Of a stretch of 64,000 nucleotides of DNA, positions 1 through 64,000 are shown piece by piece. Origin of the DNA: Apostichopus japonicus (Eukaryota > Echinodermata > Holothuroidea > Aspidochirotida > Stichopodidae); assembly GCF_037975245.1 (NCBI RefSeq), contig NC_092571.1, forward strand, positions 21,563,917-21,627,916, in the 5' to 3' direction. Numbering within the stretch: position 1 is the stretch's first letter; each line of letters opens with the position of its first letter. The notes under the pieces are model-generated. The model saw only the letters and a program-made list of their open reading frames with translations. It did no database searches and was not told the DNA's origin. The translations under genes and the position numbers were made by a program.

Positions 1-1584
1 CACTGTGCGAGCTGATGATCGAGACTCTCTTTTGCATCCGTGGTTCGAACCCCGGGTGATGACGTCTTTTGCCGATCTTTTACAGCAAGTGCCTACACGG
101 GGAGCTGTAAGTATTAGTTAATCCACCTAATATCTCAGTCCATACAGTGGCGCGATGGCTTGGCGCACTGTGCGAGCTGATGATCGAGACTCTCTTTTGC
201 ATCCGTGGTTCGAACCCCTGGTGATGACGTCTTTTACAGCAAGTGCCTACACGGGGAGCTGTAAGTATTAGTTAATCCACCTAATATCTCAGTCCATACA
301 GTGGCGCGATGGCTTGGCGCACTGTGCGAGCTGATGATCGAGACTCTCTTTTGCATCCGTGGTTCGAACCCCGGGTGATGACGTCTTTTACAGCAAGTGC
401 CTACACGGGGAGCTGTAAGTATTAGTTAATCCACCTAATATCTCAGTCCATACAGTGGCGTGATGGCTTGGCGCACTGTGCGAGCTGATGATCGAGACTC
501 TCTTTTGCATCCGTGGTTCGAACCCCGGGTGATGACGTCTTTTGCCGATCTTTTACAGCAAGTGCCTACACGGGGAGCTGTAAGTATTAGTTAATCCACC
601 TAATATCTCAGTCCATACAGTGGCGCGATGGCTTGGCGCACTGTGCGAGCTGATGATCGAGACTCTCTTTTGCATCCGTGGTTCGAACCCCGGGTGATGA
701 CGTCTTTTACAGCAAGTGCCTACACGGGGAGCTGTAAGTATTAGTTAATCCACCTAATATCTCAGTCCATACAGTGGCGTGATGGCTTGGCGCACTGTGC
801 GAGCTGATGATCGAGACTCTCTTTTGCATCCGTGGTTCGAACCCCGGGTGATGACGTCTTTTGCCGATCTTTTACAGCAAGTGCCTACACGGGGAGCTGT
901 AAGTATTAGTTAATCCACCTAATATCTCAGTCCATACAGTGGCGCGATGGCTTGGCGCACTGTGCGAGCTGATGATCGAGACTCTCTTTTGCATCCGTGG
1001 TTCGAACCCCGGGTGATGACGTCTTTTACAGCAAGTGCCTACACGGGGAGCTGTAAGTATTAGTTAATCCACCTAATATCTCAGTCCATACAGTGGCGCG
1101 ATGGCTTGGCGCACTGTGCGAGCTGATGATCGAGACTCTCTTTTGCATCCGTGGTTCGAACCCCGGGTGATGACGTCTTTTGCCGATCTTTTACAGCAAG
1201 TGCCTACACGGGGAGCTGTAAGTATTAGTTAATCCACCTAATATCTCAGTCCATACAGTGGCGCGATGGCTTGGCGCACTGTGCGAGCTGATGATCGAGA
1301 CTCTCTTTTGCATCCGTGGTTCGAACCCCGGGTGATGACGTCTTTTACAGCAAGTGCCTACACGGGGAGCTGTAAGTATTAGTTAATCCACCTAATATCT
1401 CAGTCCATACAGTGGCGCGATGGCTTGGCGCACTGTGCGAGCTGATGATCGAGACTCTCTTTTGCATCCGTGGTTCGAACCCCGGGTGATGACGTCTTTT
1501 ACAGCAAGTGCCTACACGGGGAGCTGTAAGTATTAGTTAATCCACCTAATATCTCAGTCCATACAGTGGCGTGATGGCTTGGCG

Positions 1585-4230
1585 CACTGTGCGAGCTGAT
1601 GATCGAGACTCTCTTTTGCATCCGTGGTTCGAACCCCGGGTGATGACGTCTTTTGCCGATCTTTTACAGCAAGTGCCTACAGTGGCGCGATGGCTTGGCG
1701 CACTGTGCGAGCTGATGATCGAGACTCTCTTTTGCATCCGTGGTTCGAACCCCGGGTGATGACGTCTTTTGCCGATCTTTTACAGCAAGTGCCTACACGG
1801 GGAGCTGTAAGTATTAGTTAATCCACCTAATATCTCAGTCCATACAGTGGCGCGATGGCTTGGCGCACTGTGCGAGCTGATGATCGAGACTCTCTTTTGC
1901 ATCCGTGGTTCGAACCCCGGGTGATGACGTCTTTTACAGCAAGTGCCTACACGGGGAGCTGTAAGTATTAGTTAATCCACCTAATATCTCAGTCCATACA
2001 GTGGCGCGATGGCTTGGCGCACTGTGCGAGCTGATGATCGAGACTCTCTTTTGCATCCGTGGTTCGAACCCCGGGTGATGACGTCTTTTACAGCAAGTGC
2101 CTACACGGGGAGCTGTAAGTATTAGTTAATCCACCTAATATCTCAGTCCATACAGTGGCGTGATGGCTTGGCGCACTGTGCGAGCTGATGATCGAGACTC
2201 TCTTTTGCATCCGTGGTTCGAACCCCGGGTGATGACGTCTTTTGCCGATCTTTTACAGCAAGTGCCTACACGGGGAGCTGTAAGTATTAGTTAATCCACC
2301 TAATATCTCAGTCCATACAGTGGCGCGATGGCTTGGCGCACTGTGCGAGCTGATGATCGAGACTCTCTTTTGCATCCGTGGTTCGAACCCCGGGTGATGA
2401 CGTCTTTTACAGCAAGTGCCTACACGGGGAGCTGTAAGTATTAGTTAATCCACCTAATATCTCAGTCCATACAGTGGCGTGATGGCTTGGCGCACTGTGC
2501 GAGCTGATGATCGAGACTCTCTTTTGCATCCGTGGTTCGAACCCCGGGTGATGACGTCTTTTGCCGATCTTTTACAGCAAGTGCCTACACGGGGAGCTGT
2601 AAGTATTAGTTAATCCACCTAATATCTCAGTCCATACAGTGGCGCGATGGCTTGGCGCACTGTGCGAGCTGATGATCGAGACTCTCTTTTGCATCCGTGG
2701 TTCGAACCCCGGGTGATGACGTCTTTTACAGCAAGTGCCTACACGGGGAGCTGTAAGTATTAGTTAATCCACCTAATATCTCAGTCCATACAGTGGCGCG
2801 ATGGCTTGGCGCACTGTGCGAGCTGATGATCGAGACTCTCTTTTGCATCCGTGGTTCGAACCCCGGGTGATGACGTCTTTTACAGCAAGTGCCTACACGG
2901 GGAGCTGTAAGTATTAGTTAATCCACCTAATATCTCAGTCCATACAGTGGCGTGATGGCTTGGCGCACTGTGCGAGCTGATGATCGAGACTCTCTTTTGC
3001 ATCCGTGGTTCGAACCCCGGGTGATGACGTCTTTTGCCGATCTTTTACAGCAAGTGCCTACACGGGGAGCTGTAAGTATTAGTTAATCCACCTAATATCT
3101 CAGTCCATACAGTGGCGCGATGGCTTGGCGCACTGTGCGAGCTGATGATCGAGACTCTCTTTTGCATCCGTGGTTCGAACCCCGGGTGATGACGTCTTTT
3201 ACAGCAAGTGCCTACACGGGGAGCTGTAAGTATTAGTTAATCCACCTAATATCTCAGTCCATACAGTGGCGTGATGGCTTGGCGCACTGTGCGAGCTGAT
3301 GATCGAGACTCTCTTTTGCATCCGTGGTTCGAACCCCGGGTGATGACGTCTTTTGCCGATCTTTTACAGCAAGTGCCTACACGGGGAGCTGTAAGTATTA
3401 GTTAATCCACCTAATATCTCAGTCCATACAGTGGCGCGATGGCTTGGCGCACTGTGCGAGCTGATGATCGAGACTCTCTTTTGCATCCGTGGTTCGAACC
3501 CCGGGTGATGACGTCTTTTACAGCAAGTGCCTACACGGGGAGCTGTAAGTATTAGTTAATCCACCTAATATCTCAGTCCATACAGTGGCGCGATGGCTTG
3601 GCGCACTGTGCGAGCTGATGATCGAGACTCTCTTTTGCATCCGTGGTTCGAACCCCGGGTGATGACGTCTTTTACAGCAAGTGCCTACACGGGGAGCTGT
3701 AAGTATTAGTTAATCCACCTAATATCTCAGTCCATACAGTGGCGCGATGGCTTGGCGCACTGTGCGAGCTGATGATCGAGACTCTCTTTTGCATCCGTGG
3801 TTCGAACCCCGGGTGATGACGTCTTTTGCCGATCTTTTACAGCAAGTGCCTACACGGGGAGCTGTAAGTATTAGTTAATCCACCTAATATCTCAGTCCAT
3901 ACAGTGGCGCGATGGCTTGGCGCACTGTGCGAGCTGATGATCGAGACTCTCTTTTGCATCCGTGGTTCGAACCCCGGGTGATGACGTCTTTTACAGCAAG
4001 TGCCTACACGGGGAGCTGTAAGTATTAGTTAATCCACCTAATATCTCAGTCCATACAGTGGCGCGATGGCTTGGCGCACTGTGCGAGCTGATGATCGAGA
4101 CTCTCTTTTGCATCCGTGGTTCGAACCCCGGGTGATGACGTCTTTTACAGCAAGTGCCTACACGGGGAGCTGTAAGTATTAGTTAATCCACCTAATATCT
4201 CAGTCCATACAGTGGCGTGATGGCTTGGCG
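1585..4230 (+). repeat. Higher-order repeat, copy A (2646 bp)
   Basis: Begins with a 116 bp monomer (T) that lost 49 bp, so that gcctaca runs straight into gtggcgcgatgg. The order of 17 monomers is T-L-S-S-L-S-L-S-S-L-S-L-S-S-L-S-S, where L is 165 bp and S is 154 bp. The next T monomer opens copy B. Confidence 0.85.
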
Positions 4231-6557
4231 CACTGTGCGAGCTGATGATCGAGACTCTCTTTTGCATCCGTGGTTCGAACCCCGGGTGATGACGTCTTTT
4301 GCCGATCTTTTACAGCAAGTGCCTACAGTGGCGCGATGGCTTGGCGCACTGTGCGAGCTGATGATCGAGACTCTCTTTTGCATCCGTGGTTCGAACCCCG
4401 GGTGATGACGTCTTTTGCCGATCTTTTACAGCAAGTGCCTACACGGGGAGCTGTAAGTATTAGTTAATCCACCTAATATCTCAGTCCATACAGTGGCGCG
4501 ATGGCTTGGCGCACTGTGCGAGCTGATGATCGAGACTCTCTTTTGCATCCGTGGTTCGAACCCCGGGTGATGACGTCTTTTACAGCAAGTGCCTACACGG
4601 GGAGCTGTAAGTATTAGTTAATCCACCTAATATCTCAGTCCATACAGTGGCGCGATGGCTTGGCGCACTGTGCGAGCTGATGATCGAGACTCTCTTTTGC
4701 ATCCGTGGTTCGAACCCCGGGTGATGACGTCTTTTACAGCAAGTGCCTACACGGGGAGCTGTAAGTATTAGTTAATCCACCTAATATCTCAGTCCATACA
4801 GTGGCGTGATGGCTTGGCGCACTGTGCGAGCTGATGATCGAGACTCTCTTTTGCATCCGTGGTTCGAACCCCGGGTGATGACGTCTTTTGCCGATCTTTT
4901 ACAGCAAGTGCCTACACGGGGAGCTGTAAGTATTAGTTAATCCACCTAATATCTCAGTCCATACAGTGGCGCGATGGCTTGGCGCACTGTGCGAGCTGAT
5001 GATCGAGACTCTCTTTTGCATCCGTGGTTCGAACCCCGGGTGATGACGTCTTTTACAGCAAGTGCCTACACGGGGAGCTGTAAGTATTAGTTAATCCACC
5101 TAATATCTCAGTCCATACAGTGGCGCGATGGCTTGGCGCACTGTGCGAGCTGATGATCGAGACTCTCTTTTGCATCCGTGGTTCGAACCCCGGGTGATGA
5201 CGTCTTTTACAGCAAGTGCCTACACGGGGAGCTGTAAGTATTAGTTAATCCACCTAATATCTCAGTCCATACAGTGGCGTGATGGCTTGGCGCACTGTGC
5301 GAGCTGATGATCGAGACTCTCTTTTGCATCCGTGGTTCGAACCCCGGGTGATGACGTCTTTTGCCGATCTTTTACAGCAAGTGCCTACACGGGGAGCTGT
5401 AAGTATTAGTTAATCCACCTAATATCTCAGTCCATACAGTGGCGCGATGGCTTGGCGCACTGTGCGAGCTGATGATCGAGACTCTCTTTTGCATCCGTGG
5501 TTCGAACCCCGGGTGATGACGTCTTTTACAGCAAGTGCCTACACGGGGAGCTGTAAGTATTAGTTAATCCACCTAATATCTCAGTCCATACAGTGGCGTG
5601 ATGGCTTGGCGCACTGTGCGAGCTGATGATCGAGACTCTCTTTTGCATCCGTGGTTCGAACCCCGGGTGATGACGTCTTTTGCCGATCTTTTACAGCAAG
5701 TGCCTACACGGGGAGCTGTAAGTATTAGTTAATCCACCTAATATCTCAGTCCATACAGTGGCGCGATGGCTTGGCGCACTGTGCGAGCTGATGATCGAGA
5801 CTCTCTTTTGCATCCGTGGTTCGAACCCCGGGTGATGACGTCTTTTACAGCAAGTGCCTACACGGGGAGCTGTAAGTATTAGTTAATCCACCTAATATCT
5901 CAGTCCATACAGTGGCGCGATGGCTTGGCGCACTGTGCGAGCTGATGATCGAGACTCTCTTTTGCATCCGTGGTTCGAACCCCGGGTGATGACGTCTTTT
6001 ACAGCAAGTGCCTACACGGGGAGCTGTAAGTATTAGTTAATCCACCTAATATCTCAGTCCATACAGTGGCGCGATGGCTTGGCGCACTGTGCGAGCTGAT
6101 GATCGAGACTCTCTTTTGCATCCGTGGTTCGAACCCCGGGTGATGACGTCTTTTGCCGATCTTTTACAGCAAGTGCCTACACGGGGAGCTGTAAGTATTA
6201 GTTAATCCACCTAATATCTCAGTCCATACAGTGGCGCGATGGCTTGGCGCACTGTGCGAGCTGATGATCGAGACTCTCTTTTGCATCCGTGGTTCGAACC
6301 CCGGGTGATGACGTCTTTTACAGCAAGTGCCTACACGGGGAGCTGTAAGTATTAGTTAATCCACCTAATATCTCAGTCCATACAGTGGCGCGATGGCTTG
6401 GCGCACTGTGCGAGCTGATGATCGAGACTCTCTTTTGCATCCGTGGTTCGAACCCCGGGTGATGACGTCTTTTACAGCAAGTGCCTACACGGGGAGCTGT
6501 AAGTATTAGTTAATCCACCTAATATCTCAGTCCATACAGTGGCGTGATGGCTTGGCG
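4231..6557 (+). repeat. Higher-order repeat, copy B (2327 bp)
   Basis: Fifteen monomers, T-L-S-S-L-S-S-L-S-L-S-S-L-S-S. It differs from copy A by 319 bp, exactly one L plus one S monomer. A third block opens with the T monomer at 6558-6673 and runs to the array edge at 9000 without meeting another T. Confidence 0.85.
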
Positions 6558-9000
6558 CACTGTGCGAGCTGATGATCGAGACTCTCTTTTGCATCCGTGG
6601 TTCGAACCCCGGGTGATGACGTCTTTTGCCGATCTTTTACAGCAAGTGCCTACAGTGGCGCGATGGCTTGGCGCACTGTGCGAGCTGATGATCGAGACTC
6701 TCTTTTGCATCCGTGGTTCGAACCCCGGGTGATGACGTCTTTTGCCGATCTTTTACAGCAAGTGCCTACACGGGGAGCTGTAAGTATTAGTTAATCCACC
6801 TAATATCTCAGTCCATACAGTGGCGCGATGGCTTGGCGCACTGTGCGAGCTGATGATCGAGACTCTCTTTTGCATCCGTGGTTCGAACCCCGGGTGATGA
6901 CGTCTTTTACAGCAAGTGCCTACACGGGGAGCTGTAAGTATTAGTTAATCCACCTAATATCTCAGTCCATACAGTGGCGCGATGGCTTGGCGCACTGTGC
7001 GAGCTGATGATCGAGACTCTCTTTTGCATCCGTGGTTCGAACCCCGGGTGATGACGTCTTTTACAGCAAGTGCCTACACGGGGAGCTGTAAGTATTAGTT
7101 AATCCACCTAATATCTCAGTCCATACAGTGGCGTGATGGCTTGGCGCACTGTGCGAGCTGATGATCGAGACTCTCTTTTGCATCCGTGGTTCGAACCCCG
7201 GGTGATGACGTCTTTTGCCGATCTTTTACAGCAAGTGCCTACACGGGGAGCTGTAAGTATTAGTTAATCCACCTAATATCTCAGTCCATACAGTGGCGCG
7301 ATGGCTTGGCGCACTGTGCGAGCTGATGATCGAGACTCTCTTTTGCATCCGTGGTTCGAACCCCGGGTGATGACGTCTTTTACAGCAAGTGCCTACACGG
7401 GGAGCTGTAAGTATTAGTTAATCCACCTAATATCTCAGTCCATACAGTGGCGTGATGGCTTGGCGCACTGTGCGAGCTGATGATCGAGACTCTCTTTTGC
7501 ATCCGTGGTTCGAACCCCGGGTGATGACGTCTTTTGCCGATCTTTTACAGCAAGTGCCTACACGGGGAGCTGTAAGTATTAGTTAATCCACCTAATATCT
7601 CAGTCCATACAGTGGCGCGATGGCTTGGCGCACTGTGCGAGCTGATGATCGAGACTCTCTTTTGCATCCGTGGTTCGAACCCCGGGTGATGACGTCTTTT
7701 ACAGCAAGTGCCTACACGGGGAGCTGTAAGTATTAGTTAATCCACCTAATATCTCAGTCCATACAGTGGCGCGATGGCTTGGCGCACTGTGCGAGCTGAT
7801 GATCGAGACTCTCTTTTGCATCCGTGGTTCGAACCCCGGGTGATGACGTCTTTTACAGCAAGTGCCTACACGGGGAGCTGTAAGTATTAGTTAATCCACC
7901 TAATATCTCAGTCCATACAGTGGCGTGATGGCTTGGCGCACTGTGCGAGCTGATGATCGAGACTCTCTTTTGCATCCGTGGTTCGAACCCCGGGTGATGA
8001 CGTCTTTTGCCGATCTTTTACAGCAAGTGCCTACACGGGGAGCTGTAAGTATTAGTTAATCCACCTAATATCTCAGTCCATACAGTGGCGCGATGGCTTG
8101 GCGCACTGTGCGAGCTGATGATCGAGACTCTCTTTTGCATCCGTGGTTCGAACCCCGGGTGATGACGTCTTTTACAGCAAGTGCCTACACGGGGAGCTGT
8201 AAGTATTAGTTAATCCACCTAATATCTCAGTCCATACAGTGGCGTGATGGCTTGGCGCACTGTGCGAGCTGATGATCGAGACTCTCTTTTGCATCCGTGG
8301 TTCGAACCCCGGGTGATGACGTCTTTTGCCGATCTTTTACAGCAAGTGCCTACACGGGGAGCTGTAAGTATTAGTTAATCCACCTAATATCTCAGTCCAT
8401 ACAGTGGCGCGATGGCTTGGCGCACTGTGCGAGCTGATGATCGAGACTCTCTTTTGCATCCGTGGTTCGAACCCCGGGTGATGACGTCTTTTACAGCAAG
8501 TGCCTACACGGGGAGCTGTAAGTATTAGTTAATCCACCTAATATCTCAGTCCATACAGTGGCGCGATGGCTTGGCGCACTGTGCGAGCTGATGATCGAGA
8601 CTCTCTTTTGCATCCGTGGTTCGAACCCCGGGTGATGACGTCTTTTGCCGATCTTTTACAGCAAGTGCCTACACGGGGAGCTGTAAGTATTAGTTAATCC
8701 ACCTAATATCTCAGTCCATACAGTGGCGCGATGGCTTGGCGCACTGTGCGAGCTGATGATCGAGACTCTCTTTTGCATCCGTGGTTCGAACCCCGGGTGA
8801 TGACGTCTTTTACAGCAAGTGCCTACACGGGGAGCTGTAAGTATTAGTTAATCCACCTAATATCTCAGTCCATACAGTGGCGCGATGGCTTGGCGCACTG
8901 TGCGAGCTGATGATCGAGACTCTCTTTTGCATCCGTGGTTCGAACCCCGGGTGATGACGTCTTTTGCCGATCTTTTACAGCAAGTGCCTACACGGGGAGC

Positions 9001-9555
9001 TTAATCGGCCTTATATCTCAGTTTCAGTCAAATTATATTCGACGACATAGTGAATTATCATAAAAATTCCAGCCCTTTAGGCGTTCCATAGGAAACGATT
9101 TGACAAGTCTATGTTCCTATGGTAGTATACGCCCAGTCATGTGGTCTCTAAGTCTAGATAGAAGTTTTCACTAGCTAAACGCTACCCATCACCGCATAGC
9201 TGACAAGTTGGCCTTCCATGGCACTATCAATTTCCGTATCATGACCATGTAGATTTTTTGCTTTCCGAGCCGGAACTTTCCGTCACTTGTAAACAGACCT
9301 CTTCACTCATTGGTAAACAAATTTCCTACGCTGCTCCTGAGAGGCCTAAAGGGGTCGAAAATTTCCTCAATTGACCCACTTTTCTCACCATATGTACTTC
9401 CATTGATGCTTTTCAACATGCAAGCCATAAAAACTAGATTATGATTGATAACAGGTCACAAAAGATGTTCTCCCGCTGCTTTTTGGCACTTTTCCTGAAG
9501 GCGAACAATCGGGCGGATTGATATAGACTCTAATAAGAGTAAGCCACCATAACGC
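9001..9555. other. Unique sequence at the satellite edge
   Basis: The array stops in mid-monomer at cggggagc (9000) and is followed by apparently unique sequence. I see no gene, splice-bounded ORF or repeat here. Confidence 0.6.
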
Positions 9556-9563
9556 GGATCGCA

Positions 9564-10219
9564 CAACGAGGTAAATGAATCTGGAGAAACTATCACACAG
9601 TAAATACGGGCGTACGCGCGTACCATGTATGTAGGGTCATGTGATGTGTTCCAGGGTGGTACTAATATACTTCTCTCCCTATTACGCATGATTATTTCAC
9701 CCAACTAGTACGTAAATGTGTTTGCGTGCTTAGAGCAGCAGACGACACCCGTTACCTAGCAATAACCGTGCCTGTAGCCTAACGTGATAGCTATATTCCC
9801 GTCGAGCAGCATTAGGCTCTGTTCCATGGAGAATTCCGTGGTTGCACTGAACTAAACATTTCCCATTTCTACATTAACTTATAGCGTGTATTAATAACGT
9901 TAGGCCATATGAGACAAAGCTTGCCCTAGAGCTGTATTAATAAGTAAGATTATGTAGAAAGCCTGCCTTCATTCAAGAGAATAAGGTTGAACGTTAGCAT
10001 ATTAGCACTATTTCGTAGGCCTGAAGTACCAGTACCTTCTTATGCCGTTATTTCCCATGTCCGAACCGACCAATCTTTCACGAAGTCACTAACACTGTTC
10101 TCGAACTGCTACAGAGAAATATCAGTATAGTACCACCCTGGAACACATCACATGACCCTCCATACATGGTACGCGCGCACCCAATTGACATGAATCCTCC
10201 AGATTCATTTACCTCGTTG
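9564..10219. mobile_element. 656 bp TIR element with 8 bp target duplications
   Basis: Starts CAACGAGGTAAATGAATC and ends with its inverse GATTCATTTACCTCGTTG. It is flanked on both sides by the direct repeat GGATCGCA (9556-9563 and 10220-10227). The inverted arms extend inward with gaps. A second strong block pairs 9615-9663 with 10130-10177 and includes gcgcgtaccatgtatg and tcatgtgatgtgttccaggg. Eight-bp duplications are typical of hAT-like elements, among others. No transposase is visible: the 82-codon minus ORF at 9456-9704 overlaps one arm and resembles nothing I know. It is best read as a non-autonomous element. Confidence 0.8.
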
Positions 10220-10249
10220 GGATCGCAAAGTTACCAACCTGAAGCTATC

Positions 10250-10573
10250 CAAGGATTCATCACATGATTCATCCCAGGATTCATCACAGGATTCATCCCA
10301 GGATTGAGATTCATTACAGGATTCATCCCAGGATTAAGATTTATCACAGGACTCATCCCAGGATTCATCAGAGGATTTAGATAATAGATTCATCACAGGA
10401 TTCATCCCAGGATTCAGATTCATCACAGGATTCATCCCAGGATACATCATAGGATTCGTTCCAGGATTCAGATTTATCCCAGGATTCATCACAGGATTCA
10501 TCACAGGATTCATCCCAGGATTCAGATTAATCCCAGAATTCATCCCAGGATTCAGATTTATCACCAGATTCAT
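10250..10573. repeat. 12 bp minisatellite (ggattcatccca)
   Basis: Variants of ggattcatccca and ggattcatcaca repeat in tandem, with interspersed ggattcagatt units. The array sits about 30 bp from the right target duplication of the 656 bp element. The minus-strand ORF across it (Asn-Pro-Gly-Met repeats) is a product of the repeat and not a credible protein. Confidence 0.85.
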
Positions 10574-13500
10574 TCACCGGAGTTATTAATGCAGCGGGAT
10601 GTTCGTCGAAAAGTTCTTTCATTTTCATATTTCGTGACGCACATCGGGGGGTGGGGGGGGGGATGGAAAAATTAAGTCACCGAAGCTCCAGGAGGAATTG
10701 TCAGAAGCAACTCATTAGTTTATCACAACAGAATGACTTGGCCTTTGAAGAGAAATTTGGCTAAAATTCGCCAATTGTTTTCGTTAATCGGATAATACAT
10801 GGACTGGTTCCACGAAATTCCATTCTGTACACTGGTGTACTGCAGCTATAACAATGTAGCGTTTAGTTCCATTTCGTGGTAAAACTAAAGACTTTTTCTT
10901 GGTGACTTATCTTTAAACTTATAGTACCATATGGCGATTTATGGAGTATTTGGAATCATCAAACTTTGTATTGCATAAGGCTGGTAGGCTCATGATCTTG
11001 ATACTTCCAGAGGTTCAACCAACTTTCCCAGCAGTTGCTGTGGTAGGTAAGAATTATTAAGATGAATGACTTTGTTTATTTATTTCCAACCACTAAGTAA
11101 CCAAAGAGTCTTTTAACATACTTTGTTTTCGTCTAGTTATAATCAGTCTTCTTTGCACTCATTACTTTGCTAGGATATATAGTGAAGGTTTCATAATTGA
11201 CACACCCCCGCAATTGACGCACTCTCCAAATAGATTACTAGTGCGTTACAGAAGGGAACCTAAACTTTTTGCAGCGAAGCAGAGTTATATATTCCATGAA
11301 TTTGAATCCATTACAGATATGTGCTGATCAAATTGTGTTTTTTAAAAGCCTTCCCCCAGTTTTGCAAGTTTCTTGGTATTTGAAAATGTTACTCCCTAAA
11401 AATAACCAAAATTACCTTAATATGATACCACTACTCTCTGAGACTGACCTGTCAGAGCTTAGCGGCTCAGAGCAAAGCAAACAGCATCAAAAGTCAATAA
11501 ATGTATACTTAGGCCAACATTACAGTTAGCTTATTGATGAATGCGTCAGTGTAGGCGGGGGTATGAAAGAACTTGACACGGAATACATTTTGTGGCCTAA
11601 TTCTGCTTCAGTGTACGATGCGTAGTCACAAAAAATAAATACTTTGAGATCATTTCAACTTTGAGGAACTACACATATAAAAATCTCATACAGTTGAGTG
11701 ATTTGTACTTTTCGTTGATAGACATTATTAATCAAATCATTAAAGGGTGTGAAGACTCATGCAAAAAGAAACATCTAATGCCGGTAATCTGACCTAGTTT
11801 CGAATGAGGTGTAACAGAAGTGTTAGACACCACTATTGATTCTAGAAAACACACACACAGCTTGCTACCATCGGTAATTGGACACAAATGTACAGTCAGT
11901 ATGTACAGCTGCGGTCAATACCCACAGCACAGTGTATAAACGATACAGCGATGGACATCTTAGGTCCGGCTAAAAAATAAATAACAAGGTATCACGTTTC
12001 ATTTTTGTCTGCATTTTGTAGCTACACAAACAAAAGGTCACTTGCAAGCAACATAAAGTTAACTTTTTCAGATGGCTGCACTCGGTCTGGGGGGACTCTT
12101 CAATGCCTTTTAGGTGCGTCAATTATGAGCCCACCATGCTACTACTGCGCAGATTGATAACATTTGTCTCAATTAACAAGTTTGCCCTTGGAAGCTAAAG
12201 AAGTAAAGAGTAAATATTTGATTGTTCATCTTGTTAGAGATTCCTTTAAAAGACCTACTGTACTATGTTGGCCCCAATTTTAATATGTTCTTTCGCTTTG
12301 TGAATGTATATATTGTTACGTTGGGGTGTGCTCCGGCTCAATTAGTTTGGGCTCCGTTATTAAATAAGTATAATGAACAACAGATAAAGAGAAACTCCAG
12401 ACATAGATATAATTGTATAGAATATGAGCTTTATTGCTGGAGTGTATCTGAAGTACAGTCTCTGAAGTCTGGAATCTTAGTCTTTTACATATTAAAAAAC
12501 AACAGTATTTAAGTCATTTCAACTTCATGTGAGGGGGCAATAACCTCTCTGTGACATAAACTCTTGGTCTTACTTATAATTACTAAGGCACATAGGAGAT
12601 GACTATGACTAACCTCATTTGTAGTAAACATGAGATGCAACAGGTTGTCATCTGTGTTTAAGCATGAGTATTTCATGGAATTAAGACAAAGGGGGCTTCT
12701 ACGAATATGATGTGGGTGTAGGGTGAATAAGTCATGAACAGGAAGTAAGCAGTTACTCTTAAGACAAAGAGGCATGGAAGCAAATGTTTAAAGTAATATG
12801 ATGGGGATATGACTACATACTACATTACAATATGCAAAACTCCATGGCAATGGTTTTAGAATGGCATATTCAGCAGGAACTGCTTCTTGTGTAAATATCT
12901 TGGTTTTACCATCATTAGCTATGTGGCCTTAAGAAAGTAAACTTAAGCAGACTTAGAAAAAACAATAAATGTTGTTTCTTGGCTGATTAGGTAAATAATT
13001 AAATGAGAGATTGAGCACAAAGTATTTGCAGTGTTAATTACCCCCTTATGAACTGACATGACGTTCACAGCAACAACCAGCCTGCAAGTTAGATCCTACG
13101 GGAGATGAAAACGCCTTGAAATGCTACATGTTAATTTCATCTCAAACCGAAGAGCAAATTCGCAAGTTCACTGTCATAGCACATGGTAGAACAACTTTTG
13201 ATTTTCTCGTTAAATGTCACTCCCTGAGCGGTGAGCAACATCATATAGCAACCTATTTGTTGCCAAGAGTTTCAATGTTTTTCTAATTTTACGATGTTTT
13301 TACCTAATACTAATTGAATAGCATATTATGATGTTAGGTAAGTGGTTGTCTGGTTGATCAACTTCAAAATATAATCATACTACATAAGCCAGCTTCCTAG
13401 GCTAAATAATGTTTATCATTAATTGTTACAAAAATGTTTTAAAAAGGAAGCACTGCTAGCTAACATGTTTGTTACTTGCAATGGTACAATAAGGAATGCA

Positions 13501-14314
13501 ATAGGGCACAAGAAACTGGGGTTGCAGAAAATTAGGCAGACATGACATGAAATGCCCCTTACAGAAATTGACACAAATTATGCAGCCTTGCATCCAATGA
13601 TAATCATTTGAGTCAACAAATCCACTGTCTCTGATTTCCTGGCTATGAGTCTTATCTGACTAAGAAGGTATGAATCTTTCTTTGGAATGACAGTAACATA
13701 CCTAATATTTAATCACTCTGCAAAGAAGCCAACTCTGAAGTTATCCCAGCGTAATTAAAAAGTGGTCTTGCCTGGCCATGCAATTTGTGTACACAAGAGT
13801 GATAAGCACCCAGCTTTACAGCTGTAAGTGTGAACTCCAATATCAACTTTCTGCTGAAAACCAGAGTTGTGGCCTATATATCAGGAATTCAAGAGTGTTC
13901 AATTCTGTAAGGGTCACTTTCATAGCATGTGTAGTATAATTGCACTAGCCTAGTTCTCTGTGTTAGGGAAAGTTGTGCGGTATGTGGTTACTGTAAGTGA
14001 AATTCTTACAGTGTGGACACTGGCATTTGAAGTTACTTGTGTTCACAAAATGGTTAACACTTGGGAATGATTTAAACGGCTTCAGTTTACATGGTTCTAT
14101 TGCTCTTGATTTCTCTTTTGCTAACTGTTTTGGCAATTTCACAAATCTGTTCAGGTGATGCAGAATTTATTTTGCAGGTGGTTCAATTCCACCAACAGAA
14201 ATGACTCAGCCATACAGTTTCAAGAAGGAATACAAAGACATAAACATGTATATACCGATAACCGACAGTGAAACAGTTAGTTTCGCACATGGGCGGCAAT
14301 CATAAGGGAGGGGG
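10574..14314. other. Gene-poor stretch
   Basis: There is a G-rich run near 10644-10663. ORFs at 11269-11529, 12222-12512 and 12509-12775 have no recognisable domain, no splice context and biased composition. I see no supported gene in this 3.7 kb. Confidence 0.5.
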
Positions 14315-14405
14315 GGGGAGGGACGGGTACAAGTCTCCCCCAATATTTTAGGTAGGGGATATAGTATATAATATCCCACCAATATTTGGTGGCATAGTTT
14401 ATTTT
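14315..14405. repeat. Possible dispersed repeat (ccccaccaatat type)
   Basis: The string agtctcccccaat, a spacer, ggggatatagtatataatat and then cccaccaatatttgg resembles the gtccccatcaa, ggggacatgatataccgtgt and ccccaccaatttg strings at 34960-35025. The match is short and degenerate, so kinship of the two is tentative. Confidence 0.3.
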
Positions 14406-14724
14406 GTGTGGCTATGAATAGAAAATAATGCGTGACATTATTTATCCAAATCATATTTGGCGGTGGCGAAACCTTCATCCAACACATGCTGCATGAGGTA
14501 AGTGACACTTCGAGGTTGTTTCTTTGATCTGTGACCGTATAGTTGCCACTCATCATTATTATCATGTCTGTACATCTATTGTGTATGAGTGTACAGTAAG
14601 TATCTGTTCGTACACTCATATATATGATCCACATCGATATGGGTTCCCTATTTAATTTTTTTTTTTCTGTTTTTACGATATTGTTAGTAATTTCAAAAGA
14701 GAAAATGCTGAAGATGCAATTTAC

Positions 14725-14912
14725 AAGGCCTGGGAAGTGCCATTTACAGCGATCTGGGAGGCATTTTCAGCCAAAATTTTCTTGTACGCTTCGCTCCAAA
14801 AATGGTGGCGCTAAGCTTAGATAGTTTTCAATGCCGTATCTACGGCTCTGATAGTTTGCCTACAGTTTCGCCCCTCCCTTGACAAATTCCTGGCTACGCG
14901 CCTGAAACCGAA
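14725..14912. repeat. Dispersed repeat, copy 1
   Basis: Shares an ordered set of blocks with 37745-37920: aaggcctggga / aaggcccggaa, agcgatctgggaggca / ggcgatctagggagca, tacgcttcgctcc / tacgctccgcgcc, and ggtggcgctaagcttagatag / ggtggcgctccgcttagatag, each followed by a pyrimidine-rich tail (gcccctcccttgac). It is probably the end of an interspersed element of unknown class. Confidence 0.6.
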
Positions 14913-14986
14913 ACAAAGCGAAACTTTGTTCCCCGCTTAAATTGGGCTTAGTGATGAAATTTGATAACCAAAAAAAAAAAAAAAAT

Positions 14987-14988
<2 letters not shown>

Positions 14989-15030
<42 letters not shown>
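14989..15030. repeat. (AT)n microsatellite
   Basis: About 21 AT dinucleotides follow an A-rich run. The Ile-Tyr ORF that reads through it is an artefact. Confidence 0.95.
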
Positions 15031-15035
<5 letters not shown>

Positions 15036-15595
15036 AAAGAGAAAATGAATCTCTAAATTTATTGGTGTTTAGTGTACATGCTGTACACTCGTCTTTCTTC
15101 TGACGCAGTAGTTTGATTTGATTTATTTGTTTGTTTTTCACGTGTAAATTTACAGTGTGAAGGAAGTCTTCCAAAAAGCGTACAACAGCTTAACAAACAG
15201 TTTGGTTGGTTTGGTTGTTTAGTTTCCGTGCACAGGTGCTATGTAGTCACTGCTTTTCTTAGCAAGTTTTTTTTTTGTATATCATAATGTCACGTGACAA
15301 TACAGGCTGCTATGCTGTTCTCCAGCTCCTCGGGCGTGACGAAAGCAGCATGTTTGTTTCATGACGTAAAATCCAAACGAATAAGCCATGGCACAATAAT
15401 CATTTAAAACGTGCTAAACTTATATAATGTCGAAAAAGTAGGCCTATATAGAGCAAATTTGATTTCCAATCCGATGTCTATAGTTACAGATTTTGTCAAT
15501 TATCTAAATGACTCAATCAAGGATGTAATGTATTATTATGTATATATTTAAATTTAACAGGAAAAACCGATTGCGATGCTTCCTAATGCTAAAAA

Positions 15596-15706
15596 TTTGG
15601 ACGGGTCGGAGATTGATAGGACGGGAAGCGATAGGACGGGGAGCGATAGGACGGGGATCGATTGAACAAAGAGCGATTGGACATTGAGCGAGTGGACGGG
15701 AGAAGC
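15596..15706. repeat. Short minisatellite (gagcgataggacggg)
   Basis: About six or seven imperfect 15 bp units based on gagcgataggacggg. Later units read gagcgattggacatt and gagcgagtggacggg. Confidence 0.75.
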
Positions 15707-15732
15707 TCTGTGCTCCCTCTGTATACTATGCT

Positions 15733-15776
15733 CAACGAGGTAAATGATTCATTTAAATGATTCATTTACCTCGTTG
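15733..15776. mobile_element. 44 bp palindromic mini-element with 8 bp duplication
   Basis: The 44 bases start CAACGAGGTAAATGATTC and end GATTCATTTACCTCGTTG. They form a palindrome broken only by one symmetric T/T pair on each side of the centre TTTAAA. The direct repeat ACTATGCT flanks it exactly (15725-15732 and 15777-15784). The termini match those of the 656 bp element at 9564-10219 (CAACGAGGTAAATGA), so this looks like two terminal repeats with almost nothing between them. It could be an extreme deletion derivative. Confidence 0.75.
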
Positions 15777-16040
15777 ACTATGCTTTACGTAGCATCGTTC
15801 AAGCTTAATTGTATAACGTTATTTTCAATTTACTGCGTAGTAGTGTCATTCTTTTTATTTTCTTGACACCAGTTTGTTTTGATACTCCTAACTATAATAA
15901 AAGTTAAATACGGGGTACCGTTTCGAGACAAATGTTGGTTATTTCCTTTCTACGTTGTTATTAAAGTTTAACAACTAACATGAACATTGATAGTGATTTT
16001 GTTTTCTGTAGGAATGAACATGATCAACCAACACTCTACC

Positions 16041-16178
16041 GTGCGTTTATCACACGGATAATGCAGGAACGGGGGCTCAACGCTATTGTTGGATGAACTA
16101 CAGTACAGTAACTCTATACGGCTTCGTGCATTACTTGCGCCATACACCCGTTCGTGCATTATCCTGCGATGAAAACAC
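16041..16178. repeat. Inverted repeat (about 33 bp arms)
   Basis: The left arm contains cggataatgcaggaacggg and the right arm contains cccgttcgtgcattatcctg, with a 73 bp loop. About 27 of 33 positions pair by eye. It lies about 1.1 kb upstream of OXSM. I saw no flanking duplication. Confidence 0.55.
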
Positions 16179-17276
16179 GGTACTGAGACTGTTTTGGTTA
16201 ACATCTAGTTATTTTAAAAATGGTAACATTTGCCCAAACTGTGTTACGTTAACCCGCGGATAGTTGAAATGAGCATGTTTCTCCTGCTTTAAATGAGTTA
16301 TTTAGTCATGCTCATAATACCTGAGAGGTTTCACGTGACCGTGCATGCTGGTTTATACTCCATACTTGGGTAGTATGCTATAAACATTATGCGAGGGACA
16401 GGAGGACCGAGGTGTTTTTGGGCCTTCACAAGCATTATTTAATTATTGTAGAAATTACGGTGGCCCAGATGAGACATGGAATTTTCGAACGTTTCATGTC
16501 ATATGTATTACCTTCTTTTAACTGTCCAAGTTTTGAGTGTGTGACTTTCTATAGAAGAAAAGAAATAAGATCGGAAATTAGATGTATTGTGTGGTGAATG
16601 AAACGAACATTGATCATTTGTTTGCCAAACACTCTTCTGCTAATACAATGGATCCAGTTGAATGATTTAGTACTGCCGTGTAGTAAATCCCTCGTTGACG
16701 AGTAACAAATAGAAACGTAGGCGTTGTACTTTCCCCCATTTTTCTAAGTGAGTGGAGGTATGTCGGTGCATGTAATGGGGCAGTAGCCCTCTCTGCCCTC
16801 CTGTGTAGGCTACGTAAGTATATATGTGGTTGTAACGGCATCCCACATTTGGGGTATCAGAAAAGTCGATGTTCAAAAGCTGCGAATATTTACCGGACAT
16901 TCGCTGAAATATTAACCATATTCAAGTTTTTTTTTCTACCACTCATCCAGTTCCTTCCCGTGAAAATTCATCCTGATAGAAAATTAATATGTTGTTGTAA
17001 AGTTAGTGGCGCTATTTGTATTTGCCTAAATAATAATTGCCAAGGACATCTCTTTCTCTTTTCAATCATGTTGGTTTGAAAAACTCACTGTGAAAACAAA
17101 CTCTCCTATTTGTTTATTTGAAATCTCGCTATGAATATCAGTCATTTAGACGGTTGTAGAAGCGAGATGTGTGAAGTAACTTTAAGTCCATCCAAAAAAA
17201 AAAAAACAAATACCTCCATAGCACCCAATGATCGATTACCATTTCTCTGTGACGAAAACTGAACCGAATTTGCTTG
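16179..17276. other. Upstream region of OXSM
   Basis: The promoter and 5' UTR of OXSM should lie here, but I can place no transcription start, TATA box or CpG-rich core with confidence. An A-run is at 17195-17207. The short ORFs here have no known domain. Confidence 0.4.
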
Positions 17277-20200
17277 ATGTGGGTTTTCGAACTTCAACTC
17301 GATCTCGAAGAGAAGAAACTGAAGAAGACCGTAGTCTGGCCTGCATCTATATTTCTCTTCTGTAGCGCGAAAAGAACTTTAAATATTCCATTTAGAAGCC
17401 AAGGTAGCTCGAGTGGTATAGTGAGTGAAAGTGGTAGAGTGAGGGTTGGAGTAACAGGAATAGGTAAGTGGATTGTCATATTATCTCAATTATGAAGGTT
17501 ACAGAGTTGTGCATGTACTAGATTCGCGACTAGGCCTAGCCTACTTAGATTGCTGTGTAGTAATAGCATGGTGTACGGTACTGTAACTTCGCGTGTTCCC
17601 TAAATTCGCGTTACTGTGTTAGACATATGTAGTTGCACAAATAGTCAAATTGTAACCACTTTCATTCATAATTTCAATATACAAAGCATGAACAAATGCA
17701 GCCAAAACAAGGCATCATCAATTTTGTGATCTGAGACACTTTCATGGATTATTCCACAGAGTCAGGGAAATTTTTCCTTGCTTTGAGCAGTTTGACTCCC
17801 AACCTTTACAAGTATAAATTTTCTATTTCCCGCGGAATCTGATCAACTAATTGATGAAATCACATAGCTGAATTGAAAGCACCAAGCCACCGAGCAAAGT
17901 AAGCTAGATGATAGATCGTGATCGCAGTTATCTTTTAAAATAACTTTAATGCTATTACTAAAGCGAATTTACAGTATAGGCCTACCATCATCTAGTATTT
18001 CTACCGGGAATTTACTGTCTTGGATCGAGAATTGGCTTGGTAATAGGAAACAGAGGGTGGTAATTAAAGGCTGTGCTTCTTCTTGGCAGGACGTTACTAG
18101 TGGGGTTCCACAATGGTCTGTAGTGGGTCCCTTGTTGTTTGTTGCTATATAAATGCCATCGACGGAGATATTTTGTGTACAGCTAAAAAGTTTGCTGATG
18201 ACACCAAATTGTATTCTGAGGTCTCTTCCAAAAACTATGATAAGAAGTTTCAAATGGATTTGGATCAGGTTTTTTCCCGGTCTCAGGGGTGGCAAATGCT
18301 TTTTAATATTGATAAATGCAATGTAGTGCACATTGGTACTAGTACAGTAACCAAAAGTTTATATACAATCTTAACGGTGTGGAGTTACAGGAGGTCTCTG
18401 TTGAAAGAGACCTAGGTATCTACATTGACTCATCTCTACAACCTTCTAAACATTGTCTTGAAGCTGCTAAAAGAGGTATATAATAGGGTTTTAGGTATGA
18501 TCAAGAGGAACTTCAGTTTTCTGAAAGAGGACATCGTAGTTAGGCTTTATAAGCAGTTGGTTAGGCCTCATCTGGAGAATGCTGTGCAGGCTTGGAACCC
18601 ATATTTTGCTAAGGATAAGGAAGTACTTGAAAATGTCCAGAAGAGGGCTACTAGGATGATTAGTTCCTTAAAGAGTGTTCCTTATTATAGGCGGTTACAA
18701 CTGTTGAATCTCACCACACTAGAGCTTAGGAGGTTACGTGGGGACTTGATCCAGGTTTTCAAGATTGTGTATGGTTTCGACAATTTATCCTTTACCGACT
18801 TTTTCATGTTTGCTAACAGTAGTTGTACCAGAGGTTATTGTCTTAAACTCCATAAGTCACATAGTAGGATTAATATTCAACATAACTTTTTTTTCTAATA
18901 GGTTTGTGAATGAGTGGAATGGTTTGCCTGAGAAAGTTTTACTTGCAAGTAGTGTCAATGGGTTTAAGAATACTTTGGACAAGCAATTTAAGCATTGTAA
19001 TCGGGTCTGAGTGTTTGTGTCTTCAGTTTTTCTTTTCACTCTCTATAGGGTCCTTGATGGGGACTTGAGTATCCCTCCTGATCCTTTTTTTCTACTAAAC
19101 TAAACTAAACTAATATTAGTAACCAGACCCTGGAAGTGGAAATCATCACAAAGGATCAAAAGGACTTAAATCAAAGCCCCCCTCCAACACCCCCCCCCCT
19201 TTCAGCACAAGTTTTTATCTGGTAGAAGAAGCTTTATGATCTTGGTGGAACTTCAGGGAGAATGTCAGACATCTCTTACCAAACCATGATCAGATGGTCA
19301 CAGCTAAAAAGATAAAAATGCAGGGTAGTCTGCAATTTACAGTAGGTTAACACTGATAACTTACAGTGTCCAATTACAGTACAAAGTGATCACTTACCTG
19401 AATGTTATGAAGATGACCAAACTTGTCAGAACTTGTTCATTTTTTGTTGTTGTCTGAAATCATTATTTTCATACCATCACAGTCTCTTGTGAATAATTTA
19501 TATCTTCCAGGAGTTGTAACACCATTGGGGATTGGTGTCAGCAATGTATGGTCAAAATTACTTCAAGGCAAGAGTGGCATTGGATTGCTGAGTGGAGAAA
19601 AATATGAAGGAATACCAAGTAAAGTAGGTAAGATGTTTGAGGATGTAAGAACTGAACCATTTATTTCGTTTTCATGTCTTTTGTGGGTAGCCAAAACAAC
19701 TTTGGCAAATCTTTTCACTGGTCACTGAGTTATTAGTATCCTCGATAGTTTGCAAATCGTGTTTAATCAGAATTCATGTCTATAATCAGTATTAAATCAT
19801 GTTTGTCAATATTTACATTTCTACTCAATGTAAATTTTTCGACAAAAAACGTTTTGTAATCAGTGATGATAATACCGGAGAGAATACCGTAGAGAATACA
19901 ATGTGGTGTGCCACAAGGCTCTATTCTTGGTCCATTGTTTTTCATCCTTTATGTCAATGACATTACCAAAGTTTTTGGTAAAGTTAAAGTTGTTTTGTTT
20001 GCTGACGACACAAATATCTTCTTCGTACCACAATCGAGTACTTTATTTCATATTGAAGTATCAACTGAATAAAGACAAGTTAAGCGACTGGTTTGCTGGC
20101 AACAAATTATCATTGAATATTGATAAAACAAACTATATAGTTTTTAATACTTCTTACAATTTTACATGGAATGCTGATATAACTATGGGCGGTCAACGAC

Positions 20201-23200
20201 TACAACAAGTCAAAAGCACTAGATTTTTAGGCGTTTATATAGATCATAAACTTAAACGGTGTGAAGACATTACAACTGTCTGTAAAAAAGTTGCAAAAAA
20301 CACTGGTGTTTTAGCTAAGCTTAAGCATTATCTGCCACAACACATATTAAAGATTCTCTACCAGACATTAGTCCTGCCACATATTATGTATTGTTGTAAC
20401 ATATGGTCTGGTACTAGATATACCAATCTGAATCCCATTTGTATTACACAGAAGAGAGCAGTCTGCCATATAACACATGCCAAACCACGGGACCACACAA
20501 ATCATTCTAGGTTGTTAAAAACTGATGACATTATTCGGGTTAATCTTGCTACATTTGCTTATAAGGCATTGAATGGACTGTTACCAAATGCTTTTAATGA
20601 CTACTTAATAAGTAACAGTGATGTTCATCATTACAATACCAGATTTTCAGGCAATGCACATTATAACAGATATAATTCTACAATGGGGATGTTATCACTA
20701 AGGGCACGTACAATCAAAACATGGAATTCTCTATCAGACAATATTACAAATAAACCTTCTGCAAAATCATTCAGAAGAAACTTTATTCCAAAAATTATTG
20801 CATCTTATTAATTGAACATGTTCATTTTTTCTTATATATTTTGTTTTCTTTTTCCTTTTCTTTACAGGTAGTCCTCTACTTTGTTAAGCCATCTGAAGGT
20901 TTTTTAGAGGACTTCCTATCCTATTCACTTGATGAAATAAAATCAATCAATCAATCAATAATTGTTTTATCAGTATTACCTTAGATCCACATATATGCTC
21001 TCAGCAAAATGAGCATGACTAATCCGTTCGATATCATTCATCTGGACAGTAAAATATTTCTGTACCCAATATTGCTTGGTGTGGTTTATATACGTAATTG
21101 TTATATTTACATTTTTAATCTGCATTTGTTATTCAATTATATTTAATGTGCTTTTATCAATATTATTTGATGCTTACCAACAGCTGGATTGGTTCCAAGG
21201 GGCGAGGGCGACGGCCAGTTTCATGCTCCGAGTCACCTTACGAAAGCTGTGAGTACAGTATGAGTGAAAGTGTGTAAAATTTATCCCAATTTAGCCTTTT
21301 GTTGAACTGAGATAGTACAATCTTAAGTCACATTTTTTTTTGGGGGGGGGGGTTACTAGTAGGTGCCCCCAGTTTAGCTCCTGATATCACCATTTACAAT
21401 ATCAAAACCATCAAATTATCTACTTTTTAAAATATTTATATTCAACCTATACATGTACAGGCATATTTTTTTGGTAGGCAACAAGGAAACAAATGTCATT
21501 GCAAATAAACTTAGCCATTCAAGAATGTGGCTTTAAATGATAAAGTAACAATGATTGATTGTATCTACAACATATTTATTTACAACCCAGTTTTCTTGAA
21601 CTTTGGAAAGAGTCTTTCTTACTAAATTTATGAGATAATAGTTTTAATCCAGGCAGATTATTTAAAAAACCCAAAAAACTATCAGCTATTAGTGTAGCCC
21701 AGTTACAAGGCTGAAAGTAAGGCTTGGTCAGGGCAAGGCCATTGGGCCTCTTTGTTATAAATTTGGGAGGGCCCCAAGGTCATCAAATAGGGCACCAAGG
21801 TCAAACATTGTTTGGTAGTAGGGCACCAAGGCCAAAAACAATTATGTTGCTGGACAGTCAAAGAAACATCAGTATTAGCTTTATGTGATATTATGAATAT
21901 GAAGCAGAACACATAACACATACTATTGGTTGGTTCAATCATGTTTTAACTCTGCTAACATAATGTAAAAATCACTAAGTATGCAAACACATATATGTGA
22001 CTCATAGTTTGATATTAACTGATCTTTATCTTGTGGAAGTTTATTTCGTGGACTTCATTTTGTAAAATGGTTTTATTTATCTACTTGGAATTGCATTCAA
22101 GTGAAAGGGCACAGCTGCCAAATTACAGCCAAAGAATTTGGGCAAGACAGCCGTTGTGACCTTCCACGATGGGTGCTTTTGTAGGCTATCGTGGAGAAAT
22201 ACAACAGCCTTTGTTTACTTCCAGCTCTGAATTATGTAGTTGTCCAGTTGTATCTAGCCTTGCTAACATTGCATACAGATAACAACCAGTATTTTAATTG
22301 CAACTCTTTGGACCAGGAGACAGCACTCTGCCGAGGTTTTACTACAGAACTTCAAAGTCATAAACTGGGTGACTCTTGAGTGGAGTGGGAATTGGTTATT
22401 GTAAAAAAGACAACTGTTTATAAGAAGGATGATGAAGATTCTGAAAATCTCTTGCTTTTACTTATCCTGTAGGAGTTGAAGATAGCAGAAGATGTGACTC
22501 AGTTCGCTCTTGTTGCCTCAGAGGAAGCCCTCTGTCAAGCCAAATGGAAACCAACATCAGATCAAGATAAACTGGACACAGTAAGCTATTGATTTTGAGT
22601 GAACAAATGTTGAATATGAGAAAGAAAAAGATTAAAATATAAAATAGAAGAAATAAACAATATAAAAGAGAGAAAAAAATAAAAGCACTCAATCTGAGTA
22701 GTTCTGCAAACTCTTTAGTTGCTTTTTCTTACCTGTCTTAATTCAATTAAATGAGCCCATCTCTCGGGCAAGCTTTTGACCAGTACTTTGATTGTATGCA
22801 ATGACCAAATTTCTGTTTGGACAATCACGTAAGCTTTTGAGATCATCAGGTGAAGGACTTGTTGTTTACATCATATACAAATTGCATTGTAAGTAAATAC
22901 TGTACCTTCATAATAGTAGATTGGCATCGCCCCATCACCTTGGAGGAACTGAAATTAAACAAAAAATAGTAGTAGGCCGTTGATCCACTCAAAGTTAAAT
23001 TTTAATGGCCCAAAGCTGGTGTTCTATTCACCAAACCCACACAGCTCTCCTGCCATGTACACCTTGGTTGTTGTTTTTGCTACCTTTTTTGGGCATCAAT
23101 ATTTGTTTGGACCATCAAGAAATACAATAAGAATTTTTTGTCCAAGGGATAACCTGAAAGAATCTTTAAATATCTTGTCCAATTGGTTATAATAATGATT

Positions 23201-26200
23201 CTGTTTTGTAGGGTATGGCTGTTGGTGTCAGTTTACCAGGACTCCAGGAAATTGTTGACACTGGTAGAACACTAGAGACAAAGGTAAGTCATCTGTTTTG
23301 TTCCATTTTCCTTAATGAAAAGAAATGATTTTGATTTGCATCAATCTAGAACATGCAGTGAACAACACTTACTGGTCAGTTATACGTTTATGTGTTTAAC
23401 AAATAAATAAAGAGTCCAGTCACCAGAGGGCAATATTTGTCACTACGTCAAAGTGTATTTGTTACCAAACTTCAAAGTAGTCTTACCAAGATATCTTATC
23501 TTTACAAACAAAGTAATACCAATATAACAGGACACGTCTTGTCTTTATATACTCTAAGTAATAACTGCCTCCTAATCCGTTCCAAACCCTATGTAAAGAA
23601 AACATGCGCAACACGCACCATTCAAACAAATCATGCACCACACACATCCCAAGCAACACGCACAACCGACACACGCATAAACATTGTTAACACCGTCACA
23701 CACGCACAGTTGACGCCAACATTAATTCAATCACACATTACAATGTGATAGAACTTGAATGGATCAGCATGTGTAAGGGAACAAGGAAGGATTTGCAGGT
23801 TTTTCTTGTGGGAGACATTTTGGTTTGTATAAACTTATAGAACTGCAGTCATTTTTGCAGCATAGCTTGCAAAAAGTTGAGACATTCTCTTGTTCTCTCC
23901 CCCCACCCCCCTTTATGCCATCCCTGACAATGTCTGTATTTCTTTATAGATTACTGTATCATCATTACCTGTGACAATAAGTTCAGCACATAGTGCAGAA
24001 AGAAAAGACTTTATTCTCCTCTTCTCTCTCCATGATACCAATTAGTGTCCCCCATTAAGTCACTGTATCATTACCAGTGACAGTAGTTTAAAGAACCAGT
24101 GACATCCTTTAATATAACCTTTTGTTTTCCATTTGTCTACAGGGGTACTGCAAAGTCAGTCCTTTCTTTGTGCCAAGGATCTTACCTAATCTCACAGCTG
24201 GACACATTGGCATCAGGTATGGATTCCAGGTAAGAGTGATGTACACAGAAAAAGGAAGGAATCAGAAGGGGACAATCAAATAATCCCTTCTGCTGTGCTC
24301 TGCCATGTGGTTATTTGGCCTCTTTCCTATTCAGATCTATAAAGAATCCATGATTGAGATGTATCGAATGTCTCCCTTCATTAAATCTTCTGTTTTCGTT
24401 CAGAAAAAATAAGACACGTATTACTTGTTGCCAATTTTTGCTATAATACAAAATCGACAGGTAGAGGTTGTACCCATCGTCCTTACCTCTCCACAATGGT
24501 ACTACTCCTATCCCTCCTCAACAGGGCCCCTTCCCCACCAGATTACTATGTAAACTATATATCGCATAGATCTGTTATGTACACATCTGTCATGACCTAT
24601 ATGAGAACTCTTGCCCCTCTACATAACGTAGCTGCTCCTTCCATGCACCCCCACCAGGTGAGACCCATCTGCTAACACCACTGGTAGTATCTGGAAGTTT
24701 TCTCTAACTATTTTGTATTCCTTTTCTCATAGGGACCTAACCACTGTGTGTCCACTGCATGCACCACAGGCTGTCACGCAGTTGGTGATGCCATGAGGTT
24801 TATCCGTAATGGTGATGCTAAGGTCATGGTAGCAGGAGGAGCGGAGGCCTGCATATGTCCGGTAGCAGTGGCAGGCTTTTCAAGGTATTAAGAAATGCAA
24901 GTGATTGTTTTTTTCCTCAAGACTAGTATCAGATTTTTCTTCTTCTGTATCTGTCAAAAGAAAGAAAACAAAATCTAACAGATAGAAATGTGAAGATGGG
25001 AAAACATCTTTTACTTTGCTGAAACCTGTTAAATAGTTATATCTTCACAAGTGATCTGTTTTACCAACAAATTTTATCCTTAACTATTCATAAATATTGT
25101 TATTATTTTGTCAGAAAAAAAATGACTAAGTGAAAGTGTTACATGATAATAACAATGTATTCATGTCATGGTTAAGGATCAAATAATAATTTATTATTTA
25201 TCACAGTTTGTCTGTGTGGCATGCCTTAGCAAATGTTTCAGCTAGACAATAACTGTCTTTATATTCTCAGAAGTAAATGCTGAAATAAGGAAACAGATTC
25301 GATGGAATTTATGAATATACTTGTTGTGCCCATATGTTAGGATGTTATAGTAATCTTCTACAGTAAACTATATTTAACAGCTCTTTGGATGATTAACATA
25401 TAAAAACATGTGACAGCAAAGAATACAAATGTGCTGCCGAATGAGTAGACATTTAGGATCCTTGGTCAAAAACTTTGATCCCTTATCATTTATATTTCCC
25501 AGGGCACGTGCTGTCAGCACCAAGTATAATGACAGACCACAAGAATCTTCCAGACCTTTTGATGCAAGGAGAGATGGTTTTGTGATGGCTGAAGGGGCAG
25601 CAGTTCTCATATTAGAGGTTTGGTCTGCTAAGGTTGATCTGATCAATCAAAAATACCCATATTTAGATGGTTACAATTGTCAGTCAACAATTTGCCTGTT
25701 GAAATATGGATTTATTTTAGCTACTAGTAGTATGTGTGTCTGCAAGATCAAGGGTAGGGACAGTTTGTAGTGGGGGTGGGGGAGGGGAGGATGGATGTTG
25801 CTTAGTGACAGGATTCCATGATCGATTAGATCAAAGTATTGTTTACTTGTACAAGGCACTTTAGCTCAATTGCCTCTTAGCAGCCAGGTGTATAAACAGG
25901 GACTTATGTATATAGCTTGTGTATATAGTTGTGTGCACTGGATTGTGGCTGCATCCTTTGGGATACTCTATAAAGGACCCATAGATGTGGTGCTGTGTAA
26001 TGCTCAGACAGCAACGTGCTGAATTGTTCACAGCTGGTGTGTCTTGGTTTGACAGTTTAACCATTGAAAGTTATTTGACAGACCTGTCAACCCCTAAATT
26101 TGTAAATCTGGAGAGATTTGAAAAGACAAAACCCAGGGGGTTGGTACCTGAAACCAGGAGATTTTACAAACTATTGTAAAGTCCAGTAAGACTCTGAGTG

Positions 26201-29200
26201 TTGGAATGTCAGGTATAGGAAAGCCATTGATACAAATAAACAATCAATTTCCTTTCTTATCTTACTCTTTAAAGCTAACACTTGTCATGTTTTCTCTCAC
26301 TTAGGAGTGGAATCATGCGGAGAGTAGAGGGGCAAACATTCTAGCAGAGATACTCGGCTACGGTCTTTCAGGTGAGGTTGAACAACATTTGTAGCAATAA
26401 AAGGAATCTTGTTAGAATAATAGATGATAACAAAGTGCTGTGAATCAAACAGAATAAACAAGGAAAATGGGATATTTTGCTAGAAACATAAAAAAATCAA
26501 AATCACAAGGGAGTCTAATATCAACAAAGCTTTAGTTTCTCAAAAGACTCATCTACAACTTTGCCATTTTTTGTACAAAAGAATTTTACTGGTTCCTTTT
26601 TTCTATTGGAATATTTACAAATTTATTTGATGGTCACATGTATATTAATTTATTGCACAATTATTGTTATATGTGTTTTCTTGTTTCTTTTGAGAACTAA
26701 AGTACTCATTTTCAGTATTCTCCCTGTAAAAGTCTAGTTTGATATATGCAGATGCGTGAAATTCAATGCTAATGGTACCAGTAAATAAAGGACCGTATTT
26801 CATGTTCTACATTGGTTTACCACTTACAACTTTACATTTAATGTAAACAAATGAGTTAACCTATGATACATTGACCTGTGAAGTCTAGTTACTACTGTCC
26901 CAAGCTCTGCTAGTTTTGTAAATTAAACTTTTTCCCATCCAGTGACAGGTGATGCCAGTCACATCACCGCCCCTAGGGGAGATGGATTCGGTGCACAACG
27001 ATGCATGAAGGCTGCCCTGAGGGATGCACGTGTCAGAGTCGAGGATGTTGGATATGTTAATGCTCATGCAACTTCAACACCTCTAGGTAAGGTGAAAGTA
27101 TTGTAACATTCAGGTAGTGGGTTTGACACCCAATGAAACAGCAGTTACATTCCAGTTTGATGTTTACCATTTAAAGGGAGTAGTCATTAATAAATGTCAA
27201 ATATATTAGAAATGTTGAAGTAAGTTTAAAATTCATTGCAATTGTTAACATCAAGATCTGATCACATCACAAAGATGGAGGGGGGATGGAGTTATTGGGT
27301 TGGAGAGAATCACAGCACTGAGTTAGGGTAGTTTGGTTGGAAAGAGAGTTGTGCCCTTTATTTGATCAATTTTCCTGTTTGCTTGCTGCAAGTAGTAGTT
27401 CTTCCCTCCTGTCCCGCCCTCCAAACTGTTTACTGCTTTAACCAGTGGCTGCACTTGGTGAATGGATTTCTTAATATTTTGAAGTACTCCATTAAATTTA
27501 ACAGATTTGAGAAGTCCAATTCATTTCCTGGAAAATTTGCTAGTACTCTAATGAGAGACTAAGTTTTTTATGCACCCAATGGGGCAATGATTGGTTATAG
27601 AGTTTGAAACATTAACTGTATATTTATTGCTCCCGATGGTACAGTAATAAGTTGTCATACATTTTTAAGGGACATTTTACATTTGCAGATTAATTTTTGG
27701 TGATTTTGTGAATTACCAGATGAGAAAGATTATAACTCTGGATACTAAACAAATTGACCAGAACATGTTCATTAACAATTACATTCAGATTTATATCTCA
27801 TATTATTGTACAGAAAAAAACAACATAACATACGGCACAGTAATAAAATAACATAGTATGAAGATAGTGATTCTGTTAATAAGGCTAGTGACCATAGAAC
27901 CAAAAAAAAAATAGTGAAGAATGATAAGAATCTCAATTCAACAAAAGATATTTACAAAATATAAGGAAAGAAAGAAACAGGACAGAGAATAAGCTGAAAA
28001 GTAATAAAAAGGAAATAAGAAATAAGAAAGGGATAGAACGCAATCAGCAAAAGAACAAATTCACAAGAGATGGCCAGGAAGAAGAGTAGCTCACAAATAA
28101 TTGCTTAAAATTTTAACCCAATGACCCCAAATGACTGTTGATCTCTTCTAAAAGAATGAGGTATCTGAGCAGATTTAACAGAAGGAGAAAGTGGCTGCCA
28201 CATGGTAATTGTTGAGGTGTAATTTGCCATGCTGATTATTTGTGACAGGTAACTGTCAAAATATGGTACAAATGGGTATGATCAGTACCAGATTATGCAA
28301 TGGGAAGATCAGATCAGTGCTTAAGGCCCCCCAAATTCAAGGGGCTTGAAAGGTGAAGCATCCCCCTGAGGTCACAGACTGCTGTGAACACTGCCAAGAA
28401 AGACTTCTAGTTTTGGGTTGTGCATTCACACTTTAATGGGGATGTGGAAAGAATATGGTGCTGTAGGATCACCAGAGGTTGTTAATGTGGCACTGGGTGA
28501 TAAACAAGTATTTCATCACTTCTCCTACAGGCGATGAAATTGAGAATCGGGCAATCAAGTCTGTCTTTGGTTCCCATGCCAACAACCTGGCTGTGTCTTC
28601 CACCAAAGGAGCGACGGGTCATATGTTAGGTGCTGCTGGAGCATTAGAAGCAATATTCACTGTACTAGCATGTCAACATGTAAGTGATAATAAGCTTAAT
28701 TATCTTCCGTGTTAAAATATAATTTAAATCTACACTTCACATTGAGCATCGATTGCTGGTTGGAGTGTTAGCTCAGTGGTTAGCGCCGGTGCCTTTCAAT
28801 CATAAGATCCCGAGTTCGAGTCACTCAAAGATTAATTTATGTCGTCCAGTTACAGAGTTGTTGACAATTGACAATTCATAATCATGGACATTAAATATGA
28901 ATGTAAGAGACTGACTTCGGTCAGCTTGCGGATGGCTTCTTCGCGAGTTCCTGCTTGCAGGAGGATCTAAACTACATACATACATACATAATCTTTAGTA
29001 CCACTGTGAAGTTATTTAAACTATTTCTACTCCTCCCTAAAGTATTTTTTGATTTTCATCTCCAATTTTCCTCTCTTCCAGGGTCAGCTGCCTCCAACAA
29101 TTAATCTAGAAGAGACAGACGATGAATTTGATCTGAATTATGTGCCTAATAAATCTCAGGTTTGGCTGGGAGATGGTAGACGGATTGGACTCACAAACTC

Positions 29201-29252
29201 TTTTGGGTTTGGCGGTACCAATGCCTCTTTATGCATTGGAAGCGTCAGATGA
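17277..29252 (+). CDS. OXSM: Mitochondrial 3-oxoacyl-[ACP] synthase (beta-ketoacyl synthase), 12 coding exons
   Basis: The enzyme condenses malonyl-ACP with acyl-ACP in mitochondrial type II fatty acid synthesis, the pathway that supplies the lipoate precursor. Exons: 17277-17463, 19511-19627, 21184-21248, 22473-22580, 23212-23283, 24143-24229, 24733-24884, 25503-25617, 26305-26371, 26949-27086, 28531-28679, 29082-29252. All have GT-AG borders and matching phases, giving about 475 residues (human OXSM is about 459). The Cys-His-His active site is intact: Cys222 in STACTTG, His363 in NAHATSTP, His400 in STKGATGH. The C-terminal [10 protein letters not shown] is present. Residues 1 to about 55 would be the targeting region. 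The start at 17277 is the only in-frame ATG in exon 1, but the first residues are acidic for a presequence, so a further 5' exon is possible. ATTAAA at 29742 is a candidate polyadenylation signal. Introns 1, 2 and 11 carry a CR1-like LINE, an L2/CR1-like LINE and a SINE. Confidence 0.95.
17945..19112 (+). mobile_element. CR1-like LINE, 5'-truncated, degenerate (copy 1)
   Basis: It lies in OXSM intron 1, in the sense direction. Reverse transcriptase pieces in order: [14 protein letters not shown], then [13 protein letters not shown] (family form GVPQGSVLGPLLF, with the Gly after PQ changed to Trp), FADDTKLY (catalytic Asp pair), and [16 protein letters not shown] in the C-terminal part. Frame changes near 18150 and 18415 break the ORF. 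The 3' end is a TTTTTTCT run followed by CTAAA repeats, as in LINEs with microsatellite tails. Only the 3' part of ORF2 survives; the endonuclease and ORF1 are absent. It is inactive. Confidence 0.88.
19890..20962 (+). mobile_element. L2/CR1-like LINE, 5'-truncated, degenerate
   Basis: It lies in OXSM intron 2, in the sense direction, and differs from the CR1-like family next door. It shows [13 protein letters not shown] followed by FADDTN, then after a frameshift and small deletion a long ORF (to 20811) with [39 protein letters not shown] and a C-terminal RTIKTWNSL block. The 3' end is GATGAAATAAAATCAATC plus further AATC units, a tetranucleotide tail typical of L2-like LINEs. It is inactive. 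Confidence 0.85.
28758..28992 (+). mobile_element. tRNA-derived SINE in OXSM intron 11
   Basis: The head has an A box in gttagctcagtggttagcgc and a B box gagttcgagtc 35-40 nt later. A non-tRNA body follows, with gacttcggtcagcttgcgg and a tail of cataca repeats. The A-to-B spacing and gapless D-arm-like start support a tRNA-derived SINE inserted in the sense direction. Confidence 0.75.
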
Positions 29253-29844
29253 CAGTGGTCTATGATTGTTCATGTCTTTGATGGACAAGGGAAAGAACAG
29301 ACAAAGGCAATTTAAGATGTTAATTCTTGATCTGTCGTGATGAAATATCGATGTTCGATGAAAAGTAATATCCAATTAAAGGAATGATTACAGCTATGAC
29401 TATTTAAATTTTATTAATATGAGATTTAAAGAAGTCAAATGGGAAGATGACTGATGATATCACCCTTTGATATGTCAAATTTACCACTTTTTACGTTTTT
29501 GTTATCAAATTTACAAACCAGTTAAAGCAGAATTTTTGGATGTTCTTGTAGTCTCAATTAGCATCTGCTTATTCATAAATATAATTGTGCACGCATATGT
29601 TAAAATTGTTGTTTTGACATGTATAAGGCCTTTAAATTTGAATTGTTCAAAGTGTACTTTGTGATGTTGTGTAAGTGCAACATTTTACATATAATCCTGT
29701 GTCTTAAACAGTGTTTCATATTCGGTCGCTACTGCAGCAATATTAAAGGCTTTACTATGCATTGAGCTGCATATCATTGTCAGACATATTACGTATATAG
29801 TTACCTTTCCAGTCCTTACTCCTGAATTGAACAGCATATTTGGC

Positions 29845-30186
29845 TAGTTAAGGTTAGTAGAAAAAGGATCAGGAGGGACACTTAAGTCCCCATCAAGAAC
29901 CCTATAGGAGAGAAAAAAAAAACAGAAAACACAAACACTTAGACCCGATTACAATGCTTAAAGTGCTTGTCCAAAAGTTTTCTTTAATCCATTTTTACTT
30001 CTTGCAAGTACAACTTTCTCAGGCAAACCGTTCCACTCATTCACAACCCTATTAGAAAAAAAAGTTATGCTGAATATTAATCCTACTTTGTAACTTTTGG
30101 AGTTAATGTCAATGACCTTTGGTACAACTACTATTAGCAAACATGAAAAAGTCAGTGAAGGATAAATTGTCAAACCATACAAAATG
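29845..30186 (-). mobile_element. CR1-like LINE 3' fragment (copy 3)
   Basis: On the minus strand it matches the 3' end of the copy at 17945-19112: the [17 protein letters not shown] segment, the gatggggacttaagtgtccc 3' UTR and a decayed tail. It begins about 590 bp after the OXSM stop codon. Only about 340 bp of the element remain. Confidence 0.85.
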
Positions 30187-30685
30187 TCGGAAACTGTGTT
30201 AACTGATGGAGGAGAGATGTGTAGGTTTGAGTGAATATACCATATGCCGTCTACTTAGAAATTACATTAAAACACCGTGATGACATTCGTATCAACTGGT
30301 TACATTGAACTTTTTTTCTAATAAGCTTTATGCTCTATTGAAGTTTTTTTTAGATGAGAAGAACACAATGAATGTGATTGAGAGAGAGCAAGAGAATAAA
30401 ATGTCATTTTGGTTTTTTGTTGTTGTTCATGTCTATGTTACTGGAATGCTATTTTCCATTAATTAATGCCTATTAAGTGTCCAGTGTCCTGGAACTTTTT
30501 CACATCCAGGACAATTTGAAGGTGAAATAATCTGAGACAAATTGCGCTAAAACAGAATTGATGGTAATTGCAACATATTTACATTCACAAGGGCAGGGCT
30601 ATGATTTTATATTTAAATCCGTAAAAATATCAAACCTACACCATTACGATAAGAATGATCCATCCTTTGACACATTGGTGTGAAT
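30187..30685. other. Spacer between inverted CR1 fragments
   Basis: About 500 bp that match neither flanking LINE copy. I see no gene or repeat in it. Confidence 0.5.
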
Positions 30686-31471
30686 TCGACGGAGATATTT
30701 TGTGTAAAGCTAAGAAGTTTGCTGATGACACTAAATTGTATTCTGAGGTCTCTTCCAAAAGCTATTATGAGAAGTTTCAAATGGATTTGGATCAGGTTTT
30801 TTCCTGGTCTCAAGGGTGGCAAATGCTTTTTAATATTGATAAATGTAAGGTGTTAGGTATGATCAAGAGGAACTTCAGTTTTCTGAAAGAGGACATCGTA
30901 GTTAGGCTTTATAAGCAGTTGGTTAGGCCTCATCTGGAGTATGCTGTGCAGGCTTGGAACCCATATTTTGCTAAGGATAAGGAAGTACTTGAAAATGTCC
31001 AGAAGAGGGCTACTAGGATGATTAGTTCCTTAAAGAGGGTTCCTTATTATAGGCGGTTACAACTGTTGAATCACACCACACTGGAGCTTAGGAGGTTACG
31101 TGGGGACTTGATCCAGGTTTTCAAGATTGTGTATGGTTTCGACAATTTATCCTTTACTGACTTTTTCATGTTGGCAAACAGTAGTTGTACAAGAGGTCAT
31201 TGTCTTAAACTTCAGAAGTCACATAGTAGGATTAATATTCGGCATAACTTTTTTTCTAATAGGGTTGTGAATGAGTGGAATAGTTTGCCTGAGAAAGTTG
31301 TACTTGCAAGTAGTGTCAATGGGTTTAAGAATGCTTTGGACAAGCACTTTAAGCATTGTAATCGGGTCTGAGTGTTTGTGTCTTCAGTTTTTTCCCTCTC
31401 TTTCTAGGGTCCTTGATGGGGACTTAAGTGTCCCTCCTGATCCTTTTTTCTACTAAACTAAACTAAACTAA
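30686..31471 (+). mobile_element. CR1-like LINE, truncated (copy 2)
   Basis: Same family as the OXSM intron 1 copy. It is open from 30655 to 31371 because an internal deletion of roughly 140 bp joins FNIDKCKV to LGMIKRNF in frame. It retains FADDTKLY and [16 protein letters not shown] and ends in the same TTTTTTCTA plus CTAAA tail. No endonuclease or 5' RT motifs are present, so it cannot be autonomous. Confidence 0.88.
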
Positions 31472-32474
31472 ATTTGAGGTTTTACACTCACACACTGCTG
31501 ATCCAGTTCCAAGCTATTCACTGTTAAAATATGCTAAACCTCCGATATGTTCCTTTAAAGGCTAACTTGATGATGTTATCAGCTCTTCTAGAACAGGCTT
31601 TAACGTTAATGTTAAGTTTTGTTAACCCATTGCTTTACATAAATTCTCACTCAACCAAAGCATGTTCCTTTAACTTGATATTAAAACAACAACACCCTTG
31701 CACCCATTGAAAGAAAATTAAACACCATCTATCCAAAAGTTGACAAATTTGTACTACCACTGTAAACATGTCATTTGAGACAGGTAAATATCTTTTTGTG
31801 ATTTTGTGCTGGATCTGAGGAACTCAGCTAAATGGATAAAGTATTAGACTAAATAGTCTTTTCACTCTAAACCGATGAACCTCGGCAAATTAATGGGTCG
31901 TTCCCGTACAAATTAAAAGTGGCATAAAAAATCTAGCCTGGTCTGATAGCACTGTTTTCCAACCATTCACAACAAATTAACTGAGGTTTGTTAAACTTTG
32001 TTTCTAAAATCATCTTTTTTATGAATTTTTCCTTCATGTCTTTCCATTGTAATATAGCTTGTAAACCTATTGCAATCAAAAACTTTTACATTTTTTTTTA
32101 CATTTTATAATAATATTCTGTAACTACTGTAGTTGATACAACAATACTAGACATTTCACTAGTAGATGGGTTATAAATAATAATAATAAAAAAAAATTGA
32201 CATTTCTGACATTACATAAGTTAGGGAAATCATTAAATGTTCTTAGATCTCTGTCTGTGGCTCTGACTCCCTCCCACCAAGAAAGTGTTAATCCCCCACC
32301 CCCTCCTATCACCAAAAGCAATCCGTTTTCGCCCTTAAAATTACTGGCTATCGTTGACTCATTCGAGTCTTCAAATGTAACATGCATGATCTACACTTTA
32401 TGCAGAGTTCTTACGTCTACATGGCTTGTGTATTCCTATCTAGTAATTTTCTTTCATACTCTTTTTATGGACAG
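31472..32474. other. Gene-poor stretch before the isolated exon
   Basis: A run of AAT and A at 32175-32197 and a pyrimidine-rich tract near 32440-32470 that suits a splice acceptor. If the 32475 exon belongs to a multi-exon + gene, upstream exons could be here, but I could not define one. Confidence 0.4.
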
Positions 32475-32668
32475 AACCACCTATGGTGTCCACCATGGAA
32501 CAGCTCACCGAGAGACCTCCAGAAGACTTAAATTTGGAAGAGACTTGGGAAGATGACGAAACATCAGACAGAGACAATAAATTGGAATCCCAAGCCCCTG
32601 TAGCCGATTCAGAGCCATACTCTAGTCTCATTATGGACATGAAAGCCTCCATCTCACCTCCGAGTTAA
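32475..32668 (+). CDS. Probable terminal exon of an unidentified protein
   Basis: A pyrimidine-rich tract and ATGGACAG form a convincing acceptor at 32474. The frame then stays open for 64 codons to TAA at 32666-32668. The peptide is acidic and polar, with PPEDLNLEETWEDDETSD in its middle and MDMKASISPPS at the end, which suits a disordered C-terminus or cytoplasmic tail. I do not recognise the family. No upstream exon was found, so it may be an exon with distant partners, a stray pseudogene exon or a chance ORF with coding-like composition. An ATG at 32483 lies close to the acceptor, so a single-exon reading is possible but less likely. Confidence 0.4.
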
Positions 32669-32800
32669 GTACAGTCTAACTCTTACCAGATCAGGAAAGG
32701 CTTACCAGACGATAACCTCCTGAAGGCAGAAGAAGACAGAAAAGTTTGTTCCAATTCTGGTAGCGACGTGCCGAACGCTTCATCGATCCAAAATGACAAG

Positions 32801-32928
<128 letters not shown>

Positions 32929-33358
32929 AATTGTACAATTGTGCTATGAAACCAACTGTGGCTGGTCTGGAACTCGACCGAGTCATCGGGAACACGATGC
33001 GTTTCGGTATTAGACCAGGATCTATATGATCCGTAACTCATACAATGAATCTAAAAATAAATTCCGCATGTGATTGGAGAATTGAGCACATCTCCTGTGA
33101 ATATCATGTAGTACGTGGGGGGGGGGCAGGCGGATGCACCTATCACTTCTTGAGATTGTTCCAATCTGCGTGAAAATGCCCCACCACCCACCCCCCACAA
33201 CCCCTACGCCCCACCCCTCTTATCACTTCCCGATGGGTTACAAAACTTAAACAATAACCTTCGCCCGTAGTACCAAAACCTTGACAAAATCCGGCAACAC
33301 ACCACTTCATCGATAGATAACGAGTCTAGTGATCGGGCTGTGTATTAGTGATGCTAGA

Positions 33359-34573
33359 GGTCGTGCATATGGCAAGCCCTTTAACATTTACCTCGCAATT
33401 AGACTTAAGTCGAATACATTTCACTTAAGTGGAATACATTCTACTTAAGTGAAATGTTATTCCACTTAAGTAAAATGTATTCCACTTAAGTGGAATTCAA
33501 TATCCCTTCAGTAGAATTCCATTTCTCTTAAGTGGAAATGGACATTTCTATTTCACTTAAGTGGATATGCCTCCCACTTAAGTGGAATTGTATTTCACTT
33601 TAGTGGAAATGCATTCCACTTAAGTGGAATTGTATTTCACTTAAGTGGAATACATTTCCACTTAAGTGGAATACATTTCCACTTAAGCTAAATAGCCCAT
33701 CTATTTCACTTAAGTGGAACACAATTCCACTTTAGTGGAATGCATTTCCACTTAAGTGGAATTGTATTCCACTGAAGTGGAATACAATTTCACTTAAGTG
33801 GAATAATATCTTTTGCTCGTCAATTTCACTTAAGTGGAATTCTATTCTGCCAAAGTAAAATACAATTCCACTTAAGTGGAAGTGTTGATATGTGGCTTAT
33901 ATATAAATACAATTTAGGGTAATGTTCGGTAATGTTATTTTGGTAATGGTATTCATCTGGTACCAGGTCAGGTATGTACGTACTCACCTTGCACGGATGT
34001 TAAGTGCTAGCTGGATCCCGATGGACAGCCGATATTCATTGTGCACATATCGACACCACGTTTCGCGGCAAGTTGTTTATAATGGCGCGCAAAGGCATGG
34101 GCAAAGTTTGGCGTTGAATGTACTAGCCAATCACATTCCACTTAAGTGGAATAGACTAGCCAATCACATTCCACTTAAGTGAAATAGACTATCCAATCAC
34201 ATTTCACTTAAGTGGAATTGTATTCCACTTAAGTGAAATAGAAAGGAAATTCCACTTAAGTGGAATTGTATCCACTTAAGTAGAATACAATTCCACTTAA
34301 GTGAAATGCATTTCCACTTAAGTGAAATACAATCCCCTTAAGTGAAATAGATTAAGCTTAAGTAAGATGCAGTGACAAGTTGATGAATTCAGCTTAAGTA
34401 AAATACAATTAAGCTTAAGTGGAATGGTATTCCACTTAAATGAAATAGAATTCCACGTAAGTTAAATAGTATTCTGCTTAAGTGATATTGAATTCCACTT
34501 AAGTGAAATGTATTCGACTTAAGTCGAATTGCGAGGTAAATGTTAAAACGGCTTGCCATACGTGCACTGACCT
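33359..34573. mobile_element. 1.2 kb TIR element made of phased CTTAAG palindromes
   Basis: The outer arms are inverted copies of each other. The left arm contains atggcaagcc, then aacatttacctcgcaatt, then gacttaagtcgaatacattt; the right arm (34505-34573) is its reverse complement with a few differences. Between them are two arrays (33404-33885 and 34128-34520) of the 16 bp palindrome ttccacttaagtggaa and variants, about 30 CTTAAG cores by hand count. Cores in the left array start at 33404, 33424, 33444, 33465, 33485 and so on, mostly 20-21 bp apart. A roughly 240 bp non-palindromic centre (33890-34125) separates the arrays and is followed by a short tandem actagccaatcac unit. No coding capacity is seen, and no clear target duplication (a TA pair at each edge is possible). 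Confidence 0.8.
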
Positions 34574-34924
34574 AAATGGAGTGTAACCACTCCCGATTTT
34601 GCAATTTCCCAAGATCAGGCCCGAAAAATCCCAAGACATTCCAAGAACACTGTGCTGTATGGATTTCTAGCAATATCCAGCGATAGGGATGAATATCCCA
34701 AGATCTTACCTAAACTGAAGGCAGATAGAGAATCGAAACCTTCAGTGTACTGAACTTGAAACTGCGTCTTTCGAAATGAAAAGAATGTCGGGAATTGCAC
34801 AATAAACAAATCAAAGTTATTTATTTCAGTCTCATTTCAATTATTCGAATTTGTTAAGCAAACAGCAGATATCACATCATATAAGTGAGCATGAAAATGG
34901 CGTTCCAGGATGAACAGCCTCTAA

Positions 34925-35110
34925 ACCATGGGCGCAGATCCTGGTGCGGACAGCGGGACGCGTCCCCATCAACTTTTTCAGTAGTGGGGACATGATATAC
35001 CGTGTCCCCACCAATTTGTCTTGACCAATAGCTGCATTTCAAGTTCCCCTGTATTGAACCTTGGCGCAGTTAGATCCAGCCCAGCCCCCGGTTCCTACGC
35101 CCTTGCTAAC
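34925..35110. repeat. Possible dispersed repeat
   Basis: Reads gggcgcagatcc, gtggggacatgatata, ccccaccaatttg and cctacgcccttgc. The style and some words match interspersed repeats of marine invertebrates and the fragment at 14315-14405. The class is unknown. Confidence 0.3.
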
Positions 35111-35144
35111 CACTGCGTCACTGCAACTGTTGAGAAATAATGCT

Positions 35145-35710
35145 ATTTTTTTCCTTCAAAATGGAACGGAGGGAGATGTTCAAAATGCTGTACTTGTAAA
35201 CAGGATAACTCAACACGTTCACCTTTATTGAACTTCATATTTCAAATGGTCTTAAAATTGGCATTATTTTCAGTGATTAATACTACATGACTTTAGGTTT
35301 GGCAGTGACTTGTGAAAATGTTTCATAGTGAAAATAAAACAATGTCATGTAACTCATTAATTATTAAAGGGGTGGCAGAGCTGCTTTTCTTGCTTAAATT
35401 GATCAAAGAATATGTCCATGTGCTCATACATAGAGCATCTGTATGTCTTTATTTCACATAGGAAGACTGTTCTCTCTGGGTATTGAAACATTTTGGAATA
35501 TAAATTCTACATTTTTGAGTCCTTAAAAGATCTTAATTCTTTTGATTGCCTTGTTGCTAAAGTAATGGTCAAGGCAACGTTTCCTGAATCTGCATAGCTC
35601 ATGTCGCGGAGCGGTTGAAAACTATTAATATACAACAACCAGTTAAAACAACAGTATCAGGCAGTATTTTATCACCCTCCGTTCCATTTTTGAAGAAAAA
35701 ATTACGATTA
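35145..35710. repeat. Inverted repeat pair, about 30 bp arms
   Basis: The left arm has ccttcaaaatggaacggagg and the right arm (35676-35710) its inverse, ctccgttccatttttgaag, about 500 bp apart. It may be an eroded fold-back element. No flanking duplication was found. Confidence 0.45.
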
Positions 35711-35789
35711 AAACATTGAACACTTCTATCGCTTAGCATACAATTTCCGAGGAAACAACACCGTGAAACTGGAGAACATTTATGAATAA

Positions 35790-35960
35790 GAATGGTTTGA
35801 TTTGACTGCTTTGAAATAACGTATGACTGGCAAGATGCGTCGAGCGCTCTCTATCGGCCTCGTTTTTGGTCAGTTTGCAACTTCAGAGGAACAATAGAAA
35901 CCCGAAAAAACTTTTAAAACGAACAAAGGATTCACAAACCTTTGTTCTGCCTAAAAGATA
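35790..35960. repeat. Dispersed repeat with terminal hairpin, copy 1
   Basis: Matches 38377-38548: ggtttgatttgactgctttg, ctggcaagatgcgtcgagc, then cagtttgcaacttcagagga followed by acaatag and a hairpin (cttttaaaacgaacaaagg against cctttgttctgcctaaaag). In this copy the frame that is open at 38.4 kb has stops. Confidence 0.65.
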
Positions 35961-36084
35961 AGCAGAATGAAAATAAAATAAAACTGTTAGCAAACTGCTT
36001 ATCCACTAGAGAGCCTGTGCAATAGAATGTGTAAAAGTTTCGATCCTAGCAGGATCTTCTTCAGAGGCTAAGAAAATAAGATAA

Positions 36085-37440
36085 GCAGAAAGTTTGGTTT
36101 ATTGTAGATTTGTGTGCGCGGAATTAGCCCGATTGATACGGGAAAGGTGATTAATTTGCTCTAGGTGGGTTATGGTGCGGTTATCTATAATTCTTTCGAA
36201 AATCTTACCTAAGGCTGGGAGGAGACTAACTGGTCGATAGTTTTGAATTTTGGTGCGGTCTTTACTTAGTTTCGGTATTAAAATCTTTTTGGCGGATTTC
36301 CATGGGGTTCGGAAATAACCCAGTGTAAGGAGTTCGTCAAATAGTGGGAAAATATGAGAGTTATGAATATCGGAGGGGAGTTTTTAGGCATTTGGTCATT
36401 TATGTTGTCAGGACCAGTGGAGGATGCATGTTTTAGTGGCACTATACCAATTGTTTATATCTATTTTATTGAGCAGAGGGATGTTTTTGTTGAGACATCC
36501 TAATGGGTTGGTGTTAAAGCTGGTTGCATTACTGATAATTGTACGGTCTATTTCGTGTTTACAGCTGATATCGTATGGGGGCCATCGTAGATATTGAATA
36601 TACTTTTAAAGTACGATTCAATTAGCTTTATTTGGTCTTGAGTTTTTGTGATGAGGTTACCTACGTTATCTCTAAGGCCTTGGTCTGTTTTACCTGTGTT
36701 TGGTGTTGTAATGGGGTTAATAATTTTTTTTTTAAAGTTTCCAAAAGTGTTTCGGGTTTTTATCATTAATGATGAAATCGCAGTTGTTTTGGACGCGGTT
36801 GTTCATCCGCCAATATTTGTCTGTTTATTGCTATTTAAGTTGGTTAATTTGGGTTTTTAGAGTTGGGTCTCGGGAGATGATATAAGTTCTACGTAGGCGA
36901 CGTCTGAGTTTCATAAGTGTAAGAATATTCTTATTTAGTTTTCGTTTTCTGTTTTGTTTTTAAGGGACAGTGTCTTTTGAAAGTATAGAAAATATGATGG
37001 GCAACGCTGTCACAGTAATTGTCGATGTAATTTAGCTCGTTGTTTTGGTTGTTGTATTTTGGGAGTCTGTTTTATTGTAGTTATACGTCAATTCGTTTTT
37101 TGGTACGCAGTTGAGGTTTATGTCTAGCTCAAAAACGAGTGGAAAATGGTCACTGATTTAGTCATCTTCTAGGATTTGTATCGAATGTGTTTTAGTTGCG
37201 AGGTGATTTGAGGTTATATGGGTAGTCAAGTAGTTCTGTAATATTGTTTATTGGGTTCATCCTAGGTTTGGTATTTTGGTTAATTATCGTTAAGTTGTAT
37301 TTATCACATATTTCTAAGAGAGACTTGCCTTTTTCAGAAAAAAATAATGTGGTGGGCATTTACTAGGAGTTTTTTTATTTTTTATTAGAACATTTTTTTT
37401 ATTATATCGGTGGATATGGGCTCATTTGGGGGACTATAAT
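36085..37440 (-). mobile_element. Jockey-like LINE fragment (same family as 44.7-52.6 kb)
   Basis: Read on the minus strand it matches about 46075-47490 of the longer copy: the linker and N-terminal RT part of ORF2 and the end of the endonuclease. Shared plus-strand words include ggtttattgtagatttgtgt, tttcgaaaatcttacctaag and atgtctagctcaaaaa. It is truncated at both ends and carries many frame breaks. Confidence 0.85.
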
Positions 37441-37544
37441 CATACCACGAAAGTGTCCATTAGCTATAGGTTGCATTGAGGGTGTGTTATTCTTGCGTCA
37501 AATGGCGTACCATGGAAGGGGGAGGGGGGGTTGGGTGGTCTATC

Positions 37545-37920
37545 TGGCAGTGGCGGAGCGTCCATACAGTCAGGGGGCGGATGCCCCCCTGACGGACTCA
37601 AATGGACTGCTGGCGCCCTTTTCAGCTTTATACCACTTTTTATTTATATGCGATTATTGACGTTTTTAATGCGCTCTCATCTACCTATTGACATTTGTCA
37701 CATTTTTTTTGGCGATGACACCTATTTATTCTTCATTTATCTGCATATTAGCAAGGCCCGGAAAGGGTCATTTCCGGCGATCTAGGGAGCATCTTTATTC
37801 AAAAATTTCTCTACGCTCCGCGCCAACCCGTGGTGGCGCTCCGCTTAGATAGTGTCGAAAGCGCCCCTACAGACCATCCTCGCCCCCCTCGACCAATACC
37901 CCTATAGCTCCGATACTGCA
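37545..37920. repeat. Dispersed repeat, copy 2 (longer)
   Basis: Opens with agtggcggagcgtccatac, followed by cagggggcggatgccccc, and runs to the block shared with 14725-14912 (ggtggcgctccgcttagatag). It is probably a mobile element end or non-autonomous element of unknown class. Confidence 0.6.
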
Positions 37921-38147
37921 GAAGACCCGATAGAAATACGTATTCTTTATAAGTGCACAATTTTGAAAAACCCCTCTTTTCAGCCCCCTCTCATGTCCTC
38001 TCTGAAACACCCATCAACATTGAAATAAGACGTGGAGTAGAAGACACCCTTGTCTTTGTTATACACAAATTTCGTGTAATTATCTGACCGGGAAAGTCTT
38101 GTTGTTTATAGGCCTATGATTTCTACAGTTTTTCATAAATCATATAT

Positions 38148-38708
38148 CAGGTTTTTTTGCCCCCCCACCCGCACGCCCCCACACAACACCCAATTCCAAA
38201 ATAAACTTCAGATTCGTAATCAGCGTGTCGCGAACTACCAGAAAAGATACACATTGATCGCCTTTGCGACAAAAAGTTTTTTCACCTAAAAAAACCGTAA
38301 GGGGTACGTACCTCTTGCAGTTTTTTGCCAAAATTGACCCATTTATTCATAAATGTCAAGATAAAACTCAAGATGACAAACAAAGGTTTGATTTGACTGC
38401 TTTGAAATCACGTATCACTGGCAAGATGCGTCGAGCACCCTCTTATGACACTTATTTCGCTCAGTTTGCAACTTCAGAGGAACAATAGAAAACCGAAAAA
38501 CTTTTAGGGACAACAAAAGGTTTTATAACCTTTGTTCGTCGTAAAAGTTTTTCGGTCTTACTTTTCTTTGAGGTGAAAAAAAAAATTGTCGCAAAAGCGA
38601 TAAATGTGTATCTTTTCTGGTAGTTCGCGACATGCTGATTACGAATCTGAAGTTTATTTTGGAATTAGGTGCTGTGTTGGGCGTGGGGGCAAAAAACCTG
38701 ATTTGCAG
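38148..38708. mobile_element. Fold-back element with roughly 150 bp inverted arms
   Basis: The arms 38148-38301 and 38555-38708 are inverted copies. Words shared after complementing include ttccaaaataaacttcag, gattcgtaatcagc and gcgaactaccagaaaagata. The roughly 250 bp centre holds the repeat also found at 35790-35960 and a second, nested palindrome (38490-38560) with a stem of about 30 bp around ccgaaaaacttttagg. The plus ORF 38264-38488 ends in FAQFATSEEQ just before this inner hairpin, but the homologous copy has stops, so I do not call it coding. Confidence 0.65.
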
Positions 38709-39519
38709 TTTTGCCAAAACTGACCAAAAATCGATCCACAATCGATTTCGCCCAAATGGCGTAACAGGGGGTAACCGATGCTCAGGAGCCCAAATTTGCA
38801 ACTCCCAGGTCCATATCTGCTTCCGTGCGGGAGATACGTGGTCCCAAAGGAATCTGCATAGCCCTCCAAAAGATTTTATTGATAAGATCCAAAGTACTAT
38901 TTTTGATTTATTTCGAACGGGAAAACTGATAAAGTAAGGAAAATTACTATGTATAACCCCATTGAAAAGGGGGGTTTAAAAAAATGTATGTTCACAGCTT
39001 TGTTGGTGCTCTCAAAACCTATTGGGCCAAGCGTTATTGTAATAATGCCAACACGGGGTATTGGAAGCTCTTTTATTTCATTCCTCTCTGTCGCCGTCCG
39101 GTAAAGAGTTGCTTTTTAATTATAATTTTCATGACCAGGATATTTCCTGTATTTAAAAATACCTTCATTGGACAAATTTGTATGGTTTTGAGTAAGCTTA
39201 GCTACCTTTAAGAAACCATCGGAAATTGGGTGTGCAAATCCCTAATAATTTTATTAGAATTGATAATACCATTGTTTATGACAAAAAGCTTTTACGACGC
39301 CGGTTTACTGTTTGTTAGGGATATGTTTTTGCTAGATGGGAAGCAATTGTCCAAATATTGCTTTTCTGACCAGTCTTCTACATTGTTAAGCTATTGTATG
39401 CTTTATAGAAGACTTCCTTTCACATTGTATATTTGCACGTGAAAAAACAAAATAAATCAAATCAAATAACTAATAATTATTTCTAAACAGTTACGGTGGT
39501 TAGTGTTATGTACTTAGAA
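38709..39519. other. Gene-poor stretch
   Basis: AT-rich. Short ORFs at 38984-39211 and 39230-39442 show no recognisable domain. Nothing else is supported. Confidence 0.5.
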
Positions 39520-40730
39520 AGTAAGACAAACTCTCTGTCTAGAATTCAACTCCCAGAGGATGTATTGTTTTGGTATTTCTTTTCCTCATTTTGCAGCTAA
39601 AATATTAGAAAAGCCTATCATTTCTCAATTAACAGATACTGTGGCAAAGTTGTTATGTTGTATAATTTTGCATATTTATTATTGTTTTGTACAATGAAAT
39701 TGTCAATAAACTGAAAAAATGAGACATACTCCTTGTCTTGAATTCAAACACCAGAGGATGCATTTGATTTTCTATTTATTTGCCTTCTAATGTTGTGAAG
39801 ATTAAATATTAGAAACGAGTATTCAATCTCAACAGTTCTAGTGGCGCAGTTGGTAGTGCTCTGGACTGGAGAGACAGACAAACTCCATGTCTCCGGTTCG
39901 AACCCCAGACAGCATTTTATATTTTTGCTCTTTTACTGACTCCATTCTGGACTTTGAAGTTTAAATATTAGAAACGAGCATTAATTCTCAACAGTTCTAG
40001 TGGCGCAGTTGGTAGTGCTCTGGACTGGAGAGACAGACAAACTCCATGTCTCCGGTTCGAACCCCAGACAGAGCATTTTATATTTTGCTCTTTTACTGAT
40101 TTCATTCTGGACTATGAAGTTTAAATATTAGAAACGAGCATTAATTCTCAGCAGTTCTAGTGGCGCAGTTGGTAGTGCTCTGGACTGGAGAGACAGACAA
40201 ACTCCATGTCTCCGGTTCGACCCCCAGACAGAGCATTTTATATTTTTGCTCTTTTACTGACTCCATTCTGGACTTTGAAGTTTAAATATTAGAAACAAGC
40301 ATTAATTCTCAACAGTTCTAGTGGCGCAGTTGGTAGTGCTCTGGACTGGAGAGACAGACAAACTCAATGTCTCCGGTTCGACCCCCAGACAGAGCATTTT
40401 ATATTTTTGCTCTTTTACTGACTCCATTCTGGACTTTGAAGTTTAAATATTAGAAACAAGCATTAATTCTCAACAGTTCTAGTGGTGCAGTTGGTAGTGC
40501 TCTGGACTGGAGAGACAGACAAACTCCATGTCTCCGGTTCGAACCCCAGACAGAGCATTTTATATTTTTGCTCTTTTACTGATTCTATTCTGGACTCTGA
40601 AGTTTAAATATTAGAAACGAGCATTAATTCTCAACAGTTCTAGTGGCGCAGTTGGTAGTGCTCTGGACTGGAGAGACAGACAAACTCCATGTCTCTGGTT
40701 CGATTCCCAGACAGAGCATCATGTCTGCGG
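39520..40730 (+). repeat. Tandem array of tRNA-like units (about 160 bp)
   Basis: Six clear units have gtggcgcagttggtagtgct starting at 39841, 40000, 40160, 40321, 40482 and 40643. Two decayed units precede them from about 39520. Each has an A box (TGGCGCAGTTGG), a D-stem that pairs (GCGC with GTGC), a B box GGTTCGAACCC and a following T-run (cattttatattttt). Five acceptor-like pairs (GTTCT with AGAGC) survive, but the T stem and anticodon stem are poor, so I call these tRNA-derived repeats and not tRNA genes. They are unrelated in sequence to the 0-9 kb satellite. Confidence 0.8.
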
Positions 40731-40821
40731 TTCATGTCCAGACAGAGCCTTTTACTTTTCTACCCTCTGGAGGGAGTGGAAGTATAAATATAAGAAACGA
40801 AGTTTCTCCAGAGGGAACCGA

Positions 40822-40895
40822 AATGGTGTAATTGGTTATTCCATCGTTCAGTAAGCGATTGGTTTGGATTGCATCGGTTCAAGTCCCAGGTGAGT
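40822..40895 (+). repeat. tRNA-like relic
   Basis: An A-box-like TGGTGTAATTGGTTA is followed by a B box GGTTCAAGTCCC. The stems are not convincing. It lies directly after the tRNA-like array. Confidence 0.45.
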
Positions 40896-40899
40896 ATTT

Positions 40900-41137
40900 G
40901 CAAAAGGAGTTCTGACAAATGGATGAGGTGAATCCCGAAGGTGGGCAGCCCCTCCTCCTGACAGGTGGGTAAGGTGAGTACCAAGGTGAGAGGGGGTGAA
41001 GGTGTGGACAAGGTGTGGACAAGGTGAGGTCGCCGCCCCCTCTCCCTGACAAGGTAAAGGCGCGGACAAGTGGAGCTCGCCGCCACCCCCCCCATGACAA
41101 GGTTCACTCGCGGACAAGTGGAGTTCGCCGCCACCCC
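40900..41137. repeat. GC-rich degenerate repeats
   Basis: Repeated gacaaggt, gcggacaagtggag and cgccgccaccc words in two or three imperfect copies. The Pro/His/Ser-rich minus ORFs here come from this composition and resemble no known protein. Confidence 0.5.
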
Positions 41138-41138
41138 T

Positions 41139-41169
41139 CCCCCCGACTAGCTAATCGGTAGTCGGGGGG
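41139..41169. other. Perfect 11 bp GC-rich hairpin
   Basis: Stem ccccccgacta with tagtcgggggg around a 9 nt loop gctaatcgg. No linked gene was recognised. Confidence 0.7.
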
Positions 41170-41261
41170 AAGGAGTAGTAATGGAGAAAATGTTTTATAA
41201 AAACGATAAGTCCAAACAGCAGCATCTTTAAATATTTGTAAAGCTTTAGAAACCAGAGGCC

Positions 41262-41335
41262 CATCTAATGGTCTAGTGGTAAAGACTTTTGCTTTTGCAT
41301 CTCAAGGTCCCTGGCTCAAACTCAACCTCTGCTTT
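41262..41335 (+). repeat. tRNA-like relic
   Basis: TGGTCTAGTGGTAAAGAC gives a perfectly paired D arm (GTCT with AGAC). A B-box-like TGGCTCAAACTC lies downstream, followed by a T-run. The anticodon stem is imperfect, so this is more likely a pseudogene or SINE head than a functional tRNA. Confidence 0.45.
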
Positions 41336-41339
41336 TCCT

Positions 41340-42880
41340 TTTACAATACTCATGTAAAAGGAAGAGAAAAATAAGGAAGAAAAAAGAGTGATACTTTGAA
41401 ATAACTTCTTTTTTTTAATGACAAATCAGTTCATGGACAGGATATACCTTCATCCCTCCCACCACACACAGTTAATACCCTTCAACTACCTGTCCAGAAA
41501 CAGGTTATCCCTCATCAAATTATTATGCAAATACTAATCAAAACATGCAATACATATTTCATAAACATTCTTAGTGATACCTGCATCTACTATTGAGATG
41601 GTTGGGTGACAACAGACAGTTATTTTCTATAATGTTTCTATTATTTATAATATCAGCCTGGAGGGCAGTTATTTAATGATACTAAGCAGTCACATGTACA
41701 TATGGGATAAGCCTATGGCCTTTTTACTTCACACCAGGTGGCTATCCAATTCACACCAGTACATTCTTTTTGGACATTTTTTTTTTAAACATTTGGAAAC
41801 CATTTCAACATGAGGGGAAAAAGAATTGATTTCTCCTAGATAAAAATAATAACCCCATCTTACTTTAGCCAGACAGGGCTTGAATCCATAGGTTTGCTTG
41901 ACAACAAGTTCCCAACAAAACAAAGGAGTTGACCTTCCATGGCTGATTGATTATTCAGTTTACAATACCATGGCACCCCTGCCACCATCAATACATTTTT
42001 CTTTAACTTTCATTTACTAACTAAACCTGATTTTGAATTAATTTTAGATAACTTAATTTTTACATTTTTTGCCCTCCAGTTTGAAAAAGGAAACGATACT
42101 ACCATAGCACAAACAACATATATGTGGAAAGGTTGCTCCCTTTCATTGCTGTCTCAATCACACACCCCCCCCCCTGCTCCGACTACCACACCCCACATTA
42201 TATACACGAAGAGTGCATTATTGAAAGTTTCTTTAAATATAGCCTTTTCATGCAGTAAACCTGTGCTGCTGCAAACTGAAAATTCAATTCAAAGATTCTC
42301 CCTCTTCACTTTCAACACTTTCATTTCTCCTTCTCTATCCTTCGCCTCACCACCCCCCCCCCCCACCCCTGGTCCTTCCAACTATCATCCATAACTCCTG
42401 CCAATATCAAATTCAGTCACCTTAACATCCCCCCATAAAGTGTCAGTCAGTCAAGCACCGCAATGTTTGTAGACCAAGAAATCAACACCCGAAACCCATT
42501 TTTAAAACTTTAAAGCCCCATCAAATAAAGATGCTATTTTTTTCTTCTTTTTCTCTAAACAAGATAAACACACAAACACCAAATCCAAAATATATAAAAT
42601 TCCAATTCCCATTTTGAATATTCTTCAAATTTTGTTTGCCAAGCCACGTTAAAAAAGTGAGTGTTATTCTTTTTGGCCTTCCCCCATCTTTGTGTTTGCA
42701 TTGCAAAAAGGTGTAGTTTTCTATACTAAAAAAAACAAATGAAATCAAATAAAACTTAAATAAAAGATGATTACAGCACATGCAGGAGAAGAGTGAGAGC
42801 CCTCCCAAATACTACCGGCTTATGTATACAAAAGACCTTTCTTCCGAAATCCTTTTTCCGACATCGTGGCAAATCGAGAG
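41340..42880. other. Region downstream of SRP68
   Basis: C-runs near 42165-42175 and 42352-42366, otherwise AT-rich. The 3' UTR of SRP68 (minus strand) should occupy the right part. I found no clear AATAAA on that strand close to the stop codon. Confidence 0.4.
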
Positions 42881-44458
42881 TTACTTTTCACCCCCGCTCC
42901 ACCATCCACGCAGGAACCCACCCAGACCCCCCTGCAGGGACGATTTATTCTGTTCCAGTTTCTCGTCCAAGGAGGGTAACTCTATATGGTTCAGAGCTAT
43001 GTCAAAGAAGAGCGGTTTGCACGGTGACGGCTTAAAGTCCAGTGGAAATGTGGTGAAGTTGGGCTTGGCGGCCAGGTCCGGCTGGTTGGCGTTGTACCAG
43101 TCAAGCCATTCCGCCAGCGGTCGATTGTCCTTCAGACCGAGTTGCGCCATTCCTTTGCTGATGGAAGGTTCATTGGAATCTGAAAAATGAACGCAGAGAG
43201 GTTCTTGGTAAGCCATGGTTTTTTTTTTAAAGTATTCTTGGGTGGAGGGTATTTTCTATGGGTGAGTATAATCCGGAGGGTGGGGGAAGTCAATTCAATT
43301 AACTGTGAGAAACGTCATTGAATTAGGAACCACCTAAGGCCTATTGTCATCTTTGTAGTAAGTTTGTCACCTTGAGCTACGTTACAGTTCATAAGTAGGG
43401 GGGGTATATTCGAGTGGAATTTGGGATTCGAATCCCCGAATAGAGAAAGTTTACAAAACTTGTTAATTTGCAGTCATTTTTTGTTATTGCTGTCACAAAC
43501 AGAAATGGATACCCACTTTCTATTATTTGTAGATGACAGAGACTGGTTCAATCGCAGTCTACAAGGCCAGATAAACTCTTTATATTTTGGCTTTCAATTT
43601 CTTTATTCTGACAAATTTCGATAGTACAAAAAACAGCAGTTTTGATCGGGCTTTTGATACTTCCTTGTGATCCCTGGACATCATACATTCAGCTACAAGC
43701 AAAAATAACTGTTGTCTGTCCTGTCCACCACAATAATCCTATTGTAATATTTTCAGACCCTAAGGGCTAATAGGTCTCTTCCCCCCCCCCCCCCCAAGAA
43801 AAAAAAAAGTGTGAAAAGTGACGGTGCTGCTTCCAACCAAATGAATCTTTTCACTCATTGTTTAACCAAAGAGAAAAATTTGGGAAAGAAAACAACAGAT
43901 TATTAATATAAAGGCCATATTTCTCTGAATCATTGTCTATGCTCTGATGGAATACATTTGTTCCAGTAGCAGGGTTCAATTCCCAGGTTCCAAATGGACA
44001 TGGCAGTTTAATCTGCATTTTCCTGACGATCAGACCCAAAAGAGAACATTGATATGTCTCTCCACCATTATCCCAAAGAAGAAACCTTTCAGAAACTCAA
44101 GGGTACTAAAGGGATTTCTTCCTTTTAAATTAACCAGGGTCTTACACAAAATTAACAGGGTAGTAACATGATGGTCTCTGCCTGATTCCCCCTCCCCCCA
44201 CCCAATTTCTTTTCTTAATTTGTTGGTATTCATCCTTTCATATATAGTCCATCTTGCATTTTGCCTTTTGAAAAACAAGAATCCTTAATCTTCATCCAAA
44301 GCAGCAAAAAGTTTCTTTCCAAACACAGTAAATTGAATATTATTATTATTATTATATTATTATTAAGTACATACCTAGAATGGAGGCCACCTGAGCAGAG
44401 TACTTCAAGCCGTTGATACTGTATCTTGTGCAAGAGTGTCCAATTCCTCTACCTCCAC
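42881..44458 (-). CDS. SRP68: Signal recognition particle 68 kDa subunit, last two coding exons
   Basis: SRP68 pairs with SRP72 on SRP RNA in the cytosolic particle that targets secretory ribosomes to the ER. The terminal exon is 43179-42881 (stop at 42883-42881). Its end, with PCKPLFFDIALNHIELPSL, DEKLEQ and a Gly/Trp-rich tail, matches the conserved SRP68 C-terminus as I know it (PCKPLFFDLALNH in human). The acceptor is TTTTTCAG. The preceding exon is proposed at 44458-44375, with donor GTATGT and acceptor AATAG. Its phase 1 end joins to give an Asp codon (ILDSNEPS), and it encodes SCTRYSINGLKYSAQVASIL. No earlier exon is recognised to the right within the window, although about 19.5 kb remain, so the rest lies beyond it or has been lost behind the LINE insertion. 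Confidence 0.85.
43220..44374 (-). other. Last intron of SRP68
   Basis: Holds a C-run plus A-run at 43783-43808 and an ATT microsatellite at 44338-44364. The small ORFs have no known domain. Confidence 0.6.
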
Positions 44459-45182
44459 CTATTGATTAAATGAAACCAAAATCTAATCATGATGTCTTCC
44501 ACATTAAGTTTTTAGGGAGTGTCACTACCCGACAAGCCCTATAGGGTTTTTTAGTACACTTCCTTTCACAAGTTTTGTTTCTTATCTCCTTCTATGTCAT
44601 ATGTCATACTTATGTTAAAATAGAACAAAAATCAATAAATGAAATTAGTTACCTTTTTTTTTAATTCGAGTAAAAGTTTTGTTTTTGTTGTTGTTGATAT
44701 CAAAACAAAAGGAGTTTAACCCCTGGTCGACCTGGCGAGAGGTCCTACGGGGGATAATAAGTTTGTTTTTATAGAATAGACATTTTTTTTTTTTTTTCTT
44801 GGAGAGGTTGTTTATGTTCAGTCAGGGAATTGCTGGTAAATGAAGTCTTATATATTTACATAGGACAGGATAGCCATAATCATACCCGAGGTCAGAGTCG
44901 AAGAGTCAATTAGGGAGGGATTTCTAAAGGAGAGGAATTTTTTAAGTACTGAGAATTGTGGAAACGGAGTGGTTTCTATTGTTGGGTAGGGAGTGGTTGT
45001 GTTTTCTATTGTTTGGTAACAATATAATCTGTATATATAAGTATACTTGGGCCTAGACCCATTTTGGAAAGGATTTTTTTAATGGAATGAGACTTTAAGT
45101 AGTAACAATTGTGAATACAGAAAGGGTTTGATTTTTGGGTAGTGAGTTGTTGCGACTTTGTTTTTCAGGGGGAGGTCTTCAA

Positions 45183-46110
45183 TCAAAGGGTCGTTCTCGA
45201 GGTGAAAGTAGATTTTGTGTTTCCTGCACGGAGAACGTACAAAGTAGCAATATAGGTAGGGATCTTGAGTGCGAGTCGATAAGCCGTGGTGTGGATTCTG
45301 TTTAAAATTTGTTTATTGGGATTAGAGATGGTAAGCAGGGAGATTCTCCCGTAACTGAGAATCGGTTTTACTTTGGGTTTATAGATTTGAATAATTGTTT
45401 TCGGAGGGAAGTTATATTTGTGTGAGAGGATTTGAATGGATTTAAGTTGGAACCAGCAGCGTCCTGCAGTTCTGTTACAAAGTAGATTAAACGATAATTT
45501 GCTATCGAAAGTGGTACCAAGGAAGGTTGCATTAGGAGTAGCAGTGATTGAGGTGTTGAAAAGATTAACTTTGGAAATATGGTTATGGTATTTTGAGTTT
45601 ATTATGGAGAAATTGGCTAGGTTAGATTTTGAGGGATATATTTTTGTTCTCCACATTGAGCACCAATTTTCGAGATGTGTAATTGCTCTTTTAATATTTA
45701 GTTCCATCATATAGATATTTTTACTGGTGCTCCAAATGGCTATGTCGTCAGTGTACTGACTATAGTTGCATTCAGATAGAGGGGGGATGTTCAAATCATT
45801 AACAAATAGGGTGCAGGGGAGGGGGCTGAGAACAGCGCCCTGTGGAGTACCTGCACCAAGTGGAATAGGTTTTGATTGTTGGTTTTTGTAGCATATTTTG
45901 GCATTGCGCTCACTAAAGAAAGAGGAAAGAAGTCTGGTGTAATTGGAGGGGAGATTAAAGTTAAGTAGTTAAATTCTTATGCCGTTGTGCCAAGTTTTGT
46001 CGAACGCCTTTTCGGCATCAAGGAAGAGGGCAGTGGTATCATGTCTTTTTATGAAGCTGATGCGAATTTCTTTGGAAAGGTGGAAAGTTTGGTTTATTGT
46101 AGATTTGTGT
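45183..46110 (-). pseudogene. LINE ORF2: reverse transcriptase catalytic part
   Basis: On the minus strand AEKAFDKTWHNGI (RT motif A), TPQGAVLSPLPCTLFVNDL (motif B region) and YTDDIAIWS (catalytic YxDD) follow in the expected order. The ORF from 45794 to 45183 holds YTDD and the thumb. Motif A lies in a different stretch at about 46010-45965. The RT would copy element RNA at the nick. Frame breaks make it inactive. Confidence 0.85.
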
Positions 46111-47442
46111 GCGCGGAATTAGCCTGATTGATACGGGCAAAGTGATTAATTTGCTCAAGGTGGTTTATGGTGCGGTAATCTATAATTCTTTCGAAAATCT
46201 TACCTAAGGCTGGTAGGAGACTAATTGGTTGATAGTTTTGAATTTTGGTGTGTCTTTACTTAGTTTCGGTATTAAAATCATTTTGGTGGATTTCCACAGG
46301 GTTGGGAAATGACCCAGTCTAAGGAGTTTGTCAAATAATGGGAAAATATGAGAGTTAATGAATATCGGAGGCCGACGGAGAGGAATCTTTTAGCATTAGG
46401 TCATTTATGTTGTCAAGACCAGGGGAGGAGGCATTTTTGCATATTCAGTGGCACTATACCAATCATTTATATCTATTTCTTTGAGTAGAGGGATGTTTTT
46501 GTTGAGACATCCTTAGAAGTTGGGGATAAAGCTGCATTACAGATAATTGTACGGTCTATTTTGTGTTGGAATCTGTTATCGTATGGAGGGCCATCTAAGA
46601 TATTGAATATAGTTTTCAAGTATGATTCACTAAGCTTTATTTGGTCTTAATTTTTGTGATGAGGTTACCTACTTTATATCTAAGGCATTCGTCTGTATTA
46701 CCTGTGTTTGGGTTGTAATGGGTTTATGATATTTTTTTAATTTTTCCAAAAGTGTTTTGGGTTTTTGTCATTAAATGATTGAATCGCATTTGTTTTGGAT
46801 TCGGTTTTGGTCGACCGCCGACATTTGTCTATTTATTTCTTTTTTAGGTTGGTTAATTTAGGTTTTTAGAGTTGGATCTGGGGAGATCATATAGGTTCTA
46901 TGTAGGCGACGTCTGAGTTATTTAGTGTAAGAATATTCCTATTTAGTTTTGGATTTCTGTTTTGTTTTTAATGGGCAGTGTTGTTTGAAGGTATTAAAGA
47001 TATGTTGGGCAATGCTGTCACAATATATGCCGATGTAATTTAGCTTGTTGTTGTGGTAATTGGCAATAGTGTTGTTTGTTATGATCCCTTTTTAAATGAT
47101 GTCCAGTCTGTTTTATTGTAATTATACGTTAATTCGTTATTTTGGATGCGACTGAGGTTTATGTCTAGCTCAAAAAGGAGTGGAAAATGGTCACTGATTA
47201 GGTCATCTTCTAGGATTTGAATCGAATGAGTTTAGTTGCGAGGTGATTTGAGGTTATATGGGTAGTCAAGTAGTTCTGTAATATTGTTTATTGGGTTCAT
47301 CCTAGTTTTGGTATTTTGGTTAATTATTGTTAAGTTGTGTTTATCACATATTTCTAAGAGGGATATGCCTTTTTCAGATATTTTGGTGCTACCAAAAATG
47401 ATGTGGTGGGCATTTAAATCTCCTAGTAGTATTGTATTTTTA

Positions 47443-47805
47443 TTAGAACTTTTTTTGATTGTGGATATGGGCTCCTTTGGGGACTATAATAGCTAATAAT
47501 GTGGAGAGGTTTATTGTCTCTTTCGAGTACAATTTCAATTGTTTGGGTTTGTTTGGGAGGAGGGTGGCTTTGAGGTTGTTTTTTTCAGCAATAAGTACTC
47601 CTCCCATAGAGCGAGAGATATCGTGTCTGAAAGTTTGGTAACCAGGGATGCTAAGGTGGGAATTTTTACTTAGTTTAGTTTCATTTAACGAAATGATATC
47701 CGGGGAGTGGTTGGCGAATATAGTAAGTAGGAGGCTTAATTTTGGAAGGATACTGTTGATGTTTAGGTGGAGGAACTTGACCGAAGGAGGGAGTGTGCTT
47801 GTCAT
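47443..47805 (-). pseudogene. LINE ORF2 start: APE-type endonuclease fragment
   Basis: Contains LNINSI near the N-terminus, DIISLNETKL (catalytic Glu region), PGYQTFRHDI and GGVLIA, in the order found in APE endonucleases of non-LTR retrotransposons. This domain nicks target DNA for target-primed reverse transcription. The frame is lost after about 120 residues, before the SDH motif. Confidence 0.8.
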
Positions 47806-48395
47806 GTAGGTGATTGAGGAGGGCTAAATATTGAAAGATGGTGGAGACGTTCCATAATTACAGTTTCTGGGATATTTAAGTTTAGGTGTTTTAGTGCTAA
47901 CACGGTGGCGTAACTGGCAAGGTCGTCAGATTTAATATTAATGTTGGCTTTTTGGAAAGTGTATTGTACTAATTCAATTACAAAGGCTGCGATATTAATT
48001 TTTTTTTCAGTGACGATTTTATTTGTTATTTCAATTTTAGGGGTAAAATTGGTTACATTCGCTGGTTCTTTGTTCTTGTTGTTTGTTATTATTTTCAGTT
48101 TTAGCTTCTTTAAATTTTGGGCATCCTTTGTAAAGGGTGACATGAGTCCCTGAGCAATTGGCACATTTTGGGTTTTCTTTTGGTTTGGGACAGTCTTTAA
48201 CTCTGTGGTTTTCGCCACATCTGAGACATCTGGTTTGATTTTTGCAAGTATGGTGGGTGTGTCCAAAGAGTTGACATTTGAAACATTGAGTGATTTGGGG
48301 GGTTCGTGGTATTCTTCTGTTTTGTGTTTAGAGTATCCTAAGTAGAAACCTTGTTTGATTAGGGATTGTTGAGGCTCTTGTTCTTCAAACGTCAT
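47802..48395 (-). pseudogene. LINE ORF1 (gag-like) with three CCHC zinc knuckles
   Basis: In one minus frame, three knuckles follow each other: CFKCQLFGHTHHTC, CLRCGENHRVKDC and CANCSGTHVTLYKGC, the arrangement of Jockey-type ORF1 proteins that bind the element RNA. The flanking parts read in another frame, so at least two frameshifts break the gene. The last part ends at 47802 and overlaps the endonuclease start by 4 bases. The N-terminal codons lie on the far side of the TIR element (near 52540). Confidence 0.8.
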
Positions 48396-48937
48396 TTTTA
48401 CTTTCCAAGTTGTATTGTTTGTGGCATGACTAATGAGTCTTTTAGTTTGTATTGGGGTGTATTCTTGGTCTTTGACTTCTTGTTCAATATCTTTGATTTA
48501 AATTTCAGGGTTTATGCCACAGGCTACTACGGAGAAGTTTCTTTGTCATACTTTTTGGGGGATTCTTGGTTTGGGGTTGCCTAGTTTAGTCTTTTGAGTC
48601 CATGGTTTCAGGAGGATATTTGCAGATTTAGGGTCATGGGGGTGATTAGGATGTCGTTACTACGAAGACGGTTTATATTTGAGATCATGGCATTTGGTTT
48701 TTCTTCATTGATTAGTTTAGCAAGTGTTTATTGGGTTTTTTGATAGTTCTGGTAAGATTCCTGATACAATGATTGTTTGAGCGGACTTTTTGGTGGTTGG
48801 TTTGGAGTTAGGAGATGGGTTTATTTCAACGCAGATTGGACGTTGTCTTTTTCTGCTATTTTTGTACAGGGATCCAGTCATTAATGTCTATGTCAAAATC
48901 AGAGAGGTTTAGGTTTTCGACTAGGGGGGCGGTTATA

Positions 48938-51900
48938 CAGTACCGCTCACGTATAACTGGACATGTGTACGCGCACAGAATCGTATAAACACGTATAAAC
49001 ACGTACACTCGCGTATAAACTCGTTGACAAAGAAATTGCCGCGTAGAGGCCGCGTAGACACCGCGTATAATCCCTCTACGAGTTTATACGCAGGAAATGC
49101 TATTGTGCTCAATGAATAGGGATTAAAGTCGCCGAAAGAGTTAGTGAGATGTTTAAAACAGCCATTTCTTACATCGTAGTTTAAGAGGTGATATTCACTT
49201 TGCAGCGAAGGGGACGAAGGTAAAGTGTTTGATGGCATAGAATGTTTTTTGTTGATTGGGTTTCTATTCAGTGTTTCTTTCCCGGACTTTATTTTTCAGT
49301 TGTAGAGGTTCTGTTCCACGGAGGATTAGTTTACTTTGAATAGTTGTCAACATTTTGAAGAAATAATAAAGTATTACTAAGCGTTTCTTTGTCAATTTTT
49401 ATTTAATTTACCGTTGGTTCGTTGGAATGAAAAGAAAAAATTCCACCGAACAACTTGAAGCAGGGCCGGTTAAAAACAAAACATGTTTTTCGCCCGCACA
49501 AGGGGCCCCCTTTTTCCTGAATCCCCGGGTGTCTATTCGGATTACAAGCAATCTAAACTATCATTAAATAATATTTTGTAAAGGAAGCCACGTATTCCGA
49601 ACTACTATTAAAGCAATGAAAAGAAAAAATAATGGCCGCCCGTTTTTTTTTTCAGCTTTCGTACGAGAAACATTATTTTATTTGAAAAAAAAGAACAACT
49701 CAACGTATGGTAATTCTTTGTCGCAAGAAGTGTGTAATTGGGAAATATGTATTGAAAGAGGCAGAGAATTTGCCGCAAAACGGCGAACCTTTCATATGAA
49801 AATATGTAAACCTTCATTGAACATCCTGTTCTCCCTCAGTTGATTTGAGTAGGCCTATGATAAAACATAAAACTTTGAACAAAAAAAGAGGTGTTACGTA
49901 AAAAACTTAGGCTATACTTCCTACAATGTAGGAAAACAGTTTCCAATTGCATGACTTTTTCCCTTGAATGTCCGTTTGCCAAATAAAAAACATTTAGGAT
50001 CCACAGACTGATTGGCCATGACAAAAGTGTTCGAGCACAATTTAAAATGGCGCTAAGATGCTTACCAGCTCCATTCAACTTGACATTATAAGAACCAGTT
50101 GTAACCGAACATCACAATAGTAAAATCCACGTATTCCAACAGTAAGTTTCATTTGAGGTTTTCGTTTTCCCATGTCATGCGTACTAAAACGTGATCACCA
50201 AATATCCCAACTGCAGGTGCGCGCGCGGAATATTGACTACCCTGGAAATCTAGGTCATGTCCTGGTTTCTGCTCACAAGCCTGACACCTGTTAATTTGCA
50301 TTCCATTCTGACCTAACAAGGAGTTGTTACAATCCTGGCAAACTGCCAAAAACGTGCAACACTATATTAACCCGTCTCGTAAGAGAGGAGGGGTGGCCCA
50401 AGCAGTCTCCCAGGTACCTTGCTTAGCGCGTGTGAGCTCAACCTTTGCAGCAACGAGCTTTACCCTGGATTCCTGGAAGTACAAGTATGTTCGTGAGATT
50501 TTACGCCCTGGGATTTGTTTCTCAATATGTTCAAATTTTGCGAATAACATTTCCTCATTGTCAAAAACAAACTTCGATAACCATTGAAGATAAAAATAGG
50601 AAAATAACTGGACGATTGAACGGTGAGAAAAAATACACTTAACGTAGGGGTAAAACGTTCGTAACATTTGCATATTACTAGTACTTTCAGATGTTTCCGA
50701 CTTTTTAAACTGTTACATTTCGTGGCGCCTTGTGTGTCTGGTAATGGCGGTACGTTCGGCGTTATCAATAAAAAGCTTAGCAACTTTTAAGGAGCTACGG
50801 GAGTGACATGTTAAAACATTGAAATTATTTAAAAAAAAAAGTTCAATACGTATCTCCGTGTTACATATTAAACATTAAACATTTTCGGTTGTGTCGGCAG
50901 GAGGTAAACATTAAAGTAACGATGCTGTAGTGTACCGTATTTATATTCATTGTTCAGTCTGGGATTTATTGGATTACTTCATGTGTACCGTTGTTTTGAA
51001 AATATTTTGTGCGACGTTTTGAGCCTAGGTAAAACGATATTTTTGTTGAACGGAAGCCACTTAGAACCAGGATAAGATATAGTGGGAATGGTTGGTTGTC
51101 GCCCGACACCGATGGCCATTATCATCAATATGTCGATATTTCTCTTATTTCGTGTTACTGTTCCCCACTCCTTCTGCTTGAATTTTTGTTTCAAAAGGTT
51201 AGTAAATAGTTATTGTACATTGAATGCTTTTGTCAAAACATGACGTTACTTCAATATATTTCTTCGCAGCAATTTTGTGTTCAAAGTTGTATCACCTTTG
51301 ACTTTGTTCAAATCATTAATTCACCTTACACGATTTTTCAACACTTTCTGAATGGCCAGGCCTATGTACTTTCAATATAACATACCAGCAATGGCCCTTG
51401 TGGAAAAAGCAATACACTGCATTTCGAAATATTTTGTTTGGCATCGTGCCAGGAGTGCAAAATAGAAACGCTACATATACAGTAGGAAAAGTATCCAAAG
51501 TCGCTTATGTTTGTGTTTACGATAACATTTTATTAAAAGCAACCAATCATAAATTTCGACTGATAAAACTTCTTTCGTTCCCATGGTGAAGTGAACCTGG
51601 GCAAGTCCGAATGTCGATGACCAATTTATGTTCCGTGACTAATGTCAATGGGAATTATGTGTGTAAAAAATCGGGTCTTTCCACGTGTTATATATATATG
51701 GTTTTACGTAAGCGGAGCGAAATTCGTGGAGGCGCCTTGATTGTGAGGAAGCACTAATACAACATAAGCCTCAATATTTGTGGGAAAAAAATCGTAAGGG
51801 TTTTTTTCTGAAAATATTTTTTAATAGTAGGCCTAACCAAAACTTTGTCATTGCTTTTGGGGGAAGTCAGATCTTCAAGTTCAAATATTTTTTTTTTTTT

Positions 51901-52518
51901 TTCGTTAAACGGTTATCGTGGTTTTCTTGCGAGGTATATACGGCGTAACTTTCGATGAAGGCTAAAAGGTAGGATAGGCTAAGGCCTACCTTGTTCTCAT
52001 TAATTGTTACCTACATTCAATTTAATGCCCAACGGGAGGAACTCGTATAAATATTAACAGACTAGTGCACATTGTAATTGATAAAGTTTCCTTGCTGAAG
52101 TTTTCCTGCACTGATGGTATCGATCGTTTGTACTTCTAGTAGCGCTGTTTTCTTTGTTACTCTTATTCTTAACGGCTTAAGTATATGCTTACTCTGTGGT
52201 TGAATATTTTGGAAAGGCTTAGAAGACATTACTTGATGTTGAGTTTACCGACTCTTTTGTGCATCACAGTTTATTCTAACCCATAGAAGCTCTGCTATAT
52301 AAAGCGGCTGAGAATATGCTACGTTTACAGATTATACGAGATTGTACGTCTTTACGCGCGTATAATCCCTATTCAGGTGCACTGAAGCGAAGCCTTAAGC
52401 CGCGTAGACACGGCGTAGACACCGCGTAGAAAGTCGCGTACAGAAACGTATAACATCGTATAATCGCGTAGATAAACGTAGAGTATACGTCTACGCGAGT
52501 TATACGTGAGCGGTACTG
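48938..52518. mobile_element. 3.58 kb TIR element with TA duplication, no recognised transposase
   Basis: Termini CAGTACCGCTCACGTATAAC and its inverse, each flanked by TA (48936-48937 and 52519-52520). About 190 bp at each end is rich in cgtataa, gcgtagacac and gcgtataatccc words in both orientations, and both sides share tgaatagggatta at the inner edge. TA duplication with CAGT ends resembles the Tc1/mariner supergroup, but I see no DDE/D transposase: the internal ORFs (for example 50149-50349 with CQDC and CQAC pairs, and 50362-50673) are short and unrecognised. It is inserted in ORF1 of the Jockey-like LINE. It may be non-autonomous or have lost its gene. Confidence 0.8.
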
Positions 52519-52804
52519 TAGGTGGGTAAGGGGTTGTCATATTGGCAAAACAGCCCCTCCCTACGGGTTTTAAATGGCTTCTATACAATGAAATTGATCA
52601 TAAACTTCACTTACCAGAAAGAATTAGTCTCCAACCTAAGACGGCGGACGGAAAGAATAGGAACTCCTTTTGAAGAGACACACAAATGAATTGAAAGTGT
52701 ACTCGGCAGCGTTGTGTTGGTATCCAAGGACGCGTACGTTTTGTAAATGGCGAATAAGTCATAGAGGGAAGGATGATGGGGTGGCGCTATGTCAAAAAGC
52801 TAAC

Positions 52805-52885
52805 TGTTGACCAACATAATCCACAGAACCCTAAGAAAAGGAGAGGAATGCAAAAGAACTTAGCCAGTTTTCTTCAAAGTAAGTC
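52805..52885 (-). pseudogene. ABCC exon remnant A (exon start and upstream intron)
   Basis: Matches 53765-53845 (ttgagcaacataggccacag, aaaggagaggaat, cagttttcttcaaagtaa), that is, the first codons of the ABCC exon on the minus strand plus the intron before it. The splice acceptor and the reading frame are damaged. Confidence 0.6.
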
Positions 52886-53520
52886 TCGTACATTTAGCAC
52901 AAAACATTAAACACTAATTAGTAACTAATTCCAACAAATTTTAGGCTGTGATTGAAACTTTACTGGTGGAAACATAATTAAATATATATTACATTTTTAT
53001 GAACCTTTCTTTCTTATGACTAACGTTGACTGTATATTGCAGCTTTCCAGCTTAGCTGGTGTTTTTCCATCAAATCAGCTCATCTTTGAGTTTTCTGATC
53101 TTGACAACAATCAACTGTCTTTTTAATTCACCACAACCCAGACCACACTAATTGGCAACTCTTTCCAACAATCTAAGGCAACAATCATCAATTTAAGACA
53201 ACCAAATTACTAATTACAAAATGATTCCAACAAACTAAGGCACCGGGTCTCATTAATTTAGCACAAAACAGACCAGACTAGTTAGCAAATCATAACAATA
53301 AACTAAGGCAAAACTTATAAATTTAATACAAACACACCACAATAACTACCAACAAATTATCACAGTACTCCTCTTCAATTTAGCACAAACAGACCACACT
53401 AATTAGCTACTCATTCCACCAAACTAAGGCACAATGTCTCTTTAATTTATCACGAAACAGACCACACCAAAGTACCGACTGGTTCCAACAGGCTAAGGCA
53501 CCGTGTCTCGTACATTTAGC
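52886..53520. repeat. Degenerate minisatellite, left block
   Basis: Loose copies of the unit that is cleaner at 54.5 kb: tttagcacaaaacagaccac, actaattagcaactcattcc and aacaaactaaggca. Spacing is irregular. Confidence 0.7.
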
Positions 53521-53603
53521 ACTGATCTTGACAAGCAACTGTTGAGAGGACAAGACTGATGTTCATGATACTGGCTCACACTGATGTTTCCCTTGAAACT
53601 TAA

Positions 53604-53780
53604 TTTTTCTCCAATTTCTGTTAAATCACCTCCAGATAACACTTCCAGATATCTCTGTTGAGGACAAGCTTGAAGGATCTTCTCGTATTTGGTGGAGTTG
53701 AGATCTTTACCAAACAGAACGTTTCCTCTCACAGTATCATTTTGGATCCAACCTTGTTGAGCAACATAGGCCACAGATCT
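53604..53780 (-). pseudogene. ABCC-type ABC transporter exon (NBD1), copy B, donor lost
   Basis: A 177 nt, phase 0 exon encodes 59 residues with SVAYVAQQGWIQNDTVRGN (Q-loop region), VLFGKDLN and EVLSGGDLTEIGEK. This is the stretch before the signature LSGGQ in the first nucleotide-binding domain of MRP/ABCC exporters. The acceptor TTTCATCAG is good. The donor position after GEK reads TTAAGT where copy C reads GTAAGA, so the GT is lost. No Walker A, signature or Walker B exon was found nearby. It is probably a stranded duplicate and not part of a working gene. Confidence 0.8.
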
Positions 53781-53989
53781 CTGATGAAAGGAGAGGAATA
53801 CAAAACAAATTAGTCACTTTTCTTCAAAGTAACAGCAAAAGTAAAAAAGTCAAACCCTGTTAACAACCAAACTGTCAGCCGTGAGACAAAACATGTATAC
53901 TCTTCTAGAGGGGCAATTTGTGAAAGAAATGGAATTTTATGGTCAGATCAAAGTTATTGGACACTGGTTTGAACAACTCTCAAAAAAGA

Positions 53990-54952
53990 CCTCACTAAAT
54001 ACCAACTCGTTCCATCAAACTAGGTACAATGTCTTATTAATTTTAGACAACCAAAATACTTATTACAAATTCATTCCAACAAACTAAGGCAACAGGTTTC
54101 ATTAATTTAGCACAAAACAGACCACACTAATTAGCAACTCATATCAATAAACTAAGGCAGAACTTATCAATTTAATACAAACACACCACACCAATTACCG
54201 ACTGGTTCCAATAGGCTAAGGCCGAGGTCTTATACATTTAGCACAAAAATGTCTCCTACATTTCTAATTAAAAACTAATACCAATAAACTTAGGCACCAT
54301 GTCTCAATAATTTAGCACAAAAACAGACTACATTAATTAGCATCTCATGCCAATACACTAAGAAACCAATTAGCTTCATTTTGATGTTGTCATGGTTGCT
54401 TGGAATGAGTGGAATGTGTCACTCTGTACAAACTATATCATGGAACTTGTTCAGCCTTTCTGTAAGAATAGTAGTTTAGCACAAAAAAACAACATCAAAT
54501 ACCGACTGGTTCCAACAGGCTAAGGCACCATGTCTCATACATTTAGCACAAAAACAAGAACACACCAAATACCCACTGGTTCCAACAGGCTAAGGCACTG
54601 TGTCTCGTACACTTAGCACAAAAACAGACAACACCAAATACCGACTGGTTCCAACAGGCTAAGGCACTGTGTCTCGTACATTTAGCACAAAAACTGACCA
54701 CACCAAATACCAACTTGTTCCAACAGGCTAAGGCACCGTGTCTCGTACATTTAGCACAAAAACTGACCACACCAAATACCAACTGGTTCCAACAGGCTAA
54801 GGCACCGTGTCTGATACAATTAGCACAAAAACACACCACACCAATTACCTTTTTCAATAGGCTAAGGCACTGTGTCTTGTACAGTTAGCACAAAAACAGA
54901 CCACACCAAATACCGACTGGTTCCAACAAGCTAAGGCACCGTGTCTCGTACA
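53990..54952. repeat. 69 bp minisatellite between ABCC exon copies
   Basis: Units of 69-70 bp begin aaataccgactggttccaac at 54497, 54567, 54636 and 54705, with more degenerate units on both sides. Because 69 is a multiple of 3, the minus strand has an open frame of 23-residue repeats (CAKCTRHGALACWN); I regard it as non-coding. Confidence 0.85.
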
Positions 54953-55044
54953 TTTAGAAATGATCTTGACAACAATCAACTGTTGAGAGGACAAGACTGA
55001 TGTTCATGATACTGGCTCACACTGATGTTTTCCTTGAATCTTAC

Positions 55045-55155
55045 TTTTTCTCCAATTTCTGTTAAATCACCTCCAGATAACACTTCCAGATCTCTCTGTA
55101 GAGGACAGGCTTGAAGGATCTTCTCGTATTTGGTGGAGATTATGATCTTTCAACC
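55045..55155 (-). pseudogene. ABCC-type exon fragment, copy C, donor kept
   Basis: Matches the 3' half of copy B (STKYEKILQACPLQRDLEVL, then SGGDLTEIGEK) and keeps a canonical donor GTAAGA after GEK. The 5' half of the exon with its acceptor is missing beyond about 55155. The intron start downstream is also shared with copy B (gttcatgatactggctcaca on +). Confidence 0.75.
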
Positions 55156-55159
55156 ACTT

Positions 55160-57400
55160 GTTCTAAACCTGATCCAGCTTTATTACAGACATCCAAGACT
55201 CACAATTTTTCCTTCAATTTTCTTCTTTCACCTGAGATAGTATTGTAAAAGATAAGAAGATTTCATATATTGGAAAGCAGATAGACATTGCAACTAGACT
55301 CATTTTTATACACTCCCTCCCTTCCTCCCCTCCCTCCCCCTGACTACCTAAACAACCCTGACTGCTGCCTCATTGATATAACTATGTATAAACAAATGTA
55401 TATGATTGTGGTTTAATGGCAGAAATAAACGAAACAAATACCAGAGCTTAAATATTTCTGTGTTACTATAGTAAACTGCATACCCAAACGGAAGCATTAC
55501 AGAATCTTCAATGTCTCAGACCTCCAGCAGGATGTTACAGTCACAGTTCATGGAGTCTCATTGTGAATCAGTGTGGCCAATGCAATGCTGTAAAGACAAA
55601 TATCAAAGCAATATGTACAGTATATATATACCTTTGGTGTGAAATAAATTTTAGTATTTTTTTTAAAGTAGTTTTACATAAGATCATCTTCCAGTTTGCA
55701 TATGCAGATACCTTTTTGATGAATGTTTACAAACATGAATAAACTGTACCTCTTTTTGAACTAGTGCCTGTTTATTTTTAATACTTGCAATATGACTCTT
55801 TAATGAACCTTACTAGACATTGCTATCAAACCTATGGAGTACTTCGTAAAATGCCAAAACTTCCTTTGATACATGTATATTGTTCACTATAATAGTCAAG
55901 CTGATTGAAAGGAATGAATTCAACACAATTTGAGAACATTTCATCAGCCAAACAATTTGGAGAGCATGTACTAGTTTAAACAAACTTAGCAAGCACATTC
56001 ATGAGGAACTGGAAAATTGAAAAATGTCTGAAATAAACATCATTCTTGAAACGAGAAACTTGACAAGTGAAATAAGGACCGACACTTAAGCTACAACATG
56101 TACACTTAGCAAAGATGAAAACTGGCTTTTCAGCCAATACACAAGTACCAACAACATATTAGTATATTCATGGTAAACCCTCATGTGCTTTCATGACTTC
56201 TAGCACCTGTGTAATAATATTCTATATCAACAAGGACAGAGATACTATATCTTGTACTTATCTCTCAATACTCTTAATATGTGTTTACCATGAGTTGTGT
56301 TCCTCACAACTTTCAATCAATGTTTTCAAACTAAAAACCAAATTAAAGACAATTACTCAACAATGAGAGGTTGACTTAGCAAAGTTTGAATTCGGTTTAA
56401 TAATAATCAGTTTCAGTGAAACAGTTCTGCAGACCATAAAATCATGCCTTAGGCATCAAAAGAAGGCTATGATCTGATAAAGATATGCCGAGAGTTGGAC
56501 CAATACTGTTAAGCCTAGCTTCAGGTCAAAATTATGCTAGTTGATCAAATTAATACATGTATATCAATTTAGTTGCCTATGCTAGGTAACATCAGCTTTC
56601 ACGGAGAGTTTTCTCCATACTTGAACCATCACTAACATCAATTAGACCACAGAGCTAGGCCTAATTGCTTGAGAATTTCATTTTACAAAGTACTGTTGCT
56701 TGTATAAGAAGCCTAGGATAGGCTAGTTCGTCCTCATCTCTATCTAGCCTTCACTTTGGTAGGCTAGCCTAGGTTTCCCATTATCATTTGGTGGTAGGCC
56801 TAGCCTGGGGCCATTTGTTCCCTCCCCTAACAACGTTATTTTCCTCCCACTTAAAAGTTGAGTAACTTACCTCCCCTACATCATTGGGGAGTCAAGTACA
56901 TTTTCACTGGAAACTAACATTTCCAGGGGAGTTAACTAAGGTTTTTCATGGGAGGCATATTGGCTACGCTATGTGGAAAGAATAGATGTTGTAAGTGGAA
57001 TAACTGTAAGAAAAGATTTAAAGGGAGAAAGGTAAAGTTAAGGGTGAAAAATAACATGGTTAAGGAAACTAACATACTATTTTCAAGGGAGGAGACTGTT
57101 GTTCTGTAGGCTCTGACTGCATATTCTTGTAGAGTAAGCTAAAGAAAGTTGTGATAGTATGAAAATAGAAAATGTGACCAGGTATCTTCCTTGTGTAACT
57201 GTTCAGTGATTGGAAGATAAAAAATGTTTGGGCCTGACTTTAGAATCCGTACCATATGAATGTGCAAGCTTACTTCGAATCGGCCGAAGAAAAACTGTAT
57301 AATCCGGCTGAACGTGTGTGCTCGCACCGGCTTGGTTCAATAGAATAACAGTCGGTGAATAGGTGCGTCGCGTGAATGATTCGCTTGAATGAGTTAAAGC
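55160..57400. other. Gene-poor stretch
   Basis: AT-rich DNA. The ORF at 55813-55998 has no known domain. A CT-rich tract is near 55313-55340 and a short AT run near 55620. No gene is supported. Confidence 0.5.
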
Positions 57401-57404
57401 GGTA

Positions 57405-57575
57405 TAGGGTTAGGAAATAGGGAAATAGGGAATAGTTAAATCCATCGATGTACGTGAAGAGAGATACATGAAGAGGGTTAGGAAATATGGTTAGGAAGTA
57501 GGGAATAGTGTTAGGAGATAGAAGAACGGGAGGTGGAGATACGGAGTGTTGAGGTGGAGATACGGAGTGTTGACA
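57405..57575. repeat. Short tandem repeats
   Basis: Imperfect ggttaggaaatagg and gggaatag units (57408-57520), then two perfect copies of gaggtggagatacggagtg near 57529-57571. Confidence 0.65.
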
Positions 57576-57944
57576 TGAAATAGTAAGCTGGCTATGGATT
57601 AACAGAAATAACTATCTAGGGTGACATTATCTCGCTGGAATTAAGATAATAAGAACGTAGCTAAAGTCGTCAGCTTCTCCTTCGTGGAGTCTGACATATC
57701 TCATTGGCTTGGTTGTATTTGCTATTGAACGACTATAACTTGGATTCCAAGAGGGCATGGAACTTAACCCATTTTATTAGTTAGGAACTTGGCTACACAT
57801 TTAACACTAAGGTGTGTCTTTAAACAGCTTGCATATTCATTATTTTGCTTTTGTTATATGGTAATGAATATTCAAATATGGTAATAAAGGAAAAGTTAAG
57901 GTTTCTATTTTTCTTCCAAACGCCAAAGCTTCATCCGGCTCACA

Positions 57945-58012
57945 GCCTGATCGGTTAGGAGTATGCGCTGTTATTAATTCGCATCCTAACATCCTAGGTT
58001 CGATTACTGCTA
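57945..58012 (+). repeat. tRNA-like relic
   Basis: An A-box-like CTGATCGGTTAGGAGTATG and a B box AGGTTCGATTACTGC lie about 45 nt apart. It could be a SINE head. No clear tail. Confidence 0.4.
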
Positions 58013-58019
58013 TGTGTTA

Positions 58020-60720
58020 CTCATGTTATTAATCATGTTTTCGCCTCTCTTCTCTTCATAGATATGTAGGTCTCATCCGAGAAAACGATTGAGGAAGACA
58101 GAAAGAATAGAGAGAACTACGGTTGAAGGTATGGGGGATGTGAAATGGGTACAATGAAGGGACATAATCGCTGAAGCGAGTTTACTATGTTCATGAAAAC
58201 CGCCAAACTCTTTTAGTCCCCCAAAAATATCCAAGCCCCATTTAAAAACGCTCACCCCATCAAAAAGAGCGCCCTCTTTTAGCCTGTCGGATATCGGATG
58301 GTACGGATTCTAAATTAGTACCAATGTTTGTGAATAGGCCGGATTGTTTGCATAGGATTGTATGCGAACATGGGGTAATTTACATGCGTGGAATTCATAG
58401 TGGTAATGGGTTGTTTGCTTGTATGGCATTCATTGTGGGAATGAAATAACATAGACAATTTAGCCTATACAGTAGGTATGCCCTCCTTGGTTCCTCTCCT
58501 TGTTTTCCTATTTACCAGTTTCTTCAATTACTACAAGTATAGTCAGTATTGCGAAGTTCGGCATACTGCGAAGTTCGGACCACCCTAAGAAATACACGAT
58601 TTCACCATGAAAACCTACAGGAAGAGTCAAATTTCACCAAAAAGTACGAAGCTACAGTTATTTTCTCTCCAAAATGACCCAGGTGCAAGAAATTACTTAC
58701 ATATTTGTCAATAAAATGACGAAGATCTATGAAGTCTGTTATAATTACTGAAAAAGCAACTGCGCCACCAATTTTATCACCAGCGCCACACTGTGGGTTG
58801 CGTGTCACAACTTCGCAGTACTCTAGCAAGAAATACCAGTTCCACAATCACAAAGAATCTTCTTGGAAAACAACGTGAAAACAGTTTGCAGGAAAGAAAG
58901 TTTGGCCGTGTATCGTACTATAACAAAATTCTCCCACCATATGAAGTATATTTTCAAATAGCCTATACCAGAAGATTTAGTTTTGGGGTGTTTTAAGTCT
59001 TAAGTGGCCGAACTTCGAAGTCACCATCCTACAAGTGTCTCTTTGAAATATGTTCCTTTCTTTCACCAAACTCTCCTAAATCACAAGACACATTTACTAC
59101 GTACAGTTGCTTCACTACCTAAATTAATTCTTTCCACAGCCAAGCCGTCTTTCTTTCCTCCCCTGAAAAACGTTGGTTTCAACCCCTAAAAATAATTTCA
59201 GGGAGGAAACTATTGTTTTTATTCTTGAAAGTTGGAGAAGAAACCAACGGCCTTGCCTGTCATGATGGAAAAAAAAAAGCAAAGAGAGAGAGCTTTCATC
59301 CTAAGCTAATTTGTCCGGCTGCGAGTTAGTTTCTTGAGGATGTGTTACTGTTAGTGTTAAGTGCTAGATGGCATAGCCTAGGCTACTGTATGGTAGGCTG
59401 TACTAGCCTTAACCAGAAAGTAATTAGGCCTAGGCCCAACCAGCTAGGTCTAGTATTTTGTCGGAAGATATAAAGTGACTTACTTTACTTACGTTAATTG
59501 TCTAGTGAATATCATATTAGGCCTAGACTAGCATTCCAACTAGTATAGACGCCAGTGCCTACGTGAGCTAGCCTATCGTTAGGCCTAAGCGATACTATTA
59601 TATGATAGGCTAGCGTAATTTCTCACGCTCGCTGACTCAAACAATGTGAAGTACTAACTTGCTCCACAAACCTAATACACAACCTTCGAGCTGGCGAATA
59701 TATCTGCCATTCACATTCTTTGGCAGTTACCCCCCATACAGAATAGGCTACAAATTACAATTACGTATGAATTGTTAGCCAACCGCTGCCAGGAAGCGAA
59801 CTGCACTGCTCGTGTAACCTTTAGTGAGCTTTATATACAGATCCATAGAAATGTACAGATCATAATTCGCGCTCCGTTGCTTAACCTTTGACCACGACCG
59901 TGTGCGTCTATGGCAAGCCATGTGGGACAAACACCGCATAATATATCAACGTATTAATTGAAAAAAAAAATAAACTAGCAATGACATGCTAGATGCATAT
60001 CCATTTGCAATCATTACATTTACAACGAAACAATTCAAATGGTCTCATAACATAGGCCTAAGGTCATTAAACATGTTGGTCAAGATAATTTATTGAGTTC
60101 GCTGCGAATCTCGTCAGAAAAGTTGTTTTAATGACCAATATATCATTACCCGAATGGGTGGTCTGGCATTAGGCCTAGGCGGGACAGTAGGCCTACTGTC
60201 ATGCATGATCAACCCGGGGGGGGGGGGGCGAGGGTGTAGGTCTGGCGTATCCATGGGACAGACATTCTAAAGATAATAATTTACACTTTTTGAGGGGGAC
60301 TCTTGGGGCGAATCTTGACATAAAAATGTCAGCCTAAAATTGTTTAGCTAGCTGCATGAACATTTTCAGATACAACAAATTTTGGCAAAAACTGCTTGAA
60401 TTTTGTGATAAAATGTCACATTTGGGATTTTTTAGATAAATTGTCCGAATTTTTAACCCATTCTCCAATATAAATGAAGGTATATATTAAATGAAATTCA
60501 CTGTTTCTGTGATCCATGTAGAGGTTTTGTTCTTAAAGTACAGTCTTACCTTTTTGTGCAGAGTTCTAGAGCATCTGTTCCTAATTATGCATGTCTTGAA
60601 GTAGAGGTTGGGTAAAGTAGAGGCTTGCTATATTTTAATAGAATCAATAGTTATATCTACTTCAGTTGCTGTAACTGTATCTTAGGTGCCCCCCCTCCCT
60701 CTGCCAGGTTTCATCTAGGA
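58020..60720. other. Gene-poor stretch
   Basis: Contains a small tandem of tgcgaagttcgg near 58550-58580, many aggcctagg-type words at 59380-59600 and a G-run at 60218-60230. The ORFs (58602-58847, 58793-58996) show no known domain. Confidence 0.5.
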
Positions 60721-60727
60721 TGATCCA

Positions 60728-60800
60728 CTGGTGCTGTGATCGAGTGGATAAAGGCAATGGCATTTGAAGCAATGAGGTTTGGCAATCAGGAGGTTCTATG
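60728..60800 (+). repeat. tRNA-like relic (long variable arm type)
   Basis: gctgtgatcgagtggataa, then aggcaatggcatttgaagca, then a B-box-like gaggttctatg. The layout recalls Ser/Leu tRNAs (GAGTGGTTAAGGC), but the B box is eroded. Confidence 0.35.
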
Positions 60801-63046
60801 TAAGGTGGGTTTATCATCCAAGAGCAGTCTACAGTTTTCCCATCTGAAATGAGTTTCTAAATTTTATATAAAATGTTGAATTGGAAGCCACCCGTAGTGT
60901 AAGTTGTGATCCATACGCCTGTGCGGGCTTCTCCCACATTTGTGTTTGGTTAAGCTTTGTAAAAATAACTGCTCATTATTATTATTACAAGGGCCTTGTA
61001 ACCCCATTCTTATCTTTGGAGTGGGGGGAGGGGGTATCTGCACCTGTTGGATGTGTAGTGCAATTGGACGCCAAGATTAAGAAACAGAAAACCACATTTA
61101 CATAATGTTACAGCTCTGATATAAATCTTAGCTTTATAAGAAACTCAAAGGACAGCCATTTATTTTACCACTCCGTGGAAGCTGGAATCCTTTTTATTTA
61201 TCAACAGCATACATACACACCATAATTGAATTATAATTAAACAGTAACATAAAAGATAAAAGTACTAAAACTGAAAACATGACAAGAAAATGACATCCCT
61301 TGATGAAAGTACAGTGAACTGGAGCCTCTGGAGAGAGATGTATACTAATACAAGCCTTTTAATTAGGTTGTGATATTGTGTGTTCAATCACATCTATAAT
61401 AATCAGCAATGTGGGTAATCATTAATAATTACTCATTTGAGTGTGAAAATAAAGCCTACAGGTTGTCAAATAATTCATTGTTAACAGTTAGATCATATAG
61501 CAAACAGAACAAGTAGCTACAAAGGAACGTACTTCCTTCATAAAATATCGCCCCAAGTGTCTTGCAGCATATATTATGTAACTTAATTATACTCAACTAT
61601 CAGAGTGAACAACAGAGTAAACAACTCTACAGTAAAGGCCACCATTTGAATACTGTACTATCTTCTAAATGAATGGAAACAGTTAAAAAGATAGTTCATA
61701 CTGTTCCAGTCTTTGATACACTGTGTATGAAACCGGTGGGTATTATAAAGGTAGGTTTTACACGCTTCACAATGATGTAAGAAATATAAGGGTAATAAAA
61801 GGAATATCATACCATCAAAGAATATATAACATTAACTCAAAGGTCACTGTACATCTTGTCCTTTGATGTTAAAGTCTCACTATGCATTCCATCTGGACGG
61901 TCTGAATAATAATGTTTTGGAGGTTTCTATTCTCGCTCGTTCTCTGAGATTCGGCCAAAATATTTGGCAAACAATGCACCTACAAGATTGTCTGCTTATT
62001 AACTACACAATGGTACCAAAATAGGGTTAGGGAACAGTTTGTTCGTGTTTATAATGGAAGGCATAATGGGGCTTTATACCTAAATATCACATGAAAGTAA
62101 GTACAAACAATGAAGGACATTCATCAGAACACAACTACGAGGCAAGTTATAAAACCAACCAATTTACTCAGTTTTGAAATGTAAGTAAAAACAGAGGAGC
62201 TGTGTGCTATTCATGACCAACATTTTTGTTTGTGTTTACGTCATATGAAAATCTCAAAATACCCATATCCCAATGGATTTAAAGAAAAATTGAAACCATA
62301 GAAAATAAGTTGACAGTCGGGTCAAGTAGCTACTGGATAGTTCCCTAAAAACACTTTAATGAGTTTTACTTCAGCACCGTCGAAATGGGTGCAATTAGTC
62401 CGTAAATATATGATGCTTGGCATGGCAAAACATGGATGGGACAGATATTGAGACTTTCATATTTAGAGAGGACAGAAACAAACAAACAAGCAGAGACTTA
62501 AAGTTGAATCCAGATGTCCTTTTATCACTGAATGGAGAATCGGTTGAGAGAGCATTTCAGAGACGAAGCCTGAATTGAAAGCTAAAAGATCAATCAATTT
62601 TGTGAAGTAGCATTTAACGTACTACACTTTTCATTCAATTCTAATTACCACAAGGTGAAGGCAATATTATGCAATATTTCTGTACGAAACCCTTGGTGTA
62701 TTTCTCCCCTTCCAACCCACGCCCAAAGAGGTGCAACTTCACATGGCTAATTAGCCTGATCACCTCTGTCCCTTCTGCTATATGAAAAGTAAAGTAAGAC
62801 ATCTTAATCCTCTTTTACATTTGATCTTTCTGTGGTTTTAAGAATTTTGCATATTTTAAATATTCAGGGTGGCATTTAACCCCCCCACTTCCCCACACCC
62901 ATCACCCTTCACCACCAAGAAAAATGAAAATGGATGAAGTAAACAGGGTGAGAGAGAACTTCAGTTGCTACTGATATTTGTTCTAATAATGTCCTCATAG
63001 ATAATACGGAAACCTCAAGTCTGCAATATAAATCCACCGTGACAAA
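60801..63046. other. Gene-poor stretch
   Basis: The ORF at 60881-61105 is not recognised. A C-run lies at 62881-62887. Nothing else is supported. Confidence 0.5.
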
Positions 63047-63235
63047 ATGATGATATTTCGGTTGCTTTTATTCCCAAGATGCGCTATTGTTCTTGTTTTG
63101 TTATTAAATTTATTTCCTATTCCTGTTGGCCTGGTTACATACTGTCACGAGAATCCGACAGTGGCGCATCCTGGTCGACCGAGTGAGGAAGGAAAACCAA
63201 AACTTGCAACAACATCAACGACAACGACAGAGTAA
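63047..63235 (+). CDS. Short ORF with hydrophobic N-terminus, possible secreted peptide or first exon
   Basis: Opens with ATGATG after gacaaa (acceptable initiation context). Residues 1-29 are basic then strongly hydrophobic (AIVLVLLLNLFPIPVG), like a signal peptide, followed by a polar tail ending in Thr repeats. The codons before the stop read acgacagagtaaat, so a GTAAAT donor just before the stop is possible, which would make this a signal-peptide exon. No homologue is recognised. It is low confidence, since a 62-codon ORF can arise by chance. Confidence 0.25.
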   Translation: MMIFRLLLFPRCAIVLVLLLNLFPIPVGLVTYCHENPTVAHPGRPSEEGKPKLATTSTTTTE

Positions 63236-64000
63236 ATACAGACTTGTGACACGTTGTGACAAGTTGTGACAATGTCACAGCAAAATCACATCATTGTAGC
63301 AAATGCCCAAAAAGATGGCTGAATTAAGAAAGAAAACAGTTTCTCCTTTCTCCCCTCTTTTTGGTCGAGGGAACATCCCAGTTTGGAGAGAAAGTCAAGC
63401 AATTTTGGGGGATCTAGTTTAAGGAGATTGAAGAAAGACAGGGTTTAAAGGGGACATGCACTACTGTAATTTGACTAAAAGTGGAGCTATATTCCATGCA
63501 GGCAATTTAGATTGAAGGAGCACTTTTTTCCCCATTTTTTTTGTTTTAAACTGTTTGTTAGCCAAACACTAAAGCTAGAAACAGTAAAAACCTGGTAAAG
63601 ACTAACGCTAACAGCTAATATGGACATAGTCGGAGGTTAAAACTTCCTCTTTGTGTAATTTCTATCATTTGAACATGAATTATGTTCGTATTTGATATGG
63701 AATACATGGTTTGGTTTTTTATTGAGATTTTTCAAGCTGAATGCTACTTTAACTGAACAATAAACATAGAGTCTGGCAGGATCAGAACCGATGTTTTCAG
63801 AAAATCTGGCAAATCTAACATAATATTCTTTGAGAATCTCCTGGGTATTAATTCTCTAAACTATAGTTTCATTATGAAATTATCTTCTTGTATTTTTTTT
63901 CTTTCTGATGTTCTGCAAAGATACACACATTACTATAAAAACATTTTTTCATGTAAAAAAAGGGTGAAAGTGAAGCTTACGAAAACAATATCACTTCAAA
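63236..64000. other. Right end of window
   Basis: A cluster of ttgtgacacg, ttgtgacaag, ttgtgacaat and gtcacag words at 63240-63275. Otherwise AT-rich with no supported gene. Confidence 0.5.

What the first reader, a model, noticed from the sequence alone, without database searches (positions are those of the whole stretch)
33359..34573. Element built of about 30 CTTAAG palindromes phased at two helical turns
Seen: inverted termini enclose two arrays of the palindrome ttccacttaagtggaa and variants. Cores in the left array step 20-21 bp (33404, 33424, 33444, 33465, 33485, then 33577, 33598, 33619, 33640, 33661, 33682), with one 29 bp step. Inferred: a 21 bp step puts every dyad on the same helix face, as expected for cooperative binding of a dimeric protein (transposase, or a homeodomain-like factor given the TTAAGTG half-site) or for cruciform formation. 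Several variants change both half-sites together, which hints at selection or gene conversion. I know of no described element of this form.
Basis: partly seen in the sequence, partly recalled or inferred. Interest (0 to 1): 0.82.

Follow-up and report, generated by a model that had tools for sequence, protein, structure and literature searches.

The report
Mobile element with palindrome-studded ends
The stretch is a non-coding jumping-DNA element, cut down from the same kind of large transposon that carries a cutting-and-pasting enzyme and a ubiquitin-ligase-like gene, and its two ends are paved with dozens of evenly spaced copies of one palindrome that probably serve as docking sites for the enzyme.

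Summary
Observation confirmed. The element is 33368-34560, with ends TATGGCAAGCC/GGCTTGCCATA, 6-bp target duplication CGTGCA, and 32 CTTAAG cores where 0.4 are expected. The terminus matches 525 times genome-wide, 0 in the control. Of 31 simple loci with other flanks, 27 have a perfect 6-bp duplication; the target consensus is YGNNCR; an empty-site paralogue exists. Arms usually hold 17-23 cores in 20-21 bp steps, with off-steps in the same order in two subfamilies; the core is 93-100% conserved between them, the rest 68-75%. A 22.7-kb TSD-bounded partner carries such arrays at both ends, an integrase-core (rva_4) transposase and a convergent HECT ubiquitin-ligase-like gene. Termini and TSD fit IS3EU/GingerRoot. 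Genome-wide, 33 of 58 HECT loci lie within 15 kb of an rva_4 locus, all 33 convergent. Best reading: a non-autonomous IS3EU-type transposon whose arrays dock its transposase. Identity is strong; docking is inferred. Whole-arm single-face phasing and a host NK2-factor role are not supported. New variant of a known kind.

The parts
33362..33367 (.). left copy of 6-bp target-site duplication CGTGCA
   Evidence: the empty-site paralogue L013 has one copy
33368..33378 (+). left terminal inverted repeat TATGGCAAGCC (followed by CTTTAACATTTACCTCGCAATT)
   Evidence: ends agree with copies in other flanks
33400..33879 (.). left (transposase-side) array: 17 exact CTTAAG palindrome cores plus variants
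33902..33909 (+). TATAAATA, position of a TATA box for the transposase-side gene remnant (motif recalled)
   Evidence: in fuller copies it lies about 90 bp upstream of the MATANHSHL... reading frame
33928..33935 (.). junction of an internal deletion (about 360 bp of fuller copy L024 missing, including the first-exon remnant)
34064..34095 (-). remnant of the opposite (HECT-side) promoter region: ACTTGCCGCG, TTATAA, TTTGCGCGCC (E2F-like; recalled motif)
34122..34218 (.). three 33-bp units each with a CCAAT box and one palindrome
34133..34529 (.). right (HECT-side) array: 15 exact CTTAAG cores plus variants
34550..34560 (-). right terminal inverted repeat GGCTTGCCATA
34561..34566 (.). right copy of target-site duplication CGTGCA
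31471..41000 (.). pieces of a larger dispersed repeat into which an ancestor of this copy had inserted; the whole is itself copied (L001-L008, L023-L028)

Best explanation
It is a non-autonomous, internally deleted DNA transposon of the IS3EU/GingerRoot kind. Its relatives include a giant (22.7 kb) element with a transposase gene at one end and a convergent HECT ubiquitin-ligase-like gene at the other. Each end is a short inverted repeat followed by a 0.4-0.5 kb arm of usually 17-23 CTTAAG palindromes, directly outside one of the two promoter regions. Most likely mechanism: the element's own transposase (or an element-encoded partner) binds the palindromes as dimers, each site about two helical turns from the next. 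The loaded arms are drawn together for cutting at TATGG and joining into YGNNCR targets, giving 6-bp duplications. Because the arms flank both promoter regions, occupancy would also tune expression of both genes. Shown: the element, its mobility (TSDs, empty-site paralogue), its kinship with the large two-gene element, and conservation of core and spacing. Inferred: what binds the palindromes, the synapsis and autoregulation roles, and the role of the HECT gene.
For: Dispersed copies: 525 end matches, 0 in the reversed control. TSDs: of 31 simple loci, 27 perfect, 3 with one mismatch (L016, L021, L044) and 1 (L039) without; among the 33 fetched loci one pair shares over 200 bp of flank. Target consensus: G at position 2 in 29 of 31 and C at position 5 in 25 of 31 distinct TSDs. 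Empty-site paralogue. Partner: C1 ends 22,667 bp apart with the same TSD CGGCCG, arrays at both ends (21 and 17 cores), rva_4 transposase exons, HECT gene inside and convergent. B-type small element L036 matches both arms of the large element at 89% over 529 and 534 bp. Core CTTAAG 93-100% identical between A and B arms against 68-75% elsewhere, with the same order of off-steps in representative arms. IS3EU features TA..TA / TAYGG..CCRTA and 6-bp TSD: passages of PMC10045372 and PMC12730594.
Against: No binding data exist. A DNA-binding domain in the transposase was not identified: the first-exon remnant matches no Pfam family above cut-off. The partner found is B-type; no A-type element with a transposase was located, and the window copy is A-type. 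Two other long TSD-matched end pairs (C13 and C17, 16.2 and 16.7 kb) have no listed rva_4 or HECT match inside. That PF24764 equals the IS3EU transposase is from recall, not a tree. Array cores could be conserved through amplification of a favoured unit rather than through binding, and conservation was measured on alignments that themselves follow the cores.
Confidence: 0.72

Rival explanations
1. The arrays are binding sites for a host factor (for example an NK2-type homeodomain protein, TTAAGTGG) and act as a hired enhancer or silencer for the transposon genes, not as transposase sites.
For: AAGTG half-sites are 75% of half-sites in subfamily A; the arrays lie just outside both promoter regions, next to CCAAT, E2F-like and TATA motifs.
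Against: Subfamily B keeps the CTTAAG core and the spacing but only 21% AAGTG half-sites. Dozens of sites at two-turn steps at both ends, next to the cut sites, is more than promoter control would seem to need.
Confidence: 0.15
2. Neutral minisatellite growth: a palindromic unit was amplified in the arms by slippage and carried along without function.
For: The number of exact cores varies between arms (13 to 37 in 70 arms, 57 of them 17-23) and individual units differ; tandem arrays within transposons are common (recalled).
Against: The same ordered off-steps (29 or 36/37, then 27, then 33 or 36/26) recur in representative arms of A and B; the core is better kept than flanks; arrays sit at both ends of the large, coding element as well.
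Confidence: 0.12
3. A foldback or cruciform element that moves through secondary structure of its palindromes.
For: Long inverted arms rich in palindromes.
Against: Precise 6-bp TSDs and YGNNCR target preference, an empty-site paralogue and an integrase-core transposase in the partner point to ordinary cut-and-paste.
Confidence: 0.03

Closest known systems
IS3EU / GingerRoot DNA transposons
   Same: TA..TA termini, specifically TAYGG..CCRTA; 6-bp TSD (passages of PMC10045372 and PMC12730594); integrase-core transposase in the partner; two genes in opposite orientation, as in the fungal TET-bearing families.
   Different: Companion gene is a HECT ubiquitin-ligase-like gene; the alpha-kinase of the fungal TET-bearing families matches only one place in this genome, on C19. 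Arms made of usually 17-23 palindromes at 20-21 bp steps; the passages I read do not mention such arrays. Length 22.7 kb.
Galileo / Foldback elements (P superfamily)
   Same: Long inverted ends that are internally repetitive (abstract start of PMC3573991 in the listing).
   Different: P-type transposase and TSD length (recalled) differ from the rva_4 transposase and 6-bp TSD here; the repeat unit here is a palindrome.
hAT and other elements with subterminal transposase sites (Ac/Ds, Hermes)
   Same: Subterminal sequences bound by the transposase (Hermes BED domains on the left end: abstract start of PMC10368747 in the listing).
   Different: Unit, number of sites, termini, TSD and transposase class differ (hAT details recalled).

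Membership tests
IS3EU/GingerRoot | termini TA..TA, in fungal families TAYGG..CCRTA | tested here: met
   TATGGCAAGCC..GGCTTGCCATA in the window and in copies with other flanks; definition in passages read
IS3EU/GingerRoot | 6-bp target-site duplication | tested here: met
   27 of 31 simple loci perfect, 3 with one mismatch, 1 without
IS3EU/GingerRoot | integrase-like transposase encoded by a member with the same ends | tested here: met
   rva_4 PF24764, E 2.1e-75, inside the 22.7-kb element with the same terminal repeat, arrays and matching TSD; that element is B-type, the window copy A-type; the catalytic residues were not checked one by one
IS3EU/GingerRoot | transposase groups with IS3EU/GingerRoot rather than Ginger1/2 or IS481EU in a tree | not testable with these tools
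   no Repbase transposases at hand; PF24764 = IS3EU is recalled
IS3EU/GingerRoot | no HHCC zinc motif upstream of the core | not tested
   the N-terminal exons were not all fetched
IS3EU, fungal TET-bearing families | alpha-kinase gene opposite the transposase | tested here: not met
   PF02816 matches only on C19. This is a feature of the fungal TET-bearing families in PMC12730594, not of the superfamily; a HECT gene is there instead
P superfamily / Galileo | P-type transposase | tested here: not met
   the transposase exons read in the partner match only rva_4; the rest of the 22.7 kb was mostly not read
hAT6 | hAT transposase with 6-bp TSD | tested here: not met
   TSD length fits (hAT6 from a reference title), but the transposase exons read match only rva_4

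The most novel reading that the evidence does not exclude
A lineage of giant IS3EU transposons that pairs its transposase with a HECT ubiquitin ligase and loads the transposase on about 40 palindromic sites per element. The arrays would act as a platform that counts bound dimers, coupling transposition and expression of both genes, while the ligase would remove a host or self protein (a repressor, or the transposase itself). Internal-deletion derivatives would then multiply because they keep the complete platform.
Probability: 0.3. Interest if true: 0.78.

Novelty: new variant of a known kind. Interest (0 to 1): 0.58.

Why it matters
It turns an odd array into a testable model: dozens of near-identical candidate binding sites of fixed geometry per element, in two subfamilies that keep the core and spacing but change the half-sites. 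That is a natural mutagenesis experiment on transposase-DNA recognition. It also shows that integrase-core (rva_4) transposase loci in this genome often travel with a convergent HECT ubiquitin-ligase-like gene (33 rva_4 loci, all 33 pairs convergent). I did not find this association in the listings of two literature searches (2 papers, 1 listed; 71 papers, 12 listed).

Tried and rejected
Whole-arm helical phasing: averaged over arms, coherence peaks at 10.15-10.2 bp (A 0.61, B 0.70 against shuffled 0.39 and 0.43). The arms are homologous, though, and four representative arms do not beat shuffles of their own steps (329, 359, 574 and 1644 of 2000 shuffles at least as high), so I do not claim it.

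Co-changing half-sites: rejected.

Coding function of the array: 21-bp steps keep frames open and give heptad-like frames of up to 143 aa, but in several frames and on both strands; taken as a by-product.

Alpha-kinase companion as in fungal IS3EU: rejected. Pfam on the first-exon remnant: only sub-cut-off hits. Transposase core against solved structures: no match at E 0.1. Literature searches for subterminal palindromes and for IS3EU with HECT gave nothing direct in what was listed (15 of 19; 0 papers; 1 of 2; 12 of 71).

Errors of my own: the regex found nothing because of a wrong gap length; redone. In one search one of 15 copies (L013a) was probably wrongly oriented (best identity 0.66); I disregard that row. 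In some searches, L032 was counted as A though its ends look B-like, and a few A copies (window, L024, L027, L028) descend from one host insertion. Of the 48 TIR pairs (selected for at most one TSD mismatch), 13 were left out and in the arm counts (duplicates of the host insertion and the composite loci L011, L012), leaving 35. The 31 distinct TSDs include one from a mis-pairing in L011. In one search the looser end pattern mis-set the outer ends of L016; I take its duplication (one mismatch). L011 and L013 are clusters of copies and are not in the count of 31. A first, hand-collapsed HECT count (34 of 59) was replaced by a scripted one on all rows (33 of 58 with 10-kb merging, 33 of 64 with 3-kb merging).

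Full report
WHAT IS THERE. The window lies in an unnamed 671.6-Mb assembly in 35 contigs (contig C11); I take it to be an animal, which is not tested. Comparison with copies in other surroundings fixes the ends at TATGGCAAGCC (33368) and GGCTTGCCATA (34560), so the element is 1193 bp, flanked by the 6-bp duplication CGTGCA.

IT IS A MOBILE ELEMENT. The terminal 28-mer occurs 525 times (261 + 264) with up to two mismatches, and 0 times in the reversed control. That is of the order of 200 copies, since subfamily B elements often hold a third, internal match. I fetched 33 loci outside the host repeat (L009-L021 and L029-L048; L022, a duplicate of L021, left out). In these, one pair of loci (L013, L045) shares more than 200 bp of flank. 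Two loci (L011, L013) are clusters of copies and are not counted. Of the other 31, 27 have a perfect 6-bp target duplication, three have one mismatch (L016, L021, L044) and one (L039) has none at 6 bp. Among 31 distinct duplications, position 2 is G in 29 and position 5 is C in 25, giving a palindromic target YGNNCR. Locus L013 also holds a paralogue of the window's host repeat without the element: GAGGTCGTGCACTGACC, with a single CGTGCA. Nearest-neighbour identities among 14 of 15 aligned A copies are 0.947-0.992, so activity was fairly recent.

THE WINDOW COPY. It is a shortened member: about 360 bp of the middle, present in copy L024, is gone at 33928/33935, and with it the first-exon remnant. 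It also sits inside a larger dispersed repeat. Loci L001-L008 share the flanks (L007 with a deletion), so these copies spread with that repeat and do not count as separate insertions.

ANATOMY. Fuller copies (about 1.5-1.65 kb in A, near 1.9 kb in B) have two arms. In 70 arms of 35 copies, 57 hold 17-23 exact cores (range 13-37). Within arms the steps are mostly 20-21 bp (in A 773 of 1032 steps, in B 247 of 309). They are interrupted by off-steps in a recurring order: early in the arm 29 bp on one side and 36/37 bp on the other, then 27, then 33 or 36/26. Two subfamilies share this layout. A has TTCCACTTAAGTGGAA-like units and TTCGACTTAAGTCGAA outermost; B has TACTTAAGTA-like units and TTCTACTTAAGTAGAA outermost. 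Aligned A and B arms (copy L009 against the two arms of the large B element) are 93-100% identical in the core, 68-75% in the five bases on either side and 72-75% in spacers. AAGTG half-sites are 75% of 2172 in A (27 copies) and 21% of 650 in B (8 copies). What is conserved is therefore core and spacing, not the half-site that would suit an NK2 homeodomain (motif recalled).

PROMOTERS AND GENE REMNANTS. Just inside one arm lies TATAAATA, followed about 90 bp on in 30 of 43 places by a frame beginning like MATANHSHLTLLECDQIIVVV; it stays open for at least 70 codons in 15 of the 30 (places not all independent). Just inside the other arm lie three 33-bp units with CCAAT boxes, an E2F-like TTTGCGCGCC and a TATAAA-like motif (motif names recalled).

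THE CODING PARTNER. A scan for the integrase-core family PF24764 (rva_4) gave 143 matches (150 of 224 candidates scored). One of them (C1:12277550-12278077, minus strand) lies about 5.5 kb from an exact terminal repeat. That end has a B-type arm with 21 cores and the flank CGGCCG. Predicting that the other end would carry the same duplication, I searched CGGCCGTATGGCAAGCC: 22 matches genome-wide, one of them at C1:12260964 in the right orientation, which makes an element of 22,667 bp. It has a B-type arm with 17 cores. The small B element L036 matches the two arms of this large element at 89% over 529 and 534 bp, and its middle matches sequence just inside the left arm at 87% over 354 bp, so it looks like a deletion derivative of such an element. 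The transposase exon scores E 2.1e-75 to rva_4. A frame near the right end (MAGASSSSVLSGLQCDQIL) resembles the A remnant by eye only. Most of the 22.7 kb was not read.

THE SECOND GENE. A HECT search (96 rows) hit C1:12274712-12274975 on the plus strand, inside the element and convergent with the transposase. A 347-aa open stretch there matches HECT at E 1.2e-11 and solved HUWE1 chains at 1.1e-9, with TCANLIQCPVF opposite HUWE1's TCFNQLDLPAY, so the likely catalytic cysteine is present (its position recalled). Merging all rows by script, 33 of 58 HECT loci lie within 15 kb of one of 82 rva_4 loci, all 33 convergent and none otherwise placed (10-kb merging; 33 of 64 and 87 with 3-kb merging). 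Uniform chance would give about 0.2; 11 of the 33 are on C17, where rva_4 matches cluster (59 of 143 rows), so that figure is rough. Alpha-kinase, the companion in fungal TET-bearing IS3EU elements, was found only at one place on C19. Against a simple picture, two other long TSD-matched pairs (C13, 16.2 kb; C17, 16.7 kb) contain no listed rva_4 or HECT match.

CLASSIFICATION. Passages of PMC10045372 state that complete IS3EU families have TA..TA termini and usually 6-bp TSDs, and that IS3EU and GingerRoot form one lineage. A passage of PMC12730594 gives TAYGG..CCRTA ends for fungal IS3EU. The element fits these. That PF24764 is the IS3EU transposase is my recollection; no tree could be made here.

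MECHANISM. Most likely the palindromes are dimer-binding sites for the transposase (or an element-encoded helper), spaced about two turns apart, which load both arms for synapsis and sit where they can also govern both promoter regions. I put the element's identity at about 0.93 and the docking role at about 0.65. The idea that all sites share one helix face is weaker than it looks: mean coherence peaks at 10.15-10.2 bp, but single arms do not beat shuffles of their own steps.

NOVELTY. A new variant of a known kind. The distinctive features are the palindrome-built arms and the HECT companion. The listings showed neither; the held library lacks most subscription journals, and I could not see Repbase reports.

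Noticed in passing
genome-wide (coordinates): Integrase-core transposase (rva_4) loci are often paired with a convergent HECT ubiquitin-ligase-like gene: 33 of 58 HECT loci within 15 kb, all 33 convergent.
   Followed up: partly
window 1-9001: Tandem array of a 154-bp unit with a tRNA-like B box (GGTTCGAACCCC; recalled motif) and GC of about 0.51 against about 0.33-0.42 beyond 10 kb; ARAGORN finds no tRNA. Could be a satellite grown from a tRNA-derived repeat.
   Followed up: partly
window 39796-40719: Second tandem array, 161-bp unit, also with GGTTCGAACCCC, inside the larger repeat that carries the element.
   Followed up: no
C13:16865501-16881707 and C17:7347690-7364428: Two further pairs of element ends with the same TSD CGGCCG, 16.2 and 16.7 kb apart; contents not read, no rva_4 or HECT match listed inside them.
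   Followed up: partly
L036:1555 (also L034, L039, L041, L042): B-type small elements hold an internal second copy of the terminal repeat (such as TATGGCAAGCCGTTATAACATTTACC) next to sequence of the HECT-side first exon, perhaps a trace of a one-ended or aborted event.
   Followed up: partly
C17: rva_4 matches cluster on this contig: 59 of 143 rows.
   Followed up: no
window 54475-54957: 69-bp tandem array, about 7 copies.
   Followed up: no
L011 and L013: Clusters of element copies inserted into or beside each other, several pairs with their own perfect TSD.
   Followed up: no
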